Shown here: one piece after another, positions 1 through 64,000 of the stretch
Position numbering within the stretch: position 1 is the stretch's first letter
Layout: each line of letters begins with the position of its first letter
NCBI RefSeq assembly: GCF_030811595.1
Contig: NZ_JAUSRB010000002.1
Span: 2,976,001-3,040,000 of the forward strand
Reading direction: 5' to 3'
DNA from: Streptosporangium brasiliense
GTDB lineage: Bacteria; Actinomycetota; Actinomycetes; Streptosporangiales; Streptosporangiaceae
Length of the DNA stretch: 64,000 nt
Notes under the pieces: generated by a model
The model's input: only the letters and a program-made list of their open reading frames with translations
Database searches by the model: none
What the model was told of the DNA's origin: nothing
Program-made: the position numbers and the translations under genes

Positions 1-1049
1 ATCTCGGCGACCAGCGCGGCGAGCCGGTCGGTCTCGTGCCCGCGGATGTGGGCGACGCCGCTGATCCGGCTGGGGGAGTCGGCGAGGGCGGCGAGGGCGG
101 CGATCGTCGGGGTCAGCTCGGCGACGTCGCGCAGGTCCGCCTCGATGCCGGTGACGCGGCCGGTGCCGCTGACCGCCAGGCCGCCGGGCGTGCGCTCGAC
201 CGAGGCGCCCATGTCCGCCAGCAGCCGCCGGAGCTGGTCGCCCGGCTGGGTCGTCGCCGCGGGCCAGCCCGGGATGGTGACCGTGCCGCCGGTGACCATC
301 GCGGCGCACAGGAACGGCGCCGCGTTCGACAGGTCGGGCTCCACGGTGAAGTCCCTGGCGCCGATCGGGCCGGGCTCGACCCGCCAGACGTCGGGCTCGG
401 AGTCGTCGACCCGGACACCGTGCTCGCGCAGCATCTGAACGGTCATCTGGATGTGCGGCTGGGAGGGGATCGGCGGGCCGGCGTGCCGTACTGTCACGCC
501 CTTCTCGAACCGGGCGGCGGTCAGCAGCAGGCCGGAGAGGAACTGGGAGGACCCGGACGCGTCGAGCGTGACCTCTCCGCCGGTCAGCGGGCCCCGGACG
601 GTGAACGGCAGCGCGTCGTTGTCCACGTCGGCGCCGAGGGCACGCAGCGCCCCCAGGATCGTGCCCATGGGGCGCTTGCGCGCGTGCGGGTCGCCGTCGA
701 AGAACACCTCGCCGTCGCCCAGCGCCGCCATCGGCGGCACGAACCGCATCACCGTGCCGGCCAGCCCCACGTCGATCCGCGCCCCGCCGGTGACCGGGCC
801 GGGTGTGATCGCCCAGTCGACGCTGGAGGCGCTCTCGTTGGAGGGGGTCATCGTCGCGCCGAGTGCCCGCAGCGCGTCCGCCATCAGGTCGGCGTCCCGG
901 CTGCGCAGGGCCAGCCGTACCGTGCCCGGGCCGTCGGCCAGCGCGGCCAGCAGCAGGGCGCGGTTGGTCACCGACTTCGAGCCGGGCAGGGAGACGGTCG
1001 CGCGGACGGGTTCGGTCGCGGTCGGTGCGGGCCACAGCGGAGCGGACAT
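1..1049 (-). CDS. aroA: 3-phosphoshikimate 1-carboxyvinyltransferase (EPSP synthase), 3' end cut by window
   Basis: This enzyme transfers the enolpyruvyl group of phosphoenolpyruvate to shikimate 3-phosphate, the sixth step of the shikimate pathway, in the cytoplasm. The visible 349 residues read from an ATG at 1049. They contain the family's N-terminal substrate loop [10 protein letters not shown] near residue 19, an LAGTVMRF segment matching the PEP-binding GNAGTxxR motif (with Leu for the usual Asn), and a [12 protein letters not shown] loop. The family is about 430 residues long, so roughly 80 C-terminal residues lie outside the window. No strong ribosome binding site precedes the ATG. 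The gene is divergent from the SRAP gene, with 58 bp between the starts. Confidence 0.95.
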
Positions 1050-1107
1050 GGTCAAAAGCCTACCGGGACGGTGACCCTGCGCTTCGAACACATGGCAAGG
1101 TGGTGAT

Positions 1108-1866
1108 ATGTGCGGGAGATACGCGTCTGCGCGGAAGAAGCAGGAGCTGCTTGAGCAGTTCCAGGTCGAGGTCGACGGGGCCGCTGAGGAGGAGCTCCGG
1201 CCCGACTACAACGTCGCGCCGACCAAACCGGTCTACGCGGTGCTGAGCCGGGTGCCCAAGAGCGACCCGGAGGCCGAGGCGGTCCGGCAGCTCCGGGTGC
1301 TCCGCTGGGGCCTGGTCCCCTCCTGGGCGAAGGACCCGTCCATCGGCTCAAGGATGATCAACGCGCGGGTCGAGACGCTCACCGAGAAGCCGTCCTTCCG
1401 CAGGGCGTTCGCCGAGCGCCGGTGCCTGCTCCCGGCCGACGGCTACTTCGAATGGGCTGTGGCGGAGGAGGGCGGGACGGTCAAGAAGCCGAAGAAGCAG
1501 CCCTACTTCATCCACCCCGCCGACGGCGGGGTCATGGCCATGGCGGGGCTGTACGAGTTCTGGCGCGACCGGGGCCGGCCCGACGACGACCCGCTCGCCT
1601 GGCTGGTGACCTGCGCCGTCATCACCACCTCCGCCCTGGACGAGGCCGGCACGGTCCACGACCGGATGCCGATGCTGATCGAGCGGGACCGCTGGGCGGA
1701 GTGGCTCGACCCCGGGGTGCCCGACGCGAAGGGGTTCCTGGTCCCGGCCGGCTCCACCGGGCTGAAGGCGTATCCGGTCTCCACCGCGGTGAACTCGGTG
1801 CGGAACAACGGCCCGGAGCTCATCGAGCCGCTGCTGGAAGAGGATGACGGTCAGGCGCTCTTCTGA
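1108..1866 (+). CDS. SOS response-associated peptidase family protein (SRAP/YedK/HMCES)
   Basis: SRAP proteins recognise abasic sites in single-stranded DNA and form a stable thiazolidine crosslink through their N-terminal cysteine, shielding the lesion. The 252-residue protein begins MCGRY, so Cys2 becomes the N-terminal nucleophile once Met is removed. The other family residues are visible: Asn35 in YNVAPT, Glu115 in GYFEW and His184 in TVHDRMP. The ATG follows an AAGGTGG ribosome binding site. The length is normal for bacterial members. The gene is divergent from aroA, and about 200 bp separates it from the DksA-like gene downstream. I see no LexA box in the short upstream gap. Confidence 0.93.
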
Positions 1867-2065
1867 GCGTCCGTCCCCCTTCCGGGAGCGTCCGTATCCG
1901 AAAACAATCTGTAACCGGTGTAAAACCAACGCCAAGTGGGCATCCGCTGATGAAAGCGATACCTCTGAAAGAGGGTGTCGCCGTAAAACCTCATCCCCTT
2001 CGCGCCTGACGGGACAATCGGGGATCCCTTCACAGGCCGCCCCCACTCTGCGGAGGTGCGGATAC

Positions 2066-2398
2066 GTGAACGCCGCGACCGCGCGTGTGCGCCTGGAGAG
2101 CATGCTCGCCGAGCTTGACCGGTCCATCGGGGTGCTGCGGGGAGATCCCCTGACCGCGTGGGACCGGTCCGCGGGCGATGCCGGGTCGGTCCTGACCGAC
2201 GCGGACCGCAACCGGGCCATGCTGGAGGCGGCCACCCAGCAGCGCCGCTCGGTGCTCGAAGCACTCAGGCGGCTGGACGACGGGCTCTACGGCCTCTGCG
2301 CCGACTGCGGCAGTCCCGTGCCGGAGGGCAGGCTCGAAGCGCGCCCCGAGGCCGCCCGCTGCGTGCAGTGCCAGGCGAAGCGCGAGCGCAGGCGCTGA
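2066..2398 (+). CDS. DksA/TraR-family zinc-finger protein
   Basis: DksA/TraR proteins insert a coiled coil into the secondary channel of RNA polymerase and alter initiation. This 110-residue protein has a helical N-terminal half and a C-terminal four-cysteine finger, CADCGSP followed 17 residues later by CVQC. That C-x2-C-x17-C-x2-C spacing is typical of the family. I chose the GTG at 2066 because GGAGG at 2052-2056 sits at proper distance. The open frame continues upstream to 1844, but that part lacks coding character. The 200-bp gap before it (1867-2065) has AT-richer promoter-like sequence and no gene. Binding to polymerase is inferred from family only. Confidence 0.85.
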   Translation: MNAATARVRLESMLAELDRSIGVLRGDPLTAWDRSAGDAGSVLTDADRNRAMLEAATQQRRSVLEALRRLDDGLYGLCADCGSPVPEGRLEARPEAARCVQCQAKRERRR

Positions 2399-2431
2399 CC
2401 CGTGGCCGGCCCGCTCTCTGTCCCTGCCTCT

Positions 2432-2512
2432 CTCGGACAGGACCTCCTAGGGGTGGACCTCGGACAGGACCTCCTAGGGGTGGACCTCGGACAGGACCTG
2501 CTAGGGGCGGAC
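2432..2512. repeat. 27-bp tandem repeat, three copies
   Basis: Three head-to-tail copies of a 27-bp unit starting CTCGGACAGGACCTCC lie at 2432-2458, 2459-2485 and 2486-2512. The third differs at two positions, and degenerate versions continue to about 2570. The array fills the 273-bp gap between the convergent DksA-like and methyltransferase genes. It has no spacers, so it is a minisatellite and not a CRISPR. Confidence 0.85.
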
Positions 2513-2671
2513 AGGGCCTCCTGGGGACGGTGCCTCGCTCGGACGGCGCCTCCTGGGGGCGGTCCTCCACGGGGTTAAGGACGGTCCCCAGGACGGCGCC
2601 CACCGGCGTCCCGGAGGCGCGCAGGGGCCGTCCCGGAGCCGCGGAGGGGCCTTCCACGGCTCCGGCGGGTC

Positions 2672-3412
2672 CTACCGGCGGCGGGCGCTGGCGACCAGGT
2701 GGATGCCCACGGTGTCGTCGTCGGCCGGATCCGCCTCCAGCTCGGTGTTGACCAGCCAGGTGAGCGCGCGCGAGTCGGAGGCCAGCACGTGGTCGACCGT
2801 CGAGGGGGACAGCACCGTGCGGGGCCGGATCCACTCCACCTCCAGGCCGGCGTCGGTGAGCAGGTCGCGCAGCTGGCCGCTGCTGAAGCACCGGGTGATG
2901 CTCCCGTCGGGCCAGGGCACGAGCATGACCTCGCCGGTCTGGCGCAGATGGGCCCAGTAGTTCTGCTCGGCGAGGATCGCCATCCCCAGCACCAGGGAGT
3001 CGACGCAGAGCAGCGCCCGCCCGCCGGGCCGCAACACCCGGGCGACGTCGTCGATCGCCGACTCGGCCATGAGCTCCACCGACATGGCGCGCTCCTCGGC
3101 GAGCACGGCGTCCACGCTGCGGTCGGGGAGGAATCGGAGATCGTCGGCGCGGACCTGACTGACCTTGGAGACGTCGTGCAGCAGCGGCTGACCCTCCACG
3201 GTGCGGCGGAAGTCGACCACCTCCAGCACCCGGTGCCCGGCCTTGGCGGCCTGGGCCGACCAGCGGCCCCGGCCGCCGGACAGGTCGAGGACGGTCGAAG
3301 GGCTCTCCGGCAGCCATCGGCTCAGCTGCTCGGCGGCGACCGCGCGATAAAAGGTCCAGTACGGCCCGAGCGTTCCTGAGCCGTTCAGCTCTTCGGCCGG
3401 GATGGGCAGCAC
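2672..3412 (-). CDS. class I SAM-dependent methyltransferase, substrate unknown
   Basis: The 246-residue protein has a Rossmann methyltransferase core. SAM-binding motif I is VLDLSGGRGRW near residue 38, an acidic segment DDLRFLPDRSVDAVLAEE follows, and a post-motif VARVLRPGGRALLCVDS is typical of Methyltransf_11-type enzymes. I chose the GTG at 3412 because AGGAG lies seven bases upstream; the frame also opens at 3496, but the added 28 residues look non-coding. The gene is divergent from sigR, and the 165-bp gap holds the sigma-R type promoter for sigR. The substrate cannot be deduced. Its position next to sigR is suggestive, but I see no second sigma-R box facing this gene. Confidence 0.8.
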   Translation of the reverse strand: MLPIPAEELNGSGTLGPYWTFYRAVAAEQLSRWLPESPSTVLDLSGGRGRWSAQAAKAGHRVLEVVDFRRTVEGQPLLHDVSKVSQVRADDLRFLPDRSVDAVLAEERAMSVELMAESAIDDVARVLRPGGRALLCVDSLVLGMAILAEQNYWAHLRQTGEVMLVPWPDGSITRCFSSGQLRDLLTDAGLEVEWIRPRTVLSPSTVDHVLASDSRALTWLVNTELEADPADDDTVGIHLVASARRR

Positions 3413-3508
3413 AAGCGGCTCCTGGCGTCGGGTATCCGGTGGTCTACAGCTACCTGCCGGTACGTATGTTTTTCCCCGTACCGGGTCCTTCGTCACCTTC
3501 TATCTTGT

Positions 3509-3535
3509 GGGAACAGATGACAGGACGGGCGTGTT
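3509..3535 (+). promoter_or_regulatory. sigma-R type promoter of sigR
   Basis: GGGAAC at 3509-3514 is followed by exactly 18 bases and GTT at 3533-3535. This matches the sigma-R consensus GGAAT-N18-GTT in all but one base. Transcription would start near 3541, about 37 bases before the sigR ATG, implying autoregulation of sigR-rsrA under disulfide stress as in Streptomyces coelicolor. Confidence 0.75.
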
Positions 3536-3577
3536 GCAGCGGACAACGCACGATCCTTTCGGGAGGTTGGCAAGCCG

Positions 3578-4300
3578 ATGCTCGCGTTGATCGAACCCAT
3601 CACCCGCCCCGGTGATCGGTCCATCCCTGATGAGCGGGTATCCTCCGCTCAGTACGGAGTCCCGCGTCAGCAGGGCTTCGGCGATCTTAAGGGGGTGGGT
3701 CCGGTCCCTGCGACAGACGCGGAGACTCTGGAGCAGCGGAGCACACGGTTCGAGCGGGATGTGATGCCTTATCTCGACCAGCTCTACTCCGCCGCGCTCC
3801 GGATGACCCGGAACCCAGCGGATGCCGAAGATCTTCTCCAGGAGACCTTCGCCAAGGCCTTCGCGTCCTTCCACCAGTTCCAGGAAGGCACCAACCTCAA
3901 GGCCTGGCTGTACCGCATCCTGACCAACACCTTCATCAACAGCTACCGCAAGAAGCAGCGGGAGCCCAAGCAGTCGGGCGCCGAGGAGATCGAGGACTGG
4001 CAGCTCGCCAGGGCCGAGTCGCACACCTCGGCCGGGCTGAAGTCCGCTGAGATCGAGGCACTCGAGCATCTGCCCGACAGCGACGTCAAGCAGGCGCTGG
4101 CCGCGCTCCCGGAGGAGTTCCGCATCGCCGTCTACCTCGCCGACGTCGAGGGTTTCCCCTACAAGGAGATCGCCGACATCATGGGCACCCCCATCGGGAC
4201 CGTGATGTCGCGGCTTCACCGTGGGCGCCGCCAACTGCGGACCCAACTGGAGGACTACGCCCGCGAGCGTGGCCTGGTTCCCGCGGAGGGTGCGAAGTGA
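3578..4300 (+). CDS. sigR: ECF RNA polymerase sigma factor SigR (disulfide stress)
   Basis: SigR directs RNA polymerase to thiol-homeostasis genes and is held inactive by the zinc anti-sigma factor RsrA until disulfide stress. The 240-residue product has sigma region 2 ([16 protein letters not shown], then [11 protein letters not shown], residues about 65-115) and region 4 ([10 protein letters not shown], then [19 protein letters not shown], residues about 170-215). Two starts are possible. ATG 3578 has GGGAGG at 3561 and gives the long form. GTG 3695 inside the frame would give a 201-residue form beginning [10 protein letters not shown]. coelicolor makes a similar long unstable form from its autoregulated promoter. 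rsrA follows after 61 bp. Confidence 0.92.
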
Positions 4301-4361
4301 GCGAGCGAGGCGACGGCGAGCCCGTACGGACCGGCCCGGCGATCGCGGACGGGGTGATCGC

Positions 4362-4628
4362 ATGAGCTGCGGCAAGCCCCACGCCACCGACTGCCGTGAA
4401 GTCCTGGACAAGGTTTACACCTACCTTGACGGTGAGCTCGACGAGAACAACTGCGTCGACATCCGCGAGCACCTGGACGAGTGCGGCCCCTGCCTGGAGG
4501 AATACGGCCTGGAGCAGGTCGTCAAGCAGCTGGTCGCCAAGCACTGCGGCTGCGACCGGGCCTCGGAGGACCTGCGCGCCAAAGTGCTCGACAGGATCAA
4601 GCAGGTCCGCTCGGACTTGACCGGCTGA
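4362..4628 (+). CDS. rsrA: anti-sigma factor RsrA (zinc, redox-sensing)
   Basis: RsrA binds SigR when reduced and zinc-loaded; disulfide formation releases zinc and the sigma factor. This 88-residue protein has the ZAS residues at exactly the positions known from Streptomyces RsrA: Cys3, His7 and Cys11 at the N-terminus, then His37, Cys41 and Cys44 in HLDECGPC. Further cysteines at 31, 62 and 64 resemble the extra ones in that protein. The ATG at 4362 is chosen to give this numbering. It lies 61 bp after sigR on the same strand and is surely co-transcribed with it. Confidence 0.93.
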   Translation: MSCGKPHATDCREVLDKVYTYLDGELDENNCVDIREHLDECGPCLEEYGLEQVVKQLVAKHCGCDRASEDLRAKVLDRIKQVRSDLTG

Positions 4629-4683
4629 CCTCCTAGGATCTCTCCCATGGCCATGGCGATGGCCGAGGAGCTTGGGGGGCGGC

Positions 4684-5625
4684 ATGCGCATACTCGTCAC
4701 CGGTGGAGCGGGATTCATCGGATCCAATCTGGTGGACCGGTTGCTGGCCGACGGCCACGAGGTCACGGCCGTGGACGACCTGTCCGGCGGCGACCGCGAC
4801 AACCTCGCCGGCGCGGCGCAGAGCCCGCTGTTCAGGCTCCATCAGATGGATGTGCGCGACCCCGCCCTGATCGGCCTGGTCGCCGACTGGGAGCCCGAGG
4901 TCATCTGCCACCTCGCCGCGCAGATCAGCGTGCGCAAGAGCGTGGCCGACCCCGTCCACGACGCCCGGCTCAACGTCGAGGGCACCGCCTCCGTCCTCAC
5001 CGCCGCCCAGCGCGGCGGCACCCGCAAGGTCGTCTTCGCCTCCTCGGTCGCCGTGTACGGCAGGCCCGCGGTCATCCCGGTCCCCGCGGACGCGGCGACC
5101 GACCCGCGCTCGCCGTACGCGGCCTCCAAGCTCAGCGCGGAGACCTACCTGGCCGCCTTCAAGGCGCTCCACGGCATCGACTACACCACCTTGGTGCTCG
5201 CCAACGTCTACGGCCCCCGTCAGTCACCCGGCGGCGAGGCCGGGGTGGTCGCCATCTTCACCGACGCCCTGCTCAACGGCACCCCCACGGTGCTGTACGG
5301 CGACGGCACCCAGACTCGCGACTACGTCTTCGTCGACGACGTGGTGGACGGTTTCGTCCGTGCCTGCGGGAGCGGTGACGGCCGCCGGTTCAACCTGGGC
5401 ACCGGGGTGGAGACCACCGACCGCGCGCTGCACACCCTGGTGGCCGAGGCCGTCGGCGCGCCCGACGGCCCGGAGACCGCCGTGGCACGCCCGGGAGATC
5501 TCCCGGCGATGGCCGTCGATCCGGCCCCCGCGCTGGAGGGGCTGGGCTGGCGGCCCCAGACCGACCTGCCCACCGGGCTGAAGGCCACCGTCGACTGGGC
5601 GCGGGCCCGGCTGGCGGCCCGCTAA
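4684..5625 (+). CDS. NAD-dependent epimerase/dehydratase, UDP-glucose 4-epimerase-like
   Basis: This is an extended short-chain dehydrogenase acting on a nucleotide sugar. The N-terminal Rossmann motif is TGGAGFIGSN (residues 6-15), Ser and Tyr-x3-Lys of the active site are in SSVAVYG and YAASK, and LANVYGPRQ is the usual substrate-proximal segment. Its 313 residues match GalE-type enzymes. I chose ATG 4684 over an in-frame TTG at 4672 because GGGGGG at 4674-4679 precedes it. It lies downstream of rsrA in the same direction, 55 bp away. Whether the substrate is UDP-glucose or another sugar nucleotide cannot be told. Confidence 0.87.
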   Translation: MRILVTGGAGFIGSNLVDRLLADGHEVTAVDDLSGGDRDNLAGAAQSPLFRLHQMDVRDPALIGLVADWEPEVICHLAAQISVRKSVADPVHDARLNVEGTASVLTAAQRGGTRKVVFASSVAVYGRPAVIPVPADAATDPRSPYAASKLSAETYLAAFKALHGIDYTTLVLANVYGPRQSPGGEAGVVAIFTDALLNGTPTVLYGDGTQTRDYVFVDDVVDGFVRACGSGDGRRFNLGTGVETTDRALHTLVAEAVGAPDGPETAVARPGDLPAMAVDPAPALEGLGWRPQTDLPTGLKATVDWARARLAAR

Positions 5626-5749
5626 CCGCGACACCGGCGATGGCGTGCGGTGATGGATTGGTTACGCTTTGCTTGCGATTCTCGGTCAGCCCCTCCGGGT
5701 CGGGCTCGCTTCTGTAGCCTGAGTTGCGAAAACGACATGGAGGCAGCGC

Positions 5750-5800
5750 ATGTTGAAGGAAACGGTCAGCCCGGCACGTCTCGGGATCTCCTGGACTTGA
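5750..5800 (+). CDS. possible 16-residue upstream peptide
   Basis: An ATG at 5750 follows a perfect GGAGG (5739-5743) at six bases and reads MLKETVSPARLGISWT before TGA at 5798. It ends 23 bases before the GTG of the HD-GYP gene, whose own ribosome binding site is poor. It could be a leader peptide affecting translation of the next gene. The peptide matches nothing I recognise, so only the start signal supports it. Confidence 0.35.
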   Translation: MLKETVSPARLGISWT

Positions 5801-5823
5801 GCACGCGCTCGTAGGACCCAAGG

Positions 5824-7179
5824 GTGGCCGCTTTGCGTGGACTGCCGTGGTTTGCCAAGGTCTACCTTGTCGCTGTGATCGGGGCGGCGGTCGCGCTCCT
5901 CGGATACAGCGTGGCGGTGAGCGGTCGTCTTGAGCGGCTCGACTGGTCGAACCTACTCGTACTGGCCCTGTTGTTCCTGGTGTGCGAGTCGGTGCCGACG
6001 CTGCTCAACGTCAAGCAGGCCGCGGTGTCGGTCAGCTTCTCGGCCGCGCTCGCCGCGGTGGTGCTCCTCGGTCCCGAGGGGGCGGCGCTGGTCGGCATGA
6101 CGGCCGTCTTCAGCGTGCGGCCGGGGCTGCCGCTGGTGAAGCGGCTGTTCAACGGTGCCCAGTTCGCCATCTGCGGTTACGCAGCGGGCCGGGCCTACGA
6201 GTGGCTGGGGGGCACGGCGGGCCTGCCGACCATCGCCGGGTTCGACGATCTGATCGTGCCGTTCGCGGGCGCGGCGGCGGTCTTCGTCCCGCTGAACTTC
6301 GTCCTGATCGCGATCGTGCTCGTGCTCACCGGCCAGGCCGACCAGGTGCCGCTGCGGGGGGTGGCCCAGTTCATGGTCTCCTACCTGGGCTACGCCACCT
6401 TCGGCCTGCTGATCGCCGGGCTGTGGGCGACGGTCAGCTCGATCTCCGCGGTCCTCGTGCTGCTCCCGCTGTTCGTCGCCCGCTGGGCCTTCGGCCAATA
6501 CCTCGCCCAGCAGCGCTCCTACGACGCCACCATCGCGGCGCTCTGCCAGGCGGTGGAGACCAAGGACTACTACACCCGTGGTCACTGCACCCGCGTCTCG
6601 CTGGCCTCGGGCATGATCGCCCAGGAGATCGGCATGGGGTCCGAGCGGCTGCGGGCGATCCGTTACGCCGGGATGCTGCACGACGTGGGCAAGCTGGGCG
6701 TGCCGACCAAGGTGCTGCAGAAGGACGGCCCGCTCACCGAGGAGGAGTTCGCCGCGATCCAGCTCCATCCGATGCGCGGGCTGGAGATCGTGCGCGGCAT
6801 CGACTTCCTCGACGAGGCGTTCGCCGGGATCATGCACCACCACGAGCGGCAGGACGGTAAGGGATACCCGATGGGGTTGGCCGGGGAGGAGATCCCGGAG
6901 TTCGCCCGGATCATCGCGGTGGCCGACGCCTTCGACTCCATGACCTCCGACCGCTCCTACCGGGGGGCGCGCCCCGTGGAGGTGGCGATGGCCGAGCTCC
7001 GCAAGGGAGCCGGCACTCAGTTCGACCCGGTGATGGTGGTCGCGTTCATCAAGGCCGTCGACCGCGACGGCTGGGAGCCGCCGCGCAAGGTCGTCACGCC
7101 TCCGGCCGGCGAGGCGGAGACCACCACCAAGGACCACGACGACCCGACCATGCCCATCCAGGTGGTGTCGGAGCGGTGA
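5824..7179 (+). CDS. membrane HD-GYP domain protein (putative cyclic dinucleotide phosphodiesterase)
   Basis: HD-GYP proteins hydrolyse cyclic di-GMP and related dinucleotides with a metal centre. The N-terminal 220 residues form about six hydrophobic segments (for example residues 11-31, 43-56, 66-95, 145-170, 185-218), a membrane sensor module. The C-terminal domain keeps the full signature: His254 in RGHCTR, His286-Asp287 in MLHDVGKLG, His338-340 and DGKGYP at 344-349. It starts at GTG 5824 with little Shine-Dalgarno sequence and a candidate leader peptide before it. A second HD protein with degenerate motifs follows after a 111-bp duplicated stretch. Activity is inferred from intact motifs. 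Confidence 0.88.
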   Translation: MAALRGLPWFAKVYLVAVIGAAVALLGYSVAVSGRLERLDWSNLLVLALLFLVCESVPTLLNVKQAAVSVSFSAALAAVVLLGPEGAALVGMTAVFSVRPGLPLVKRLFNGAQFAICGYAAGRAYEWLGGTAGLPTIAGFDDLIVPFAGAAAVFVPLNFVLIAIVLVLTGQADQVPLRGVAQFMVSYLGYATFGLLIAGLWATVSSISAVLVLLPLFVARWAFGQYLAQQRSYDATIAALCQAVETKDYYTRGHCTRVSLASGMIAQEIGMGSERLRAIRYAGMLHDVGKLGVPTKVLQKDGPLTEEEFAAIQLHPMRGLEIVRGIDFLDEAFAGIMHHHERQDGKGYPMGLAGEEIPEFARIIAVADAFDSMTSDRSYRGARPVEVAMAELRKGAGTQFDPVMVVAFIKAVDRDGWEPPRKVVTPPAGEAETTTKDHDDPTMPIQVVSER

Positions 7180-7287
7180 GCCGCCGGGCGGGCGGGGCGA
7201 GGGTGAGGGCGGGCGCGACCATGGGCACAGAGCGGTGAGCCGCCGGGGCGGGGCGAGGGTGAAGGCGGGGGCGACCATGGAAGCAGG
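7171..7287 (+). repeat. imperfect 58-bp direct duplication spanning the stop codon
   Basis: Two copies, 7171-7229 and 7230-7287, both begin GAGCGGTGAGCCGCCGG and end GCGACCATGG plus a few bases. The first copy contains the last codons and TGA of the HD-GYP gene. The second ends just before the ATG of the next HD protein. The duplication therefore forms the whole intergenic spacer. Confidence 0.85.
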
Positions 7288-7290
7288 GCG

Positions 7291-8574
7291 ATGAACGGCA
7301 CCACCACCGCCACGCGGGCGTTCCAGCGGCTCGACTCGGGCCAGCTCCTGCTGATCTGCGCGGCGGGCCTGTTGGCGGTGACGGGGGTGGCGCACACCGC
7401 CGCCGCCGGGCTGCTCGACCCGGAGGTCGCCATCGGGTTCGGCGCGCTCATCGCGGCGGGGGAGCTGGCCAGGCTCACGATGCCGGGCAACCGGGAGGTG
7501 GCGCCGATCGGCGCGGCGGCCGCGCTCGGCTACACGCTGCTGCTGGACATGGGCGACGTCCCGGCGCGGCACTCGGCGCTCCAGGTCGTCGCGGTGCTGG
7601 CGGTCGGCATGGCCGCCGGGGCGCTGCCGCACCTGGCGGTGGGCCGCCCGCCCCGGCCGGACGCGATGGCGCGCAGGCTGCTCACCGGCGCGCTGCTGGC
7701 GGTGGCCTACCGGCCGTTGGCGGGGTCGCTGTTCGAGCTGACGAAGGGGCCCGAGGGCGGTTGGTGGCCCGCGCTCGGCGTGATGGCCCTGCTCCTACTG
7801 GTCATGGTGCTGGCGGACGTGCTGCTGGCCGCCGTGCTCCGGGCCGAGCAGGTGCGCGCGGCCTTCGGCGTGGCCCTCCGCGACGAGGCGCGGATGGCCA
7901 CGCCGCTGTGGGCCGCCGTCGCCGCCTCCGGCATCCTGCTCGCCCTCGCCTCGCACAGCATGGACATGGCGGCGCTGCTGGTCTTCGCCGCGCCGCTGCT
8001 GGTCACCCAGGTCGCCTTCCGTAAATACGCCGGGATCCGGGCCACCTACCTCCAGACGGTCCGGGCGCTGTCGCGGGTCACCGAGGTCGGCGGCTACGTC
8101 GAGCCGGGGCATTCGCGCCGGGTCAGCCGCCTGGCGGTCGCGGTCGGGCGGGAGCTGGGCCTGGCCGAGCCCGAGCTACTGGAGCTGGAGTACGCCGCGC
8201 TCATGCACGACATCGGCCAGCTCTCGCTGCGCGATCCGATCCCCGGGGGCGCCACGGTGCTCACCGAGCCCGAGCAGGCCCGGCGCATCGCCGAACTCGG
8301 CGCGGAGGTGATCCGGCAGACCGGGGTGCTGGACCGGGTGGCCGAGATCGTCCGCCGCCAGTGCGATCCCTGCGCCGAGACGCCGCCGCTGGCCAGCCGC
8401 ATCATCAAGGTGGCCAACGCCTATGACGACCTGGTCGGCGGCTCCACCGACCGGGACCGGGCCGGGGCCGCCCTCGAACGGCTCCGCCTCGGCGCCGGCG
8501 AGGAGTATGATCCACCGGTCGTCGAAGCGGCAGCCCGCGTCATCGACAGGTTGACTCCGTCGTACCGGATCTGA
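7291..8574 (+). CDS. membrane protein with degenerate HD-GYP-like domain
   Basis: The 427-residue protein has the same plan as its upstream neighbour: seven or so hydrophobic segments in residues 15-245, then an HD-type helical domain. His274 (EPGHSRR) and His306-Asp307 (LMHDIGQLS) remain. The invariant Lys after HD is Gln310, the HHE triplet is RRQ at 355-357, and DGxGYP is absent. It is therefore unlikely to be a standard HD-GYP phosphodiesterase; it may bind a nucleotide or act as a regulatory partner. It starts at ATG 7291 directly after the duplicated spacer and is probably co-transcribed with the intact HD-GYP gene. Confidence 0.82.
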   Translation: MNGTTTATRAFQRLDSGQLLLICAAGLLAVTGVAHTAAAGLLDPEVAIGFGALIAAGELARLTMPGNREVAPIGAAAALGYTLLLDMGDVPARHSALQVVAVLAVGMAAGALPHLAVGRPPRPDAMARRLLTGALLAVAYRPLAGSLFELTKGPEGGWWPALGVMALLLLVMVLADVLLAAVLRAEQVRAAFGVALRDEARMATPLWAAVAASGILLALASHSMDMAALLVFAAPLLVTQVAFRKYAGIRATYLQTVRALSRVTEVGGYVEPGHSRRVSRLAVAVGRELGLAEPELLELEYAALMHDIGQLSLRDPIPGGATVLTEPEQARRIAELGAEVIRQTGVLDRVAEIVRRQCDPCAETPPLASRIIKVANAYDDLVGGSTDRDRAGAALERLRLGAGEEYDPPVVEAAARVIDRLTPSYRI

Positions 8575-8774
8575 AAGATCTCCTTGCGGATCCGAACGAT
8601 CGCCTCCCGGACCCGAAGGATCTCCCTTCCTGACCGGGTGGTCCCCGGGAGGGTTCCGATCCCGCGCGCTTGTGGGTTTCCTACAGATCACGTTCCCGTG
8701 ATCGGTGGTTTCGGGCTTAGGGCTGTGCTAAGACCCCGATCATAGGGTGGAGCGGTCGAAAGGGGTCTGCCAAC

Positions 8775-10106
8775 GTGTTCGAGTCTGTTCTGGTAGCCAA
8801 TCGTGGCGAAATCGCACGGCGAATCATCCGCACGATCCAGCGCATGGGACTGCGAGCCATCGCGGTGTATTCCGAGGCCGACGCCGACCTGCCGTTCGTC
8901 CGGGAGGCCGACGAGGCGATCCTGCTCGGGCCGGCCAACCCGGCGCAGAGCTATCTCGACGCCGACAAGGTGCTTGAGGCCGCCCGCGTGTCGGGCGCCC
9001 AGGCCGTCCATCCGGGCTACGGGTTCTTCTCGGAGAACGCCGGATTCGCCCGGGCCGTCATCGACGCCGGTCTGACCTGGATCGGGCCCTCGCCCGAGGC
9101 GATCGAGCGGATGGGCGACAAGATCAACGCGCGTAACCTGATGGAGGCGGCGGGCGTGCCCGTCGCCGCCGGGACCCGCGAGCCGGTCACCGGGCTGGAG
9201 GAGGCCGTGGCCGCCGTCGCCGGGATCGGCTACCCGGTCATGGTCAAGACGGCGGGGGGCGGCGGCGGCATCGGCATGGGCGTCGCCCACGACGAGGCCG
9301 GGCTGGCCAAGGCGTTCGAGCAGGCGTCCAGGGCCGCCTCGCGCTTCGGCGGGACGCCCGCGATCCTGCTGGAGCGCTATATCGAGCACGCCCGCCACGT
9401 CGAGGTGCAGATCCTCGGCCTCGCCGACGGCACGGTCGTCGCGCTGGGCGAGCGCGACTGCTCGGTGCAGCGCCGGCACCAGAAGGTCGTGGAGGAGACG
9501 CCGTCCCCCGGCATCACCCAGGAGCTGCGCGAGCGCATGCTGGCGGCGGCCGTACGGGCGGGCGAGGCGGTCGGTTATCTCGGCGCGGGGACCGTGGAGT
9601 GCCTGGTCGACGCCGACAAGCAGGACTTCGTCTTCCTGGAGATGAACACCCGGCTCCAGGTGGAGCACCCGGTCACCGAGCTGGTCACCGGCGTGGACCT
9701 GGTCGAGCAGCAGCTGCTGATCGCCGCGGGCGAGAAGACCGCGCCGGAGGTGATCGCGCGCGGCCATGCGATCGAGTTCCGCGTCTACGCCGAGGACCCC
9801 AAGCGGTTCTTCCCTGGTCCCGGGAAGATCGACATCTGGACGGAACCGTCCGGCGAGGGCGTCCGGGTGGACTCCGGCTACACCGACGGCAACACGGTCA
9901 CGCCGTTCTACGATCCGCTCATGGCCAAGCTGTGCGTGTTCGGGCAGACGCGGGCCGAGGCCCTGGAGCGCGCCCGGGCGGCCGTGGCGGGCTTCGAGAT
10001 CGCGGGACCCAAGAACAACCTGCCGTTCTGCGCGGAGCTGCTGGAGCACCCCGAGTTCGTCGAGGGGACCTACGACACCGGACTGGTGGCTCGCATGCGG
10101 GCCTGA
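8775..10106 (+). CDS. accC: biotin carboxylase subunit (acetyl/propionyl-CoA carboxylase type)
   Basis: This subunit carboxylates biotin on its carrier protein using ATP and bicarbonate. The 443 residues run from the FESVLVANRGEIARRI start through the ATP-grasp glycine loop KTAGGGGGIG, the bicarbonate-site region GERDCSVQRRHQKVVEE and the catalytic EMNTRLQVEHPVTE. Length and motifs match stand-alone AccC, with no fused carrier domain. A separate carrier protein follows after 49 bp. No carboxyltransferase is in this window, so the acyl-CoA substrate is open. The 200-bp upstream gap holds short GATCCGAA-like repeats and a TTAG...CTAA dyad at about 8718-8732, but no gene. Confidence 0.93.
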   Translation: MFESVLVANRGEIARRIIRTIQRMGLRAIAVYSEADADLPFVREADEAILLGPANPAQSYLDADKVLEAARVSGAQAVHPGYGFFSENAGFARAVIDAGLTWIGPSPEAIERMGDKINARNLMEAAGVPVAAGTREPVTGLEEAVAAVAGIGYPVMVKTAGGGGGIGMGVAHDEAGLAKAFEQASRAASRFGGTPAILLERYIEHARHVEVQILGLADGTVVALGERDCSVQRRHQKVVEETPSPGITQELRERMLAAAVRAGEAVGYLGAGTVECLVDADKQDFVFLEMNTRLQVEHPVTELVTGVDLVEQQLLIAAGEKTAPEVIARGHAIEFRVYAEDPKRFFPGPGKIDIWTEPSGEGVRVDSGYTDGNTVTPFYDPLMAKLCVFGQTRAEALERARAAVAGFEIAGPKNNLPFCAELLEHPEFVEGTYDTGLVARMRA

Positions 10107-10155
10107 ACAGGTCGGTCTGACACAGATGGATCACAGTGATTGATGGGAGTGTCCG

Positions 10156-10368
10156 GTGGCTGAAGTACGCGCAGAGATGGTGGCAAATGTCTGGAAGGTC
10201 CTCGTTTCCCAGGGCGACACCGTCGAGGACGGCGACACCCTGGTCATCCTTGAGTCGATGAAGATGGAGATCCCCGTCATCGCCGAGGACGACGGTGTGA
10301 TCACCGAGATCAAGGTCGCCGAGGGCGACGTCATCCAGGAAGGCGACGTCATCGCCGTCATCGAGTAG
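10156..10368 (+). CDS. biotin/lipoyl attachment domain carrier protein
   Basis: This 70-residue protein is a single biotinyl domain. The modification site is ESMKMEI with Lys36, and the hairpin ends GDVIQEGDVIAVIE. It starts at GTG 10156 after GGGAG. It follows accC by 49 bp on the same strand, so the two form a biotin carboxylase plus carrier module. The missing Pro-Ala-rich N-terminal region of AccB-type carriers means it resembles the small single-domain BCCPs of actinobacteria. It would be biotinylated by a BirA not seen here. Confidence 0.92.
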   Translation: MAEVRAEMVANVWKVLVSQGDTVEDGDTLVILESMKMEIPVIAEDDGVITEIKVAEGDVIQEGDVIAVIE

Positions 10369-10503
10369 CCTGCCCGGCCCCGCACCGTGCCGCGGCGCCG
10401 GTCACCGCCGCGCGTGCTCCCGCCGTACCGGCGCCGGTGAGAGTCCCGCGTGAGCGGTCCCGGCTCCGGTCGCATAGTGGGGCCCGGTTGGCGCACGGTG
10501 AGC

Positions 10504-10602
10504 GTGTGCGGCGGTTCCGGGTGGCGCGCGGTGGGTGTGGGACGGTGTGCGGCGGTTCCGGGTGGCGCGCGGTGGGTGTGGGACGGTGCGCGGTGGTTCC
10601 GG
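10504..10602. repeat. 41-bp tandem repeat, about 2.4 copies
   Basis: A 41-bp unit starting GTGTGCGGCGGTTCCGG is repeated at 10504-10544 and 10545-10585 with no differences, and a degenerate partial copy follows. It occupies the 291-bp gap 10369-10659 between the carrier-protein gene and the thioesterase stop. I see no gene there. Confidence 0.85.
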
Positions 10603-10659
10603 ACGGTGTGCGGGGCGGTGTCGGGGGTGTCCCGGGCGGTGTGCGGTGAGCGCGGGCGG

Positions 10660-11040
10660 TCAGCGGGAGAGTCTGGCGATGAAGCGTTCGCGGTCGACGA
10701 CCACGCGTTCGATCGTGCCGGTCGCGACGGTGGTGTGCCGGTCGGCGGCGGTGAAGGCGAAGACCAGACGGCGGCCGTCGACCTCGGTGAGCTCGGCGGC
10801 GATCTCGACGTGGGTGCCGACCGGGCTGGCCGCCAGGTGCTCCAGGACGACCTTGGTGCCCACGGAGGTCTGGCCGGGCTCCAGCGCGCCCGTGACCGCC
10901 CGGACGGTGGCCTGTTCGGCGAAGGCCAGCAGGCGGGGGGTGGCCAGGACGGGGACGTCTCCGCTGCCGACCACGGCCGCGGTGTCCTCCCTCTCGACCA
11001 TGATGAGGAGCTGGGCGCGCAGGCCGGGAGTCAACGTCAT
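10660..11040 (-). CDS. FlK-like hotdog-fold thioesterase
   Basis: The 126-residue protein has the hotdog thioesterase pattern of the fluoroacetyl-CoA thioesterase FlK family. Thr34 (LATPRLL), Glu42 (FAEQATVRA) and His68 (LEHLAASP) are spaced 8 and 26 residues apart, exactly as FlK Thr42, Glu50 and His76. Most relatives are not fluoroacetate enzymes, so I call it an acyl-CoA thioesterase of unknown substrate. ATG 11040 and ATG 11052 are both possible starts; neither has a good ribosome binding site. It is divergent from the small Cys-rich gene at 11064, so the two starts nearly touch. Confidence 0.78.
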   Translation of the reverse strand: MTLTPGLRAQLLIMVEREDTAAVVGSGDVPVLATPRLLAFAEQATVRAVTGALEPGQTSVGTKVVLEHLAASPVGTHVEIAAELTEVDGRRLVFAFTAADRHTTVATGTIERVVVDRERFIARLSR

Positions 11041-11063
11041 GGGCGTCAGCATAAGGTGATCGG

Positions 11064-11246
11064 GTGACCCCCTACTGCGATCACTGCGGCCGCCCGGCGC
11101 ACGAGGGCGAGCACGCGGGCTGCCGCGCCGCGCGCGCGATGGAGCCGCCGCGTTACTGTCCCCACTGCTGCCGGCGCATGGTGGTCCAGGTGACCCCCAC
11201 CGGCTGGTCGGCGCGCTGCGCGGAGCACGGCACGCTGAGCGGCTGA
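11064..11246 (+). CDS. small Cys-rich protein, likely biotin synthase auxiliary protein (BsaP-like)
   Basis: The 60-residue protein has seven cysteines: Cys5 and Cys8, Cys20, Cys32, Cys35-Cys36 and Cys52, in the order CDHC ... YCPHCCRRMVVQV ... WSARCAEHG. The C-terminal pattern RRMVVQVTPTGWSARC resembles what I remember of BsaP, an iron-sulfur protein that supports biotin synthase in actinobacteria and is usually next to bioB. Here bioB lies about 5 kb away, still in the window. The start is GTG 11064 with AAGGTGA upstream. The alternative is a zinc-ribbon protein of unknown role. The family assignment is from memory and needs a profile search. Confidence 0.6.
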   Translation: MTPYCDHCGRPAHEGEHAGCRAARAMEPPRYCPHCCRRMVVQVTPTGWSARCAEHGTLSG

Positions 11247-11314
11247 GCCCCGGTTCCGTCGGCCGGGGCGGATCACCGCCCCGCGACGGACCGAGCACTG
11301 CTCTCCGGCCGCTA

Positions 11315-11336
11315 GTTTTATGTACGTTTTATGTAC
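11315..11336. promoter_or_regulatory. tandem 11-bp direct repeat in a long intergenic region
   Basis: GTTTTATGTAC occurs twice without a gap, at 11315-11325 and 11326-11336, in an AT-rich island. The 369-bp stretch 11247-11615 holds no gene. Its remaining part, 11420-11600, is AT-richer than the surroundings and is presumably the kinase promoter region. Copies one helical turn apart on the same face would suit cooperative binding by a regulator. Confidence 0.4.
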
Positions 11337-11615
11337 TCTTGTGGGGGATTCCAGGGTGGCCAAGGCTCCGTCGATGATCCGTGGGCGCCGGGGGCGGTGC
11401 GCGCCGACGGCTGCCTGGCAGCTCTTGCCGTAAAAGTGCGCAACCTATACAAGTACGCTTAAAAGTCCTGAGTTTTGTGCGATGCTACGGCACGCGTCTT
11501 GTTTGTGAGGCATACGGCTTGCAGGGTTTCGTTACGTTGCCGTGACGTTGGCGCGATACAAATCCGCTTTGTTGGAGAACCCTGGGGTGGGAGCGGAGAG
11601 GGTTACGGGGGAGTC

Positions 11616-13295
11616 ATGGTGGCCCAAGGCACGACGCTGGCGGGGCGGTATCGGCTGGATACCCGCATCGGCGCCGGCGGTATGGGCGAGGTGTGGCGCG
11701 GTGAGGACACCGTCTTGGCCCGCACCGTCGCGGTCAAGGTGCTGCTCCCGGGCCGTACTGACGACCCCGGCTTCCTGGTGCGCTTCCAGGGCGAGGCCCG
11801 GGCGATGGCGACGATCAACCACCCCGGGGTCGTAGACGTCTACGACTACGGGATTCACGAGGTGCCCGGCGCGGGGGCGACGGCATATCTCGTGATGAAG
11901 TTCGTGGACGGCGAGCCGCTCGACCGGCTGCTCGGGCGGCTGGGGAGCATCGCCCCCGGGCCCGCGATGGAGCTCATCGCCCAGGCGGCCTCCGCCATGC
12001 AGGCCGTCCACGACCAGGGCATCGTCCACCGGGACATCAAGCCCGGCAACCTGATGGTCCGCTCCGACGGCACACTCGTGCTCACCGACTTCGGCATCGC
12101 CAGGTCGGACGCGGCCAGCAGGCTGACCGACGCCGGCATGGTGCTCGGCACCGCCGCCTACTGCGCGCCCGAGCAGGCCGAGGGCGCGCCGGTCACCCCC
12201 GCGGTCGACATCTACGCGCTGGGCGTGGTGGCCTACGAGTGCCTGGCCGGGCAGCGGCCCTTCGACGGCGACACCCCGGTCACGATCGCGCTCAAGCACA
12301 TCCGCGAGATGCCGCCGCCACTGCCGCCGCACATCCCTCCCGCGGTCCGGGCCCTGGTGGAGCGGGCCCTGTCCAAGGACCCGGCCCGGCGCTTCCCCAG
12401 CGCCGCCGCGATGAGCACCGCCGCCAGGCAGGCGGCGCGCCTCGGGCCGGAGACCGGCTCGACGATGGCGCCGCCGCTCCCGCCCGCCGGCGCGGTGCAG
12501 GCCGGCTGGGAGGGCGCCGCACCGCCGCAGACCGGCCGGCACGGAGCCCCTCCGCAGGCCGACCGGTCCGAGGCGCCGCTGCCGCAGACCGGCTGGCAGG
12601 GGGCCATGCCTCCGGCGGGCCCGCAGGGGGCCGTGCCGCCCGAGACGGCGCCATCGCCCGGCCCGGCCACGCAAGCGGTCCCGCAGGGCCGTGGCCGCCG
12701 CGGCGCGAAGCGGCCCCGGAGGAAGGGCGGGCTGCTGGCGGTCTCCGCGGCGGCGGCCGTGATGTGCGTCGGGCTCGTCGCCCTGGCGATCAACGGGATG
12801 GCGGCCTCCACGGTGTCCAACACCCAGACGACGAAGCCCGAGCCGCTGCCCAGCGTGAGCGGTTCGCCGAGCCCCACGAAGACCAGGTCCTCCAAGCCCC
12901 CCAGGCCGAGGCAGACCGCCACCGCCCCGGCCGAGCAGCCCACCCGCCCCACCCGCACGCCCACACCCACCCCGACCCCCACCCCGACGCCCACACCCAC
13001 CCCGACGCCGACCCCGACGCCCACACCCACCCCGACGCCGCTGCCGAAGCGGAAGGTGCCCGACGTCACGGGCATGGCGCCGGACATGGCCAGGAGCGAG
13101 CTGCAGAAGGCGGGCCTGAAGCCGAAGACGTCTGACAGCGCCGACCTCGACCGCACCCAGTGCATGAGGGTGGTCGAGCAGCATCCGCCCGGCGGGACCA
13201 TGTGGGACCCGAGGAAGCCGGTGGAGATCGTCGTGGCCAACTACGGCTGCCCGTCCAGCCCGGCGCCCACCCCGACCTCGACGCCCAGCCCCTAG
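11616..13295 (+). CDS. transmembrane serine/threonine protein kinase with one PASTA domain
   Basis: This is a PknB-type receptor kinase of 559 residues. The N-terminal kinase domain (about 10-270) has the glycine loop GAGGMGEVW, the Lys of VAVKVLL, the catalytic HRDIKPGN and DFG in LTDFGIAR. A Pro/Ala-rich juxtamembrane stretch leads to one transmembrane helix (LLAVSAAAAVMCVGLVALAI), a long Thr-Pro linker and an extracellular PASTA domain (KVPDVTGMAPDMARSELQ) with two cysteines. PASTA domains bind peptidoglycan fragments or lipid II. I chose ATG 11616 because GGGGGAG precedes it; an upstream in-frame opening adds non-coding-looking residues. PknB usually has four PASTA domains, so a single one makes the sensor unusually short. 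Confidence 0.93.
   Translation: MVAQGTTLAGRYRLDTRIGAGGMGEVWRGEDTVLARTVAVKVLLPGRTDDPGFLVRFQGEARAMATINHPGVVDVYDYGIHEVPGAGATAYLVMKFVDGEPLDRLLGRLGSIAPGPAMELIAQAASAMQAVHDQGIVHRDIKPGNLMVRSDGTLVLTDFGIARSDAASRLTDAGMVLGTAAYCAPEQAEGAPVTPAVDIYALGVVAYECLAGQRPFDGDTPVTIALKHIREMPPPLPPHIPPAVRALVERALSKDPARRFPSAAAMSTAARQAARLGPETGSTMAPPLPPAGAVQAGWEGAAPPQTGRHGAPPQADRSEAPLPQTGWQGAMPPAGPQGAVPPETAPSPGPATQAVPQGRGRRGAKRPRRKGGLLAVSAAAAVMCVGLVALAINGMAASTVSNTQTTKPEPLPSVSGSPSPTKTRSSKPPRPRQTATAPAEQPTRPTRTPTPTPTPTPTPTPTPTPTPTPTPTPTPLPKRKVPDVTGMAPDMARSELQKAGLKPKTSDSADLDRTQCMRVVEQHPPGGTMWDPRKPVEIVVANYGCPSSPAPTPTSTPSP
12951..13040 (+). repeat. low-complexity Thr-Pro coding repeat
   Basis: About 90 bp of CCCACACC / CCCGACGC-type hexamers encode some 15 Thr-Pro pairs. 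They form the extended extracellular linker between the kinase's membrane helix and its PASTA domain. The repeat is prone to length change but stays in frame here. Confidence 0.9.
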
Positions 13296-13554
13296 ACGAG
13301 CAAGACCTGAGCCGTTCGGGTGCGGGGACGGCGAGCCGCGGAGACGGCGAAGGGGGTCGACGACCTGTCTGTGACGGCAGCCGTCGACACCCTTCTCGCC
13401 GCGCGGTGACTGGTCCGGCAGGCCGGCCCGCATCGGACCTCCGCCGGAGCCGGCCGGTGCCGAACCGCTGACCTCGGCGGTGGCCCAGGCCCTGCCCGGG
13501 GTCCGGCCGACCCCACCCCGGCCATACCCGGCCGCCCCCGTCCGGCCTCGGCGC

Positions 13555-13586
13555 GGCTGGGTCCCCGCCGTGGCGGGGCCCCAGCC
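13555..13586. terminator. hairpin terminator between convergent genes
   Basis: GGCTGGG (13555-13561) pairs with CCCAGCC (13580-13586), and CCCCGCC with GGCGGGG inside, around a two-base loop. It sits between the stops of the kinase (13295) and the acetolactate-synthase-like gene (13595). The remainder of the 299-bp gap has another imperfect dyad near 13345-13402 and no gene. Confidence 0.75.
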
Positions 13587-13594
13587 GGCGCCGT

Positions 13595-15247
13595 TCAGAC
13601 CCCGGTGGTGTTGCGGGGGTAGGCGACCGACGGGTCGGTGGCGATGTTGACCATGTACGGGACGCCGGAGTCGAAGGCGCGCAGCAGCGCCGGGCCGATC
13701 TGCGACGGGTCGGTGACCAGCTCGCCGCCGCCGCCCAGAGCGGTCACCACCTGGTCGTAGCGGCACTGCGGCTGGAGCTCGGCCGCCACGTCGTAGCCGT
13801 AGAGCATCTGCATGGGGTGCTTCTCCAGTCCCCACATGCCGTTGTTGCCGCAGATCATCACCACCGGCAGGCGGTGCCGTACGAGCGTGTCCACGTCCAT
13901 CAGCGAGAAACCGGCCGCGCCGTCGCCGAGCAGCAGCACCACCTGCGAGGAGGGCCGCGCCACCCGGGCGGCGATGGCGTAGCCCAGGCCGGTGCCCAGG
14001 CAGCCGTACGGGCCCGGGTCGAGCCAGTTGCCGGGCTGCTTGGGCTCGACGTATTTGCCGGCGTAGGAGACGAAGTCGCCGCCGTCGCCGATCACCACGG
14101 CGTCGTCGGCGAGGACCTTGGCCAGCTCGCCGTAGATGCGCATCGGGTGGATCGGGTCGGAGCCGGAGGCCAGCAGGTCCGCGTCGGCGGCGATGGCCGC
14201 CGACGCGGCCTCCGACAGCTTCGACAGCCACGGCGCGTAGGACGCGGGGGAGACGCCGGCCTGGTTGCAGGCCGTACCCAGCCCCCAGAAGACCAGCGAC
14301 AGGTCGCCGGCGGCGGTCCCGGAGGGCTCGATGTGCGTGGTGAGCTGCGACGGGGCGTCGGCCAGGTGCACGACCCTGGCGAGCGGGGCGCCGTCCTTGC
14401 CGCCGAACCAGCCGTAGCCGAGGCGGAAGTCCAGCGGGGCGCCCGCCACGATCACCAGGTCGGCCTGGGTGAGGGCCAGCCCTCGGGCCCGGGTGACCAG
14501 CAACTCGTGCCCGGCGGGCAGGATGCCGCGGCCCTGGCCGTTGGGGATGACCGGCAGGCGGAACTCCTCGGCGAAGCCCCGGGCGACCTCCTCGGCGCGG
14601 TCCATCCACACGTCCGAGCCGAGCACCAGCACCGGGCGCTCGGCCTCGGCGAGCAGGCGGGCGATCCCGGCGAGGGAGTCGGGGTCGGGCTCCAGCGGTG
14701 ACGGGGTCAGCGTCTCGGTGACGTGGTCGGGCGGGGGCGCGGCCGCGAACAGGTGGTCCATGTGGAAGTCGAGGAAGACCGGGCCGCGGTGCGGGGCCAG
14801 GGCCGTGCGGAAGGCCATCTCCACGTCTTCGGCGACGGAGTCGGGGCCGGAGCCGGTGAAGGCCAGTTTGGTGATCGGCGCGAACAGCGGCGGGTGGTCG
14901 ATCTCCTGCAGCGCGCCGGAGCCCCAGCGTGAGCGCGGTGCCCGGCCTCCCATGACCACGACGGGGGAGCCGTTGAAGTGCGCGGTGGCCACGCCGCTGA
15001 CGCCGTTGGTGACGCCGGGGCCGGCGGTGAGCACGGCCAGTCCGGGTCTGCGGGTCAGCCGGGCGGTCGCCTCGGCGGCGAAGACCGCGCTCTGCTCGTG
15101 CCGCACGTCGAGGATGGGCATGCCCTCGTGGACCGCCCCGTCATACAGCGGGAAGACGTGCCCACCGGACAGGGTGAACATGGTCTCGATTCCATAGGCC
15201 TTGGAGACGGCGACCGCGATGTCACCTGCGTGCTTTGGGGACTCCAT
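13595..15247 (-). CDS. acetolactate synthase-like thiamine pyrophosphate enzyme
   Basis: The 550-residue protein has the three domains of the ThDP decarboxylase/synthase family. The catalytic Glu is in DVRHEQSAVFAAEATAR, the glycine motif is LTAGPGVTNGVSG, and the ThDP/Mg motif GDG...NN is in LLGDGAAGFSLMDVD and ends ICGNNGMW. It strongly resembles the mycobacterial IlvG type (Rv1820), annotated as acetolactate synthase but not shown to be the housekeeping enzyme. No small regulatory subunit or ilvC is nearby, so its role in branched-chain synthesis is uncertain; oxalyl-CoA decarboxylase or a related lyase is the alternative. I chose ATG 15247 over TTG 15256. The 231-bp gap upstream is GC-rich and empty. 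Confidence 0.82.
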   Translation of the reverse strand: MESPKHAGDIAVAVSKAYGIETMFTLSGGHVFPLYDGAVHEGMPILDVRHEQSAVFAAEATARLTRRPGLAVLTAGPGVTNGVSGVATAHFNGSPVVVMGGRAPRSRWGSGALQEIDHPPLFAPITKLAFTGSGPDSVAEDVEMAFRTALAPHRGPVFLDFHMDHLFAAAPPPDHVTETLTPSPLEPDPDSLAGIARLLAEAERPVLVLGSDVWMDRAEEVARGFAEEFRLPVIPNGQGRGILPAGHELLVTRARGLALTQADLVIVAGAPLDFRLGYGWFGGKDGAPLARVVHLADAPSQLTTHIEPSGTAAGDLSLVFWGLGTACNQAGVSPASYAPWLSKLSEAASAAIAADADLLASGSDPIHPMRIYGELAKVLADDAVVIGDGGDFVSYAGKYVEPKQPGNWLDPGPYGCLGTGLGYAIAARVARPSSQVVLLLGDGAAGFSLMDVDTLVRHRLPVVMICGNNGMWGLEKHPMQMLYGYDVAAELQPQCRYDQVVTALGGGGELVTDPSQIGPALLRAFDSGVPYMVNIATDPSVAYPRNTTGV

Positions 15248-15478
15248 ACCGCGCAACCTACCAGTCAGTCACTTAGCCGGACAGGGGTTCTTCACCCTGC
15301 CCAGATTCCTCCCACCTAACGCTGCCAGCGCATATTCGCCCCGTCCGGCGGCCCCGGCCGCACGGCCCCGGTCGCCCGGCACGCGCCGACGACCGGGCCG
15401 GCCCGGACGGCCCGACCGGCCCGTGCGGCCCCGCGGTCACCGGTCCGCGCCGGCCGACCCGGACGGCCGGGCCGGCGT

Positions 15479-16447
15479 CTACAGCGGTGGGACCGACCAG
15501 CCCTTCTCCGCCCACAGGGGCGCGTGCTCGGCGTTGACGAACAACCGGTCCTCCGGCTGCGGGATCCGGTGGTAGCTCTGCGGGTGGAGCAGCTCGGAGG
15601 AACTGTCGGACAGGTCGAGGACATACCGGTCAGGCGCCCGCCGCCCGGCCAGATAGCGCAGCTCGAAGGCGTGCAGCCGCAACGGGTCCGCCGGGTTCCA
15701 GACCCCGAGACCCGTCTGGCGTGCCTGCCGTACCGACTCGCGGGCCCGGCCCAGCGCGCCCGCCTCCGCCACCGTGCGGGCCGTCCCGGGAGCCGGTACG
15801 GCCTGCGCCACCCGGTTCTCCTGCCGGACGAAGGGGTCCACGTTGGGCCAGATGAAGTAGGGCATCGCGTGCCCGCCGGCGAGCAGCCGCTCGTTGTACG
15901 GGGCGGGCCTGGGCCGGAGCTTCTGGTCCCGGTTGACGTAGCACAGCAGCCTGCCGTACCGGTCGAGGACCTCGTGCGCGAAGGCCAGCCGGAACTTGAA
16001 GGTCTCACCGTCGAGGCCCTGCTCGGCGATGTCGGAGCTGATCATGTCTCTGAGCGCCTGCGTGGACGGGCCGCCGAGCTCGGCGTGGTTGCGCGCGGTG
16101 GTCGGGCCGAGCCTGCCCAGCAGATGATCGTGGAGTGCGGCGCGCAGCGGCAGCGGCTCGAAGCCCGGCGCGAACGGGTCGGCCAGGAAGTCGGTCCAGG
16201 CCGGGTGTGAGATCTTGACGAAACCCCTGGGCAGGTCGGGGACGACGGAGCTGCGGGGCAGCTCGAAGCTGACCTCGGGGGCGTCCACGCCGAGCAGGCG
16301 CACGCCGAAGTTGCCGTCGGCGGCGATGTTGATCGTGTCACCGTCGTGCACGACCTTGTCGACGGGCTGCGGGGCTCCCGCCGACCGCGCGAGGAGCGCG
16401 TGTCCGACGGTGATACCGGGAACGGGCTGTTCGATCGCCTTGGCCAT
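15479..16447 (-). CDS. staphylococcal nuclease (SNase)-like protein
   Basis: The 322-residue protein carries SNase-like motifs: VVHDGDTINIAADGNFGV followed by RLLGVDAPE near residues 35-60, and the later YGRLLCYVNR, matching VxDGDT, VRLxGxDxPE and YGRxLAYV of thermonucleases. Between them is an insertion of about 90 residues absent from short nucleases. There is no signal peptide, so it is probably cytoplasmic. The second active-site region lacks a clear Arg-x-x-Glu, so nuclease activity is uncertain. ATG 16447 is chosen; its ribosome binding site is weak. It lies 48 bp downstream of bioB on the same strand and may be transcribed with the biotin genes. Confidence 0.7.
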   Translation of the reverse strand: MAKAIEQPVPGITVGHALLARSAGAPQPVDKVVHDGDTINIAADGNFGVRLLGVDAPEVSFELPRSSVVPDLPRGFVKISHPAWTDFLADPFAPGFEPLPLRAALHDHLLGRLGPTTARNHAELGGPSTQALRDMISSDIAEQGLDGETFKFRLAFAHEVLDRYGRLLCYVNRDQKLRPRPAPYNERLLAGGHAMPYFIWPNVDPFVRQENRVAQAVPAPGTARTVAEAGALGRARESVRQARQTGLGVWNPADPLRLHAFELRYLAGRRAPDRYVLDLSDSSSELLHPQSYHRIPQPEDRLFVNAEHAPLWAEKGWSVPPL

Positions 16448-16495
16448 GCTCACATCATGAACGCCCGTCCGCGGCACGTCATGGCATCAGTGCTC

Positions 16496-17491
16496 TCAGA
16501 GCGTGTCGGAGAGCGCCTTGATCGGCATCTTCAGGTCGACCAGCAGGTCGAGGTCCGCCTCGGCGGTCCGGCCGAGGGTGGTCAGGTAGTTGCCCACGAT
16601 GATCGCGTTGATCCCGCCGAGCATGCCGTCGCGGGTGCCCAGGTCGCCCAGGGTCAGCTCGCGGCCGCCGGCGTAGCGCAGGATCGTGCGGGGCAGCGCG
16701 AGCCGGAAGGCGGCGATCGTCCTGAGCGCCTCGGAGCCCGAAAGGAGGGGCAGCGACTCGAAGGGCGTGCCGGGGCGCGGGTTGAGGAAGTTCAGGGGCA
16801 CCTCGTCGGGCTGCAGCTCGCCGAGCTGCCCGGCGAACTCCGCCCGCTGCTCCAGGCTCTCGCCCATGCCCACGATGCCCCCGCAGCACAGCTCCATCCC
16901 GGCCTCGCGCACCATCAGGCAGGTGTCCCAGCGCTCCTGCCACGTGTGGGTGGTGACGACCCTGTCGAAGTGCGACCTCGCGGTCTCCAGGTTGTGGTTG
17001 TAGCGGTGCACGCCCATCCCGGCCAGCTCGTCGACCTGGGCCTGGGTGAGCATGCCCAGCGAGCAGGCGACGTTGATGTCGACCGCCTCCTGGATCGCCT
17101 TGACCCCCTCGCGGACCTGGTCCATCAGCCGCCGGTCGGGGCCGCGCACCGCGGCCACGATGCAGAACTCGGTCGCGCCGGTCGCCGCGGTCTCCCTGGC
17201 CGCCTGGACGAGGGAGGGGATGTCGAGCCAGGCCGCGCGGACCGGGGAGGTGAACTGACCCGACTGGGAGCAGAAGTGGCAGTCTTCCGGGCAGCCGCCG
17301 GTCTTGAGGGAGATGATCCCCTCGACCTCCACCTCGGGGCCGCACCACTTCATCCGCACCTCGTGCGCGAGCCCCAGGAGGTCGGCGAGGCGGTCGTCGG
17401 GCAGTTCGAGGCAGCGCAGCACCTGCGCGGCGTCGAGTCCCCGGCCCTCCTCCAGGACCTGTGTCCGGGCGATCTCAAGAATGTCGCTCAT
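16496..17491 (-). CDS. bioB: biotin synthase
   Basis: BioB inserts sulfur into dethiobiotin by radical-SAM chemistry, the last step of biotin synthesis. The 331 residues contain [13 protein letters not shown], with Cys67, Cys71 and Cys74 binding the 4Fe-4S cluster, and further cysteines ([13 protein letters not shown]-like and [13 protein letters not shown]) that match the 2Fe-2S ligands. Length is normal. It is 35 bp downstream of bioD, in the order bioF, dasR-like, bioD, bioB on the minus strand. The small BsaP-like protein at 11064 could be its auxiliary protein. Confidence 0.97.
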
Positions 17492-17526
17492 GCTGCTCCG
17501 TTCTCCGTCCGATCTCCGGCCGTCGT

Positions 17527-18249
17527 CTACGGCAAGAGCCTAAGGGCCCTCCGGAAGGCAGAGGGGTCGAAACCGCCGCCCAGCACCGGGCTCAGGCCGG
17601 CGTGGGCGGTCCGGGCGAAGTCCTCCCGGCCGAGGGCTCCGGCCCCCTCCGGGAGCACGCCGGCCAGCGGCCGGGCGGCCAGCATCTCCAGGTCCGCCAC
17701 GTTGCACCGCTCGGCCAGGTCGGGGGCGGCCGGCCAGGAGCCGATCACCACCCCGGCCGGCTCCAGCCCGCGATGGGCCATCGCCTCCAGCGTCAGCGCG
17801 GTGTGGTTGAGCGTGCCCAGCGCCGCCCGGGTCACCAGGAGCACCGGCGCGGAGAGCTCCCGGGCCAGGTCGGCCAGAGTCGCCCCCTCCTCGTCGAAGC
17901 GGACGAGCAGCCCGCCCGCCCCTTCGACGACCACCAGGCGGTGCGACTCGGCCAGCTCCTCGATCCGGGCGGCCGCCTGGGTGAGGGAGACCGGCGGCAG
18001 GCCCGCCGTGCGGGCGGCCGCCGCCGGGGACAGCGGGTCAGGGAACCTGGCGAACTCGAACGTCGAGGTCACCCCGGACAGCCGGATGACGTCGTCGAGG
18101 TCTCCGGGTTCCGTCTCGCCCACCCCGGTCTGAGCGGGTTTCACCACCGCGACCGGGACGCCCCGCTCTCTGGCGAGCGAGGCCACGGCCGCGGTGACGA
18201 TCGTCTTTCCCACTCCGGTGTCGGTCCCGGTGACCACGAGAATGCTCAC
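17527..18249 (-). CDS. bioD: dethiobiotin synthetase
   Basis: BioD closes the ureido ring of dethiobiotin using ATP and CO2. The 240-residue protein opens with the P-loop [15 protein letters not shown], continues with VVKPAQTG and has the [10 protein letters not shown] motif characteristic of BioD. GTG 18249 is chosen because AAGGTGAGG lies just upstream. It precedes bioB by 35 bp in one transcription unit. A regulator, not bioA, lies upstream. Confidence 0.96.
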
Positions 18250-18324
18250 GCACCTCACCTTAGGCGGCTGTGGCCTTCCGCGGCCCGGACTCACAGCCCG
18301 GACGCGGACCGCCCGCCGGAGACC

Positions 18325-19044
18325 TCAGGGGCGGCGCAGCCGGGTGACGAACTTGTAGCGGTCGCCGCGGTAGAGGGACTGGGCCCACTCCACCGGGTTG
18401 CCGTCGGCGTCGAAGGCGTGCCGGGTGAGCAGCAGCATCGGCAGGCCGACGTCGACGCTCAGCACCTGCGCGTCGTACGGCGTGGCCAGCACGGTCTCGA
18501 TGATCTCCTCGGCGTCGGTCAGCCGCACGTTGTAGGCGTTGTGCAGCGTCTCGTACAGCGAGGAGTGCACCTCCAGCTCGCGCCGGAGCCGGGGGAAGCG
18601 CCGGGCCGACAGGTGGGTGGTGTCGATCGACATCGGCTCGCCGTTGGCCAGGCGCAGCCGGTGGATGCGCAGCACGCGGCCGCCGGGGTTGATCGCCAGC
18701 CGGCGGGCCAGGGGCTCGTCGGCGGTGATGTAGCTGATATCGAGGATCTTGGTGTCGGGTTCGAGGCCGACCGTCCGCAGGTCGCCGGTGTATGAGGTGA
18801 GCTGGAGGACCTGGGCGACCTTGGGCTGCGCGACGAACGTCCCCTTGCCCTGGATGCGCACCAGGCGGCCCTCGACCACCAGCTCCGACAGGGCCTGGCG
18901 CACGGTGGTGCGCGACGTCTCGAAGCGCACCGCCAGGGTCCGCTCGGGGGGCAGCGCGCTGCCCGCCGACAGGCTCTTGGTCAGCGCGAGCAGGCTGCGT
19001 TTGACGTCGTAGTACTTAGGAATCCTGGGGGAGTCGTCCGTCAC
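18325..19044 (-). CDS. GntR/HutC-family regulator, DasR-like
   Basis: The 239-residue protein has an N-terminal winged helix ([20 protein letters not shown], residues about 34-60) and a C-terminal UTRA effector domain. Its sequence is close to what I know of Streptomyces DasR, for example VPKYY-type start, [25 protein letters not shown] and YRGDRYKFV near the end. DasR senses glucosamine phosphates and represses chitin and GlcNAc genes. Here it sits between bioF and bioD, so it may be the genus's DasR, or a paralogue recruited to biotin control. The GTG 19044 start has GAGGTG before it. I see no clear dre-type operator in the 76-bp gap to bioF. Confidence 0.8.
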
Positions 19045-19120
19045 GTCGGCACCTCACCTGACGGCTCGGAAACGGCGTGGCCGGAGGTGCCGTGCCCGCC
19101 GGCTCGCCCGCTTCGCTCAC

Positions 19121-20281
19121 TCACATGGTCACCTTCATCTCGGCCACGGCGGTGAGCGCACCCCTGATCACCGCTAGATCTTCGGAACTCAGATTGGCCC
19201 GCGCGGTCAACCGCAGGCAAGAGCGGCCGACCGGCACTGAGGGCGGCCGGAAACATCCGGCGCGCACTCCGCGTTCCGCACAGATGAGGGCGGCCCGCAG
19301 TGCGCTCTCGGGTGGGCCGAGCACGATCGGGACGACCGCACCCGCCGGATCGTTGGTCTCCAGGCCGAGTTCGCGGGCCATCGAGGCCAGCTCTCTCGCT
19401 CTGGTCCGCACGCATCCGGGCAGTTCGGGCTGGTTTTGAAGGATATCCACAGCGGCGAGTGCCGCCGCCACGCTGCCGGGGGCGAGGCCGGTGTCGAAGA
19501 TGAACGAACGGCCCGTGTCTATCAGGGTCTCGATCACCTCCGGGGCCCCGAGCACGGCTCCGCCCTGGGAGCCCAGGGACTTGGAGAGTGTGACCGTTCT
19601 CACAACGCCCGGCTCGGCCGCCAGGCCCGCGGCGTGCACGGCTCCCCGGCCGTGGGGGCCGATGACGCCGATCGAGTGGGCTTCGTCCACGATCAGCAGC
19701 GCGCCCTGCCGTACGGTCGCCGCGTGCAGCTCCGCCAGCGGCGCCAGGTCGCCGTCGACGGAGAAGACCGCGTCGGTGACCACTATCGCGTGCTCCTCGT
19801 CCCGGTCGGCCAGGGCCTTCTCCACGGCCGTCACGTCCTTGTGCGGGGTGACCACCACACGCGAGCGGGACAGGCGGCAGGCGTCCACGATGGAGGCGTG
19901 GTTGCCCGCCTCGGAGACCACCAGCGCGCCCCTGCCCAGGGCCGCCACGGCCGCCAGGTTGGCCAGATAGCCGGAGGAGAACACCAGCGCGCCGCGGGCC
20001 CGGGTGAAGGCGCACAGCCGCGCCTCCAGCTCGGCGTGGAGCGCGGTGGAGCCGGTGACCAGGCGGGAGCCGGTCGAGCCGGTGCCCCAGACCCGGGTGG
20101 CCTCCGTCGCCGCCTCGATCAGCCGCCGGTCCCTGGCCAGCCCGAGGTAGTCGTTGGAGGCCAGGTCGATCAGGCCGTCGTCGTCCGGCGTCCGGGCGCG
20201 CAGGCTACGCTTCAGCCCCGCGGCCTCCCGCGTGCCCGCGGCCGTGCGCAACCGTGCCAGCGGATCTGGGGTCTGCTCCAT
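19121..20281 (-). CDS. bioF: 8-amino-7-oxononanoate synthase
   Basis: BioF condenses pimeloyl-ACP or -CoA with alanine, the first committed step of biotin ring assembly, using PLP. The 386-residue protein has the alpha-oxoamine synthase motifs: SNDYLGLA, GTGSTGSRLVTGS, DEAHSIGVIG and the PLP lysine in TLSKSLGSQGG. ATG 20281 is taken; ATG 20290 is equally possible and both lack a good ribosome binding site. It is the first gene of the minus-strand biotin cluster and is divergent from pdtaS, whose GTG is 69 bp away. No bioA is found in the cluster. Confidence 0.94.
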   Translation of the reverse strand: MEQTPDPLARLRTAAGTREAAGLKRSLRARTPDDDGLIDLASNDYLGLARDRRLIEAATEATRVWGTGSTGSRLVTGSTALHAELEARLCAFTRARGALVFSSGYLANLAAVAALGRGALVVSEAGNHASIVDACRLSRSRVVVTPHKDVTAVEKALADRDEEHAIVVTDAVFSVDGDLAPLAELHAATVRQGALLIVDEAHSIGVIGPHGRGAVHAAGLAAEPGVVRTVTLSKSLGSQGGAVLGAPEVIETLIDTGRSFIFDTGLAPGSVAAALAAVDILQNQPELPGCVRTRARELASMARELGLETNDPAGAVVPIVLGPPESALRAALICAERGVRAGCFRPPSVPVGRSCLRLTARANLSSEDLAVIRGALTAVAEMKVTM

Positions 20282-20349
20282 AGCGGGCATCTTGCCAGCC
20301 GGACCCGCCCGATTCGCGTTTGGGCCCGCAAAGAACGCATGATGCACGA

Positions 20350-21813
20350 GTGCCGACTCTAAGCGACCTGGTAGTCCGTCATACCGCGCTCGACGATGCC
20401 GACCTCGAGTGGATGCACTCGCTGGTCTCCGACTGGCAGCTGCTGGCCGACCTGTCGTTCGCCGATCTCATCCTGTGGATCCCGCTCAGGGAGAGATCGG
20501 GCTGGATCGCCATCGCGCAGATGCGGCCCACCACGGGCCCCACCGTCTATCACGACGACATCGTGGGGATGACGGTGGCCAAGGGGGAACGGGCGCTCAT
20601 CGACACCGCCTGGGACGAGCGGCGGATCTGCCGGGAGGGCGATCCCGACTGGTCGAGCGGGGTGCCGGTGCGCGAGGAGACCATCCCGGTACGGCGGGCC
20701 GACCACTTCCTGGGCGTGATCCAGCGTTCGACGAACCTGTCGTCGGCGCGCACTCCCTCACGGCTTGAGCTCACCTACCTGCAGAGCGCCTCCGACCTGG
20801 CCCAGATGGTGGCCGAGGGGCGCTTCCCCTTCTCCGGCGCCGAGCCGATCCTGGTCCGCTCGCCGCGCGTGGGCGACGGGCTGCTCCGGCTCGACCGGGC
20901 GGGCCGGGTCACCTACGCCTCGCCGAACGCGCTGTCGGCCTACCGGCGGCTGGGGCTCAACGCCGACCTGGTCGGCGCCGAGCTGGGCCGCACCACCGCC
21001 ACCCTCTGCTACTCCGACGAGCCCATCAACGAGAACCTGATGATCGTGGCCAGCGGCCGGGAGCCCAGGGAGACCGAGGTCGAGTCGGGCGGCACGGTCG
21101 TGCAGCTGCGGGCGATCCCGCTGGTGGTCGGCGGCGGGCGGATCGGCGCGCTGGTGCTCATCCGCGACGTGACCGAGCTGCGGCGCCGTGAGCGGGAGCT
21201 GATGACCAAGGACGCCACCATCAGGGAGATCCACCACCGGGTGAAGAACAACCTGCAGACGGTGGCCGCGCTGCTGCGGCTGCAGGCCCGGCGGCTGCAG
21301 CAGCCGGAGGGGCGCGAGGCGCTGGAGGAGGCGGTGCGCAGGGTCGGGTCGATCGCGATCGTGCACGAGACGCTGTCGCACACGCCCGACGAGCAGGTGG
21401 ACTTCGACGACATCGCCGACCGCGTGATCGCGATGACGGGCGAGGTGGCGGCGCCGGAGGCGCAGGTCGTGCCGCGCCGGATCGGGACGTTCGGGGTGCT
21501 GCGCTCGGAGATCGCGACGCCGCTGGCGATGGTCCTCACCGAGCTGCTGCAGAACGCCGTCCAGCACGGGCTGGCACACCGGCCGGGCAAACTTCAGGTG
21601 ATCGTTTCGCGGGGGGCCGACCGGCTCGACGTCATCGTCTCCGATGACGGGACCGGTCTGCCGGAGGGCTTCGACCTGGAGTCGTCCACCAGTCTCGGCC
21701 TGCAGATCGTGCGCACGCTGGTCGTCGGGGAGCTGTCCGGGCGGCTGGCCATCGAGCCCCGGCAGGGCGGCGGTACGGAGGTCACCCTAGGCATTCCCCT
21801 CCCCGCGGTCTGA
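20350..21813 (+). CDS. pdtaS: sensor histidine kinase, PdtaS type
   Basis: The 487-residue soluble kinase has an N-terminal GAF-like domain (about 10-150, with DWQLLADLSFADLILW), a PAS domain (about 180-285), a HisKA_2 phosphoacceptor region IREIHHRVKNNLQTVAALL with the His at EIHHR, and a HATPase (LTELLQNAVQHG, DDGTGLPEGF). This matches mycobacterial PdtaS, which phosphorylates the RNA-binding antiterminator PdtaR. It faces whiB1 convergently, the same arrangement as Rv3220c and Rv3219 in M. tuberculosis. GTG 20350 gives the conserved start PTLSDL. No pdtaR is in the window. Confidence 0.88.
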   Translation: MPTLSDLVVRHTALDDADLEWMHSLVSDWQLLADLSFADLILWIPLRERSGWIAIAQMRPTTGPTVYHDDIVGMTVAKGERALIDTAWDERRICREGDPDWSSGVPVREETIPVRRADHFLGVIQRSTNLSSARTPSRLELTYLQSASDLAQMVAEGRFPFSGAEPILVRSPRVGDGLLRLDRAGRVTYASPNALSAYRRLGLNADLVGAELGRTTATLCYSDEPINENLMIVASGREPRETEVESGGTVVQLRAIPLVVGGGRIGALVLIRDVTELRRRERELMTKDATIREIHHRVKNNLQTVAALLRLQARRLQQPEGREALEEAVRRVGSIAIVHETLSHTPDEQVDFDDIADRVIAMTGEVAAPEAQVVPRRIGTFGVLRSEIATPLAMVLTELLQNAVQHGLAHRPGKLQVIVSRGADRLDVIVSDDGTGLPEGFDLESSTSLGLQIVRTLVVGELSGRLAIEPRQGGGTEVTLGIPLPAV

Positions 21814-21844
21814 GCCGGGCCGGGGAGGGGCGCTTTCTCGCCGG

Positions 21845-22099
21845 TCAGACGTTCGCGCGGGTGCGGGCGCGGGCGGTGCGGCGCTTGAAGGCGCGGCGCT
21901 CGTCCTCGCTCAGGCCGCCCCAGACGCCGGCGTCCTGCCCGGATTCCAGGGCCCACTTCAGGCATGCTTCACTTACAGTGCACGTACGGCAGACCTGCTT
22001 GGCCTCTTCGATCTGCATCAGGGCGGGGCCGGTGTTGCCGATCGGGAAGAACAGCTCGGGGTCCACGTCACGGCAGGCAGCGCGGTGGCGCCAGTCCAT
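21845..22099 (-). CDS. whiB1: WhiB1/WblE-type iron-sulfur transcription factor
   Basis: WhiB proteins bind a 4Fe-4S cluster and the primary sigma factor. WhiB1 is essential in mycobacteria and its cluster reacts with nitric oxide. This 84-residue protein begins MDWRHRAACRD and has four cysteines at 9, 37, 40 and 46, the GVWGG turn and a basic tail KRRTARARTRANV. It matches M. tuberculosis WhiB1 almost along its length, from memory of that sequence. It converges on pdtaS, a conserved neighbourhood. A CRP-type box lies about 55 bp upstream of its ATG. Confidence 0.95.
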   Translation of the reverse strand: MDWRHRAACRDVDPELFFPIGNTGPALMQIEEAKQVCRTCTVSEACLKWALESGQDAGVWGGLSEDERRAFKRRTARARTRANV

Positions 22100-22151
22100 G
22101 CGTCCACTCCTTCGTAAGAGGAGCCCTTGCTGCGGCTCCGTCGGCTCACTT

Positions 22152-22167
22152 TGTGAAGACTTTCACT
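22152..22167. promoter_or_regulatory. CRP-type box upstream of whiB1
   Basis: TGTGAAGACTTTCACT fits TGTGA-N6-TCACA in nine of ten bases. In M. tuberculosis the CRP protein Rv3676 binds the whiB1 promoter, so the site is probably conserved in function. The rest of the 280-bp region 22100-22379 shows no gene. Confidence 0.65.
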
Positions 22168-22379
22168 AACCAGCGCGAACAATTACCCGAGCCTTGTTCG
22201 GTCGGGGGCAGGTTCACTTGATCGTCGGTGGCCTGGGAGCGAGGTGGCCGCTCAAAGGTCCTACGTTCCGACGTCAATGTTGAGATTGTCAGCCACGCTC
22301 AGTACATGCAAGAGGTTTGGGAGAACGTTTTGCCGGATATGCATGTCGGATGCGTCACACAATGACCGCATGTAACGAG

Positions 22380-23339
22380 TCAGACCAAAACTTGTAACGC
22401 GTTCGGGATAGACCGGAACGTCACTCGCTCGACTTCGCCCAGGTAGTCGCCGTCGAGCTGGAAGGCCACCGGGCGCTCGGCGGTCAGCGTGAACTCCCGC
22501 TCGTCGTGGAGCTGGACCAGGTGGCGGCCGTTGGGCAGGGTGTCGCGGACCCCCATGATCTGGGGCATCAGGCGGAGCATCGACGGCAGGCCCAGGCGCT
22601 GCAGTCCCAGCAGGTCGAGGCCCGTCTCGAAGCTCGCCCACGGGGTCGGGCAGACCGGCTGGGAACCCACGTAGGTCCACGGCGAGGTGTTGGAGACGAC
22701 CGCCATGAAGATGTGCCCGGCCCGGGGCACGTCGGGGCCCTCGACGGCCATGGCGGCATGGCGCTTGTCGGTCGTCAGATAGTGGTGCAGCGCGGTGTTC
22801 ACATAGCGGGTGGGAGTGGCCTTGCGGCCGGTGCCGCGCATCCCCTCGACCGCCCGGATCACCTCGGCGTCATACCCCAGGCCACTACAGAAGGTGAAAT
22901 ATCGGCTTTCGTCATCCCAGATCGCCTGACCAAGCCCGACGGTCCGCCGCCGATCGTCACGGATCGCCTCGAGCACCGCGCCGACCGCCTCCACCGGGCT
23001 GTTCGGCAGCCCGAGCGCCCGCGCGAACACGTTCGCGCTGCCACCGGGGATGACCAGCAGCGCCGGCCGCTCCGAGGCGTCCCCGTCGGCGCCGCTCCTG
23101 CCGTCCTCCGCGTCGAGCAGGCCGTTCACGGCCTCGTTGATCGTGCCGTCGCCGCCCAGCACGGCCACCACGTCGAACCCTGAGGCATGGGCCTTGCGGG
23201 ACAGAAGGGCCGCGTGCCCACGGTAGGCGGTCTCCTCCACCTTGAGATTCATGGTGGCGCTCAGTGCCCTGATGAGCACGTCCCGCGTCCGCTGGTTGGT
23301 CGACGTCGCCTTGGGGTTCACCAGGAGCATCGCGCGCAT
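22380..23339 (-). CDS. diacylglycerol kinase-family lipid kinase
   Basis: The 319-residue protein has the DAGK catalytic domain: MLLVNPKATS at the start, VAVLGGDGTINEAVNGL (the GGDGT nucleotide motif at about 60), and IPGGSANVFARALGLP, equivalent to the GTxNDFAR loop. The C-terminal half is the beta-sandwich domain ending with the VAFQLDGDYLG motif. It phosphorylates diacylglycerol or a related lipid alcohol at the membrane; the exact substrate is unknown. It starts at ATG 23339, divergent from a small membrane protein at 23417. Confidence 0.88.
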   Translation of the reverse strand: MRAMLLVNPKATSTNQRTRDVLIRALSATMNLKVEETAYRGHAALLSRKAHASGFDVVAVLGGDGTINEAVNGLLDAEDGRSGADGDASERPALLVIPGGSANVFARALGLPNSPVEAVGAVLEAIRDDRRRTVGLGQAIWDDESRYFTFCSGLGYDAEVIRAVEGMRGTGRKATPTRYVNTALHHYLTTDKRHAAMAVEGPDVPRAGHIFMAVVSNTSPWTYVGSQPVCPTPWASFETGLDLLGLQRLGLPSMLRLMPQIMGVRDTLPNGRHLVQLHDEREFTLTAERPVAFQLDGDYLGEVERVTFRSIPNALQVLV

Positions 23340-23416
23340 AATGCCAGCGTATCCGCCGATAACGGCACTGCGGCTGCGGAAATCAGGCCGGGCTGCCCCG
23401 GCGATAGGGTTGGGAT

Positions 23417-23800
23417 GTGTCGAATCGCCCGATGACCCTCACCGTCGCCGCCGTCGTCATGGGGCTGGAAGGCCTCATCACCCTGGTGCTCGGCGGCTAC
23501 GCCGGAGTCGAGACGGTGATCGGCCAGCCGTCCGACGTGCTGAGCTCGATCTTCGTCGCCGGCTTCGGGATCCTGGTCGGCGTGGTCCTGCTCTGGGTGG
23601 GCTGGGGCATGCTGCAGGCCGAACGGTGGACGCGGAGCCTGGGCGTGCTGGCCCAGATCTTCGCCACCGTGATCGGCATCACGCTGATCCAGTCCGACCA
23701 GCAGACCATCGGCATCCCGCTCATCGCCGTGGCAGTGATCGGACTGGTCGCGCTGCTGTCGCCGCCGACGACGCAGGCCCTCTACGGGGACCAGGACTGA
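23417..23800 (+). CDS. small four-helix membrane protein of unknown function
   Basis: The 127 residues are mostly hydrophobic with four predicted membrane segments, at about 7-27, 44-66, 75-92 and 99-116. There is no catalytic or binding motif I recognise. GTG 23417 is the start, with GGG sequence upstream. It lies between the divergent lipid kinase and the convergent sigma factor gene. Actinobacterial genomes carry many such integral membrane proteins, and nothing in the context fixes its job. Confidence 0.75.
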   Translation: MSNRPMTLTVAAVVMGLEGLITLVLGGYAGVETVIGQPSDVLSSIFVAGFGILVGVVLLWVGWGMLQAERWTRSLGVLAQIFATVIGITLIQSDQQTIGIPLIAVAVIGLVALLSPPTTQALYGDQD

Positions 23801-23831
23801 CCCGGTCTCCTCGGTCGTCCGCGGGCGGGGC

Positions 23832-24632
23832 CTAGTCTTCCGCGGTCAGGCCCTCACGGAGCTGGGCCAGGGTCCTGGCCAGCAGCCGGGACACGTGCAT
23901 CTGCGAGATGCCGAGCTCGGTGGCGATCTGGGACTGGGTCATGTTGCCGAAGAACCGCAGCAGCAGGATCCGCTTCTCGCGCGGCGGCAGCCGTTCGAGC
24001 AGCGGTTTGAGCGACTCGCGGTATTCGACACCCTCCAGGGAGTCGTCCACGATGCCGAGGGAGTCGGCCACCGCGGGCGCGTCGTCGTCACCGGAGTCGG
24101 GTGCGTCGAGGGAGACCGTGGAATAGGCGTTGGCCGACTCCAGCCCCTCCAGCACCTCCTCCTCGCTCATCTTCAGGAACGCCGCGAGCTCGCCGACGGT
24201 GGGCGCGCGTCCCTCGCGCTGCGAGAGCTCGCTTATCGCCTTGGTCAGCGAGAGCTTGAGCTCCTGCAGGCGGCGCGGCACGCGGACCGCCCAGCCCTTG
24301 TCGCGGAAGTGCCGTTTGATCTCGCCCACGATCGTCGGGGTGGCGTAGGTGGAGAACTCCACCCCCCGGCCGAGGTCGAAGCGGTCGATCGACTTGATCA
24401 GGCCGATGGTCGCGACCTGGGTGAGATCGTCAAGCCACTCGCCCCGGTTGCGGAACCGGCGGGCGAGATACTCCACCAGGGGAAGGTGGAGCTCGACGAG
24501 TTCGTCACGGATACGCTGGCGCCGCGAGTCGTCGGGGGTCAACTCCGCCAGTTCCGCGAAGAGCAGGCGCGCGCGCACCCGGTCGGGCACCGCGTGGTCG
24601 CTGGCGGCCATGGCACGAGTCCTTTCCGTCAC
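23832..24632 (-). CDS. SigB/SigF/SigG-family RNA polymerase sigma factor
   Basis: This stress or development sigma factor of 266 residues has region 2 (LPLVEYLARRFRNRGEWLDDL, continuing TQVATIGLIKSIDRFD), region 3 (about 135-185) and region 4 with the helix-turn-helix MTQSQIATELGISQMHVSRLL. It follows an RsbW-type anti-sigma kinase, overlapping it by GTGA: GTG 24632 shares bases with the rsbW stop at 24629-24631. ATG 24611 with GGAAAGGA upstream is an alternative start. The pair implies partner switching with an anti-anti-sigma factor that is not in the window. Confidence 0.9.
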   Translation of the reverse strand: MTERTRAMAASDHAVPDRVRARLLFAELAELTPDDSRRQRIRDELVELHLPLVEYLARRFRNRGEWLDDLTQVATIGLIKSIDRFDLGRGVEFSTYATPTIVGEIKRHFRDKGWAVRVPRRLQELKLSLTKAISELSQREGRAPTVGELAAFLKMSEEEVLEGLESANAYSTVSLDAPDSGDDDAPAVADSLGIVDDSLEGVEYRESLKPLLERLPPREKRILLLRFFGNMTQSQIATELGISQMHVSRLLARTLAQLREGLTAED

Positions 24633-25054
24633 GCCGGCCTCGCCGCGCCTCGGCGCTTGCGTAGCACGATCGCCATGCGGTCGGGGGAGTCGGTTACGGC
24701 ATCCACGTCGTCAGCCAGGGCGGTGAGCACCATCCACGCGAAGTCGTCGCGCTTCGGCGCGGAACTCCCGACCGTGCTGACCTCGACCCGGATCTGCATC
24801 AGCTGCCCGGTGAGCTCGAACTCGGCGACCAGATCGGTGCCGGGCACGGCCTGGGTCAACAACATCGCGCACGCCTCGTCGACCGCGATCCGCAGATCCT
24901 CGATCTCGTCGAGCGTGAAGTCCAGCCGTGCGGCCAGTCCGGCGGTCGCCGTACGTAGCACGGACAGATAGGCACTCGCGGCCGGCAGCCGGACGCTCAC
25001 CACGTCCCGGATCCCACCCATACCGACCGCGGGTGTCTCGGTGTGTTCGGTCAC
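24629..25054 (-). CDS. rsbW: RsbW-type anti-sigma factor / serine kinase
   Basis: The 141-residue protein is a GHKL ATPase-fold anti-sigma factor. The N-box is DLRIAVDEACAMLL, where Glu and Asp would coordinate Mg-ATP. A canonical G-box is not obvious, as in several Streptomyces RsbW homologues. It should bind the overlapping sigma factor and release it when an unphosphorylated antagonist appears. GTG 25054 has GAGGAGGAAC in front. Translational overlap with the sigma gene keeps the two products balanced. Confidence 0.85.
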   Translation of the reverse strand: MTEHTETPAVGMGGIRDVVSVRLPAASAYLSVLRTATAGLAARLDFTLDEIEDLRIAVDEACAMLLTQAVPGTDLVAEFELTGQLMQIRVEVSTVGSSAPKRDDFAWMVLTALADDVDAVTDSPDRMAIVLRKRRGAARPA

Positions 25055-25188
25055 GTTCCTCCTCGCAGAGTCGCTGACTGCAACCTACAGCCCCGAGAGG
25101 GTGGTTGGCCCAATTGGACTCGCGATCGGGGCGATTTGAACACCTCAAGAACACCCTAAGACGCCTGAATGGGGCGTCTCAACAGCTC

Positions 25189-25221
25189 AGGCCCCGTGGG
25201 GTCGCACTCCTCACGGGGCCT
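25189..25221. terminator. hairpin downstream of sodN
   Basis: AGGCCCCGTG (25189-25198) pairs perfectly with CACGGGGCCT (25212-25221) around a 13-base loop. It lies between the sodN stop (25376) and the rsbW start (25054) and most likely ends sodN transcription. No long T-run follows in the minus direction. Confidence 0.6.
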
Positions 25222-25229
25222 GTCCGTTT

Positions 25230-25371
25230 AATCGCGACGCTGCGCGTCGCGGCTCGGGTGCTGATAACCGGTGGCTTCCCTCGTCGCTCGTCCGCTGCGC
25301 TCCCTCGCTCCTCGGTCCAGCTCACCGGCGCACCCTCGCGGGTCAATCGCGACGCTGCGCGTCGCGGCTCG
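25230..25371. repeat. two identical 27-bp repeats, each a hairpin
   Basis: The same 27 bp occurs at 25230-25256 and 25345-25371. Each contains CGCGACGC-TGC-GCGTCGCG, a perfect 8-bp stem with a three-base loop. Between them lies GC-rich sequence with no gene. With the hairpin at 25189, these fill the 321-bp gap between rsbW and sodN. They may act as terminators or be mobile intergenic elements. Confidence 0.75.
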
Positions 25372-25375
25372 CCGC

Positions 25376-25777
25376 TCAGGCGGCCTTGGTCGCCCAGAAA
25401 ATCTTGGAAATCTCGTCGATCTTGGCCAGCAGGTCGTCGGCCTGCTTCGGGTCGACGGTGCCCTTGCCGCCCGCGGCGCCGGCCAGCTTGGTGGCGTCCC
25501 AGAAGAGCTGGTGCAGCTGGGGGTAGGTCTCCAGGTGCGGGGGCTTGAAGTAGTCGGTCCACAGCACCCACAGGTGGTGCTTGACCAGCTCGGCCCGCTG
25601 CTCCTTGATGATGAGCGCGCGGGTGCGGAAGACCGGGTCCTCGTTGGCGACGTACTTCTCCATGATCGCCTTGACGGACTCGGCCTCGATGCGGGCCTGG
25701 GCCGGGTCGTACACGCCGCAGGGCAGGTCACAGTGGGCGGACGCGACGTGCTTGGGTCGCAGAAGTCGTGCGAGCAT
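25376..25777 (-). CDS. sodN: nickel superoxide dismutase
   Basis: NiSOD disproportionates superoxide with a nickel bound by an N-terminal hook. The precursor begins MLARLLRPKHVAS and the mature protein would start at His15 of HCDLPCGVY, whose His1, Cys2 and Cys6 bind nickel. The 133-residue protein is all-helical and aligns along its length with the Streptomyces enzyme. ATG 25777 is chosen because GGAAGGA precedes it and the propeptide length then matches. The processing protease gene sodX is divergent, 90 bp away. Confidence 0.97.
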   Translation of the reverse strand: MLARLLRPKHVASAHCDLPCGVYDPAQARIEAESVKAIMEKYVANEDPVFRTRALIIKEQRAELVKHHLWVLWTDYFKPPHLETYPQLHQLFWDATKLAGAAGGKGTVDPKQADDLLAKIDEISKIFWATKAA

Positions 25778-25867
25778 CGGAAAATCCTTCCTTGATGCTG
25801 AGATCAGCATGGTCCAGTACCGACCTTACTCGTCTTCGAAAAGCCCGTGTGTAAGGGGGTTGCGCCC

Positions 25868-26173
25868 GTGAGAGTCCGTGTCGACGGGGATTCGATGCTG
25901 CCCGCGCTGCGCTCCGGGGACTGGCTCTGGGTGCGCCGCGGCGCCCGGATCAGGCCGGGAGATCTGGTCGTCGCCCGGCTCCCCGCCGACCCGTCGCGGC
26001 TGATCGTCAAACGGGCCGCCTGGGAGGCGGACGGGGGATGGTGGCTGGAGAGCGACAACCAGCGGGCCTCCGGCCGCCGTGACAGCTGGGACTTCGGCGC
26101 CGTGCCGCCGTCGCTGCTCGTCGGCCGGGTGGTGCTGCGCTACTGGCCGTTGACCTTCCGGCGGGCGCGGTAG
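25868..26173 (+). CDS. sodX: nickel superoxide dismutase maturation protease
   Basis: SodX is an S26-family (signal-peptidase-like) endopeptidase that removes the SodN propeptide to expose the nickel-binding histidine. The 101 residues contain the serine motif DGDSMLPALRSGDWLWV and the lysine general base in RLIVKRAAW. There is no membrane anchor, as expected for a cytoplasmic maturation protease. GTG 25868 follows AAGGGGG. It is divergent from sodN, and its 3' end overlaps the convergent CGNR gene by 34 bp. Confidence 0.93.
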   Translation: MRVRVDGDSMLPALRSGDWLWVRRGARIRPGDLVVARLPADPSRLIVKRAAWEADGGWWLESDNQRASGRRDSWDFGAVPPSLLVGRVVLRYWPLTFRRAR

Positions 26174-26685
26174 GCGGCCACGTTCGCCCGGCTGGCGCAC
26201 CGCTCGGAGCAGTAGCGCCGCGAGCGGTTGGAGGAGGTGTCGAGGTAGGCCCGGCGGCAGGGCGGCGCCTGGCAGAGACCGAGCCGGTCCACGCCGAGGT
26301 CGGTCACGATGGTGGCCAGGCCCATGACGGCGCCCACGGCGTACTGGTCGGCCATCCGGCCGCCCTCGGTGAGGTGCAGGTGCCAGCGCTCGCCGTCGTG
26401 GCCGGAGATCTGCGGCTGGACCGGATGCTGGATCAGCAGCGAGTTGAGCCGGTCGACCACGTCCTGCTCGTCGCCGCCGGCGGCGGACTCGAACACGGTC
26501 ACCAGCTCTTCGCGCAGGTCACGCAGGGCGTCGAGATCGCCCCGGGTGATGCGGCAGCCGGGACGGTAACGGCGGCCCTCCTCCAGGAGGGCGCGCAGCC
26601 CGTCCAGACCGGTCAGTCGGTCGGGGCTGTTGATGAGCAGCACAGCCAACTCGGCGTAGGAGGTCAGATCCACCGGGCGGTCCAT
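26140..26685 (-). CDS. CGNR zinc-finger protein
   Basis: The 181-residue protein has an N-terminal helical ABATE-type domain (about 1-125) and a C-terminal CGNR zinc finger: CQAPPCRRAYLDTSSNRSRR, then YCSERCASRANVAAYR. Here the name-giving CGNR tetrad reads CASR. Members are putative stress-response transcription regulators in actinobacteria; no target is known. It starts at ATG 26685 and its last 34 bases overlap sodX on the other strand. Confidence 0.85.
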   Translation of the reverse strand: MDRPVDLTSYAELAVLLINSPDRLTGLDGLRALLEEGRRYRPGCRITRGDLDALRDLREELVTVFESAAGGDEQDVVDRLNSLLIQHPVQPQISGHDGERWHLHLTEGGRMADQYAVGAVMGLATIVTDLGVDRLGLCQAPPCRRAYLDTSSNRSRRYCSERCASRANVAAYRARRKVNGQ

Positions 26686-26739
26686 CGATGTAAGAGACGA
26701 ATGGGGCTCTGAGTATTACACGCACGGAGGGGCTGCACC

Positions 26740-26754
26740 ATGTCAATGAACTAG
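26740..26754 (+). CDS. possible four-codon leader ORF
   Basis: GGAGGGG at 26726-26732 is followed after seven bases by ATG TCA ATG AAC TAG. The start signal is as strong as any in the window, but the peptide would be only Met-Ser-Met-Asn. It lies 209 bp upstream of the malic enzyme start and may be part of an attenuating or regulatory leader, or a chance match. Confidence 0.25.
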   Translation: MSMN

Positions 26755-26794
26755 GCCGACATCATGTCAACGGAAGTGAGCAATCTCTGTCACC

Positions 26795-26809
26795 GGTGAG
26801 AGTCTCACC
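26795..26809. promoter_or_regulatory. perfect inverted repeat upstream of malic enzyme
   Basis: GGTGAGAGTCTCACC is a 7-bp inverted repeat with one central base. It lies in the 277-bp region between the CGNR gene and the malic enzyme gene, 154 bp before the latter. The symmetry suits a dimeric repressor. Two CATGTCAA direct repeats (26739 and 26763) lie just upstream. Confidence 0.45.
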
Positions 26810-26962
26810 ATGTGGCACAATCGAGCGACGGGTGACCCCCGTACCCCTCCAGACGACCGTTCTCAGCGAGCGGGCCCGAGCGGCTACCGAAGCCGGGCCA
26901 CGCCCGCCACGGCGTCTCCGAAGGAACCAATCCGTCTGTCTGACTGAACTACAGGGGTCGCT

Positions 26963-28168
26963 GTGGCTGTTACGCCATCCTCCATCTCCATCTCCTCCGA
27001 ATCCCTCGAAGCCCTCGACCTGGATCCGGCCTTCGCCCTGCACCGCGGCGGCAAGCTGGAGACCCGCTCCACTGTCCCGGTCAACAACGCCGACGACTTG
27101 GCGCTCGCCTACACCCCCGGGGTGGCGAGGGTCTGCACCGCGATCGCCGAGCAGCCCGAGCTCGTCAACGACTACACCTGGGTGTCCAACGTGGTCGCCG
27201 TCGTCTCTGACGGCACCGCCGTGCTCGGGCTCGGCGACATCGGGCCCGCCGCCGCCATGCCGGTGATGGAGGGCAAGGCCCTGCTGTTCAAGCAGTTCGC
27301 CGGTGTCGACGCGGTGCCGATCTGCCTCGACTGCACCGAGGTGGACGCGCTGGTCGAGACGGTGGTGCGGCTCGCGCCCTCCTTCGGAGGCATCAACCTC
27401 GAGGACATCAGCGCGCCGCGCTGCTTCGAGGTCGAAGACCGGCTGCGCGGACTCCTGGACATCCCCGTCTTCCACGACGACCAGCACGGCACCGCGATCG
27501 TCGTGCTGGCGGCGCTGACCAACGCCGCCCGGCTGACCGGCCGCTCACTGGGCGACCTGCGGGCCGTGGTGGCGGGCGCCGGAGCCTCCGGCGTGGCGGT
27601 CAGCCGCATCCTGCTCAACGCGGGCATCGGTGACATCGCGGTGTCCGACTCCAAGGGCCTGATCCACCAGGGCCGCGACGGCCTCAACCCGGTGAAGGAG
27701 GCGCTGGCGCGCGACACCAACCGGGCCGCCCTGCGGGGCTCCACGGAGGAGGCGCTGGCCGGTGCCGACGTGTTCGTCGGGCTCTCGGGCTCGACGGTGT
27801 CGGAGGCGGCCATCGCTTCGATGGCGCCCGGCGCGATCGTCTTCGCGCTGTCCAACCCGGAGCCCGAGGTGCACCCGGCGGTCGCCGGCCGGCACGCCCA
27901 GGTGGTGGCGACCGGCCGCTCCGACTTCCCCAACCAGATCAACAACGTGCTGGCCTTCCCCGGCGTCTTCCGGGGGGCGCTCGACGTCCGCGCCACCACC
28001 ATCACCGAGAACATGAAGGTGGCCGCGGCCCAGGCGCTGGCCGCGGTGGTCGGCGACGATCTGTCGGCCGACTACGTGATCCCGAGTCCCTTCGACGGAC
28101 GCGTGGCCCCCGCGGTCATCGCCGCGGTGGCCGCGCAGGCCCGCGCCGACGGGGTCGCCCGCCTCTAG
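26963..28168 (+). CDS. NAD(P)-dependent malic enzyme
   Basis: Malic enzyme decarboxylates malate to pyruvate, producing NAD(P)H. The 401-residue protein is the short bacterial type. It has the N-terminal malate-binding part ([30 protein letters not shown]), catalytic residues around [16 protein letters not shown], and the dinucleotide motif [16 protein letters not shown]. It lacks the phosphotransacetylase-like extension of longer MaeB enzymes. GTG 26963 is the start. A palindrome and a mini-ORF lie upstream; a strong terminator lies 178 bp downstream. Confidence 0.94.
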
Positions 28169-28345
28169 CCGTCTTTGGCGGCGCCGTCCCCGTCCGCGGG
28201 CGTCGGTCCCGTCCCTGTCCCTGTCCCCGTCCGTCCGCGGGCGTCGGTCCCGGCCTGTATCCAGGTCCGGGCCCGTCCGCGCCGACGGCGCCGCTACCAG
28301 TGCAGCCCTTCGGGCGCGTCCGCGAAGACCTCCGGATCCGCCTGT

Positions 28346-28383
28346 GAAGACGCCTCTCGCCCGATCGGGCAAGAGGCGTCTTC
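28346..28383 (+). terminator. intrinsic terminator after malic enzyme
   Basis: GAAGACGCCTCT pairs perfectly with AGAGGCGTCTTC, with the palindrome GCCCGATCGGGC inside, then TGCTTTTGGG. This ends the malic enzyme unit. The 370-bp gap 28169-28538 also has a 20-bp duplication (28192-28211 and 28233-28252) and an echo of the hairpin arm, ATCGGGCAAGAG, near 28446. Confidence 0.85.
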
Positions 28384-28538
28384 TGCTTTTGGGAAATTCA
28401 AAAAACAGTCACGGATCGTGCTATAAAAAAAGCTCTCCGTCACCTATCGGGCAAGAGTGTGCACGAGGGACGGATACGGGCGCAGGGGGGCGCGGACGGG
28501 TTCCGGCGCCCCGGCGGCTTCTCACGGTGAGGAGAGCG

Positions 28539-29897
28539 GTGGAACGCGAGCCCAACCAATTGCTTCAGCGACTCATCGCTGAAGCGGGTTTCACACACAA
28601 AGGACTGTCCCGCAGGGTCAACGACCTCGGCGCGGCCCGGGGTCTGCCAGGCCTGAAGTACGACCACAGCTCCGTGCTGCGCTGGATCGGCGGCCGGCGG
28701 CCGAGGGATCCGGTGCCGGGACTGCTGGCGGAGATCTTCGCACTCCGGCTCGGCCGGACGGTCAGCCCGGAAGATCTCGGTCTGCCGGTCGTCTCGACCC
28801 CTTCCGACCTCGGGCAGGAGTTCACACATACATGGCAGGAGGGGATCGCGACCGTGACGGCACTGTGGCGGGGAGATGTTGAGAGACGCAGGTTCCTGCT
28901 CGATTCGACCTTCGCGATCGGGGCCGGGTCCGCCGGTGCCCTGCGCTGGCTGACCCTCCCGCTGGAGAGCCGTCCCGTCGCGGGCGGCGCCCGGCGGGTG
29001 GGCATGGCCGACATCGAGGCGATCCGGGAGGTCACCCGGTCCTTCGGCGAGCTGGACAACAGGTTCGGCGGCGGCAGGGTCCGCTCGGCGGTCGTGAAAT
29101 ATCTGGACACGGCGGTCGCGCCGCTGCTCAGTGACGGCTCCTACGGCGAGAGCACCGGCAAGGCGCTGGCGTCGGCCGCGGCCGAGCTGACCCGGCTGGC
29201 CGGATGGATGGCCTACGACCTGGAGCAGCACGGTCTGGCCCAGCGTTACCTGATCCAGGCGCTGCGCCTGGCCCGGGGGGCGGGGGACCACGGACTCGGC
29301 GGTGAGATCCTCGCCGGGATGAGCCACCAGGCCCTCTACATAGGGCAGCCCGCGCACGCCCTCGACCTGGCGCGCGCCGCGCAGCTGTCGGCCCGTCGCG
29401 CCGGGGTCTTCGCCCTGCTGGCGGAGGCGCAGGTGCTGGAGGCCCACGCCCACGCCCTGATGGACGACCGGGGGGCCTGCGCCAACTCCCTGCACGGCGC
29501 CGAGCTGGCCTTCGACCAGCGCGAGGCCGGTGACGAGCCCGACTGGATCGCCTACTTCGACGAGGCTTACCTGTCGGCCAAGTTCGCCCACTGCTTCCGC
29601 GACCTGGGCGACGGGCCGGGGGCGGTACGGCACGCGACGCGGTCGCTGGACATGGACGGGCGCTACGTCCGCGGGCGCATGTTCAACCTGTCGCTGCTGT
29701 CGGCGGGGCTGCTCGGGTGCGGCGAGGTGGAGCAGGCCTGCGTGGCCGCCGGTCAGGCGCTGGAACTGGCCGGGGGGCTGCAGTCGGCCCGCACCCAGTC
29801 ATACGCCGCCGACCTGCGGCGGCGGCTGGCCCCCTTCGCCGGCGAGCCCGCCGTGCGGGAGCTGAACGAGCGGACCAGGGAGTTCAGTCTCGCCTGA
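28539..29897 (+). CDS. HTH-TPR transcriptional regulator (NsdA-like family)
   Basis: The 452-residue protein has an N-terminal degenerate helix-turn-helix region (EPNQLLQRLIAEAGFTHKGL, then SRRVNDLG) and a C-terminal region of tetratricopeptide-like helices (about 150-445, repeated AxxLxxAAQxLxLAGG patterns). This architecture is common in large actinomycete families of developmental and antibiotic regulators such as NsdA. The ligand and targets are unknown. I chose GTG 28539 by homology of the start and AGGAG upstream, though the spacing is short; GTG 28527 is close. It ends before a convergent terminator and pseudoprotease P1. Confidence 0.75.
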   Translation: MEREPNQLLQRLIAEAGFTHKGLSRRVNDLGAARGLPGLKYDHSSVLRWIGGRRPRDPVPGLLAEIFALRLGRTVSPEDLGLPVVSTPSDLGQEFTHTWQEGIATVTALWRGDVERRRFLLDSTFAIGAGSAGALRWLTLPLESRPVAGGARRVGMADIEAIREVTRSFGELDNRFGGGRVRSAVVKYLDTAVAPLLSDGSYGESTGKALASAAAELTRLAGWMAYDLEQHGLAQRYLIQALRLARGAGDHGLGGEILAGMSHQALYIGQPAHALDLARAAQLSARRAGVFALLAEAQVLEAHAHALMDDRGACANSLHGAELAFDQREAGDEPDWIAYFDEAYLSAKFAHCFRDLGDGPGAVRHATRSLDMDGRYVRGRMFNLSLLSAGLLGCGEVEQACVAAGQALELAGGLQSARTQSYAADLRRRLAPFAGEPAVRELNERTREFSLA

Positions 29898-29958
29898 GGC
29901 CGTGTCACCGCAAGCTCCGGGGACCGCAGGCTCCCGGGTGGGACATGGGGGAAAAGGC

Positions 29959-29988
29959 CGAGGGGCCCGGCAGAAGCCGGGCCCCTCG
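29959..29988. terminator. bidirectional hairpin terminator
   Basis: A 13-bp perfect stem, CGAGGGGCCCGGC against GCCGGGCCCCTCG, with an AGAA tetraloop. It lies between the regulator stop (29897) and the stop of the convergent P1 gene (30044). Confidence 0.85.
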
Positions 29989-30043
29989 GATGGAGCAAGG
30001 TGAGTTCGAGGTTTGGACCCCCGGACTCAGGTGATCGTCAGGA

Positions 30044-31636
30044 CTACTTGACGATCGAGCCGGACCACACGTTGGCAGCCTTGTTGTAGATCATGGCGGT
30101 CTCGCCATCGAAGTACGCCGAGGTGCTCAGGTCGTAGCGGCCGTTCTTGTCCTGGTCACCGAACAGGCTGGTGACACCGTTGACGTAGCCGAGACGCTTG
30201 GCGCTGCTGTACTTGACGAGCCACGGGGAGCCGTTGGCGCCCGGGGTCATCGCGCACTTGAGGCCAACGTGCTCCTCGACCTTCTCAGCCGCGGAGACGT
30301 ACACCTTGCCGGTGGTCTTGCCGTAGCACCACTTCGGCGTCGTGCCGGTGTAGGCCTTGTTGCCGTCGGGGTGAGCGTCCGCCGGGTAACCGAAGATGTA
30401 CACGGTCTGGCCGGTCTTCTGGTTCCAGGTGAAGCCCTGGCCACCAACGGCCTCGCCGAGACGGCCGGTGTCCTTGATGAAGCCGTCGATGACGTAGTAG
30501 GTCTCGACCCAGTACCGCGTGGCGGTGGTGGTCTTGACCCACTTCTTCACGTAGAACTGCTGCTTGGTCCAGCCAATGACGTTGCCCTTGGCGTCCTTGA
30601 CCTCTTCGAGGTTGCCCAGGAAGCCGCCGCTGGCCTTCTTCGCCTTGAGCTCGTTGTACTCCTCAAGGCTGATGTTGACCAGGTTGCTCAGACGCTCGAA
30701 CTTGTTGCCGTTCTCCAGGCCGGAGGGGGCAGCGTCGTACACGCTCTTGACAACCTCGGCGCCGACCAGCTTGACGCCGTCCTTGCCCTCGGCGATGTAC
30801 TTCTCGATGTTCGCAGCAGCGTCAGCCGGCTTGGCGACGGTCTCGACCTTGGGGTCGACAGCGGCCGACTTGTACGGGCCGTCCTGGCCGTACTTCTCCA
30901 GGCCGGCCTTGTACTCGGCCTCGGTGATCGACTTCTCGTCCACGACCTTGGCGCCCGTGTACTTGTCGAAGTCAGCCTTCGTGACCTGCTTGGGGGTGCC
31001 GCCGCCGACCTGCACACCGTTGTAGACGGTGACGAAGGCGTAGTCCTTGTCACGGTCGTTGAACATGGTGTAGTCGTAGTGGGTGTACGCCTGCTTGCCG
31101 ACGAACACACCGAACGGCGCCTTGCCCTGGTAGTAAGCCGGGACGAAGACCCAGTTGTCCATGACACTGGCGTTCTTCTTGTCGTCGTAGACGCAGCTAC
31201 CGGCCGTGGCGACCAGGTTGCGGTACTTCGACTGGATCGAGGTGGCGGAGCACCACTTGAGGTCGCCCTCAGCGTCAACGAAGAACACCTTGCCGATGGT
31301 GCGCGGCAGGTTGATGTTCTTGACGACGGAGGTGGACTTCTTCTCCTCGCCGATGGGGGCGATGGTGCCGGGCTTGCCGTCGGGGGTGTAGCCACCACCG
31401 GCGTTCAGCGTCGGCGTCGCCTTGGTCTCCCAGGTGTAGGGGGTCGCCTTGGCGAGGTTGTTGGTGTGGTTGTTGGCCGCGAGCCAGAACTTGGCGACCG
31501 CGACGGCGGACGGGGCGTCCTTGGCCATCGTGTCAAAGGCCCAGTCCGGGTTGGCGTTGGCGGTGCCAGCCAGACCGGCGGCCAGCAGGCCGGTGGCGAG
31601 AACGGCGCCGCCGGCGGGGAGGAGGATGCGCTTCAA
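30044..31636 (-). CDS. P1: secreted trypsin-fold pseudoprotease with 175-residue insertion
   Basis: P1 has a signal peptide (LLPAGGAVLATGLLAAGLAG, cut after TANA) and the chymotrypsin/V8 fold of its four neighbours, but the catalytic triad is broken. Where the others have TAAHC or TAGHC, P1 has TAGSC (Ser147). The Asp of KDYAFVTVY is kept (Asp198). The nucleophile motif GASGGP is GANGSP (Asn468). Both cysteine pairs are kept. A 175-residue insertion (about 208-385), rich in Lys and Glu, separates the barrels and is shared with P4. The start is probably TTG 31636 with AAGGAG five bases upstream; ATG 31678 would add 14 residues. It cannot be a classical serine protease; a binding or decoy role is inferred. 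Confidence 0.82.
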   Translation of the reverse strand: MKRILLPAGGAVLATGLLAAGLAGTANANPDWAFDTMAKDAPSAVAVAKFWLAANNHTNNLAKATPYTWETKATPTLNAGGGYTPDGKPGTIAPIGEEKKSTSVVKNINLPRTIGKVFFVDAEGDLKWCSATSIQSKYRNLVATAGSCVYDDKKNASVMDNWVFVPAYYQGKAPFGVFVGKQAYTHYDYTMFNDRDKDYAFVTVYNGVQVGGGTPKQVTKADFDKYTGAKVVDEKSITEAEYKAGLEKYGQDGPYKSAAVDPKVETVAKPADAAANIEKYIAEGKDGVKLVGAEVVKSVYDAAPSGLENGNKFERLSNLVNISLEEYNELKAKKASGGFLGNLEEVKDAKGNVIGWTKQQFYVKKWVKTTTATRYWVETYYVIDGFIKDTGRLGEAVGGQGFTWNQKTGQTVYIFGYPADAHPDGNKAYTGTTPKWCYGKTTGKVYVSAAEKVEEHVGLKCAMTPGANGSPWLVKYSSAKRLGYVNGVTSLFGDQDKNGRYDLSTSAYFDGETAMIYNKAANVWSGSIVK

Positions 31637-31911
31637 GGTGACTCCTTGGTCTGATGTGGAACGCTTCTTGCGTCCCATGCGTCAGTAAAGGGATAGCCAG
31701 AACATACAGGGCTGATCTTGAGGATCGGAAGCCGCTTTGAGGGGTAAGGACCCCATGCGCCGGGCCGAGATCATTCTGTGATGTTTGAACGGCTGCGGAG
31801 TGGTTGTTGTGCTTGAGGCTGATGCGCTGCGTTTCCGCAGATAGGCGGGAGCCTGTTGTGAATGTGACCGATGTGGCGTGAGTGCCCCGATACGTTCGGT
31901 CACGAGAGCGA

Positions 31912-31927
31912 TGTGACGCAGATCACA
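31912..31927. promoter_or_regulatory. perfect CRP-type palindrome
   Basis: TGTGACGCAGATCACA fits TGTGA-N6-TCACA in all ten bases. It lies 276 bp upstream of the P1 start in an AT-richer stretch (31680-31975) with no gene. It matches the CRP box type also seen before whiB1. Distance to a promoter is not fixed, since no clear -10/-35 is visible. Confidence 0.55.
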
Positions 31928-32031
31928 TCAGATCAATGGCACCGATTTGCCGGAAGTCACGTCTAACGCGCACGATCCGCCGCCGGATCCGGGGTCCCGG
32001 GACCCCCGGAAGGCCGGAAAACAGGGCCTTC

Positions 32032-32138
32032 GAGCCTCCGCGAGGCCCTGGATCGGGGTTCCCGAGCCCTCCGCAAGCCCCGGATCCGGCTCTCAGAGCC
32101 TCCGCGAGGCCCTGGATCGGGGTTCCCGAGCCCTCCGC
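32032..32138. repeat. minisatellite between P1 and P2
   Basis: A 43-bp sequence occurs identically at 32032-32074 and 32096-32138, period 64. Each 64-bp period consists of two related 32-bp halves of the type GAGCCTCCGCGAGGCCCTGG. Degenerate halves continue to about 32250. The 847-bp gap 31637-32483 contains this array, the CRP box and the P2 terminator, and no gene I can support. Confidence 0.8.
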
Positions 32139-32408
32139 GAGACCCGGATCAAGCCCCTGTGCCCCGGAAAATTCTCGGATCACGCCCTCCGGCCCCTCGC
32201 GAGAGCCCGGATCGGGCCTCCGGATCTCGCGGGAAGTCTCCGGCCCGCGCTCTCCGGTCTTCCGGGGCCGGGCCCGGCCTTCCTGGAACCCGGCTGGATC
32301 CGGTCTTCCGGGAACCCCGGAGGGGCTTGGAGGGCCCCGGGAGGTCCCCGGGTCGCGTTCTCCGCCCCCGCGGGCCCCGGGTGAGGGCCGCCGACCCCGG
32401 AAACGGGT

Positions 32409-32438
32409 GCGGGACCCGGCGCACGCGCCGGGTCCCGC
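32409..32438 (-). terminator. hairpin terminator after P2
   Basis: GCGGGACCCGGCGC pairs perfectly with GCGCCGGGTCCCGC around an AC loop, giving a 14-bp stem. It starts 46 bp beyond the P2 stop codon in its direction of transcription. Confidence 0.85.
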
Positions 32439-32483
32439 GGGTGAAGCTGAGGTGCCTGGGCCCCTTGCCGGGGCCGGACAGGC

Positions 32484-33548
32484 TTACTTGCGGACGATCG
32501 AGCCGGACCACACGTTGGCGGCCTTCTTGTAGATGTCGGCCGTCTCGCCGTCGAAGTAGGGCGAGGTGATCAGGTCGTAGCGGTTGTTCTTGTCCTGGTC
32601 GCCGAACAGGCTCGTGACGCCGCTGACGTAGCCCAGGCGCCGGCTGCTGCTGTACTGCGACAGCCACGGGCCGCCGTCGGCGCCGGGGGTGAAGGCGCCC
32701 TTGAGGCCGACGTGCTCCTCGACCTTCTCCGCGGCGGAGACGTAGATCTTGCCGGACGGCTTGCCGTACACGTACTTGGGCGTCACGCCGCTGTAGGGCT
32801 TGTTGCCGTCGGGGTGCGGGGCGGCGGGGTAGCCGAAGGCGTAGACCGGCTTGCCGGTCGGCTGGTTCCAGGTGAAGCCCATGCCGCCGACGTTGTCGCC
32901 GAGGCGGCCGACGTCCTTGAGGCCGCGGTCGAAGCCGATGCCGTTGTAGACCGTGACGAAGGCGTAGTCCTTGTCGTAGTCCTCGAAGACGTCGAAGTCG
33001 TAGTGCGTCCACGCCTGCTTGCCGACGTAGATGCCCCACGGCACCTTGCCCTGGTAGTAACCCGGGACGAAGACCCACTTGTCCATGGTGTGACCGTTGT
33101 TGGCGGTGTCATAGACGCAGTGGGCGGCCGTGGCGACCAGGTTGCGGTACTTCGACTGGATCGAAGTGGCCGAGCACCACCGGAACTCGCCGTTGGCGAC
33201 GAAGAACACCTTGCCGATGGTCTTGGGCAGGTTGACGTTCTTGACGAGCGCCGGGGTGGGATTCTCCGCGCCGATGGGGGCGATGGTACCGGGCCGCCCG
33301 TCGGGGGAGTAGCCGCCGCCGGCGGTCAGCCTGGGGGTCGCGGCGTCGGGCGAGTAGGCGGTCGCCTTCTTCAGGGCCACGTAGTTGGAGGCGGCCCAGA
33401 ACCTGGCGACGGACAGCGCCGACGCCTCGGTGCCGGCCATCCTGTCGGTGGCCCAGTCCGGCGCGGCCTGGGCGGTGCCGGTCAGGCCGACGGCCAGCAG
33501 ACCGGTGGCGAGTGCGGCGCCACCGAGGGGGAGAAGAGAGTGCTTCAA
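32484..33548 (-). CDS. P2: secreted trypsin-fold pseudoprotease (nucleophile Asp)
   Basis: P2 (354 residues) has a signal peptide ending TAQA and the compact fold without the insertion. His143 (TAAHC) and Asp194 (KDYAFVTVY) are kept, but the nucleophile motif is GADGGPW, with Asp291 for Ser. Two other changes go together: the Cys of the KWCYG loop is Val260 (KYVYG), and the Cys before the nucleophile is Gly284 (LKGAF), so one disulfide is missing entirely. The C-terminal 90 residues are closest to P1. The start is TTG 33548 with AAGGAG eight bases before. P2 should be proteolytically inactive yet folded and secreted; its role is unknown. Confidence 0.82.
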   Translation of the reverse strand: MKHSLLPLGGAALATGLLAVGLTGTAQAAPDWATDRMAGTEASALSVARFWAASNYVALKKATAYSPDAATPRLTAGGGYSPDGRPGTIAPIGAENPTPALVKNVNLPKTIGKVFFVANGEFRWCSATSIQSKYRNLVATAAHCVYDTANNGHTMDKWVFVPGYYQGKVPWGIYVGKQAWTHYDFDVFEDYDKDYAFVTVYNGIGFDRGLKDVGRLGDNVGGMGFTWNQPTGKPVYAFGYPAAPHPDGNKPYSGVTPKYVYGKPSGKIYVSAAEKVEEHVGLKGAFTPGADGGPWLSQYSSSRRLGYVSGVTSLFGDQDKNNRYDLITSPYFDGETADIYKKAANVWSGSIVRK

Positions 33549-33642
33549 AAGAGGTGCTCCTTGCGCTGCAACGTCTCCAGAAGTCTGGAAACTGCGGGAC
33601 GACAAGCAACAAACCTATGTAGGCCCCTGAATACAGAAGTGC

Positions 33643-33686
33643 GACCTAAGGCTCCCTTAAGGCGTATTTAAGACGCCTATAAGGTC
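33643..33686 (-). terminator. hairpin after P3
   Basis: GACCT (33643) pairs with AGGTC (33682-33686), and AGGCGT (33660) with ACGCCT (33673-33678). The right arm overlaps the P3 stop codon. The same 136-bp gap must hold the P2 promoter. Confidence 0.55.
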
Positions 33687-34848
33687 ATCTAGCCCGCTGG
33701 CTGTCCGCCCACCGATAGACGACGTAGGTCGACGCGATGAAGTACGGCGAGGAGATCAGGTCGTACTTGCGGTCGGTGTCGGTGTCCCAGGCGAAGCTGT
33801 TGACACCGTTGATGTAGCCGAGGCCGGTCTCGGGGTCGTAGTCGACCAGCCAGGGGCCGCCGCTCGCCCCGCCGGTGAACCCGCACTTGAGCGCGACGCC
33901 CAGCTCGACCAGGCGGGCGGGGGCCGTCCTCCGGCTGGTGCGCCCGCTGCACCAGCGCAGCTTCTGGCCGTCGTAGGGCCTGCTGCCGTCGGCCTGGGGG
34001 GCGGCGGGGTAGCCGAAGGCGAGAGTGGACTGGTTGATGCCGCGCCTGACCACCAGGCCCTGGCCGCCGACGTTGTCCTCCAGGCTGCCCACGGACTCCA
34101 TCTCATAGGTGTTCGCGGTCTTGCCAGGCTTCCACTTGAACCCGTCGTGCACGTTGACGAAGGCGTAGTCGTAGTCGTAGTCGCCCTCGCCGACGAAGCT
34201 CTCGTGCAGGTTGAGGGAGTGACCGACGTAGATCCCGTAAGGGGTGGCGCCCCTGTCGTAGCCCGGGATGAAGATCCAGTAGTCGGCGTTCTTGGCCTGC
34301 TTGGCGTCGTAGGCGCAGTGCCCGGCCGTGGCGACCAGGCTGCGGCTCTTGGAGGCCACCGCCGAGGCGGAGCACCAGTAGTCCTTGTCCCCGATCCGGA
34401 AGAACACCTTGCCGACGGACATCGGGGAGTTCCCGATGACAGGGGGAGTGTCCTTCGGGAGCGTGGGCCTGACGGTGCCGGCGGTCGCGCCGCTGCTGTA
34501 GGCCGTGGTGGCCGTCGCCTTGCTGCCCGCCGCGGCGGCGGTGGCCGTGGTGGCGGTGCCGGTGGGCGTGGGAGAGGCGGGCGCCGAGGAGGTGGTGCCG
34601 CCGCTGGGCCTGATCTCGGGCGTGGCGGGGGTGTTGTCCTGCGCCTCCTTGAGCCTGGCCGGGCTCCAGTACTCCGCGATCCGCTTCATGTCCGCGCTGT
34701 TCTTGGTCAGCGTGATGGAGGTGATGCTGCTGGGCGCGTAGAGGGCGCCGTCGGCGTTCGCGGCCCCGGCGGGCGCGGACATCACGAGCACACCACTGGC
34801 GACGAGGGCGCCGAGTGTGGTCGCGAACCGCCGTGCGCGGGGGAACAT
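33685..34848 (-). CDS. P3: secreted trypsin-like serine protease
   Basis: P3 (387 residues) keeps all catalytic residues: His177 in TAGHC, Asp228 in YDYDYAFVNVH and Ser329 in GASGGPW. Both disulfide cysteine pairs are present (WCS...HC and RWC...KC). A Ser/Thr/Ala linker of about 50 residues (TSSAPASPTPTGTATTATAA) lies between the N-terminus and the protease domain. The mature N-terminus, ALYAPSSITSITLT, resembles the first strand of subtilisin inhibitor SSI. It has no insertion. The start is ATG 34848 with GAAGGAA; this is the only family member here not starting with TTG. Specificity is unknown. Confidence 0.88.
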   Translation of the reverse strand: MFPRARRFATTLGALVASGVLVMSAPAGAANADGALYAPSSITSITLTKNSADMKRIAEYWSPARLKEAQDNTPATPEIRPSGGTTSSAPASPTPTGTATTATAAAAGSKATATTAYSSGATAGTVRPTLPKDTPPVIGNSPMSVGKVFFRIGDKDYWCSASAVASKSRSLVATAGHCAYDAKQAKNADYWIFIPGYDRGATPYGIYVGHSLNLHESFVGEGDYDYDYAFVNVHDGFKWKPGKTANTYEMESVGSLEDNVGGQGLVVRRGINQSTLAFGYPAAPQADGSRPYDGQKLRWCSGRTSRRTAPARLVELGVALKCGFTGGASGGPWLVDYDPETGLGYINGVNSFAWDTDTDRKYDLISSPYFIASTYVVYRWADSQRAR

Positions 34849-35001
34849 GAAGGCCGTTTCCTTCGGGGGATCAGGGGTGGAATGGAGGGCTGTAAGAGGT
34901 GATTTTTCCAGATCAACTAAGTTTTGGGCAGCTCAGTTGCTTGATCCGCTTTACACCGTTATCCAGTTAAGTCTTACCTGATAGGCATAAGCACCCCGTC
35001 A

Positions 35002-35041
35002 AAGGGTGGGAGAGCCCTGTGGCAGCGGCCCTCCCACCCTT
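35002..35041 (-). terminator. hairpin terminator after P4
   Basis: AAGGGTGGGAG (35002-35012) pairs perfectly with CTCCCACCCTT (35031-35041), with GCC/GGC extending the stem. It lies 14 bp past the P4 stop. The P3 promoter must lie between here and 34848, in AT-rich sequence. Confidence 0.8.
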
Positions 35042-35054
35042 ACGACGTCGTCGC

Positions 35055-36638
35055 TCAGCCCGGGAGCTTGCCGGTCCAGAGGTTGGCGGCGTGCTTGTAG
35101 ATGCCGTAGGTCTCACCGTTGAAGTACGGGGTGGTGACCCGGTCGTAGCGGTTGTTCTTGTCGCTGTCGATCGTCAGGCTCACGACGCCGTTGAGGTAGC
35201 CGGTCCGCGTGCTGCTCTTGTACTGCAGCAGGAACGGGCCGCCGCTGGCGCCCGGGGTGAAGGCGCACTTGATCGCCTGCTGCTCCTCGGCCTTGAAGGC
35301 CGAGACGACGGGCGCGGCGCCGGTGGTGCCGTAGCACCACTTCATGGTGTGCCCGGAGTAGGGCTTGTTGCCGTCGGGGTGGGCGGAGGTCGGGTAGCCG
35401 AAGGTGAAGACCTTCTTGCCCAGCTTCTGGTTCCAGGTGAAGCCCTGGCCGCCGACGTTGTCGCCGAGGCGGCCGGAGTCGGCCATGAGCACCACGAAGT
35501 ACTTCGTGTGGAAGTACAGCTCCTTGACGGTGGTCTTGACCCACTTCTTGACGAAGTACTGGGTCTTGAACCAGGCGATCTCGGTGCCGTTGGCGTCCTT
35601 GGTCGCCTCAAGCTTGCCCAGGAAGTTGCCGTTGCCCTTCTCCTTGAGGAGCCTGGCGTACTCCTCCTGGCTGATCGGGGTCTTGACGGTCTTCCGCTCG
35701 AACTTGTTGCCGTTCTCGAAGCCCGAGGGAGCCTTGGCGTAGACGCTCTCGACGACCTCGGCGGCGGTCAGCTTGACGCCGTTCTTGCCGGTGGCGATGT
35801 ACTCGTCGACGTTCTTGGAGGTGACGTCGGCGGGCTTGGCCACGGTCTCGACGGTCGGGTCGGCCGCCTTCTTCCAGTACGGGCCGAGCTCGCCGTACTT
35901 CTCGTAGCCCGCCTCGAACTCGGACTTGGAGATCGCCTTGTCCTCGGTGTACTTGAAGCCCTTGGCGGCCTCGTACTCCGAGCGGTTGACCTCCTTGACG
36001 CCCGTCTGCTTGAAGCCGTTGTAGACGTTGACGAAGGCGTAGTCGTAGTCGTAGTCCTCGAAGACGGTGAAGTCGTCGTGGGTGTTGACCTTGGCGCCGA
36101 CGTAGATGCCCCAGGGAGCCTTGCCCTGGTAGTAGCCGGGGATGAACACGAAGTTGCTGAACGGCTTGTTCGTGTCGGTGTCGTAGACACAGTGGGCCGC
36201 GGTGGCGACCAGGTTGCGGTACTTCGACTGGATCGAGGAACCGGAGCACCAGCGCTCCTGGCCCTTGTCGTCAAGGAAGAAGACCTTGCCGACGGTGATG
36301 GGCAGGTTCAGGTTCTTCGACCGGCCCGCGGACTTGCCGCCCTCGCCGGTGGGGGCGATGGTGCCCGGCTTGCCGTCGGCGGCGGCCTTGGCGGCGCCGG
36401 TCTTCGTCAGCTTGGCCGAGACGGTGGAGTCGGCGACGTAGCTCTTGGCGGACTTGAGCTTGGAGGAGGTCCAGTAGCCCGCGATGGCCTTCGCGTTACC
36501 GGAGGAGGTGAGCGCCGACGACTTGATGTCGGGCTGGGGCGCTGCCTGGGCGGCGCTTGCGAGGGGGACGCCGATCATGGTGGTGGCCACGAGGGCACCG
36601 CCGAGGGGGAGGACCAGGCGCTTGGCTCGGGAGTTCAA
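35055..36638 (-). CDS. P4: secreted trypsin-like serine protease with 175-residue insertion
   Basis: P4 (527 residues) has an intact triad: His149 (TAAHC), Asp199 (YDYDYAFVNVY) and Ser465 (GASGGPF). It has a signal peptide ending ASAAQA. Like P1, it carries a Lys/Glu-rich insertion (about 210-385) between the Asp strand and GRLGDNVGGQGFTWNQ. The inserts of P1 and P4 share blocks such as VETVAKPAD, ENGNKFER and VKKWVKTT. No known domain is recognised in the insert; it could bind substrate, cell wall or the inhibitor. The start is TTG 36638 with AAGGAG. It is divergent from the SSI-domain gene. Confidence 0.86.
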   Translation of the reverse strand: MNSRAKRLVLPLGGALVATTMIGVPLASAAQAAPQPDIKSSALTSSGNAKAIAGYWTSSKLKSAKSYVADSTVSAKLTKTGAAKAAADGKPGTIAPTGEGGKSAGRSKNLNLPITVGKVFFLDDKGQERWCSGSSIQSKYRNLVATAAHCVYDTDTNKPFSNFVFIPGYYQGKAPWGIYVGAKVNTHDDFTVFEDYDYDYAFVNVYNGFKQTGVKEVNRSEYEAAKGFKYTEDKAISKSEFEAGYEKYGELGPYWKKAADPTVETVAKPADVTSKNVDEYIATGKNGVKLTAAEVVESVYAKAPSGFENGNKFERKTVKTPISQEEYARLLKEKGNGNFLGKLEATKDANGTEIAWFKTQYFVKKWVKTTVKELYFHTKYFVVLMADSGRLGDNVGGQGFTWNQKLGKKVFTFGYPTSAHPDGNKPYSGHTMKWCYGTTGAAPVVSAFKAEEQQAIKCAFTPGASGGPFLLQYKSSTRTGYLNGVVSLTIDSDKNNRYDRVTTPYFNGETYGIYKHAANLWTGKLPG

Positions 36639-36957
36639 TCTAGCTCCTTCTTTGTCATGGGCCACTCGGGACGACGGCCCACGCATGCGTAAAGAGACAA
36701 GACGAGACCGTACTAGGCAAAGAACGGTTAAAGAGCAACAAATCGGACAGAAGCTCGGACCGATATGAGTTCGTTACCAAAATCGTGGAACCGAATTTTC
36801 AAGATCCGCGTCTGATCTACCTTCCCTTGACCGAACCCGCGGGCGTGTGCCGTACAAGACCATGACCTGCGAAAACATGAGAGTCGGTCGTTGCTGGGGC
36901 GGGACGCTTGGGGGACGCTGAGCGGGCACTCGACACGATGTGAAATCGGGGGATTTC
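36639..36957. other. divergent promoter region between P4 and the SSI-domain gene
   Basis: This 319-bp gap contains no gene. It is AT-richer than average (GGTTAAAGAGCAACAAATCG near 36727) and has an imperfect dyad around 36772-36800. Both the P4 and SSI-domain genes must be driven from here, so a shared operator is possible but not identified. Confidence 0.5.
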
Positions 36958-37752
36958 ATGCGACGTCTCTTCCATCTGGCAGCCGCCGGAGCCTTCGTGT
37001 TCTCCACCACGGCTGCCGCTGTACCACCGCCGCCGGTGCCCAACGGGCCCGGCCCGGCCGTCCCGCTGCCGGCTCCGCGGCCTGTCCCGCAGCCGGTGCC
37101 GCCATGGTCCGGCCCGGGCAGGCCCGGCCCCGGCGGGCCCGGTCCGCACTGGCCCGGTCCGGGGGGATCCGGTCCGCACTGGCCGGGGCCCAACTGGCCC
37201 GGTGGGCCCGGCCCGAACTGGCCCGGCCCGGGCAGGCCGGTCCCGCCGCGTCCGATCCCGCCGCGTCCGGTCCCGCACTGGCCCGCTCCGCACTGGCCGG
37301 GTCCGCAGTGGCCGGGCCCGAACTGGCACGGTCCGTACTGGCCCGGTTCGCACTGGCCGGGCCCGACCTGGCTCAGCTCCAACTGGCCCGGCCCGGGTGT
37401 GCCGGTGCCGGTCAGGCCGATCGCGCAGCTGCTGCCGCCCGGCAGCACGAAGGCGTTCGTGCTGAGCATCGCCGAGGGGGAGAACTCGGCGGCCGCGGCC
37501 CGTCACGTCCTGCTGGTGTGCGACCCGCCGTACGGCACGCACCCCACCCCGGTCGCGGCGTGTGAGGCGCTGGCCCAGGTGGGAGGCGACATCGCCAGGC
37601 TCAGGCCGCTGCCGAACCTGGTGTGCGCGATGGCCTACGACCCGATCACGGTGACCGCGACCGGTATCTGGGACGGCCGGTCCATCCGGTACGAGCAGAC
37701 CTTCGGCAACGCGTGCTCGCTGCGCGGCACCACCGGTCTGATCTTCTCCTAG
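36958..37752 (+). CDS. secreted subtilisin-inhibitor (SSI) domain protein with Trp-Pro-Gly-Pro repeat region
   Basis: This 264-residue protein has a signal peptide (MRRLFHLAAAGAFVFSTTAA), a Pro/Gly/Trp-rich repeat region (about 23-160) and a C-terminal SSI-family domain (about 163-264). The four cysteines, Cys188, Cys202, Cys223 and Cys253, have SSI spacing (14, 21, 30). LLVCDPPYGTHPTPVAAC, LAQVGGDIARL and IWDGRSIRYEQTFGNAC match SSI blocks. The reactive site falls in CAMAYDP, so P1 is Met225 as in SSI itself. ATG 36958 follows GGGGGA. It lies among five protease-fold genes on the opposite strand, so it is probably the inhibitor of one or more of them. SSI proteins normally lack such a repeat region. 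Confidence 0.88.
   Translation: MRRLFHLAAAGAFVFSTTAAAVPPPPVPNGPGPAVPLPAPRPVPQPVPPWSGPGRPGPGGPGPHWPGPGGSGPHWPGPNWPGGPGPNWPGPGRPVPPRPIPPRPVPHWPAPHWPGPQWPGPNWHGPYWPGSHWPGPTWLSSNWPGPGVPVPVRPIAQLLPPGSTKAFVLSIAEGENSAAAARHVLLVCDPPYGTHPTPVAACEALAQVGGDIARLRPLPNLVCAMAYDPITVTATGIWDGRSIRYEQTFGNACSLRGTTGLIFS
37276..37395 (+). repeat. 15-bp tandem coding repeat (x-Trp-Pro-Gly-Pro)
   Basis: Eight in-frame 15-bp units encode pentapeptides HWPAP, HWPGP, QWPGP, NWHGP, YWPGS, HWPGP, TWLSS and NWPGP. Less regular versions begin near 37140. Such aromatic-proline repeats may bind cell wall or glycans, but I know of no exact match. Confidence 0.85.
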
Positions 37753-37783
37753 CGCGCCGCGGTCCCTGTGGCGCCGGAACGCG

Positions 37784-37813
37784 GAGGGGCCCGGTCGGGA
37801 GACCGGGCCCCTC
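37784..37813. terminator. bidirectional hairpin terminator
   Basis: GAGGGGCCCGGTC pairs perfectly with GACCGGGCCCCTC around GGGA, a 13-bp stem. It separates the stops of the SSI-domain gene (37752) and convergent P5 (37874). Confidence 0.85.
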
Positions 37814-37873
37814 GTCGCGCCGGGCCGGCCGAATGGCCTCACAGCCGGTGCGGTGCGATGTGCCGTGCCGCGG

Positions 37874-38986
37874 TCAGTTGGTCCAGCGGTTGGCCGCGAC
37901 CTTGTAGACCTGGTAGGTGTCCCCGTTGAAGTACGGCGAGGAGATCTTGTCGTACCGGTCGTTCTTGTCGGTGTCCCACGCGACGCTGTTGACGCCGTTG
38001 AGGTAGCCGGTCCGGGTGGAGTTCTTGTACTTCAGCAGCCAGGGGCCGCCGCTGGCGCCCGCGGTGAAGGCGCACTTGAAGCCGGTGTGCTCCTGGAGGT
38101 TGTACTTCGGCGCGGCGGGCATGGCGCCGGTCGTGCCGTAGCACCACTTCATGGTGCGGCCGGTGAAGGGCCTGTCCCCGTCGGGGTGGAGGCCGGTCGG
38201 GTAGCCGAAGGAGAAGACCTTGCCCTTGACCTTCTGGTTCCAGGCGAAGCCCTGGCCGCCGACGTTGTCGCCGAGCCTGCCGACGTTCTTGATGACCGGC
38301 TTCCACGTGCCGGCGGAGTCCTTCTCCCAGTTCACCTTGGACCCGGAGTGGACGTTGACGAAGGCGTAGTCGAAGTCGTAGTCCTCCTTCACCACGAAGT
38401 CGTCGTGCGCGTTGAACCACTTGGCCGCGTAGATGCCGTAGGGGTTCTTGCCGTTCCACGCCTGGTCGCCGTCCCAGTAGGACGGGATGAAGATCCAGTT
38501 GTCGTAGAACCGGTTGGTCTTCACGTCGTAGACGCAGTGCGCCGAGGTGGCGACCAGGTTGCGGTACCTGCCCTGGACGGAGCTGCCGGAGCAGTACTTC
38601 CAGCTGCCCGGGTCCAGCGGGTTGGCGCCCGGCAGGGTGAAGAAGATCCGGCCGACGGTGTTGGGCAGGTTGACCTGCTTGCTCTTGGCCGACCTGGTGC
38701 CCTCCTGGCCGGTCGGCGGGACCGATCCGGGCCGCCCGTCGGGGCCGGCCGCGCTGGAGGCCCTGCCGCCCTTGACGCTGATGTCGAGGTCGCCGGTCGC
38801 GTCGGTGGCCTTGCGCATCCGCTCCGGGGACCAGAAGGCGGTGGCCTCCGTGGGCGTCTCCGAGGCGGCCGAACTGACCACGTCGCTGGGGGCCGTACCG
38901 GCGTTGGCGCCGGTGGTGGCGCCGATCACTCCGGCGATCAGAAGGCCGGTGAGGGGGATCGTGAGGCGCCGTGCTCGGGGGTTCAA
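37874..38986 (-). CDS. P5: secreted trypsin-like serine protease
   Basis: P5 (370 residues) keeps His150 (TSAHC), Asp207 (FDYAFVNVH) and Ser312 (GASGGPW), with both disulfide pairs (KYC...HC and KWC...KC). The signal peptide is TIPLTGLLIAGVIGATTG, cut near ANAG. There is no large insertion; the loop at that place is about 20 residues. The start is TTG 38986 with GAGGAG. It shares the C-terminal RTGYLNGV and NDRYD blocks with P4. It is separated from the other four by the SSI-domain gene, on which it converges. Confidence 0.87.
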   Translation of the reverse strand: MNPRARRLTIPLTGLLIAGVIGATTGANAGTAPSDVVSSAASETPTEATAFWSPERMRKATDATGDLDISVKGGRASSAAGPDGRPGSVPPTGQEGTRSAKSKQVNLPNTVGRIFFTLPGANPLDPGSWKYCSGSSVQGRYRNLVATSAHCVYDVKTNRFYDNWIFIPSYWDGDQAWNGKNPYGIYAAKWFNAHDDFVVKEDYDFDYAFVNVHSGSKVNWEKDSAGTWKPVIKNVGRLGDNVGGQGFAWNQKVKGKVFSFGYPTGLHPDGDRPFTGRTMKWCYGTTGAMPAAPKYNLQEHTGFKCAFTAGASGGPWLLKYKNSTRTGYLNGVNSVAWDTDKNDRYDKISSPYFNGDTYQVYKVAANRWTN

Positions 38987-39303
38987 TGGAGCTCCTCTCG
39001 TTCTCGGCCAGGGACGGGACATCCCTTGCCAGGAAAACGTTCGGAACGTTACTGAATGGATCAAGAAGCCGGATGGGAATTGACGAGAAAAGGCCGGAAA
39101 TGGTTCCCCTTGATGCGGAGCTGTTATTTAAATAGCCATTAGTTATAATTTAACCAGTAGGTATCCTCCCAGGTGGGCTGGGGTTTCAGGTCGATGGGGC
39201 GGCATCCCGGGCATCACTGGTAGCAGTCCTTACCGCCGGTTTCCCGGGTAACTCAAACAACTCCGGACTATTAACCCGAATGATGTTCTGGTTGGATGTC
39301 CGC
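38987..39303. other. AT-rich divergent promoter region between P5 and the thiolase-like gene
   Basis: The 317-bp gap holds no gene. The stretch 39115-39170 is strikingly AT-rich for this genome and includes the palindrome TATTTAAATA. It probably carries the P5 and thiolase-gene promoters. I cannot assign a regulator. Confidence 0.45.
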
Positions 39304-40764
39304 ATGAGCGTAGATCCTCGGACTCCCTGCCTCATCGGCGTCGCCCAGCACACGGTCCGCGAGCAGCCGGGGCCGGAACCGCTGGATCTGTGGGAGCTGG
39401 CCGCCCGCGAGGCCGCCGCCGACGCCGGGGCGCCCGGCGTGCTGGAGCGCCTCGACTCGATCCAGGTCGTCTACACCGAGTCCTGGCAGTACGACGACCC
39501 GGCGGCCAGGCTCGCCGAGCGCCTGGGGGTCGCCCCCCGGCACCGGGCCTACTCCACGGTGAGCGGTACGGCTCCGCAGCTGCTCCTGGGTGAGGCGGCC
39601 GGCCGGATCGCCGCGGGGGAGATGGACGCCGCGCTGGTCGCCGGGGCGGAGGCGCTGGCCACGCGCAGGGCCCTGCGCCTGGCGGGGGAGCGTGTCAGGT
39701 GGAGCCACCCGGCCGTCCCCAGACCGCCCTACGGCTGGGAGCGTCCCCCGCACCCGGACGAGCTGGCCCACGAGCTGTTCCTGCCGGTCCACACCTACGC
39801 GATCATGGAGACCGCCCGGCGGGCCGCGGACCGGGAGTCCCTGGAGGAGGAACGGTCGGGCCGGGGCCGGATGATGGCCCCGATGACGGAGGTCGCCGCG
39901 GCCAACCCGCACGCCTGGCACCGGGAGGTCCGGACGCCGCAGGAGCTGGTCACCGTGTCGCGGGACAACCGGACCGTCGGCTGGCCGTACACCAGGCGGA
40001 CCGTCGCGGTCATGGAGGTGGACCAGGCCGCTGCCGCGATCATGGTCAGCACCGGGCTCGCCGACCGGCTCGGCGTCCCCCGGGACAGACGTGTCCACCT
40101 GCGGGGGTGGGCCTACGCCGAGGACACCTGGGAGGTCGCGGCCCGGCCGGAGCCCGGCTCCTCCCCGGCGATGAAGGCCGCGGCCCGGCGGGCCTTCGCG
40201 CGGGCGGGCGTCGGCCTCGACGACGTCGGCGCGCTGGACCTCTACAGCTGTTTCGCGATCGCGCTCCGCTCGGCCTGCGCCGCGACGGGGCTCGACCCGC
40301 TCGACCCGCGGGGGCTGACGGTCACCGGCGGCCTGCCGTACGCCGGCGGGCCGGGCAGCGACTACGTCCTGCACTCCACCGCGGCGATGGCCGGACGCCT
40401 GCGTGCCGCGCCGGGGCACGGCCTGGTCACCGGGGTCGGCATGCATCTGACCAAGCACACCTACGCGATCTGGTCGACCGAGCCGGGCGGCTCGCTCGGC
40501 GACGGCGAGCCGGTCCACACCGCCGAGCCGGTGCCGATCGTGACGGGGTACGAGGGGGCCGCGACCGTCGCCGGATACACCGTCGCGCACGGCAGGGACG
40601 GTGCGGCCGACCGCGGCGTCCTCATCGCCGACCTGCCCGGCGGGGGCCGTGCGCACGCCCAGCTCCGCCACCCCGACCTGATCGCCGAGGCCGAGTCCCG
40701 GGAGCTCGTCGGCAGGAAGGTCCGCCTGGCCGCCGACGGTCCGGTGAACGTCGCGACCTGGTGA
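39304..40764 (+). CDS. thiolase-like (SCP-x type) protein lacking the usual nucleophile
   Basis: The 486-residue protein aligns with actinobacterial acetyl-CoA acetyltransferase/lipid-transfer-type thiolases (start SVDPRTPCLIGVAQ, MVSTG-like core, LDLYSCFAIALRSA, GLPYAGGPGSDYVLHS). Where biosynthetic thiolases have C-x-S-G, it reads TVSGTAP, so the acyl-accepting cysteine appears to be missing. The C-terminal part (VTGYEGAATVAGYTVAHGRD onward) looks like an added OB-type domain. Such proteins act in side-chain degradation of steroids or as acyl-CoA binders; the reaction here is uncertain. ATG 39304 is chosen by homology. Confidence 0.75.
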   Translation: MSVDPRTPCLIGVAQHTVREQPGPEPLDLWELAAREAAADAGAPGVLERLDSIQVVYTESWQYDDPAARLAERLGVAPRHRAYSTVSGTAPQLLLGEAAGRIAAGEMDAALVAGAEALATRRALRLAGERVRWSHPAVPRPPYGWERPPHPDELAHELFLPVHTYAIMETARRAADRESLEEERSGRGRMMAPMTEVAAANPHAWHREVRTPQELVTVSRDNRTVGWPYTRRTVAVMEVDQAAAAIMVSTGLADRLGVPRDRRVHLRGWAYAEDTWEVAARPEPGSSPAMKAAARRAFARAGVGLDDVGALDLYSCFAIALRSACAATGLDPLDPRGLTVTGGLPYAGGPGSDYVLHSTAAMAGRLRAAPGHGLVTGVGMHLTKHTYAIWSTEPGGSLGDGEPVHTAEPVPIVTGYEGAATVAGYTVAHGRDGAADRGVLIADLPGGGRAHAQLRHPDLIAEAESRELVGRKVRLAADGPVNVATW

Positions 40765-40828
40765 AGGCCGCGACCCGCCGGCGGCGGTGGTCCCCGGCGG
40801 TGACGGGTCCGGGGCGGGGGCCGGGGCC

Positions 40829-40970
40829 CGCCGGACGGGTGAGCGCCGCGGTCCTGGAGCGGAGCGGCGTGCCGGAGGGGAGTCCGCCGGACGGGGGAGC
40901 GCCGTGGTCCCGGAGGCGCGCGGCGCGCCGGAGGGGAGTTCGCCGGCGCCGTGGTCGAGCCGGAGGCGTA
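40829..40970. repeat. 56-bp tandem repeat, about 2.5 copies
   Basis: A 56-bp unit starting CGCCGGACGGG is found at 40829-40884 and 40885-40940, and a partial copy at 40941-40970. The copies are imperfect. They fill most of the 216-bp gap between the thiolase-like and reductase genes. Confidence 0.75.
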
Positions 40971-40980
40971 GGGTGCGGCC

Positions 40981-41943
40981 ATGTTTGCCGTAACCGCCAC
41001 ACAGACCGATCCCGACAACCCGCTCGCCGGGCTCACGCTCGGCGAGCACCCCGAACCCAAGGTCCCCGACGGCTGGACCACCGTCACGGTGCGGGCCGCC
41101 GCGCTCAACCACCACGACCTGTGGACGCTCAAGGGCGTGGGCATCCGCCAGGAGCGGCTGCCCATCGTGCTGGGCGGCGACGCCGCCGGAGTCGACGAGG
41201 ACGGCAACGAGGTCATCGTGCACTCGGTGATCGGCAGCGGTGCCGACGAGACGCTCGACCCCAAGCGGTCCCTGCTGTCGGAGGTGTACGACGGCACCTT
41301 CGCCGAGCGGGTCGCCGTCCCCCGGCGCAACCTGGTGCCCAAGCCCGCCGCGCTCAGCTTCGAGGAGGCGGCCTGCCTGCCCACCGCGTGGCTGACCGCC
41401 TACCGGATGCTGTTCGACAAGGCGGGGCTGGAGCCGGGCTCGACCGTGCTGGTCCAGGGGGCCGGAGGCGGGGTGGCCACCGCGCTGATCGCGCTGGGCC
41501 GGGCCGGCGGTTACCGGGTCTGGGCCACCAGCCGCTCGGAGGAGAAGCGGGCCCGGGCGCTCGACCTGGGCGCCGACCGGGTCTTCGAGAGCGGAGCCCG
41601 GCTGCCCGAGCGGGTCGACGCGGTGATGGAGACCGTCGGCCAGGCCACCTGGGACCACTCGCTGAAGGCGCTGCGCCCCGGTGGCCGGATCGTGGTCTCC
41701 GGAGCGACCAGCGGCGCCGTCCCCCCGGCCGACCTGAACCGGGTCTTCTTCCTGCAGCTGTCGGTGGTCGGCTCGACGATGGGCACCCGCGACCAGCTCG
41801 CCCGCCTGGCCCGCTTCCTGGAGCAGACGGGCCTCCGGCCGGCGATCGACCGGACGCTCCCGCTGGCCGGGGCCCGTGAGGGGTTCGCGGCCATGCACGA
41901 GGGGGACGTGTTCGGGAAGATCGTCTTCACCGCGGCAGGCTGA
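40981..41943 (+). CDS. medium-chain (MDR) quinone oxidoreductase/zinc-type dehydrogenase
   Basis: The 320-residue protein has the GroES-like N-terminal domain (ALNHHDLWTLKGVG, LPIVLGGDAAGVDEDG) and a Rossmann domain with the nucleotide motif VLVQGAGGGVATALIAL. Structural-zinc cysteines are absent, which favours the quinone-reductase branch. It would reduce an alkenal, quinone or enoyl substrate with NADPH. It follows the thiolase-like gene on the same strand but is separated by repeats. ATG 40981 directly follows GGTGCGGCC, with no clear Shine-Dalgarno. Confidence 0.87.
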   Translation: MFAVTATQTDPDNPLAGLTLGEHPEPKVPDGWTTVTVRAAALNHHDLWTLKGVGIRQERLPIVLGGDAAGVDEDGNEVIVHSVIGSGADETLDPKRSLLSEVYDGTFAERVAVPRRNLVPKPAALSFEEAACLPTAWLTAYRMLFDKAGLEPGSTVLVQGAGGGVATALIALGRAGGYRVWATSRSEEKRARALDLGADRVFESGARLPERVDAVMETVGQATWDHSLKALRPGGRIVVSGATSGAVPPADLNRVFFLQLSVVGSTMGTRDQLARLARFLEQTGLRPAIDRTLPLAGAREGFAAMHEGDVFGKIVFTAAG

Positions 41944-41980
41944 GCCGGCCCTCCGAACCACTCCCGGGCCACCCCTGATC

Positions 41981-42014
41981 GGCCCGCCGCCGGCCCGCCA
42001 GGTGGCGGCGGGCC
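41981..42014 (+). terminator. hairpin terminator after the MDR reductase
   Basis: GGCCCGCCGCC (41981-41991) pairs with GGCGGCGGGCC (42004-42014), an 11-bp perfect stem with a 12-base loop, 38 bp past the stop. Confidence 0.7.
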
Positions 42015-42119
42015 GGCCCGGAGCGGGGTGACTCAGATCATGGCATGTAAGTAACGGGTTACTTTTTGACTTTCCGGGTGATAGACACGGATAGGAGACG
42101 TATTTCCCGGAGGCCCGGC

Positions 42120-42998
42120 ATGACCGACGCGACCGCACACCCCGACCCCGAACCCTTCGGCCCCGGCACCCTGCTGTGGGAGGGCATGGGGGACCACCGG
42201 CTGATGCTCCTGCTGGGCGGCGCCCTCGTCATGCAGGTCATGCACCCGGCCGTCGGCGCCGCGATCGGCGACCACTCGGTCTACCGGGCCGACCCCTGGG
42301 GGCGGCTCAGCCGCTCGCTGACCTCGCTGCAGACTTGGGTGTACGGCGGGGCGGAGGCGATCGACGAGGGCAGGCGCCTGCGGGAGATGCACAAGGACAT
42401 CCAGGGGACCGACGCCCAGGGCCGGAGATATCACGCGCTGAGCGCCGAGCCGTACGCCTGGGTGCACCTGACCGCCTTCGAGCGGGCCGTCACCATGGCG
42501 GAGTACTTCGGCCGGCCGTACACCCCGCAGGAGGAACGGCGGCTGTATGAGGAGGTCATCCATCTCGGCCGGATCCTGCGGGTCCCCGAGCGGATGTTCC
42601 CCGCCACCGTCGACGACTACTGGCGCTACTTCCACGACATGGTCGACACCACACTGGAGAACCACCCGACCGCCCACGACGTGCTGCGCACCGCGCTGAC
42701 CGTGGGCCCGCCGCCGATCATGCCCGCGGCGCTGCGCGGGCTGTGGGGCCCGCTCGGACTCACCTCAGGCCGGGTCAACCACTTCGTCACGGTCGGCACC
42801 CTGCCGCCCGCCGTACGCCAGAAGCTGGGGCTGGCGTGGACCGCACGCGACGAGATGCGGCTGCGCCGGCTCGGCCGGGCGGTCGCGGCGACCGTGCCGC
42901 GCCTGCCCGAACGGGCCAGATACATGCCGATCGCCTACCGGGCCAGACAGGCCGCACGGGCTCGGGAGCGTCTCGTCCGCGCCATGCGCGTCGCCTGA
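42120..42998 (+). CDS. oxygenase MpaB-family protein (DUF2236)
   Basis: The 292-residue protein belongs to the MpaB/Lcp-like heme-dependent oxygenase family. It has the N-terminal LLLGGALVMQVMHPAVGAAI block, DHSVYRADPWGRLSRSLTSL and a central YAWVHLTAFERAVTMAEYFG, with histidines that could bind heme. Members include latex-clearing protein and the fungal mycophenolate enzyme MpaB; most actinobacterial ones are uncharacterised. ATG 42120 has GGAGG seven bases upstream. Confidence 0.83.
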   Translation: MTDATAHPDPEPFGPGTLLWEGMGDHRLMLLLGGALVMQVMHPAVGAAIGDHSVYRADPWGRLSRSLTSLQTWVYGGAEAIDEGRRLREMHKDIQGTDAQGRRYHALSAEPYAWVHLTAFERAVTMAEYFGRPYTPQEERRLYEEVIHLGRILRVPERMFPATVDDYWRYFHDMVDTTLENHPTAHDVLRTALTVGPPPIMPAALRGLWGPLGLTSGRVNHFVTVGTLPPAVRQKLGLAWTARDEMRLRRLGRAVAATVPRLPERARYMPIAYRARQAARARERLVRAMRVA

Positions 42999-43078
42999 CT
43001 GCCGGGGTACGGCCGGCCCGGGCATCCGGGACGGGAACCCCGACAGCAGGAGGGGCGGGCGCGGACCGTACAGCAGGA

Positions 43079-43810
43079 TCACCGGAGCGCGTCGCGGATG
43101 CGACGGGCGGCGTCGTAGAGGGCGTCCTGCGCGCTGGCCAGCGTCTCCTCCGTCACCTGCGCCCGCCTGGCGTCCTCACGGATCTCCTCGACGAACTCGG
43201 CCAGCATCCGCCCGAGCCGGGCGTCGCTGTCGGGTGACCCGTGCCCGGTGAAGCCCTCGGCCCAGATGCGCTTCCAGTCGTGCTGCCACTCCTTGGTCTG
43301 GCGCTGCCATTCCTGCTTCTGGCGCTGCCACTCACGCTTCTGCCGCTGCCACTCGGCCTTCTGCTCCCGCCAGGCGTCACGCTGCTGCTGCTTGGCCTGC
43401 CGCTGCTCCTGCTTGGCGCCCTGGCGCACGTCGCGCGCCATCTGGGTGAGCTCCTCGCGCAGCGACTTCACGGTGTCGCGCACGTCCTCCTTGACCTCGC
43501 GGGCGATGTCGCGGACGGAGTCGGAGATCTCCTGTTCGAGGTCGGCGAGCTCGTCGAGCCGGGCGTTCAGCTCCTCGTGGCCCTGGTCGGTGAGGGTGAA
43601 GACCTTCTTGCCGTCCACGACCTCGTGGGTGACCAGGCCCTCCTCCTCCAGCCGGGCCAGGCGGGGGTAGATCGTGCCGGGCGAGGGCGAGTAGACGCCC
43701 AGGAACCGGTCCTGCAGCAGCCGGATCACCTCGTAGCCGTGGCGCGGGCTCTCCTGGAGCAACTTGAGGAGGTAAAGACGGAGCCGCCCGTGGCCGAAGA
43801 CCGGGCTCAT
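43079..43810 (-). CDS. PadR-family regulator with Trp-heptad coiled coil
   Basis: The N-terminal 75 residues form the PadR winged helix (LLQESPRHGYEVIRLLQDRF, PSPGTIYPRLARLEEEGLV). Then comes a long charged helix. It contains Trp147, Trp154, Trp161, Trp168 and Trp175, one every seven residues, in repeats of WQRQK(R/Q)E. This is far longer than the usual PadR dimer helix. It starts at ATG 43810, overlapping the DUF4097 stop by ATGA, so the two are translationally coupled. It probably represses the shared promoter at 44629-44658. The effector is unknown. Confidence 0.88.
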   Translation of the reverse strand: MSPVFGHGRLRLYLLKLLQESPRHGYEVIRLLQDRFLGVYSPSPGTIYPRLARLEEEGLVTHEVVDGKKVFTLTDQGHEELNARLDELADLEQEISDSVRDIAREVKEDVRDTVKSLREELTQMARDVRQGAKQEQRQAKQQQRDAWREQKAEWQRQKREWQRQKQEWQRQTKEWQHDWKRIWAEGFTGHGSPDSDARLGRMLAEFVEEIREDARRAQVTEETLASAQDALYDAARRIRDALR

Positions 43811-44604
43811 GCCTGCTCTCCCTTCAGCAGAGTGACGTCCGCCGAGACGGTGGTCGCCGACAGGGACGCCATGCCGCCGCCGAGCCGGCCGGTCAGCGTC
43901 TTCACGCCGGGCTGGCTGGAGTGGTCGAGCCCGGGGAAGGCGGCGGCGAGCCGGCCGGAGGTGGAGCGGAGCGTGACATCGGTCTCGACCGCGTGCGGCA
44001 GCCGGAGCACTATGTCGCCCGAGACGCTGTTCAGCGTCACGTGGCCGGTCGGGGGGAGCTCCAGGTCGGCGGTGATCCGGCCGGAGACGGTGGTGGCGCG
44101 CAGGCGGCGGGGCGTGCCCTGGGCCACGGTCAGCTCGCCCGAGACGCTCTTGAAGGACAGGTCGCCGACCAGGCTGCGGCTCTCCATGTCGCCGGAGACG
44201 GTGTCGGCGTGGATCTCGCCGCTCACCCCGTCGAGCACGATCTCACCGGAGACGCTCTTGACCGAGGTGCGGCTCTCGAAGCCGGCGACGACGGCCGAGG
44301 CGGAGACCACTCCCACGTTGACCGGGCACTCTTTCGGAACGGTCAGCGTCAGCGTGGTCTCCCGGCGCCCGGCACGGAGCCAGCCGAGCAGGCCGTCCCA
44401 GGTCAGGTCCTTGTAGGCGACGGTGAGCGTGCCGTCGTCCTCGTGGGTGACGATCAGGGGAGAGTCGTCGATGCCGGCGACCTCAAGGGTGGACGGGCCG
44501 TCACTGGCCAGCACCGCCAGCCGGCCCGCCACGATCCGGACGTTGAGCCTGCTCACGGAGTCGAAGGCGAGCTGCTCGGGTTTCTCGATGGTCCACTGCC
44601 GCAT
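43807..44604 (-). CDS. DUF4097-family beta-helix protein
   Basis: The 265-residue protein consists mainly of short repeats of the form SVSGEI/TVSGDM/SVSGEL (about residues 115-250), the DUF4097 right-handed beta-helix. Many relatives are called putative adhesins, but there is no signal peptide here, so it is likely cytoplasmic. It starts at ATG 44604 with AAGGAGGT at 44612-44619, the best ribosome binding site in the region. It overlaps the PadR gene by four bases, making a regulator-plus-effector pair. The molecular function is unknown. Confidence 0.85.
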   Translation of the reverse strand: MRQWTIEKPEQLAFDSVSRLNVRIVAGRLAVLASDGPSTLEVAGIDDSPLIVTHEDDGTLTVAYKDLTWDGLLGWLRAGRRETTLTLTVPKECPVNVGVVSASAVVAGFESRTSVKSVSGEIVLDGVSGEIHADTVSGDMESRSLVGDLSFKSVSGELTVAQGTPRRLRATTVSGRITADLELPPTGHVTLNSVSGDIVLRLPHAVETDVTLRSTSGRLAAAFPGLDHSSQPGVKTLTGRLGGGMASLSATTVSADVTLLKGEQA

Positions 44605-44628
44605 GTTCGTGACCTCCTTGTACAAGAC

Positions 44629-44669
44629 ACGATATGTCGCGTTGTGCGAGGAGGTCAAGATATATCGCG
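44629..44669 (-). promoter_or_regulatory. promoter and operator repeats of the DUF4097-padR pair
   Basis: Read on the minus strand, TTGACC (44653-44658) and TATCGT (44629-44634) are spaced 18 bases apart. The direct repeats GATATGTCGCG (44631-44641) and GATATATCGCG (44659-44669) overlap the -10 and flank the -35, exactly 28 bp apart. This is where an autoregulating PadR protein would bind. Confidence 0.65.
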
Positions 44670-44675
44670 TTCTTC

Positions 44676-44852
44676 TTACTCGTCCTCGTCGTCCAGCCGG
44701 GCCAGCCAGGTGGCCAGCCGTTCCACCGGGGTCTCGAACTCGGGGTTCAGGTCGACGAACTCGCGCAGCCGCTCGGCCAGCCAGACGATGTTGACCTCTT
44801 CCTCGCCGCGGCGCTCGACGAGCTCCTCGATGCCCCGATCGGTGAAGTACAT
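44676..44852 (-). CDS. small DUF6104-family protein
   Basis: The 58-residue acidic protein begins MYFTDRGIEELVERRGEEEV and ends with LARLDDEDE. I recognise this as the DUF6104 family, common next to the 2-oxoglutarate decarboxylase gene in actinomycetes. Its function is unknown. ATG 44852 is preceded by GGAGGAGAAGG. It lies 109 bp downstream of kgd, behind that gene's terminator, and 71 bp upstream of the DUF4097 start. Confidence 0.85.
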   Translation of the reverse strand: MYFTDRGIEELVERRGEEEVNIVWLAERLREFVDLNPEFETPVERLATWLARLDDEDE

Positions 44853-44870
44853 CCTTCTCCTCCAGTAACG

Positions 44871-44906
44871 GGAAGTCCCCCACAGAGGTTCCTGTGGGGG
44901 ACTTCC
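44871..44906 (-). terminator. strong hairpin terminator after kgd
   Basis: GGAAGTCCCCCACAG (44871-44885) pairs perfectly with CTGTGGGGGACTTCC (44892-44906), a 15-bp stem with a six-base loop, 56 bp beyond the kgd stop. Confidence 0.85.
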
Positions 44907-44961
44907 GAAGGTGACGCCCAGGCCCTGTCCCGCGGCTCTTCTGCCTGCCGCGGGACGGGTC

Positions 44962-47900
44962 CTAGTTGAAGATCTCTCCCAGGATCTGCTGCAGCTCCGC
45001 CTCGTGCGCCGAGTGCGAGCCCGTCGCGGGGGAGGAGTTCGCCTTGCGGGAGACCCGCTTGATCGGACGCCCGCCGAACGCGTCGGGGTTCTCCGCCAGC
45101 TTCAGCGTCAGGAACGGCCACGGGCCCATGTTGACCGGCTCGTCCTGCGCCCACACCAGCTCGACACCGTCGGCGTAGCGTCCCAGCTCGGCCGCGAGTG
45201 GGTTGGCCGGGAACGGGTAGAGGCGCTCCAGACGGACGATCGCCACGTCCCTGCGGCCCTGCGCGTTACGCGCCGCCGCCAGGTCGTAGTAGATCTTGCC
45301 GGAGCAGAGCACGACCTTGCGGACCTCCGACGGGCTCACCGTGGTGTCGCCGAGCACCGGCCGGAACGAGCCCGAGGTGAACTCGGCGACCGGCGAGACC
45401 GCCGCCTTGTGCCGGAGCAGCGACTTGGGCGTGAACACCACGAGCGGGCGGTGCCGGTTGGACTTCGTCTGCCAGCGCAGCAGGTGGAAGTAGTTCGCCG
45501 GCAGCGTGGGCTGGGCCACGGTCATGTTGTCGTAGGCGCACATCTGCAGGAAGCGCTCGATGCGGGCCGAGGAGTGGTCCGGGCCCTGACCCTCGTAGCC
45601 GTGCGGCAGCAGCAGGGTGACGCCGGAGCGCTGGCCCCACTTCTGCTCGCCCGCGGTGATGTATTCGTCGATCACGGACTGGGCGCCGTTGACGAAGTCA
45701 CCGAACTGGGCCTCCCAGGCGACCAGGGCCTCGGGGCGCTCCACGCTGTAGCCGTACTCGAAGCCGAGCGCGGCGTACTCGCTGAGCAGCGAGTCGTAGA
45801 CGTAGAACTTCGTGGTGCCCTGGTTGAACGTCTTGAGCGGGGTGTGCTCCTCGCCGGTGAGGCGGTCGACCAGCACGGCGTGCCGCTGGACGAAGGTGCC
45901 GCGCCGGGAGTCCTGGCCGACCAGCCGGACCGGGTGGCCGTCGATCAGCAGCGACCCGAAGGCGAGGGTCTCGCCCATGCCCCAGTCGATGCGGTCCTCG
46001 GCGACCATCTGGCCGCGGCGCTGGATGACCGGCAGCAGGCGCGGGTGGGCGGTGAAGCCCTCCGGCAGGTTGAGCTGGGTGTCGACGATCCGCTTGACGG
46101 TCTCCTCGGAGATCCCCGTCGGGGTGTCGTCGTGCGACCAGGGGATGACGGAGTCGACGTCGACCGGGCGGGCGAACTCGCCGGTCGTCACCTTGGCCGC
46201 CTCGCGGGTCTCGGCGAAGGCGTTCTCCAGCTTGGCCTGGTAGTCGCGGAGCGCGCCCTCGGCCTCCTCCACCGTGATGTCGCCCCGGCCGATCAGCGCC
46301 TCGGTGTAGAGCTTGCGGGTGGAGCGCTTGGCGTCGATCAGGTCGTACATCAGCGGCTGGGTGAAGCTCGGGTTGTCCGACTCGTTGTGGCCGCGGCGCC
46401 GGTAGCAGATCAGGTCGATCACGACGTCCTTGCGGAACGCCTGGCGGTATTCGAAGGCCAGCTTGCCGACCCGGACCACGGCCTCGGGGTCGTCGCCGTT
46501 GACGTGGAGGATCGGGGCCTGGATCATCCGGGCCACGTCGGTGGCGTAGACGCTGGAGCGGGAGCTCGCCGGGCTGGTGGTGAAGCCGACCTGGTTGTTG
46601 ACCACGATGTGCACCGTGCCGCCGGTGCGGTAGCCCCGCAGCTGCGACAGGTTCAGCGTCTCGGCCACCACGCCCTGGCCGGCGAAGGCCGCGTCGCCGT
46701 GGACGAGCACGGGCAGGACTGTGAAGCCCTCCTCGCCGCGCTCCAGCAGGTCCTGCTTGGCGCGGACCACGCCCTCCAGGACCGGGTCGACCGTCTCCAG
46801 GTGGGAGGGGTTGGCCACGACCGAGGTCTTCAGCTTGCTGCCGTCGGGCGAGACGAAGTCGCCGGTGGCGCCCAGGTGGTACTTCACGTCACCGGAGCCG
46901 TGCGCCGTCCGCGGGTCGATGTTGCCCTCGAACTCGCCGAAGATCTGGCCGTAGGACTTGCCCACGATGTTGGCCAGCACGTTCAGGCGGCCGCGGTGGG
47001 CCATGCCGATGACGGCCTCGTCGAGGTCCTCCTCCGCGGCGGCCGACAGCACCGAGTCGAGCAGCGGGATCAGCGACTCGCCGCCCTCCAGCGAGAAGCG
47101 CTTCTGGCCGACGAACTTGGTCTGCAGGAACGTCTCGAACGCCTCGGCGGTGTTGAGCCGCTCCAGGACGCGCAGCTGCTCGGTGCGGTCGGGCTTGGCG
47201 TGCGGACGCTCCACCCGCGCCTGGATCCAGGCCCGCTCCTCGGGGTTCTGCATGTGCATGTACTCCACGCCGATGGTGCGGCAGTAGGAGTCGCGCAGCA
47301 CGCCGAGGATCTCGCGCAGCTTCATCAGGGGACGGCCGCCGAAGCCGCCGGTGGCGAACTCGCGCTCCAGGTCCCACAGGGTCAGCCCGTGCGACTTGAT
47401 GTCGAGGTCGGGGTGCTTGCGCTGCTTGTACTCCAGCGGGTCGGTGTCGGCCATCAGGTGGCCGCGGACCCGGAAGGCGTGGATCAGCTCGATGACCCTG
47501 GCCGACTTGGCCACGTCGTCGTCGTGCGTGGTCGAGATGTCCTGGACCCAGCGGACCGGCTCGTAGGGGATCCGGAGGGCCTCGAAGATCTCGTCGTAGA
47601 AGCCGTTCTCGCCCAGCAGCAGCCGGTGGACCTGGCGCAGGAAGTCGCCCGACTGGGCGCCCTGGATGATCCGGTGGTCGTAGGTGCTGGTGAGCGTCAT
47701 GACCTTGCTCACCGCGAGGCGGGAGAGTGTCTCGGGGGAGGCGCCCTGGTATTCCGCGGGGTATTCCATCGCGCCGACACCGATGATGGTGCCCTGCCCC
47801 GGCATCAGCCGCGGCACCGAGTGGACGGTGCCGATCGTGCCCGGGTTGGTCAGCGAGATCGTGGTGCCGGAGAAGTCGTCGACGCCGAGCTTGCCCGCCC

Positions 47901-48633
47901 TGGCCTTGCGCACGACGTCTTCGTACGCCACCCAGAACTGGCGGAAGTCCATGGTCTCCGTCGCCTTGATCGACGGCACCAGGAGCTGGCGGGTGCCGTC
48001 GCTCTTGGCGACGTCGATGGCCAGGCCCAGGTTGACGTGCTCGGGCTTGACCAGCACCGGCTTGCCGTCGACCTCGGTGTAGGAGTGGTTCATCTCCGGC
48101 AGGACGGCCAGGGCCTTGATGACCGCGTAACCGATCAGGTGCGTGAACGACACCTTGCCGCCGCGACCGCGCGACAGGTGGTTGTTGATCACGATGCGGT
48201 TGTCGATGAGAAGCTTCGCCGGGACTGCGCGGACGCTGGTCGCCGTCGGGACCTCGAGGCTGGCCTCCATGTTGGCCGCGGTCCTGGCGGCCGCGCCACG
48301 GAGTCGGACTTCCTCGGCACCGGCGGGCAACTGCGTCTCCTGCTTGGGCTTGTCCGCCGGGGTGGCCTTGGCCTTCGGCGCGGGGGTGACCGGTGTGGCG
48401 GCCGGGGTCACCGGAGCCGCAGCGGGGGTTGGAGTGGAGGGCGCGGCTGTGGCCGCCCCCGGGGGTGCGGCTCGCCCCGACCCGGAGTCAGGGGTGTAAT
48501 CAGCGAAGAAATTCCACCAGGCACGGTCCACAGACTCGGGATCCTGGAGGTACTTCTGGTACAGCTCGTCGACAAGCCATTCGTTTTGACCAAAGGCTGC
48601 CAGCGGGTTTGTCCGCGACGACTCAGACGACAC
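44962..48633 (-). CDS. kgd: multifunctional 2-oxoglutarate metabolism enzyme (decarboxylase/dehydrogenase E1 fused to E2-type domain)
   Basis: This TCA-cycle enzyme decarboxylates 2-oxoglutarate. In actinobacteria the E1 is fused to an acyltransferase-like domain and lacks its own lipoyl domain. The 1,223-residue product has the N-terminal [13 protein letters not shown] helix that is common to E1o, a Pro/Ala linker (about 50-100), the E2 catalytic domain (about 110-350, with TYDHRIIQG carrying the DHR motif) and the ThDP E1 region with [23 protein letters not shown] and [13 protein letters not shown] chose GTG 48633 ([14 protein letters not shown]), as other homologues begin there; TTG 48687 would add 18 residues. 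A GarA-type partner is not in the window. Confidence 0.94.
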
Positions 48634-48802
48634 GGCGGAAATCGCCCTCTTCCGCAGATCGGCGTTGATGATAGAGAACCTGTCCAAGGCTACTCGCCTG
48701 GACCCGGACCTGCGCCAGTCTGAGCGCAGCTCGTCGCCTGATCCTCTCAGTAGAGTGCAAAACAGTCACCTCCGGGGGCCTGTCCGGGAGGTGTGGTCCT
48801 GG

Positions 48803-49468
48803 TCACCCCTGCTCGATGAGCCGCGACTCGACCCGGACGCCGGGGGTGATGACCTTGAGGAGGTCCACCAGCTCGTCGCCCGCCGCGCCCAGCTCCTCCA
48901 GCGACATGGGCGCCAGCCGCTCCAGCAGGAACAGCGCGTCCGTGGTCTCCTCGGTGATCCGGGTGCGCACGCACTGCCGCCAGTTCCACCGCCGGCAGGT
49001 GACGCCCCTGTCGTCGCGCCAGACCACCTCGCCGATCTCCGGGTGGTCGACGGCGGGCTCGCCCTTCTCGACGACCTCGAACGGCTCGTCCCCGGCGGCG
49101 CGGACCAGCCGGGCCGCCCCCTCGTAGCGGGCCAGGTCCTCCCCGCCGATCGGCAGCCCGTGCCTGACGCTGACCGTGTTGTAGGCGTCGACCACCAGAT
49201 TGATCTCCGGCAGCGGCATCCGCCGGACCAGCGCGTCGACCGACGGCCTGGTCCGCTGCGGCTTGGCGCCGAACGCCCGGTAGGCCTCCCGCCACGCCTC
49301 GACCTTCGGATCCTCGACGCCCACCGCCTCGCCGGCCGCCCCGGCCAGCCAGGCCCGTGACCTGTCGTCCGTCGGTCCGTTACGCAGGCCGTACGCGCCC
49401 ACCGCCAGGACCGCGAAGTCCGGCCGGAGCGCCCTGACCGCGGGGTCCACCCAAATGTCGTCAATCAC
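48803..49468 (-). CDS. B3/B4 tRNA-binding domain protein
   Basis: The 221-residue protein resembles the B3/B4 domain of phenylalanyl-tRNA synthetase beta, with DIWVDPAVRALRPDFAVLAV at the start and LPEINLVVDAYNTVSVRHG and LPIGGEDLARYEG in the core. Free-standing members are annotated as putative tRNA-editing or RNA-binding proteins; none of the active-site residues can be confirmed by eye. GTG 49468 is chosen, and ATG 49495 is an alternative; neither has a good ribosome binding site. A short hairpin near 48769-48793 probably ends it. Confidence 0.78.
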   Translation of the reverse strand: MIDDIWVDPAVRALRPDFAVLAVGAYGLRNGPTDDRSRAWLAGAAGEAVGVEDPKVEAWREAYRAFGAKPQRTRPSVDALVRRMPLPEINLVVDAYNTVSVRHGLPIGGEDLARYEGAARLVRAAGDEPFEVVEKGEPAVDHPEIGEVVWRDDRGVTCRRWNWRQCVRTRITEETTDALFLLERLAPMSLEELGAAGDELVDLLKVITPGVRVESRLIEQG

Positions 49469-49612
49469 GCGTCTCAGTTTAGGCCGTGTGGACATCGCCC
49501 CAGTTGAGGCGGACGGGCCCCGGCGGTCCCGCCGGTGCGGGCGGACCGGTGGAGCGCGGGCCGGCGAGAGGGCCCCGGGGTGGCCGCCCGTCGGGGCGGC
49601 CACCGGTCGGGG

Positions 49613-52174
49613 TCAGCGGCAGAGCGCTCCGTTGAGGAGGAACCGCTCGGGGACGGGATCGGCGCCGGGGGCGCTCCTGCCGGTGAAGCCGAAGGTGACC
49701 GAGCCGCCCGGCCGGATCCTCCGGTTCCAGCTCAGGTTCTCGGCCGTGACCGTGGCCCCCTCCTGGGTGATGGAGGCGCTCCAGCCGTCGCCGACCCGCC
49801 GGCCGCCGAGGAAGGACCACTTCAGGGTCCAGCCGTCGACCGCCTCCGTGCCGGTGTTCCGCACGGTGACCTGGGCGGTGAAGCCGTCGGGCCACACGCC
49901 GTGCCGGGTGTAGGTCACCTTGCAGGGGGCCGCGGGGGTGACGTCGGCGACGAAGGCCGAGATCCAGGCGAGCGGGGAGTTCCAGTTGATGGTCAGCTCG
50001 TTGGTGGACCACGACTCGATGTCGTCGATGTAGCAGAACTGGGGCTTGCAACCGCGGAGCTTGGCCTGGGCCACCGGGTCCTGGATGCCGGAGTTCGGCC
50101 CGCCGGCCAGGGTGCCGCGCGGCGGGTTGGGCAGGGCCGCGTCGAGCTGGTGGGCGTACCAGCGGCTGTGCTGGTTGCGGGAGGCGACCTCGCCGTAGCC
50201 GGTCACGTAGGACTGGTTGAGCGCGTTGCGGCCGAGGAGATAGTCCATCCCCTCCAGCACCCCGTCGCGATACTTCGCCTGGCCGCTCAGGTCGTGCGCG
50301 GTGGCCATCACGACCATGTTGTTCAGCACCAGGTTGTTGGAGCCCCAGTCGAAGTCCGGCGGGTTGTACGGCAGGCCGTACGGGTGGGCCCGCTGCACGG
50401 CCAGATACTTGTCGGCGCCCGCGAGGACCGACGCCTGGACGGCGGCGCGGTCGGGCAGCTCGCTGGGGACGGTGGCCAGGTCGAGTCGGCCGAGCTGGGC
50501 GGTGTTGCCCCAGTCGAAGCCGCGCTCGCGCCAGATGTCGCCGGTGTGGTGCGGGGAGGCGAGCACCTGGTCCCTGAACTCCTTCTCACCGGTGGTGAGG
50601 TAGAGCTCGGCCGCCGCCCAGTAGAACTCGTCGGTGACGTCGCCGTCGCTGTAGGCGCCGCCGCCCACGCCGTCGGCCGGGTCGGCGTAGCGCGCGGGCT
50701 CGGCCACCGCGGCGGCCCACGCCCTGCGGGCGGCCGCCAGGTTGCGCGCGGCGAACGCGGCGTCGTAGGGGGCGAACAGCCGGGCCGCCTGGGCCGCGGT
50801 GGCGGCCAGGTTGAGGGTGGCCGCCGTGGACGGCGGGTGCAGCTCGCGCCGCTGCGGGTCGAGGTGGGGCAGGAGCGGCAGGCCGGTCCAGGAAGCGTCG
50901 TGGATCTTGTGGTGGGCCATCCCGGCGTGCGGCCTGCCGTCGGGGACCTGCATGCTGAGCATGAACTCCTGCTCCCATCGGGCCTCGTCCAGGATGTCGG
51001 GCACCCCGTTGCCGCTCTCCGGGATGTCCAGCTCGCCGTCCTCGAAGGCGCCCTTGGTCATGCCCCGCTCGAACTCCGACATCAGCTGGTGGACCGAGAC
51101 GCCGCCGTTGACCACGTACTTGCCGTGGTCGCCCGCGTCGTACCAGCCGCCCCTGACGTCGAGGGAGTAGTCGCAGACGCCCGGCCGGCAGGGCACGCTC
51201 GTGTCGCCCTGGTTCGGCGCGGCGCCCACGTGGCCGGCGGGCCTGCCGTACCCGGGGCGGAGGCTGTCGAGGATCTCGATGCCGCTGCGCTGGGGGTAGT
51301 AGAACTTCAGCGCGTCGGTGCGGAGCCGCCCGTAGAGGCCGCCGTCGAGGTCGAAGGGGCGGCTGGTCTCGCCGTCGGCCTCCAGTGTGTAGCCGGTGCC
51401 CGGGGCGGTGACGGAGCCGAAGTCGATCGAGTGCACGTTCTGGCCCGAGCTGCCGTCCACCCCGCGCGGGGTGGTGGCCCCGGTCGCGACGACCGCGGAT
51501 CCCTTCTTGAGCCTCCAGGTCACGGCCTCGGTCCTGTCGGTGACCAGGGTGGCGTTCTTCGGGCCGGTGGGCAGGTAGCCCGCCATGTTCACCCGGACGC
51601 GCGGCCCGGTGTCGGGCCTGTGGACGTCGGGTTCGGCGCCGCCCCTGAGCGAGACGTCGTCCACGCAGAAGCGCCAGGGGGTGGCGCTGCCCCCGAGCTG
51701 GAAGGCCACCTGGGCGTCGGGCAGGTCCACGGGGGAGGTGAAGGTGTAGGTGTAGGCGTTGCCGGAGACGCTCAGCTCGGGGTTCGCCGACAGATACTGG
51801 GTGTAGGGGTCGGCCGGGAGCTGGATGAGGGCCTTGGCGACGCGGCCGGGGGTCGCGACGCCGAAGAAGGAGTATCGGTACGTCTCGTCCTTGACCAGCG
51901 GGATGCCGTTCTGGCCGACGATGACGTCCCACGGGTTGGCCGTGCCGCCGGGGACGTCGGCGCAGAGCCGGCCGCCGTCGGCCTCCAGGGTGGTGTTGGC
52001 GGTGCTCCACCAGGGAGCCGTGCCGGTGTCGAAGGTGCCGTTGACGATCTGTTCCGGGCCGTCGGCGGCGGCGGGAGAGGGGCCCGGTGCCGCCGTGGCG
52101 GCGGCGGGCGAGGACGGCGGCGTCACCATGGCGGCGGCCACGGCGAGGGCGAGCCAGGCGGGCGGTCTGATCAC
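49613..52174 (-). CDS. secreted GH9 cellulase with CBM4/9 and CBM2 modules
   Basis: This secreted endoglucanase or cellobiohydrolase-type enzyme of 853 residues has a signal peptide (about 1-35), an N-terminal CBM4/9 module (about 40-180, [12 protein letters not shown]), the Ig-like CelD_N domain (about 190-280, [15 protein letters not shown]) and the GH9 catalytic domain (about 290-735). Catalytic Asp residues are in [17 protein letters not shown] and the acid Glu in [12 protein letters not shown]. The C-terminal CBM2 (about 755-853) has [22 protein letters not shown] 52174 follows AAGGGA. A perfect CebR operator lies 35 bp upstream, so cellobiose should induce it. Confidence 0.93.
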
Positions 52175-52208
52175 GTGGGTCCCTTCAGGCGGGGGGTGCA
52201 CGATCAGG

Positions 52209-52222
52209 TGGGAGCGCTCCCA
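52209..52222. promoter_or_regulatory. CebR operator upstream of the GH9 cellulase
   Basis: TGGGAGCGCTCCCA is a perfect 14-bp palindrome, identical to the CebR box known from Streptomyces and related cellulose degraders. It lies 35 bp before the GTG of the cellulase. CebR, a LacI-family repressor, would leave it when cellobiose or cellotriose binds. CebR itself is not in the window. Confidence 0.9.
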
Positions 52223-52335
52223 TAGGGAGATGCGCCGATGCTTCCAGCGCGTTTCCCCCTCGTCAATGAGCGGCTCCCCGGCCCCGGCGGCTGACCGGCC
52301 GAATGCCCGGCCCGGGCTGTGAAACTTTCATGTGA

Positions 52336-53280
52336 TCAAGCCCCTGCCGTGCCGTCCGCCGGCCGCTCCGGCCGTCCGGAGGGCGGCTGTCCCGCCGTCC
52401 AGTCGAGCTCCGGGCCGCGCGGCACGATCCGGCTCGGGTTGATGTTCGTCTGCGTCACGAAGTAGTGGCGCTTGATCTGGTCGAAGTCGGTGGTGTCGCG
52501 GAAGGCCGGGGTCGCGTACAGGCGGCGGGCGTAGGCCCACAGGGCCGGGTAGTCGGTCAGCCGCCTGATCGAGCACTTGAAGTGGGAGTGGTAGACCGCG
52601 TCGAACCTGGCGAGCGTCGGGTAGAGCCGGACGTCGCTCTCGGTGAGCGCGTCGCCGTGCAGGTAGGGCCGGCCGGCCAGCCGCTCCTCCAGCAGGTCCA
52701 GCGTGTCGAAGACCCTGACGACCGCCTCGTCGTAGGCCGCCTGGGAGGTGGCGAACCCGGTCCGGTAGACGCCGTCGTTGAGCCCGTTGAAGATCACCTC
52801 GTTCAGCGCGTCGATCTCCCCGCGCAGCGCGGCCGGGTAGAGGGCGGGCGCGCCGTCGGCGTGCCAGGGCGCGAAGGCGGTCTCCAGGGTCAGGGTGATC
52901 TGCGGGTAGTCGTTGGTGACCAGGCGCCCGGCGGTGACGTCCCATACGCAGGGCACGGTGTAGCGGCCCTGGTAGCCGGGGTCGGAGCTGAGGTAGAGCT
53001 CCGAGAGATACTCCACGCCGGTGACCGGGTCGCCGCCGGGGATCCGCCAGCCCTTCTCGTCCCTGATCGGGTCCACGATCGTCACGCCGACGACGTCCTG
53101 GAGGCCGAGCAGCTCGCGCACGATGAGCGAGCGGTGCGCCCAGGGGCAGGCGTAGGAGGCGTAGAGCTGGTAGCGGCCCGGCTCCGGCGGATGCTGGCCG
53201 TCGGGCTCGATCCGCGCGGTGAACCGGTTCGGTTGCCGGACGAAGCGTCCGCTCTCGGAGATTTCGCGTCCCAGGTCCAT
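52336..53280 (-). CDS. glutathionyl-hydroquinone reductase-like protein (ECM4/YqjG family)
   Basis: The 314-residue protein has a thioredoxin-fold N-terminal domain with the catalytic Cys in LYASYACPWAHRSLI, followed by GWRIPGGDPVTGVEYLSELY and VPCVWD, and a helical GST C-terminal domain (ERLAGRPYLHGDALTESDVR). The family reduces S-conjugated hydroquinones with a low-molecular thiol. Actinobacteria use mycothiol in place of glutathione, so the partner thiol is probably mycothiol (inference). ATG 53280 is chosen by homology. The region 53281-53497 upstream holds no gene. Confidence 0.88.
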   Translation of the reverse strand: MDLGREISESGRFVRQPNRFTARIEPDGQHPPEPGRYQLYASYACPWAHRSLIVRELLGLQDVVGVTIVDPIRDEKGWRIPGGDPVTGVEYLSELYLSSDPGYQGRYTVPCVWDVTAGRLVTNDYPQITLTLETAFAPWHADGAPALYPAALRGEIDALNEVIFNGLNDGVYRTGFATSQAAYDEAVVRVFDTLDLLEERLAGRPYLHGDALTESDVRLYPTLARFDAVYHSHFKCSIRRLTDYPALWAYARRLYATPAFRDTTDFDQIKRHYFVTQTNINPSRIVPRGPELDWTAGQPPSGRPERPADGTAGA

Positions 53281-53497
53281 GGCTCGACCGTACGCCACCC
53301 CGAGGAGAACATGATTCTGTCCAGGGGTGGGATCGGGGTGGCGGGCGGGGTCGCCCGCCGGGGCGTGGGCGGGCCCGGCTTGCGGCTCCCCGGGTAATCC
53401 CTGGTGACGCCTCTGCCGCCCGCCCCCTTTGGAGTATTTCATGCAAAACCAGTAGGAAATATTGACTTAGCGCCAGGCCGTGCGTAGCTTCTCCCAT

Positions 53498-53566
53498 ATG
53501 GGCATCTATCTGACCCGGTGTGCACATGTCGACTTCTGTCGAGTGTCCAGCGCCCAGTGTCCCTGA
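53498..53566 (+). CDS. Cys-containing leader peptide of the organosulfur operon
   Basis: An ATG at 53498 reads 22 codons to TGA at 53564-53566. The core LTRCAHVDFCRVSSAQC matches the actinobacterial 'putative leader peptide' type with a conserved HVDLxRVxSAxC, which I remember preceding sulfur-metabolism genes. It has three Cys codons, at positions 8, 14 and 21. It ends 48 bp before the substrate-binding protein gene. Translation at Cys codons would let cysteine supply control the operon by attenuation; the mechanism is inferred. Confidence 0.75.
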   Translation: MGIYLTRCAHVDFCRVSSAQCP

Positions 53567-53614
53567 TCACGAATCGACCCCCGCCGTCCCTCCCCGTCAC
53601 CCAGGACGCCTCTC

Positions 53615-54621
53615 GTGATCAAGACCAGACATGTCCCTCTCTCCGTGCTGCTGGTGGGGCTCCTCACCGCCTGCGGCGCGCGGGCCTCCGCCGGATCCGG
53701 CGGGCCCGAGACGCTGGAGCTGCGCTACCAGGGCAGCGTCGGCGCCGTCACCTTCCCCGAGTTCGCCGAGGCGCTCGGCTACCTCGGCCCCGTCAAACTC
53801 AAGTGGATCGGCAACACGATCTCCGGCCCGCAGGACATCCAGGCCGCGGCGACCGGTCAGACCGACTTCGGCGGCGCGTTCAACGGCGCCATCGTCAAGC
53901 TGGCCGCGGCCAAGGCCCCGATCAAGGCCGTGATCGGCTACTACGGCAGCGACAAGGACAGCTACATCGGCTACTTCGTGCCGGACGGCTCACCGGTGAA
54001 GGGCCCGCGTGACCTGATCGGTAAGAAGATCGGCGTCAACACCCTGGGCGCCCACCTGGAGGCGGTGCTCAAGGAATACCTCAAGCGCGGTGGGCTGACC
54101 CCCGACGAGATCAAGCAGGTCGAACTGGTCGTCGTGCCGCCGGTCAACACCGAGCAGGCGCTCCGCCAGGGCCAGATCGACGTGGCCGCGCTGAGCGGCA
54201 TCCTCCGAGACAAGGCGCTGCGGCGCGGCGGGATCCATCCGCTCTTCAAGGACATCGACCTGTTCGGCCCCTTCACCGCGGGCAGCGTCGTCCTCACCGA
54301 GAAGTTCATCGAGCGGAATCCGGAGACCACGAAGAAGTTCGTCGAGGCGTACGCCAGGGCCGTCGAGTGGACGCAGACCCACTCCCGCGAGGAGGTCGTG
54401 GCCAAGGCGAAGGAGATCATCGCCAAACGAGGGCGGAACGAGGACACCACCGCCATCGAGTTCTGGAAGAGCAGCGGGGTGGCCAACAAGGGCGGAGTCA
54501 TCGACGCGCGGGAGTTCCAGACCTGGATCGACTGGCTGGAGCGCGAGGGCGAGATCGACAAGGGCCAGGTCAAGGCCGAGGACCTCTTCACCAATGCCTA
54601 CAACCCCTTCGGAGGCACCCG

Positions 54622-54625
<4 letters not shown>
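53615..54625 (+). CDS. aliphatic sulfonate/taurine-type ABC transporter substrate-binding lipoprotein
   Basis: This SsuA/TauA-like binding protein (336 residues) captures organosulfur compounds outside the membrane. It has a lipobox LTAC near residue 20, so it is a lipoprotein, and NMT1/SsuA-type motifs: TGQTDFGGAFNGAIVKLAAAK, DLIGKKIGVNTLGAHLEAVL and QALRQGQIDVAAL. GTG 53615 follows the leader peptide by 48 bp. The stop overlaps the ATPase start by ATGA. The downstream monooxygenase and flavin reductases indicate sulfonate or sulfone substrates rather than taurine alone. Confidence 0.9.
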
Positions 54626-55408
<783 letters not shown>

Positions 55409-55416
<8 letters not shown>

Positions 55417-56224
55417 CGTCTCGACCGGCGCCTCCGCCGCCGGGGTGGGCGCGCGCCTGCTGCGCGGCCCGGGGCGCCTGGCGGCGGCGGGCCGGCGGGC
55501 TGCCGCCCTGGGCGCGCTCGCCGCGCTCTGGGAGGTCCTGCCCCGGCTGGAGGTGGTGGACCCCACCTTCCTGACGCCGCTGTCACAGGTCTTGGCGGCC
55601 TGGTGGGAGCTGCTCCTCTCCGGCGAGCTGCTCGACCACGCCCAGGCCAGCCTGGTCAGGTCCCTGGCCGGGTTCGCCCTGGCGATCGTCGCGGCCATCC
55701 CCCTCGGCCTGCTGATCGGCTGGTACCGGCCGCTGGCCGACCTGCTCAACCCGGTGCTCGAACTGTTCCGCAACACCGCGGCGCTCGCCCTGCTCCCGGT
55801 GTTCGTGCTGATCCTCGGGCTCGGCGAGACCTCCAAGATCTCGATCATCCTGTACGCCTGCGCCTGGCCGATCCTGCTCAACACGATCGCCGGGGTGAAG
55901 AGCGTGGACCCCCTGCTGATCAAGTCGGCCCGGTCGATGGGGCTCCGCCCAATCCGGCTGTTCCAGAAGGTGATCCTCCCGGCCGCGGTGCCCATGATCT
56001 TCACCGGCGTCCGGCTCGCCGGGGCCTACTCGATCCTCGTGCTGGTCGCCGCCGAGATGGTCGGCGCCAAGGCCGGCCTCGGCTATTTGATCAACTACGC
56101 CCAGTTCAACTTCCGGGTGCCCGACATGTACGCCGGAATCCTCACGATCTCCGTGCTCGGACTGCTCTTCAACCAGCTCCTCGTCCGTCTGGAGCGCCGC
56201 TTCTCGACCTGGAGGACCTCCTGA
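55409..56224 (+). CDS. sulfonate-type ABC transporter permease (SsuC-like)
   Basis: The 271-residue inner-membrane protein has about six hydrophobic helices and the permease EAA loop LLIKSARSMGLRPIRLFQKV, with VILPAAVPMIFTGVRLA following. The most likely start is TTG 55409, eight bases inside the end of the ATPase gene, with GGAGGAGG upstream. It forms the transporter with the two preceding genes, and its TGA overlaps the next ATG. Confidence 0.92.
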
Positions 56225-57552
56225 TGGCCGCCCGGCAACTGCACCTGAACGCCTTCCTGATGGGCGTCGGGCACCACGAGGCCGCCTGGCGGCACCCGCG
56301 CGCCGAGCCCGCCGGGATCACCGACGTCCGGCACTACCAGCGGCTGGCGGAGATCGCCGAGCGGGGCAAGCTCGACTCGGTCTTCCTCGCCGACGGCCTG
56401 GCCCTGTGGGGCAACGTCAGGCACAACGCGCTCGGCGGGCTGGAGCCCCTCACCCTGCTGGCGGCGCTGGCCACGGTGACCGAGCACATCGGCCTGATCG
56501 CGACCGTCTCCACCACCTACAACGAGCCGTTCCACGTCGCCCGCAAGTTCGCGTCGCTGGACCACATCAGCGGCGGCCGGGCCGGCTGGAACATCGTCAC
56601 CTCCGCGAGCGAGGCGGAGGCGCGCAACTTCGGCGTCGAACGCCCCGCCCACAAGGAACGCTACGACCGTGCCGCCGAGTTCCTGCAGGTCGTCACCGAG
56701 CTCTGGGACAGTTGGGAGGACGGGGCGATCCTGGGCGACCGCCGCAGCGGGGACTACGCCGACACCGCCAGGATCCACGCCCTCGACCACGTCGGCCGCC
56801 ACTTCCGGGTCCGGGGCCCGCTGAACACCTCCCGTCCCCCGCAGGGCCACCCCCTGCTGGTCCAGGCCGGCTCCTCCGAGGACGGCAAGGAGTTCGCCGC
56901 CCGCTACGCCGAGGCCGTGTTCACCGCGCAGCAGACCCTCCAGGAGGGCCAGGAGTTCTACTCCGACCTCAAGTCCCGGCTCGGCCGGTACGGCAGGCGC
57001 GCCGACGAGCTGCTGATCCTCCCCGGCATCTCACCGATCATCGGCTCCACCGAGCGTGAGGCGCTCCAGCTGGAGAGGGAGCTCGAAGAACTGATCATCC
57101 CCGCGTACGGCGTGCAGCAGCTGTCGGGCATCCTCGGCGTGGACCTGTCGGACCACCCGCTGGACAGCCCCCTGCCGGAGGTCGCCCAACCGGCCGACGG
57201 TCAGCAGAGCCGGTTCAAGCTCGTCACCGATCTCGCCCGGCGTGAGCGGCTGACCCTGCGGGAGCTGATCGGCCGCCTGGCCGGCGGCCGGGGGCACCGC
57301 GTGGTCACCGGCACTCCGGAGCGGATCGCCGACCAGATTCAGGAATGGTTCACCAGCGGCGCGGCCGACGGCTTCAACATCATGCCGCCGGTCCTGCCGA
57401 GCGGCCTGGCGGACTTCGTCGACCACGTCGTGCCCGAGTTACAGGCCCGTGGCCTGTTCCGCACCGAGTACGGAGGCCGCACACTGCGCCAGAACTACGG
57501 CCTGGCGCGTCCAGCATCCCGTTTCGAGCAGAAGGCGCCGGTGGCTTCATGA
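56224..57552 (+). CDS. LLM-class flavin-dependent monooxygenase (NtaA/SnaA/DszA group)
   Basis: This 442-residue two-component monooxygenase takes reduced FMN from a reductase and cleaves C-S or C-N bonds. Family features are LHLNAFLMGVGHHEAAWRHP, GKLDSVFLADG, DHISGGRAGWNIVTS and the late GTPERIADQIQEWF and ADGFNIMPP. The DszA/NtaA/SnaA group includes sulfone and sulfonate monooxygenases, and the operon makes an organosulfur substrate likely; which one is unknown. ATG 56224 shares its A with the permease stop. The next gene overlaps by four bases. Confidence 0.9.
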   Translation: MAARQLHLNAFLMGVGHHEAAWRHPRAEPAGITDVRHYQRLAEIAERGKLDSVFLADGLALWGNVRHNALGGLEPLTLLAALATVTEHIGLIATVSTTYNEPFHVARKFASLDHISGGRAGWNIVTSASEAEARNFGVERPAHKERYDRAAEFLQVVTELWDSWEDGAILGDRRSGDYADTARIHALDHVGRHFRVRGPLNTSRPPQGHPLLVQAGSSEDGKEFAARYAEAVFTAQQTLQEGQEFYSDLKSRLGRYGRRADELLILPGISPIIGSTEREALQLERELEELIIPAYGVQQLSGILGVDLSDHPLDSPLPEVAQPADGQQSRFKLVTDLARRERLTLRELIGRLAGGRGHRVVTGTPERIADQIQEWFTSGAADGFNIMPPVLPSGLADFVDHVVPELQARGLFRTEYGGRTLRQNYGLARPASRFEQKAPVAS

Positions 57553-58070
57553 GCATCGTGACCGTGGTGGGCAACCCGCGAGCCGGGTCCCGCACCTACG
57601 AGGTGGCCGTCCAGGCCACCCAGATCCTCGCCCGGAGCACGGGCCGCGAAGGGCCCTCCGAGATCGTCGACCTGTCCGGCCTCGCGCCCCTGCTGTTCGC
57701 CCCGGAGGCCTCGTCCGCGGTGGAGGCCGCGCTGGAGATCGTCGCCCAGGCGAGCGTGCTGGTGGTGGCGTCCCCGACCTACAAGGGCACCTACACCGGC
57801 CTGCTCAAGACCTTCCTGGACCGGCTGCCGGGCGGCGCGCTGGCCTCCGGCGTGGCGCTGCCGCTGCTGGTGATGGGGGACGCGCGGCACGCCCTGGCGG
57901 TGGAGGTCCACTTCCGGCCGCTCCTGGTGGAGCTGGGCGCCACGGTCCCCACCCCGGGCCTGGCGCTGCTGGAGTCGGAGATCAACGACCTCGACGCCGT
58001 CGTCGGCCGCTGGGCCGACCGGGTCGCCCCTCAGGTCGCCGCGGCGCTCAGGGAAGGAGCTCCGGCGTGA
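57549..58070 (+). CDS. NAD(P)H-dependent FMN reductase (SsuE/MsuE-like)
   Basis: The 173-residue flavodoxin-fold protein has the FMN-binding loop VGNPRAGSRTYE and SPTYKGTYTGLLKTFLD typical of SsuE and NADPH-FMN reductases. It supplies reduced flavin to the preceding monooxygenase. ATG 57549 overlaps the monooxygenase stop by ATGA. It is followed by two micro-ORFs and a second, unrelated flavin reductase, so the operon has two possible reductases. Confidence 0.91.
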   Translation: MSIVTVVGNPRAGSRTYEVAVQATQILARSTGREGPSEIVDLSGLAPLLFAPEASSAVEAALEIVAQASVLVVASPTYKGTYTGLLKTFLDRLPGGALASGVALPLLVMGDARHALAVEVHFRPLLVELGATVPTPGLALLESEINDLDAVVGRWADRVAPQVAAALREGAPA

Positions 58071-58090
58071 TATTTGGAAGAGACGGAGCT

Positions 58091-58144
58091 ATGAATGGGT
58101 TGCCGACCATAAGCGTGTTTCATACCGCGGAGGAGGAAAAGTGA
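58091..58144 (+). CDS. possible 17-residue micro-ORF
   Basis: ATG 58091, five bases after a GGAG, reads MNGLPTISVFHTAEEEK and stops with TGA overlapping the next GTG (58141). The sequence is AT-richer than its neighbours and has weak third-position bias, so it may be non-coding. The GTGA overlap is its main support. Confidence 0.3.
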   Translation: MNGLPTISVFHTAEEEK

Positions 58145-58254
58145 TCGAGTGGAGCGAGGCGGCCGGGAGGCGTGGCACCTTGGTGACGTTCGACGGGATC
58201 ACGAGGCCCCGAGAGTTCCCGAGCTCCACCGAGAACCGGGGCGAGGAGTCATGA
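58141..58254 (+). CDS. 37-residue small ORF coupled to a flavin reductase
   Basis: GTG 58141 follows AGGAGG (58131-58136) at four bases and reads 37 codons to a TGA that overlaps the flavin reductase ATG (58251) as ATGA. Most codons end in G or C, like real genes here. The peptide starts IEWSEAAGRRGTLVTFDG. I know no homologue. It may be a small protein of the operon or a translational coupling device. Confidence 0.5.
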   Translation: MIEWSEAAGRRGTLVTFDGITRPREFPSSTENRGEES

Positions 58255-58757
58255 CCGAGACCCTGCCCGGCCGGGCGGTCGACGGCGAGCGGTTCCGTCA
58301 GGCGCTGGCCGTGCACGCGGCCGGGGTGGTCGTGGTCACCGCCCAGTCCGAGGGGATCCCGGTCGGCCTGACCGCCACCTCCTTCTCCTCGGTGAGCCTC
58401 GAGCCCCCGCTGGTCTCCTTCTACGTCGACCAGTCTTCGACCACCTGGCCCTGGCTCCGGCAGGCCGACCACTTCGCGGTGAACGTCCTGGCCAGCGACC
58501 AGGCCGAGCTGGCCACCCGGTTCGCCCGGAAGGGCGTCGACCGTTTCGCCGCCCCCACCTCCTGGCGGCCCGGCCCGCTGGGCGTCCCCCTGCTGAGCGG
58601 AGTGTCCGCCCAACTGATCTGCGCCCCTCACTCCACCGTCGACATAGGCGATCACATCCTCGTCGTCGGCCTCGTCACCGAGACCAACCTCGACCCCGGC
58701 GGCCGCCCTCTCCTCTACCACCAGGGCCGTTTCGGCCGATTCATCCCGCATCCCTGA
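58251..58757 (+). CDS. flavin reductase-domain protein (HpaC/DszD type)
   Basis: The 168-residue FMN-binding split-barrel protein has the family's AGVVVVTAQSEGIPVGLTAT, SFSSVSLEPPLVSFYV and FAVNVLASDQAELATRFA segments. It reduces free FMN with NADH or NADPH for a two-component monooxygenase, probably the one upstream. It overlaps a 37-residue ORF by ATGA and ends the operon; the convergent DapB-like gene begins 35 bp on. Confidence 0.9.
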   Translation: MTETLPGRAVDGERFRQALAVHAAGVVVVTAQSEGIPVGLTATSFSSVSLEPPLVSFYVDQSSTTWPWLRQADHFAVNVLASDQAELATRFARKGVDRFAAPTSWRPGPLGVPLLSGVSAQLICAPHSTVDIGDHILVVGLVTETNLDPGGRPLLYHQGRFGRFIPHP

Positions 58758-58791
58758 CTCGCGGCCCTGCACCCCGGCCCGCGGCCGCGCC

Positions 58792-59850
58792 TCAGGCGAG
58801 GCGGACGGTGCCGCGGCCGGTGGCGAGGGGGAGGTCGAGGAGGGTGCGGATGCCGGGCGGGGCGGCGCAGAGGGCGGCCACGGTGTTGACGGCGTGGGCG
58901 GCGGCGCCGGCGAGGCCGTGGGACATCTCCTCCACCGCGAGCGTCATCTGGGGGACGCCCTCGATGTGGATGGTGAAGCCGGGCTCGGGCCAGCGGTGGA
59001 CCCTGGCGGCGTCGGCCTTGTAGACGCACTCCACGGTCATGAAGGGGCGGCCGCGGACGAGACCGGTGAACGTCCAGCGGGAGGCGCACACGGTGCCGAC
59101 CCTGACCAGGCCCGCGGCGATCTCGAACTCCTCGGAGGCGAGCTCGAACTCGTCGCTCTCCTCGACCTCGTCGAGGGTCACGTCGAGGTTCCCGGCCACG
59201 AACTGCACACTCTCGGCGAACAGCGAGCGCTGGAAGGCGCGGAACGGCCGGACGGCGGTGGCGTAGTCCTTGGCCGAGCGGGTGAAACCGAACAGGTCGA
59301 CCACGATCTGGCGTGAGGGGTGCCCCCGGAAGTCGGAGGACTCGCGGACGTAGATGTGGTCGATCCGGTTGGACAGCCCGGTCAGGGCGAGGGGGAGCAG
59401 GTCGCTCATGAAGCCGGGGTTGACGCCGGTGCCGTGCAGCGAGGCGTTTCCGGCGCGGCAGGCGCCCTCCAGGCGCTCCACCAGGCCGGGCCCGTAGCAC
59501 CGGGGATAGACGAACCCGGTCGTGGTGACGACGTTCTTGCCCGAGGCGAGCAGGGCGCAGATCGTCTCCACGTCGGCTGCGTGGTCACGGCCGAAGTAGG
59601 AGGCGGGCAGCGGCATGTGCAGCACGCAGTCGGCCTCCGTGGCGAGGATCTTGTCGACGTCGTCGGTGCAGGTGACGCCGGTCTCGGGCAGCCCGACGAG
59701 CGTTCCGGCGTCGTGGCCGACCTTGTCCGGGTCGTAGACGAGCACCCCGACGAGCTCGAACTCGGGGCGGACGATCAGAGCGCGCAGTGAGTATCGTCCA
59801 ACGGCGCCCGTGGCCCATTGGATCACGCGGAGGGGCGGAGATGAGGGCAT
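58792..59850 (-). CDS. DapB-like NAD(P)H-dependent oxidoreductase
   Basis: The 352-residue protein has a dihydrodipicolinate-reductase-like N-terminal Rossmann domain (RVIQWATGAVGRYSLRALI, FELVGVLVYDPDKVG) and a C-terminal domain with HGTGVNPGFMSDLLPLAL. This matches the 2,4-diaminopentanoate dehydrogenase-like group frequent in mycobacterial and actinomycete lipid or steroid clusters, where its substrate is undefined. ATG 59850 has GGAGG six bases upstream. It is divergent from a short-chain dehydrogenase gene with a 218-bp gap. Confidence 0.83.
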   Translation of the reverse strand: MPSSPPLRVIQWATGAVGRYSLRALIVRPEFELVGVLVYDPDKVGHDAGTLVGLPETGVTCTDDVDKILATEADCVLHMPLPASYFGRDHAADVETICALLASGKNVVTTTGFVYPRCYGPGLVERLEGACRAGNASLHGTGVNPGFMSDLLPLALTGLSNRIDHIYVRESSDFRGHPSRQIVVDLFGFTRSAKDYATAVRPFRAFQRSLFAESVQFVAGNLDVTLDEVEESDEFELASEEFEIAAGLVRVGTVCASRWTFTGLVRGRPFMTVECVYKADAARVHRWPEPGFTIHIEGVPQMTLAVEEMSHGLAGAAAHAVNTVAALCAAPPGIRTLLDLPLATGRGTVRLA

Positions 59851-60040
59851 GCGTTGCCTCCAGCCCGGGTCTCTGGGCGGGGCCATGCTGGGAGGAGTGT
59901 CGTCGTTGACCCTCGCCCTGTTCGGGGCAGAAACTTTAGCAGAAATTCACACGCTCGATCACTATCCGCGACGATTCAACAGCCTGTTGCCGCTCCCGCA
60001 TGGTCCTCCGAGGACGGGCAGGCTATTGTTCAAGAAAAAC

Positions 60041-60053
60041 AGAACTATGTTCT
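60041..60053. promoter_or_regulatory. inverted repeat before the SDR gene
   Basis: AGAACTATGTTCT has 5-bp arms and a three-base centre, in an AT-rich stretch 15 bp before the SDR start. It recalls TetR-family operators of lipid genes such as KstR sites, but the spacing differs by one base, so identity is not claimed. Confidence 0.45.
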
Positions 60054-60068
60054 CGTGGGAGTGTGCGG

Positions 60069-60965
60069 ATGTCAGAGCTGCGGTTTGACGGCAAGGTCGC
60101 GGTCATCACCGGCGCCGGGCACGGTCTCGGCCGCTCGCACGCGCTGTCGCTGGCCGAGCGCGGCGCCAAGGTGGTCGTCAACGACCTCGGCGGGGCACTG
60201 GACGGCACGGGCGCCTCCGCCGGCCCGGCGGCCGAGGTGGTCGAGCTGATCAACAAGAACGGCGGCGAGGCGGTCGCCAGCACCGACAACGTCGCGACGC
60301 CGGAGGGCGCCAGGGCGATCGTACGGAGCGCGATCGACGCCTTCGGGCGGCTGGACATCGTCGTCAACAACGCCGGCATCCTGCGCGACAAGTCCTTCGG
60401 CAAGATGACCGTGGAGGAGTTCGACCAGGTCCTCGCGGTCCACGTGCGCGGCTCCTTCCTGGTGAGCCACGCGGCCTTCCCCCACCTCAAGGAGCAGGGC
60501 TACGGCCGGATCGTCAACACCTCCTCGCCCGCCGGGCTGTTCGGCAACTTCGGCCAGGCCAACTACTCCACGGCGAAGATGGGCCTGGTCGGCCTGACCA
60601 AGACGCTCGGCATCGAGGGCGCCCGGGCCGGGATCAAGGCCAACGCGATCGCGCCGATCGCCTGGACCCGGATGACCGAGACGCTGCTGCCGGCCGAGTT
60701 CGAGGCCAAGTTCACCGCGGAGCGGGTCAGCACGCTGGTGACGTTCCTGGCGCACGAGTCCTGCGAGACCAGCGGCGAGGTCTTCAGCGTCGGCGGCGGC
60801 CGGATCGCCCGCGTCTTCGTGGCCGAGGGGCCCGGCTGGCGGCAGGACGACCACACCGTCGAGGACATCCGGGACAACTGGGCGGCCATCATGGCCGAGC
60901 AGCCCTACCTGACCCCCACCACTCTCGGCCAGCAGGCGACCGCCTCCATGAAGGCCATGCTCTGA
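60069..60965 (+). CDS. short-chain dehydrogenase (3-hydroxyacyl-CoA dehydrogenase type)
   Basis: The 298-residue SDR has the cofactor motif TGAGHGLGRSHA, NNAGIL, the catalytic Ser in NTSSPAG and YSTAK. It has the extra loop VVNDLGGALDGTGAS found in the dehydrogenase unit of peroxisomal multifunctional enzyme type 2 and its actinobacterial homologues. It should oxidise a 3-hydroxyacyl-CoA or steroid with NAD. ATG 60069 follows GGGAG. An inverted repeat lies just upstream and a terminator follows. Confidence 0.9.
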   Translation: MSELRFDGKVAVITGAGHGLGRSHALSLAERGAKVVVNDLGGALDGTGASAGPAAEVVELINKNGGEAVASTDNVATPEGARAIVRSAIDAFGRLDIVVNNAGILRDKSFGKMTVEEFDQVLAVHVRGSFLVSHAAFPHLKEQGYGRIVNTSSPAGLFGNFGQANYSTAKMGLVGLTKTLGIEGARAGIKANAIAPIAWTRMTETLLPAEFEAKFTAERVSTLVTFLAHESCETSGEVFSVGGGRIARVFVAEGPGWRQDDHTVEDIRDNWAAIMAEQPYLTPTTLGQQATASMKAML

Positions 60966-60975
60966 CCAGCTGGCC

Positions 60976-61007
60976 GGCTGACCGGCTGACCGGCTGACCG
61001 GCTGGCC
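60976..61007. repeat. 8-bp tandem repeat
   Basis: GGCTGACC occurs at 60976-60983, 60984-60991 and 60992-60999, and as GGCTGGCC at 61000-61007, directly after the SDR stop and before its terminator. Confidence 0.85.
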
Positions 61008-61011
61008 TCAG

Positions 61012-61043
61012 AAAGGGCGTCCTCGCAGGTGAGGGCGCCCTTT
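61012..61043 (+). terminator. intrinsic terminator after the SDR gene
   Basis: AAAGGGCG (61012-61019) pairs with CGCCCTTT (61036-61043), extended by CCTC/GAGG inside, and TTTGTGATTT surrounds its end. The gap to the next gene (61044-61298) has AT-rich promoter-like sequence, with a TTGACC at 61134, and no gene. Confidence 0.8.
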
Positions 61044-61298
61044 GTGATTTCCGGGGTTCATGCCGGACCGGCCGCCTCCCCCTACTTTCGCTCGCTCGGA
61101 CTCCGCTTCTGATGGAAACAACCAAACTTTTGCTTGACCGTCGCCATAACTGGTCCTTACCATCCAGAAACGTGGCAGGAATAAGCCATAAATCGGCAAA
61201 TCCTGCTCCTCGCTCCTAGAGCTCCAGCGCCATACCGGGCCGCCTGTCGGGGGCCGTCCGGCCCGCTCCGCATGTCCTTCTCACCCCCGGGAGATTCC

Positions 61299-64000
61299 AT
61301 GCGTCGCCCGTTCATCGCCCTGCTGGTCCCGATCCTGCTCCTGTTATCCGCCGGTACGGCGCACGCGCGGGCCGTACAGGCGCCCGCCTTCCGCGCGCTG
61401 CTGTTCACCGAGACCGCCGGCTACGTCCACGACTCGATCCCGGCCGGGACCACGATGGTCCAGCAGCTCGCCTCGGCCGACAACTTCGAGGTCGTCCAGT
61501 CCGCCGACTCGGCCGTCTTCAACGACGCGGCCCTCGCCACCTACGACGTGGTGATCATGCTGCAGAACTCCGGCATGGTCTGGGACAACGACGCCCAGCG
61601 TCAGGCCGTGCAGAAGTACGTCAACAACGGCGGTGGGATCGTGGCGATCCACAACACCACCGACATGAACGTCGAGGCCCAGTTCCCCTGGTGGGACCAG
61701 CTGATCCTGGGCGGCGCGCACATGACCGCGCACTCCAGCATCCTGCAGGGCACCGCCAAGGTCGCCGACCGGGTGCACCCCTCCACCGCCGGGCTGCCCG
61801 AGCGCTGGACGCGCACCGAGGAGTGGTACAACTTCGACAAGAACCTGCGCGGCGACGTCCACGTCCTGGTGACCGCCGACGAGACCACCTACGACGCCGG
61901 GCCCAGCAAGATGGGCGCCGACCACCCGATCTCCTGGTGCCGCTCGGCGGAGGGCGGACGCGTCTGGGCGACCGGGATGGGCCACCAGATCGCCTCCTAC
62001 AGCGAGCCGCAGTTCCGCCAGCACGTGCTCGGCGGCATCAAGTGGGCCGCGGGGAACGTCCAGGGCGACTGCGGCGGCACCGTGTGGAACCGTTTCCAGA
62101 AGGTGACGCTGGACAGCGCCCCCGACCAGCCGATGCAGCTCGACATCGCGGCCGACGGGCACGTGTACTACATCACCCGCACCGGCAAGCTCGTGGCCAT
62201 CCACGAGGACGGCGAGATCGTGGTCACCGGCACGCTGAACGTCTACACCGGCGGTGAGGACGGCCTCATCGGCATGGTCCTCGACCCGGGCTTCGCGACC
62301 AACCACTGGGTCTACCTGAACTACTCCCCGGCCGGCTCGGCGGCGGTCAACCAGGTCTCCCGGTTCACCCTCAACGACCACACCCTCGACCTGAGCAGCG
62401 AGAAGAAGCTGCTGACCATCCCCGCGACCAGGACCGACGAGCCCGGCCACACCGGCGGGCAGCTCGCCTTCGGGCCCGGCGGGAACCTCTACATCGGGGT
62501 CGGCGACGACATCAACCCCTTCGCCTCCGACGGCTACGCGCCGATCGACGAGCGCGCCGGGCGGCAGAACTTCGACGCCCAGCGCAGCTCGGCCAACACC
62601 AACGACCTGCGCGGCAAGATCCTACGGATCCACCCGGAGAGCGACGGCACCTACACGGTCCCCTCGGGCAACATGTTCCCGGCGGGCACCGCGCAGACCC
62701 GGCCGGAGATCTACGCGATGGGCTTCCGCAACCCGTTCCGGTTCGCGGTGGACCCCGAGACCGGCTGGATCTCGATGGCCGACTACGGACCCGACGCCGG
62801 AGCGGCCAACGCCAACCGGGGGCCCGAGGGCACCGTCGAGTGGAACCTGATCAAGTCGCCCGGCTTCTACGGCTGGCCGTACTGCGTCGGCAACAACACC
62901 CCCTACAACGACTACGACTTCGCCACCTCGACCTCGGGGGCCAAGTTCAACTGCGCGGCGCCGGTCAACAACTCGCCCAACAACACCGGCCTGACCAACC
63001 TGCCCGCGGCCAAGGCCGCCACGGTCTGGTACACCTACCACCTCACGCCCGAGTGGCCCGAGATGGGCGACAGCGGCGGCGCGGCCCCGATGGGCGGTCC
63101 GTTCTACCACTACGACGAGGCCAACCCCTCGACGACCAAGTTCCCCGCCTACTTCGACAAGACCCCGTTCTTCTACGAGTGGAGCCGCAACTACCTCGCC
63201 GAGATGCGGCTGGACGGCGGCGGGAACGTCCTGAAGGTCAACCGGTTCCTGTCCAACCTCGGGTTCAGGTCGCCGATGCACATGAAGTTCGGCCCGGACG
63301 GCTCGATGTACCTGATCGAGTGGGGCGCCGGCTACGGCGGGTCCAACCCCGACGACGGCGTCTACCGGATCGACTACGTCAGCGGCTCCCGGTCCCCGGT
63401 GGCCAAGGCGAGCGGGACGCCCACCTCCGGCAAGGCCCCCCTCCAGGTGCAGTTCTCCTCGGCCGGGTCGGCGGACCCGGACGGCGACCCGTTCACCTAC
63501 GCGTGGGACTTCACCGGTGACGGCACGACCGACTCCACCGCGGCCGGCCCCTCCTTCACCTACACCGCCAACGGCACCTTCACCGCCAAGCTGACGATCA
63601 CCGACTCCTCGGGCAAGAGCGGCTCGGCGACGGTGCCCATCACCGTCGGCAACACCGCGCCGGTCGTGACGTTCGGCTCGCCGCCCAACGGCGGGGTCAT
63701 CTCCTTCGGGGACTCGGTCGGCTACACGGTGACGGTCACCGACCCGGAGGACGGCACGATCGACTGCTCCAAGGTCGTCGTGGTCACGGCCCTCGGCCAT
63801 GACACCCACAGCCACGACACGGGCCAGTTCACCGGCTGTTCGGGCACCGTCTCGACCACCGCCTCCGGGCACGACGCCGACGCCAACACCTACTACGTCC
63901 TCACCGCGACCTACACCGACAAGGGCGGGCTGGCCGCGAGCGCCAACCTGATCCTGCAGCCACGGCAGAAGCAGGCGGAGTACTTCACCGGCTCCTCCGG
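61299..64000 (+). CDS. secreted ThuA / glucose-sorbosone dehydrogenase / PKD protein, 3' end cut by window
   Basis: At least 900 residues are visible. A signal peptide (PFIALLVPILLLLSAGTAHA) is followed by a ThuA-like trehalose-utilisation domain (about 30-260, RALLFTETAGYVHDSI, GGGIVAIHNTTD), then a six-bladed PQQ-type glucose/sorbosone dehydrogenase domain (about 275-700, GGEDGLIGMVLDPGF, YAMGFRNPFRFAVD) and a PKD domain (about 705-790, GSADPDGDPFTYAWDFTGDG). Further Ig-like sequence and possibly a carbohydrate-binding module run off the window. Such proteins are secreted sugar oxidoreductases or sugar-binding proteins in actinomycetes. ATG 61299 has GGGAG upstream. Confidence 0.9.
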   Translation, partial: MRRPFIALLVPILLLLSAGTAHARAVQAPAFRALLFTETAGYVHDSIPAGTTMVQQLASADNFEVVQSADSAVFNDAALATYDVVIMLQNSGMVWDNDAQRQAVQKYVNNGGGIVAIHNTTDMNVEAQFPWWDQLILGGAHMTAHSSILQGTAKVADRVHPSTAGLPERWTRTEEWYNFDKNLRGDVHVLVTADETTYDAGPSKMGADHPISWCRSAEGGRVWATGMGHQIASYSEPQFRQHVLGGIKWAAGNVQGDCGGTVWNRFQKVTLDSAPDQPMQLDIAADGHVYYITRTGKLVAIHEDGEIVVTGTLNVYTGGEDGLIGMVLDPGFATNHWVYLNYSPAGSAAVNQVSRFTLNDHTLDLSSEKKLLTIPATRTDEPGHTGGQLAFGPGGNLYIGVGDDINPFASDGYAPIDERAGRQNFDAQRSSANTNDLRGKILRIHPESDGTYTVPSGNMFPAGTAQTRPEIYAMGFRNPFRFAVDPETGWISMADYGPDAGAANANRGPEGTVEWNLIKSPGFYGWPYCVGNNTPYNDYDFATSTSGAKFNCAAPVNNSPNNTGLTNLPAAKAATVWYTYHLTPEWPEMGDSGGAAPMGGPFYHYDEANPSTTKFPAYFDKTPFFYEWSRNYLAEMRLDGGGNVLKVNRFLSNLGFRSPMHMKFGPDGSMYLIEWGAGYGGSNPDDGVYRIDYVSGSRSPVAKASGTPTSGKAPLQVQFSSAGSADPDGDPFTYAWDFTGDGTTDSTAAGPSFTYTANGTFTAKLTITDSSGKSGSATVPITVGNTAPVVTFGSPPNGGVISFGDSVGYTVTVTDPEDGTIDCSKVVVVTALGHDTHSHDTGQFTGCSGTVSTTASGHDADANTYYVLTATYTDKGGLAASANLILQPRQKQAEYFTGSS

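Follow-up and report, generated by a model that had tools for sequence, protein, structure and literature searches.

Two matched classes of insert domain at a secreted protease and pseudoprotease locus of Streptosporangiaceae, candidate recognition haplotypes

Gene content and protease fold

The window, which denotes the whole 64,000-nucleotide stretch of Streptosporangium brasiliense DNA analysed here, carries five paralogous secreted proteins of the chymotrypsin fold (P1–P5) on one strand and, between P4 and P5 on the opposite strand, a gene of the SSI inhibitor family, an arrangement that was proposed in an initial annotation and with which the open frames and family matches agree. The features of the locus are given below; signal peptides of the cluster proteins were judged by eye.

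28344..29897, plus strand: NsdA-family regulator, conserved neighbour at the P1 side, context only
30044..31678, minus strand: P1, predicted pseudoprotease, secreted, class A insert (His to Ser, Ser to Asn)
30479..31015, minus strand: P1 insert domain, class A, 53% identity to the P4 insert
32484..33605, minus strand: P2, predicted pseudoprotease, secreted, without insert (Ser to Asp; second cysteine pair missing)
33685..34848, minus strand: P3, predicted protease, secreted, intact triad by alignment, without insert
35055..36686, minus strand: P4, predicted protease, secreted, intact triad by alignment, class A insert
35487..36014, minus strand: P4 insert domain, class A, residues 225–400
36940..37752, plus strand: SSI-family inhibitor gene (PF00720 match), encoding a signal peptide (by eye), a Pro/Trp-rich stretch and an SSI domain with four Cys and Met as its P1 residue
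37874..39064, minus strand: P5, predicted protease, secreted, intact triad by alignment, without insert

The true starts of P2 and P5 are unsure because TTG opens both mechanical frames, and scans for promoters and terminators returned chance-level signals only. Among the matches listed from the open-licence literature, no publication appeared, by the opening of its abstract, to concern the locus itself.

All five proteins match Trypsin_2 weakly (E = 1e-4 to 1.1e-3, under the Pfam cut-off), and P4 additionally matches Trypsin above the cut-off (E = 5e-6). In the alignment, P3, P4 and P5 carry HC and GASGG motifs, with His, Asp and Ser in that order and GxSGG around the Ser, and with this complete triad they are predicted to be active proteases. 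The catalytic Asp is retained across all five; P1 reads ATAGSC and GANGS (Ser-Asp-Asn at the triad positions) and P2 reads ATAAHC and GADGG (His-Asp-Asp), motifs by which both are classed as pseudoproteases, and the earlier division into intact triads (P3, P4, P5) and broken ones (P1, P2) is borne out. The two cysteine pairs once described as common to all five stand with exceptions, as P5 reads YCS rather than WCS in the WCS...HC pair and P2 has YV...KG in place of WC...KC.

The structural models of P4 and P2 reach pLDDT values of 86 and 89, respectively, and that of P4 forms a double beta-barrel. Its protease core, to which the comparison with PDB structures was confined, resembles the actinobacterial secreted S1-type serine proteases Anisep (3wy8; profile E = 2e-25; 216 residues aligned at rmsd 2.2, Z = 27.9, 30% identity) and AL20 (3cp7; profile E = 4e-24; 214 residues, Z = 27.6, 28% identity); the solved chains of both, at 216–219 residues, are too short to hold the insert that P4 has.

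The clustered family was found in all 16 of the genus genomes searched, some clusters being clipped by contig ends, and the locus is recurrent throughout Streptosporangiaceae in a sample of one genome per species. Among its members, P3, P4 and P5 each represent an orthologous lineage that is mostly active, and one further lineage consists of pseudoproteases, in which Asp stands at the Ser position in 121 of 136 sequences. Random decay of P1 and P2 is rejected in view of this conserved replacement and of the median dN/dS of short Asp paralogues, 0.35 over 13 pairs, which does not exceed the 0.45 of short active ones (25 pairs) in hand-picked species pairs; for insert-bearing paralogues the medians are 0.57 (Asp, 24 pairs) and 0.46 (active, 12 pairs), whole-gene values that blend the core with a switched insert.

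Insert classes and their joint switching

P1 and P4 share an insert of about 176 residues, which the initial annotation had not noted; P2, P3 and P5 are without it. Pfam searches with five inserts gave nothing at E = 1 or below, no PDB sequence was matched, and no further copies or silent cassettes were found in the window's genome. Among 345 genomes drawn from the taxonomic class, the insert occurs in 10, each belonging to the genus or family of the window, in frames of 525–685 amino acids. The 213 inserts compared, from active and inactive paralogues alike, divide into two classes (107 A and 106 B), and both classes are present within Streptosporangium, Planobispora and Nonomuraea. Inserts of class A and class B average 25–39% identity even between the closest hosts. 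For P4, same-class inserts keep pace with the divergence of the core (identity 0.95 at core identity of at least 0.95, and 0.71 at 0.80–0.85), and inserts of different class have a mean identity of 0.25–0.33 in every core bin. Simple hypermutation is ruled out for P4, in which same-class pN is 0.025 for the insert versus 0.024 for the core. Pseudoprotease inserts also vary within a class; since they track the core poorly (means 0.75 and 0.56 at core identity of at least 0.95, range 0.36–0.94), only P4 fits cleanly with two alleles that are old and stable. Further types exist within the classes, above all in Nonomuraea. In pairs with a switched class or type dN/dS is 1.20–2.61, and in the same-class P4 pair of the window and S. 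canum it is 0.20; the high values are not relied on as a sign of positive selection in the insert, given the strong codon bias of these high-GC genomes.

Within a locus, the inserts match. Among the 68 loci with at least two inserts, a single class is found in 65 (A in 31, B in 34), whereas 5000 shuffles within orthologue groups gave a mean of 20.7 uniform loci and a maximum of 34; the remaining three are mixed (L103, AAB; L109 and L140, AB), which shows that a mismatch can at times be tolerated. The same matching is seen in identities: over 86 within-locus pairs (those of the 180 that represent orthologue combinations present in at least four loci), the inserts have an identity of 0.519 against a null of 0.416 (maximum 0.454), and core identity over the same pairs is 0.594 (null 0.588, maximum 0.591), an excess of 0.006 over the null which indicates that a little exchange between paralogues occurs. 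Class changed 15 times on a P3 tree covering 62 loci, and supported branches make 11–12 of these changes unavoidable. Across 12 independent pairs, a switch in one paralogue went with a switch of the other in the same direction 9–10 times, with one in the opposite direction not once, and with no change 2–3 times (p ~0.002).

The edges of the replacement are sharp in the closest A/B pairs, the sister species S. canum/S. minutum and S. pseudovulgare/S. sandarakinum, whose sequences, compared over 21 kb in windows of 150 bases, are 98% identical at the median. In both pairs the P4 and P1 inserts, lying 5 kb apart, are the only coding parts of the cluster to have been replaced; the eight insert windows of each pair stand at 34–74% identity, other windows in the protease parts at 83–100%, and the SSI windows at 90–97%. 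Between loci L071 and L084, the P1 core directly before the insert is somewhat lower, at 83–86%. Differences in the P4 protein start near residue 225 and stop near residue 403, with a pS of 0.04–0.05 in the core versus 0.28–0.33 in the insert. Import of one large block is ruled out for the two cleanest pairs, in which the sequence between the inserts is at background identity. In the sister pairs L076/L077 and L080/L081, the pseudoprotease insert alone has changed, to another class A type. Core positions tracking the class amount to scattered associations only, in a comparison that ignores relatedness.

Candidate recognition haplotypes

The locus thus has two features of a polymorphic recognition locus: discrete allele classes with sharp edges, and variable parts that are matched within a genome. 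The best explanation, to which about an even chance is given, is that the inserts are recognition domains that have co-adapted and are maintained as a pair of matched haplotypes, a function inferred from the patterns above. Such a secreted protease system would consist of active P4 and one or more P1-type pseudoproteases carrying a common extra domain, located where the catalytic Asp segment gives way to the second half of the fold. Through this domain, the insert-bearing proteins within a cell would cooperate by binding each other or one common partner, with the pseudoproteases providing the domain without cutting. Versions A and B would be ancient and mutually exclusive, a genome being selected for one version in all copies, such that the inserts would act as one co-adapted haplotype despite the kilobases of ordinary sequence between them. 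Both haplotypes may then persist in parallel over the family through balancing selection, the force most likely being type recognition, either of self versus other or in evading an outside agent that targets the common type.

Alternatively, the matching could be a by-product of concerted evolution without function, in which a recombined insert spreads to the other paralogues by gene conversion. Conversion at some past time is indeed needed, because class outranks paralogue in the insert tree; inserts are more alike between paralogues of one locus than across genomes, and recent duplicates at three loci (L087, L145 and L168) carry identical inserts. Against this alternative, insert identity above 0.85 is reached by only 6 of the 180 within-locus pairs, each of which is a duplication of the whole gene with cores at least 0.94 identical. 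Moreover, several within-class insert clades are paralogue-specific across species, for instance the clade formed by seven P4 B inserts from Streptosporangium and Planobispora, though others mix paralogues. In the two cleanest sister pairs, P4 and P1 carry B inserts that differ in type (t8 and t9) and are not copies of each other. This explanation is considered unlikely, though it ranks first among the alternatives.

A somewhat smaller likelihood is assigned to the insert being a surface attacked or bound by an outside agent (a phage, a predator, or a competitor's inhibitor or toxin), or an exosite that serves one or the other of two substrates, with joint switching arising since every copy faces the same agent. 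The proteins are secreted, the class frequencies of the uniform loci are near even, and the extra types within classes, chiefly in Nonomuraea, would suit such an agent. One class A query found no insert relative in 50,697 phage records, nor did one class B query in 72,556 plasmids; an attacker could do without a relative of the insert, though nothing points to such an agent. As for an exosite, a dead protease cuts no substrate, although it might bind one.

A bolder reading is tentative and rather doubtful as a whole: A and B may constitute a two-type compatibility system of Streptosporangiaceae, comparable to mating-type or self-recognition haplotypes and older than the split of the genera, in which the pseudoproteases would be non-cutting carriers that must match the active protease. 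Known systems offer partial parallels. In comQXPA of Bacillus, the variable genes are linked and matched within conserved flanks, and the variable stretch is contiguous, joining the peptide to its receptor; unlike it, the locus here repeats the same domain in paralogues with conserved sequence between them. The comQXPA pherotypes are reported to be distinct specificity groups that function within and not between groups (PMC4408185), with which the two insert classes may be compared. TraA, the kin-recognition receptor of myxobacteria, is reported to be a conserved protein whose variable domain sorts strains into types (PMC6372800, PMC6626042). One variable domain on a conserved protein is common to both cases; TraA is a single surface receptor of many types, whereas at the locus here a protease and several pseudoproteases have in common a domain of two deep classes. 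Fungal mating-type idiomorphs represent an ancient balanced polymorphism with a narrow footprint. The same is reported for fungal het loci (PMC11138114 and others), and the present locus may resemble both in this respect. Both fungal systems are eukaryotic and act after cell fusion, unlike the present locus, and we know of no protease family of comparable kind in them.

If the recognition-domain explanation is true, the locus would be an unusually clean bacterial example of a long-lived matched polymorphism, in which distinct genes of an extracellular protease family swap one domain in matched sets and two versions survive across much of a bacterial family. It would open to test the reason why bacteria retain conserved dead proteases beside live ones, as well as what keeps the frequencies of recognition types even for so long. 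Natural pairs that are near-isogenic for the locus exist in S. canum with S. minutum and in S. pseudovulgare with S. sandarakinum.

The SSI-family gene

SSI proteins are canonical inhibitors of serine proteases. The gene in the window scores 93.3 bits against PF00720 (curated cut-off 23.9) and shares with that family the domain, the four Cys and a C-x-M-x-Y-D-P loop, the reactive loop being NLVCAMAYDPI, in which the Met expected at the inhibitor's P1 position is seen. It differs from the Streptomyces subtilisin inhibitor in being divergently oriented and adjoining its likely target, and in the Pro/Trp-rich stretch of the window copy. A divergent SSI gene adjoins the cluster in 12 of 16 genus genomes; with only 1–3 SSI matches per genome of 6–11 Mb, this adjacency is more than chance. 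As was first suggested, one conserved locus does bring together active proteases (as judged by sequence), inactive relatives that are stably kept, and an inhibitor gene of the SSI type. Relatives lacking the SSI gene, which had been named in advance as counter-evidence, count in part against the initial interpretation: 4 of the 16 genus genomes have none at the locus.

The SSI gene follows P4: it is present in 34 of 40 loci with P4 versus 10 of 27 without (Fisher p = 7e-5). With respect to pseudoproteases, it is present in 9 of 10 loci with none in view, several of these views being clipped by contig ends, versus 35 of 57 with one. The SSI protein would restrain the active members, chiefly P4. 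Because SSI presence tracks P4 and not the pseudoproteases, the initial proposal that inactive relatives serve as decoys that soak up the inhibitor is rejected as the main explanation and judged highly improbable, even though the pseudoproteases share the locus with the SSI gene, would still present a binding cleft in a chymotrypsin fold with His and Asp mostly retained, and persist, two to four per locus, together with the SSI gene in ten loci without P4. Of the 17 loci lacking both P4 and the SSI gene, 16 retain three to five pseudoproteases, and clusters of the Sphaerisporangium type keep the SSI gene with no pseudoprotease in view.

Cluster composition, neighbours, and spread

30044 to 39064, minus strand: P1–P5, five secreted chymotrypsin-fold paralogues
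Between P4 and P5, plus strand: SSI-family gene (inhibitor family PF00720)
28344–29897: NsdA-family regulator, tail-to-tail with P1
26963–28168: malic enzyme gene, next after the NsdA-family regulator

The core of P1–P5 is of the type of the actinobacterial proteases Anisep and AL20, and alignment places the triad of His, Asp, and Ser, together with GASGG, in P3, P4, and P5. The triad is broken in P1, in which His is replaced by Ser and Ser by Asn, and in P2, in which Ser is replaced by Asp and the second cysteine pair is gone; such members are referred to here as pseudoproteases or dead members. P1 and P4 carry an extra domain (the insert) of 179 and 176 residues, respectively, which follows the segment of the catalytic Asp, precedes the second half of the fold, and has no match among Pfam models.

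The host, a Streptosporangium, is closely related to S. canum (P4 95% identical), and every one of the 16 Streptosporangium genomes searched has the clustered family. At E 1e-40, P4-like matches were obtained in 108 of 249 genomes drawn from the order, representing 21 of 57 genera; among the matches listed, all 108 genomes were marked as same genus or same family. The locus set comprises the best 69 named loci of the search and 22 further unique stretches, sampled at one genome per species. The NsdA-family regulator stands at the P1 end in all 35 named cluster loci whose sequence extends 2 kb or more past the last paralogue. Of the 51 named loci with P3, 32 show the malic enzyme gene; on the P5 side, genes that we read as quinone-oxidoreductase-like and thiolase-like were seen in 33 and 24, respectively, many of the other loci being cut by contig or locus ends.

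The window genome also holds a distant second tandem pair, composed of insert-free relatives (L010 and L011, G000:C1:336003-338059), about 31–33% identical to P2; similar tandem pairs occur in other genomes of the genus, and a dispersed SSI gene lies 10–27 kb from the second pair in at least seven Streptosporangium genomes. A short frame of 192 aa (L009, G000:C2:5874970-5875425), in which the match to the protease family is confined to the C-terminal part, is probably a remnant or partial gene.

Lineages and active-site residues

The extracellular proteases encoded by the cluster form a conserved set whose dead members are conserved too, and live and dead members have one domain in common. In a tree built from 271 proteins of the window and the 69 named loci, P3 (52), P5 (24), and P4 (34) each form a lineage found across genera, and a fourth lineage (161 of 271) holds P1 and P2. 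The nucleophile position is Ser in all P3 and all P5; of the P4 proteins, 26 have Ser there, 7 have Thr (every one from Sphaerisporangium), and one, whose placement is weakly supported, has Asn. Within the fourth lineage, a group of 136 has Asp (121), Asn (7), Ser (5), Ala (2), or Gly (1) at this position, the branch joining one Sinosporangium protein to the other 135 being weak. Leu or Met stands there in 10 further sequences from Microtetraspora and Acrocarpospora, which group apart. In a third group, of 14 Sphaerisporangium sequences, the site is largely intact (Ser in 12, Ala in 2), and Ser is also found in a single Rhizohabitans protein. Only six steps between Ser/Thr and other residues are needed on the tree, and, in an enlarged set, His is lost in just 4 of 380 longer proteins, including P1 of the window.

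Two or more losses of the insert seem to have produced the short pseudoproteases, namely P2 in the Streptosporangium group and the short Asp paralogues in Nonomuraea, which have the lowest median dN/dS among the dead groups. Lone pseudoproteases whose Ser position is occupied by Leu or Met occur at ten Microtetraspora and Acrocarpospora loci (L110, L111, L115, L116, L118, L120, L121, L123, L124, and L127); their second cysteine pair is replaced by Ser/Thr, no other paralogue is in view, and their inserts are all of class A (see below). The Thr at the nucleophile position of Sphaerisporangium P4 (L091–L095, L097, and L100) lies in GATGG in 7 of 7.

Replacement and within-genome matching of inserts

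Between sister species, whole-gene dN/dS reaches 1.65 in P4 and 0.7–1.07 in several P1-type genes, and is mostly 0.2–0.6 in P2, P3, and P5 of the same pairs; the raised values result from local divergence in the insert. In switched pairs, most stretches of 20 residues have 15–20 identities in the core and 2–11 in the insert, the protein differences setting in near residue 225 and ending near 403. In S. pseudovulgare versus S. sandarakinum (L072/L089) and S. canum versus S. minutum (L071/L084), median identity per 150-base window is 98% over 21 kb, dropping to 34–74% in 8 of 8 insert windows of each pair; the remaining protease windows are at 83–100%, and the further windows below 80% (5 in the former pair; 6 in the latter, two of them at the extreme locus end) all lie outside the protease and SSI genes. 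The stretch between the two inserts, P3 and P2 included, is near background identity in both pairs, and the import of one block is thereby ruled out.

Two old versions of the insert exist, whose matching within genomes is strong, though not absolute, and whose joint switching is repeated. Clustering and tree agree in splitting the 213 inserts into class A (107; median 178 residues; the class of the window) and class B (106; median 151 residues), each found in active and inactive paralogues and both being represented in Streptosporangium, Planobispora, and Nonomuraea; in some smaller genera, one class only is seen. Two or more inserts are present at 68 loci, of which 31 have class A only, 34 have class B only, and 3 are mixed (L103, AAB; L109, AB; L140, AB); with class permuted within orthologue groups, uniform loci numbered 20.7 on average and 34 at maximum (5000 shuffles). 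Insert identity between paralogues of a locus is 0.519 versus 0.416 when shuffled (maximum 0.454; 86 pairs), and core identity differs in the same direction on a far smaller scale (0.594 versus 0.588; maximum 0.591). Because related loci are not independent, class was mapped on a tree of P3, which lacks the insert, for 62 loci, giving 15 class changes, of which supported branches require 11–12. Among 12 independent pairs with a class difference in one paralogue, the second paralogue differed in the same direction in 9–10, in the opposite direction in none, and not at all in 2–3. The pseudoprotease insert alone changed type, inside class A, in two sister pairs, which, like the three mixed loci, speaks against strict matching.

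Same-class P4 inserts diverge with the core (mean identity 0.95 at core identity ≥0.95 and 0.71 at 0.80–0.85), and different-class inserts average 0.25–0.33 in every core bin, closest hosts included. This pattern looks like that of an old polymorphism inherited across speciation events; a similar one would be expected from repeated exchange among close relatives, but not if transfer between distant genera were the chief cause. In the two large pseudoprotease groups, different-class means are 0.30–0.39, and same-class inserts are less regular (means 0.75 and 0.56 at core identity ≥0.95), so that types also change inside a class.

In a reading whose chances we consider evenly balanced, insert-bearing members would cooperate through the insert, by mutual contact or via one common partner; mismatch would be costly, balancing selection would keep two haplotypes, and the dead members would be carriers or anchors for the insert domain rather than the decoys for the SSI protein that the initial annotation had proposed as one option. 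That the matching is instead a by-product of gene conversion seems rather doubtful: past conversion must have acted, given that the insert tree is split by class before paralogue, but it is not continuous, because the only within-locus pairs with inserts more than 0.85 identical (6 of 180) are whole-gene duplicates. No further copies of the insert were found in the window's genome. The other main rival beside gene conversion, namely that every insert copy faces an outside agent or alternative substrates, is unlikely.

The SSI gene

Of the 16 genomes of the genus, 12 have the SSI gene in divergent orientation beside P4. Across 67 loci with enough upstream sequence, it is present in 34 of 40 with P4 versus 10 of 27 lacking P4 (Fisher p 7e-5, without correction for relatedness). 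Where no pseudoprotease is in view, it is present in 9 of 10, several of these ten being cut by contig ends, versus 35 of 57 with one. It remains 90–97% identical where inserts switch. The P1 residue of the inhibitor (the reactive-loop position, not protein P1) is Met in 8, Leu in 3, and Glu in 1 of the 12 cluster copies in the genus, and Arg in 8, Glu in 4, Gln in 3, Leu in 2, and Lys in 1 of the dispersed copies (18 read of 22 found); judged by this difference in sequence, the cluster copy looks like a distinct inhibitor, the target of which is most likely the active proteases.

Beside the Thr-type P4 of Sphaerisporangium, the P1 residue is Lys or Arg in 6 of 7 and His in one. A Pro/Trp-rich stretch of the GPHWPGP type (window 37020–37430) lies between the signal peptide and the SSI domain and is fast-evolving, as its length and make-up are quite different in the 15 other loci inspected.
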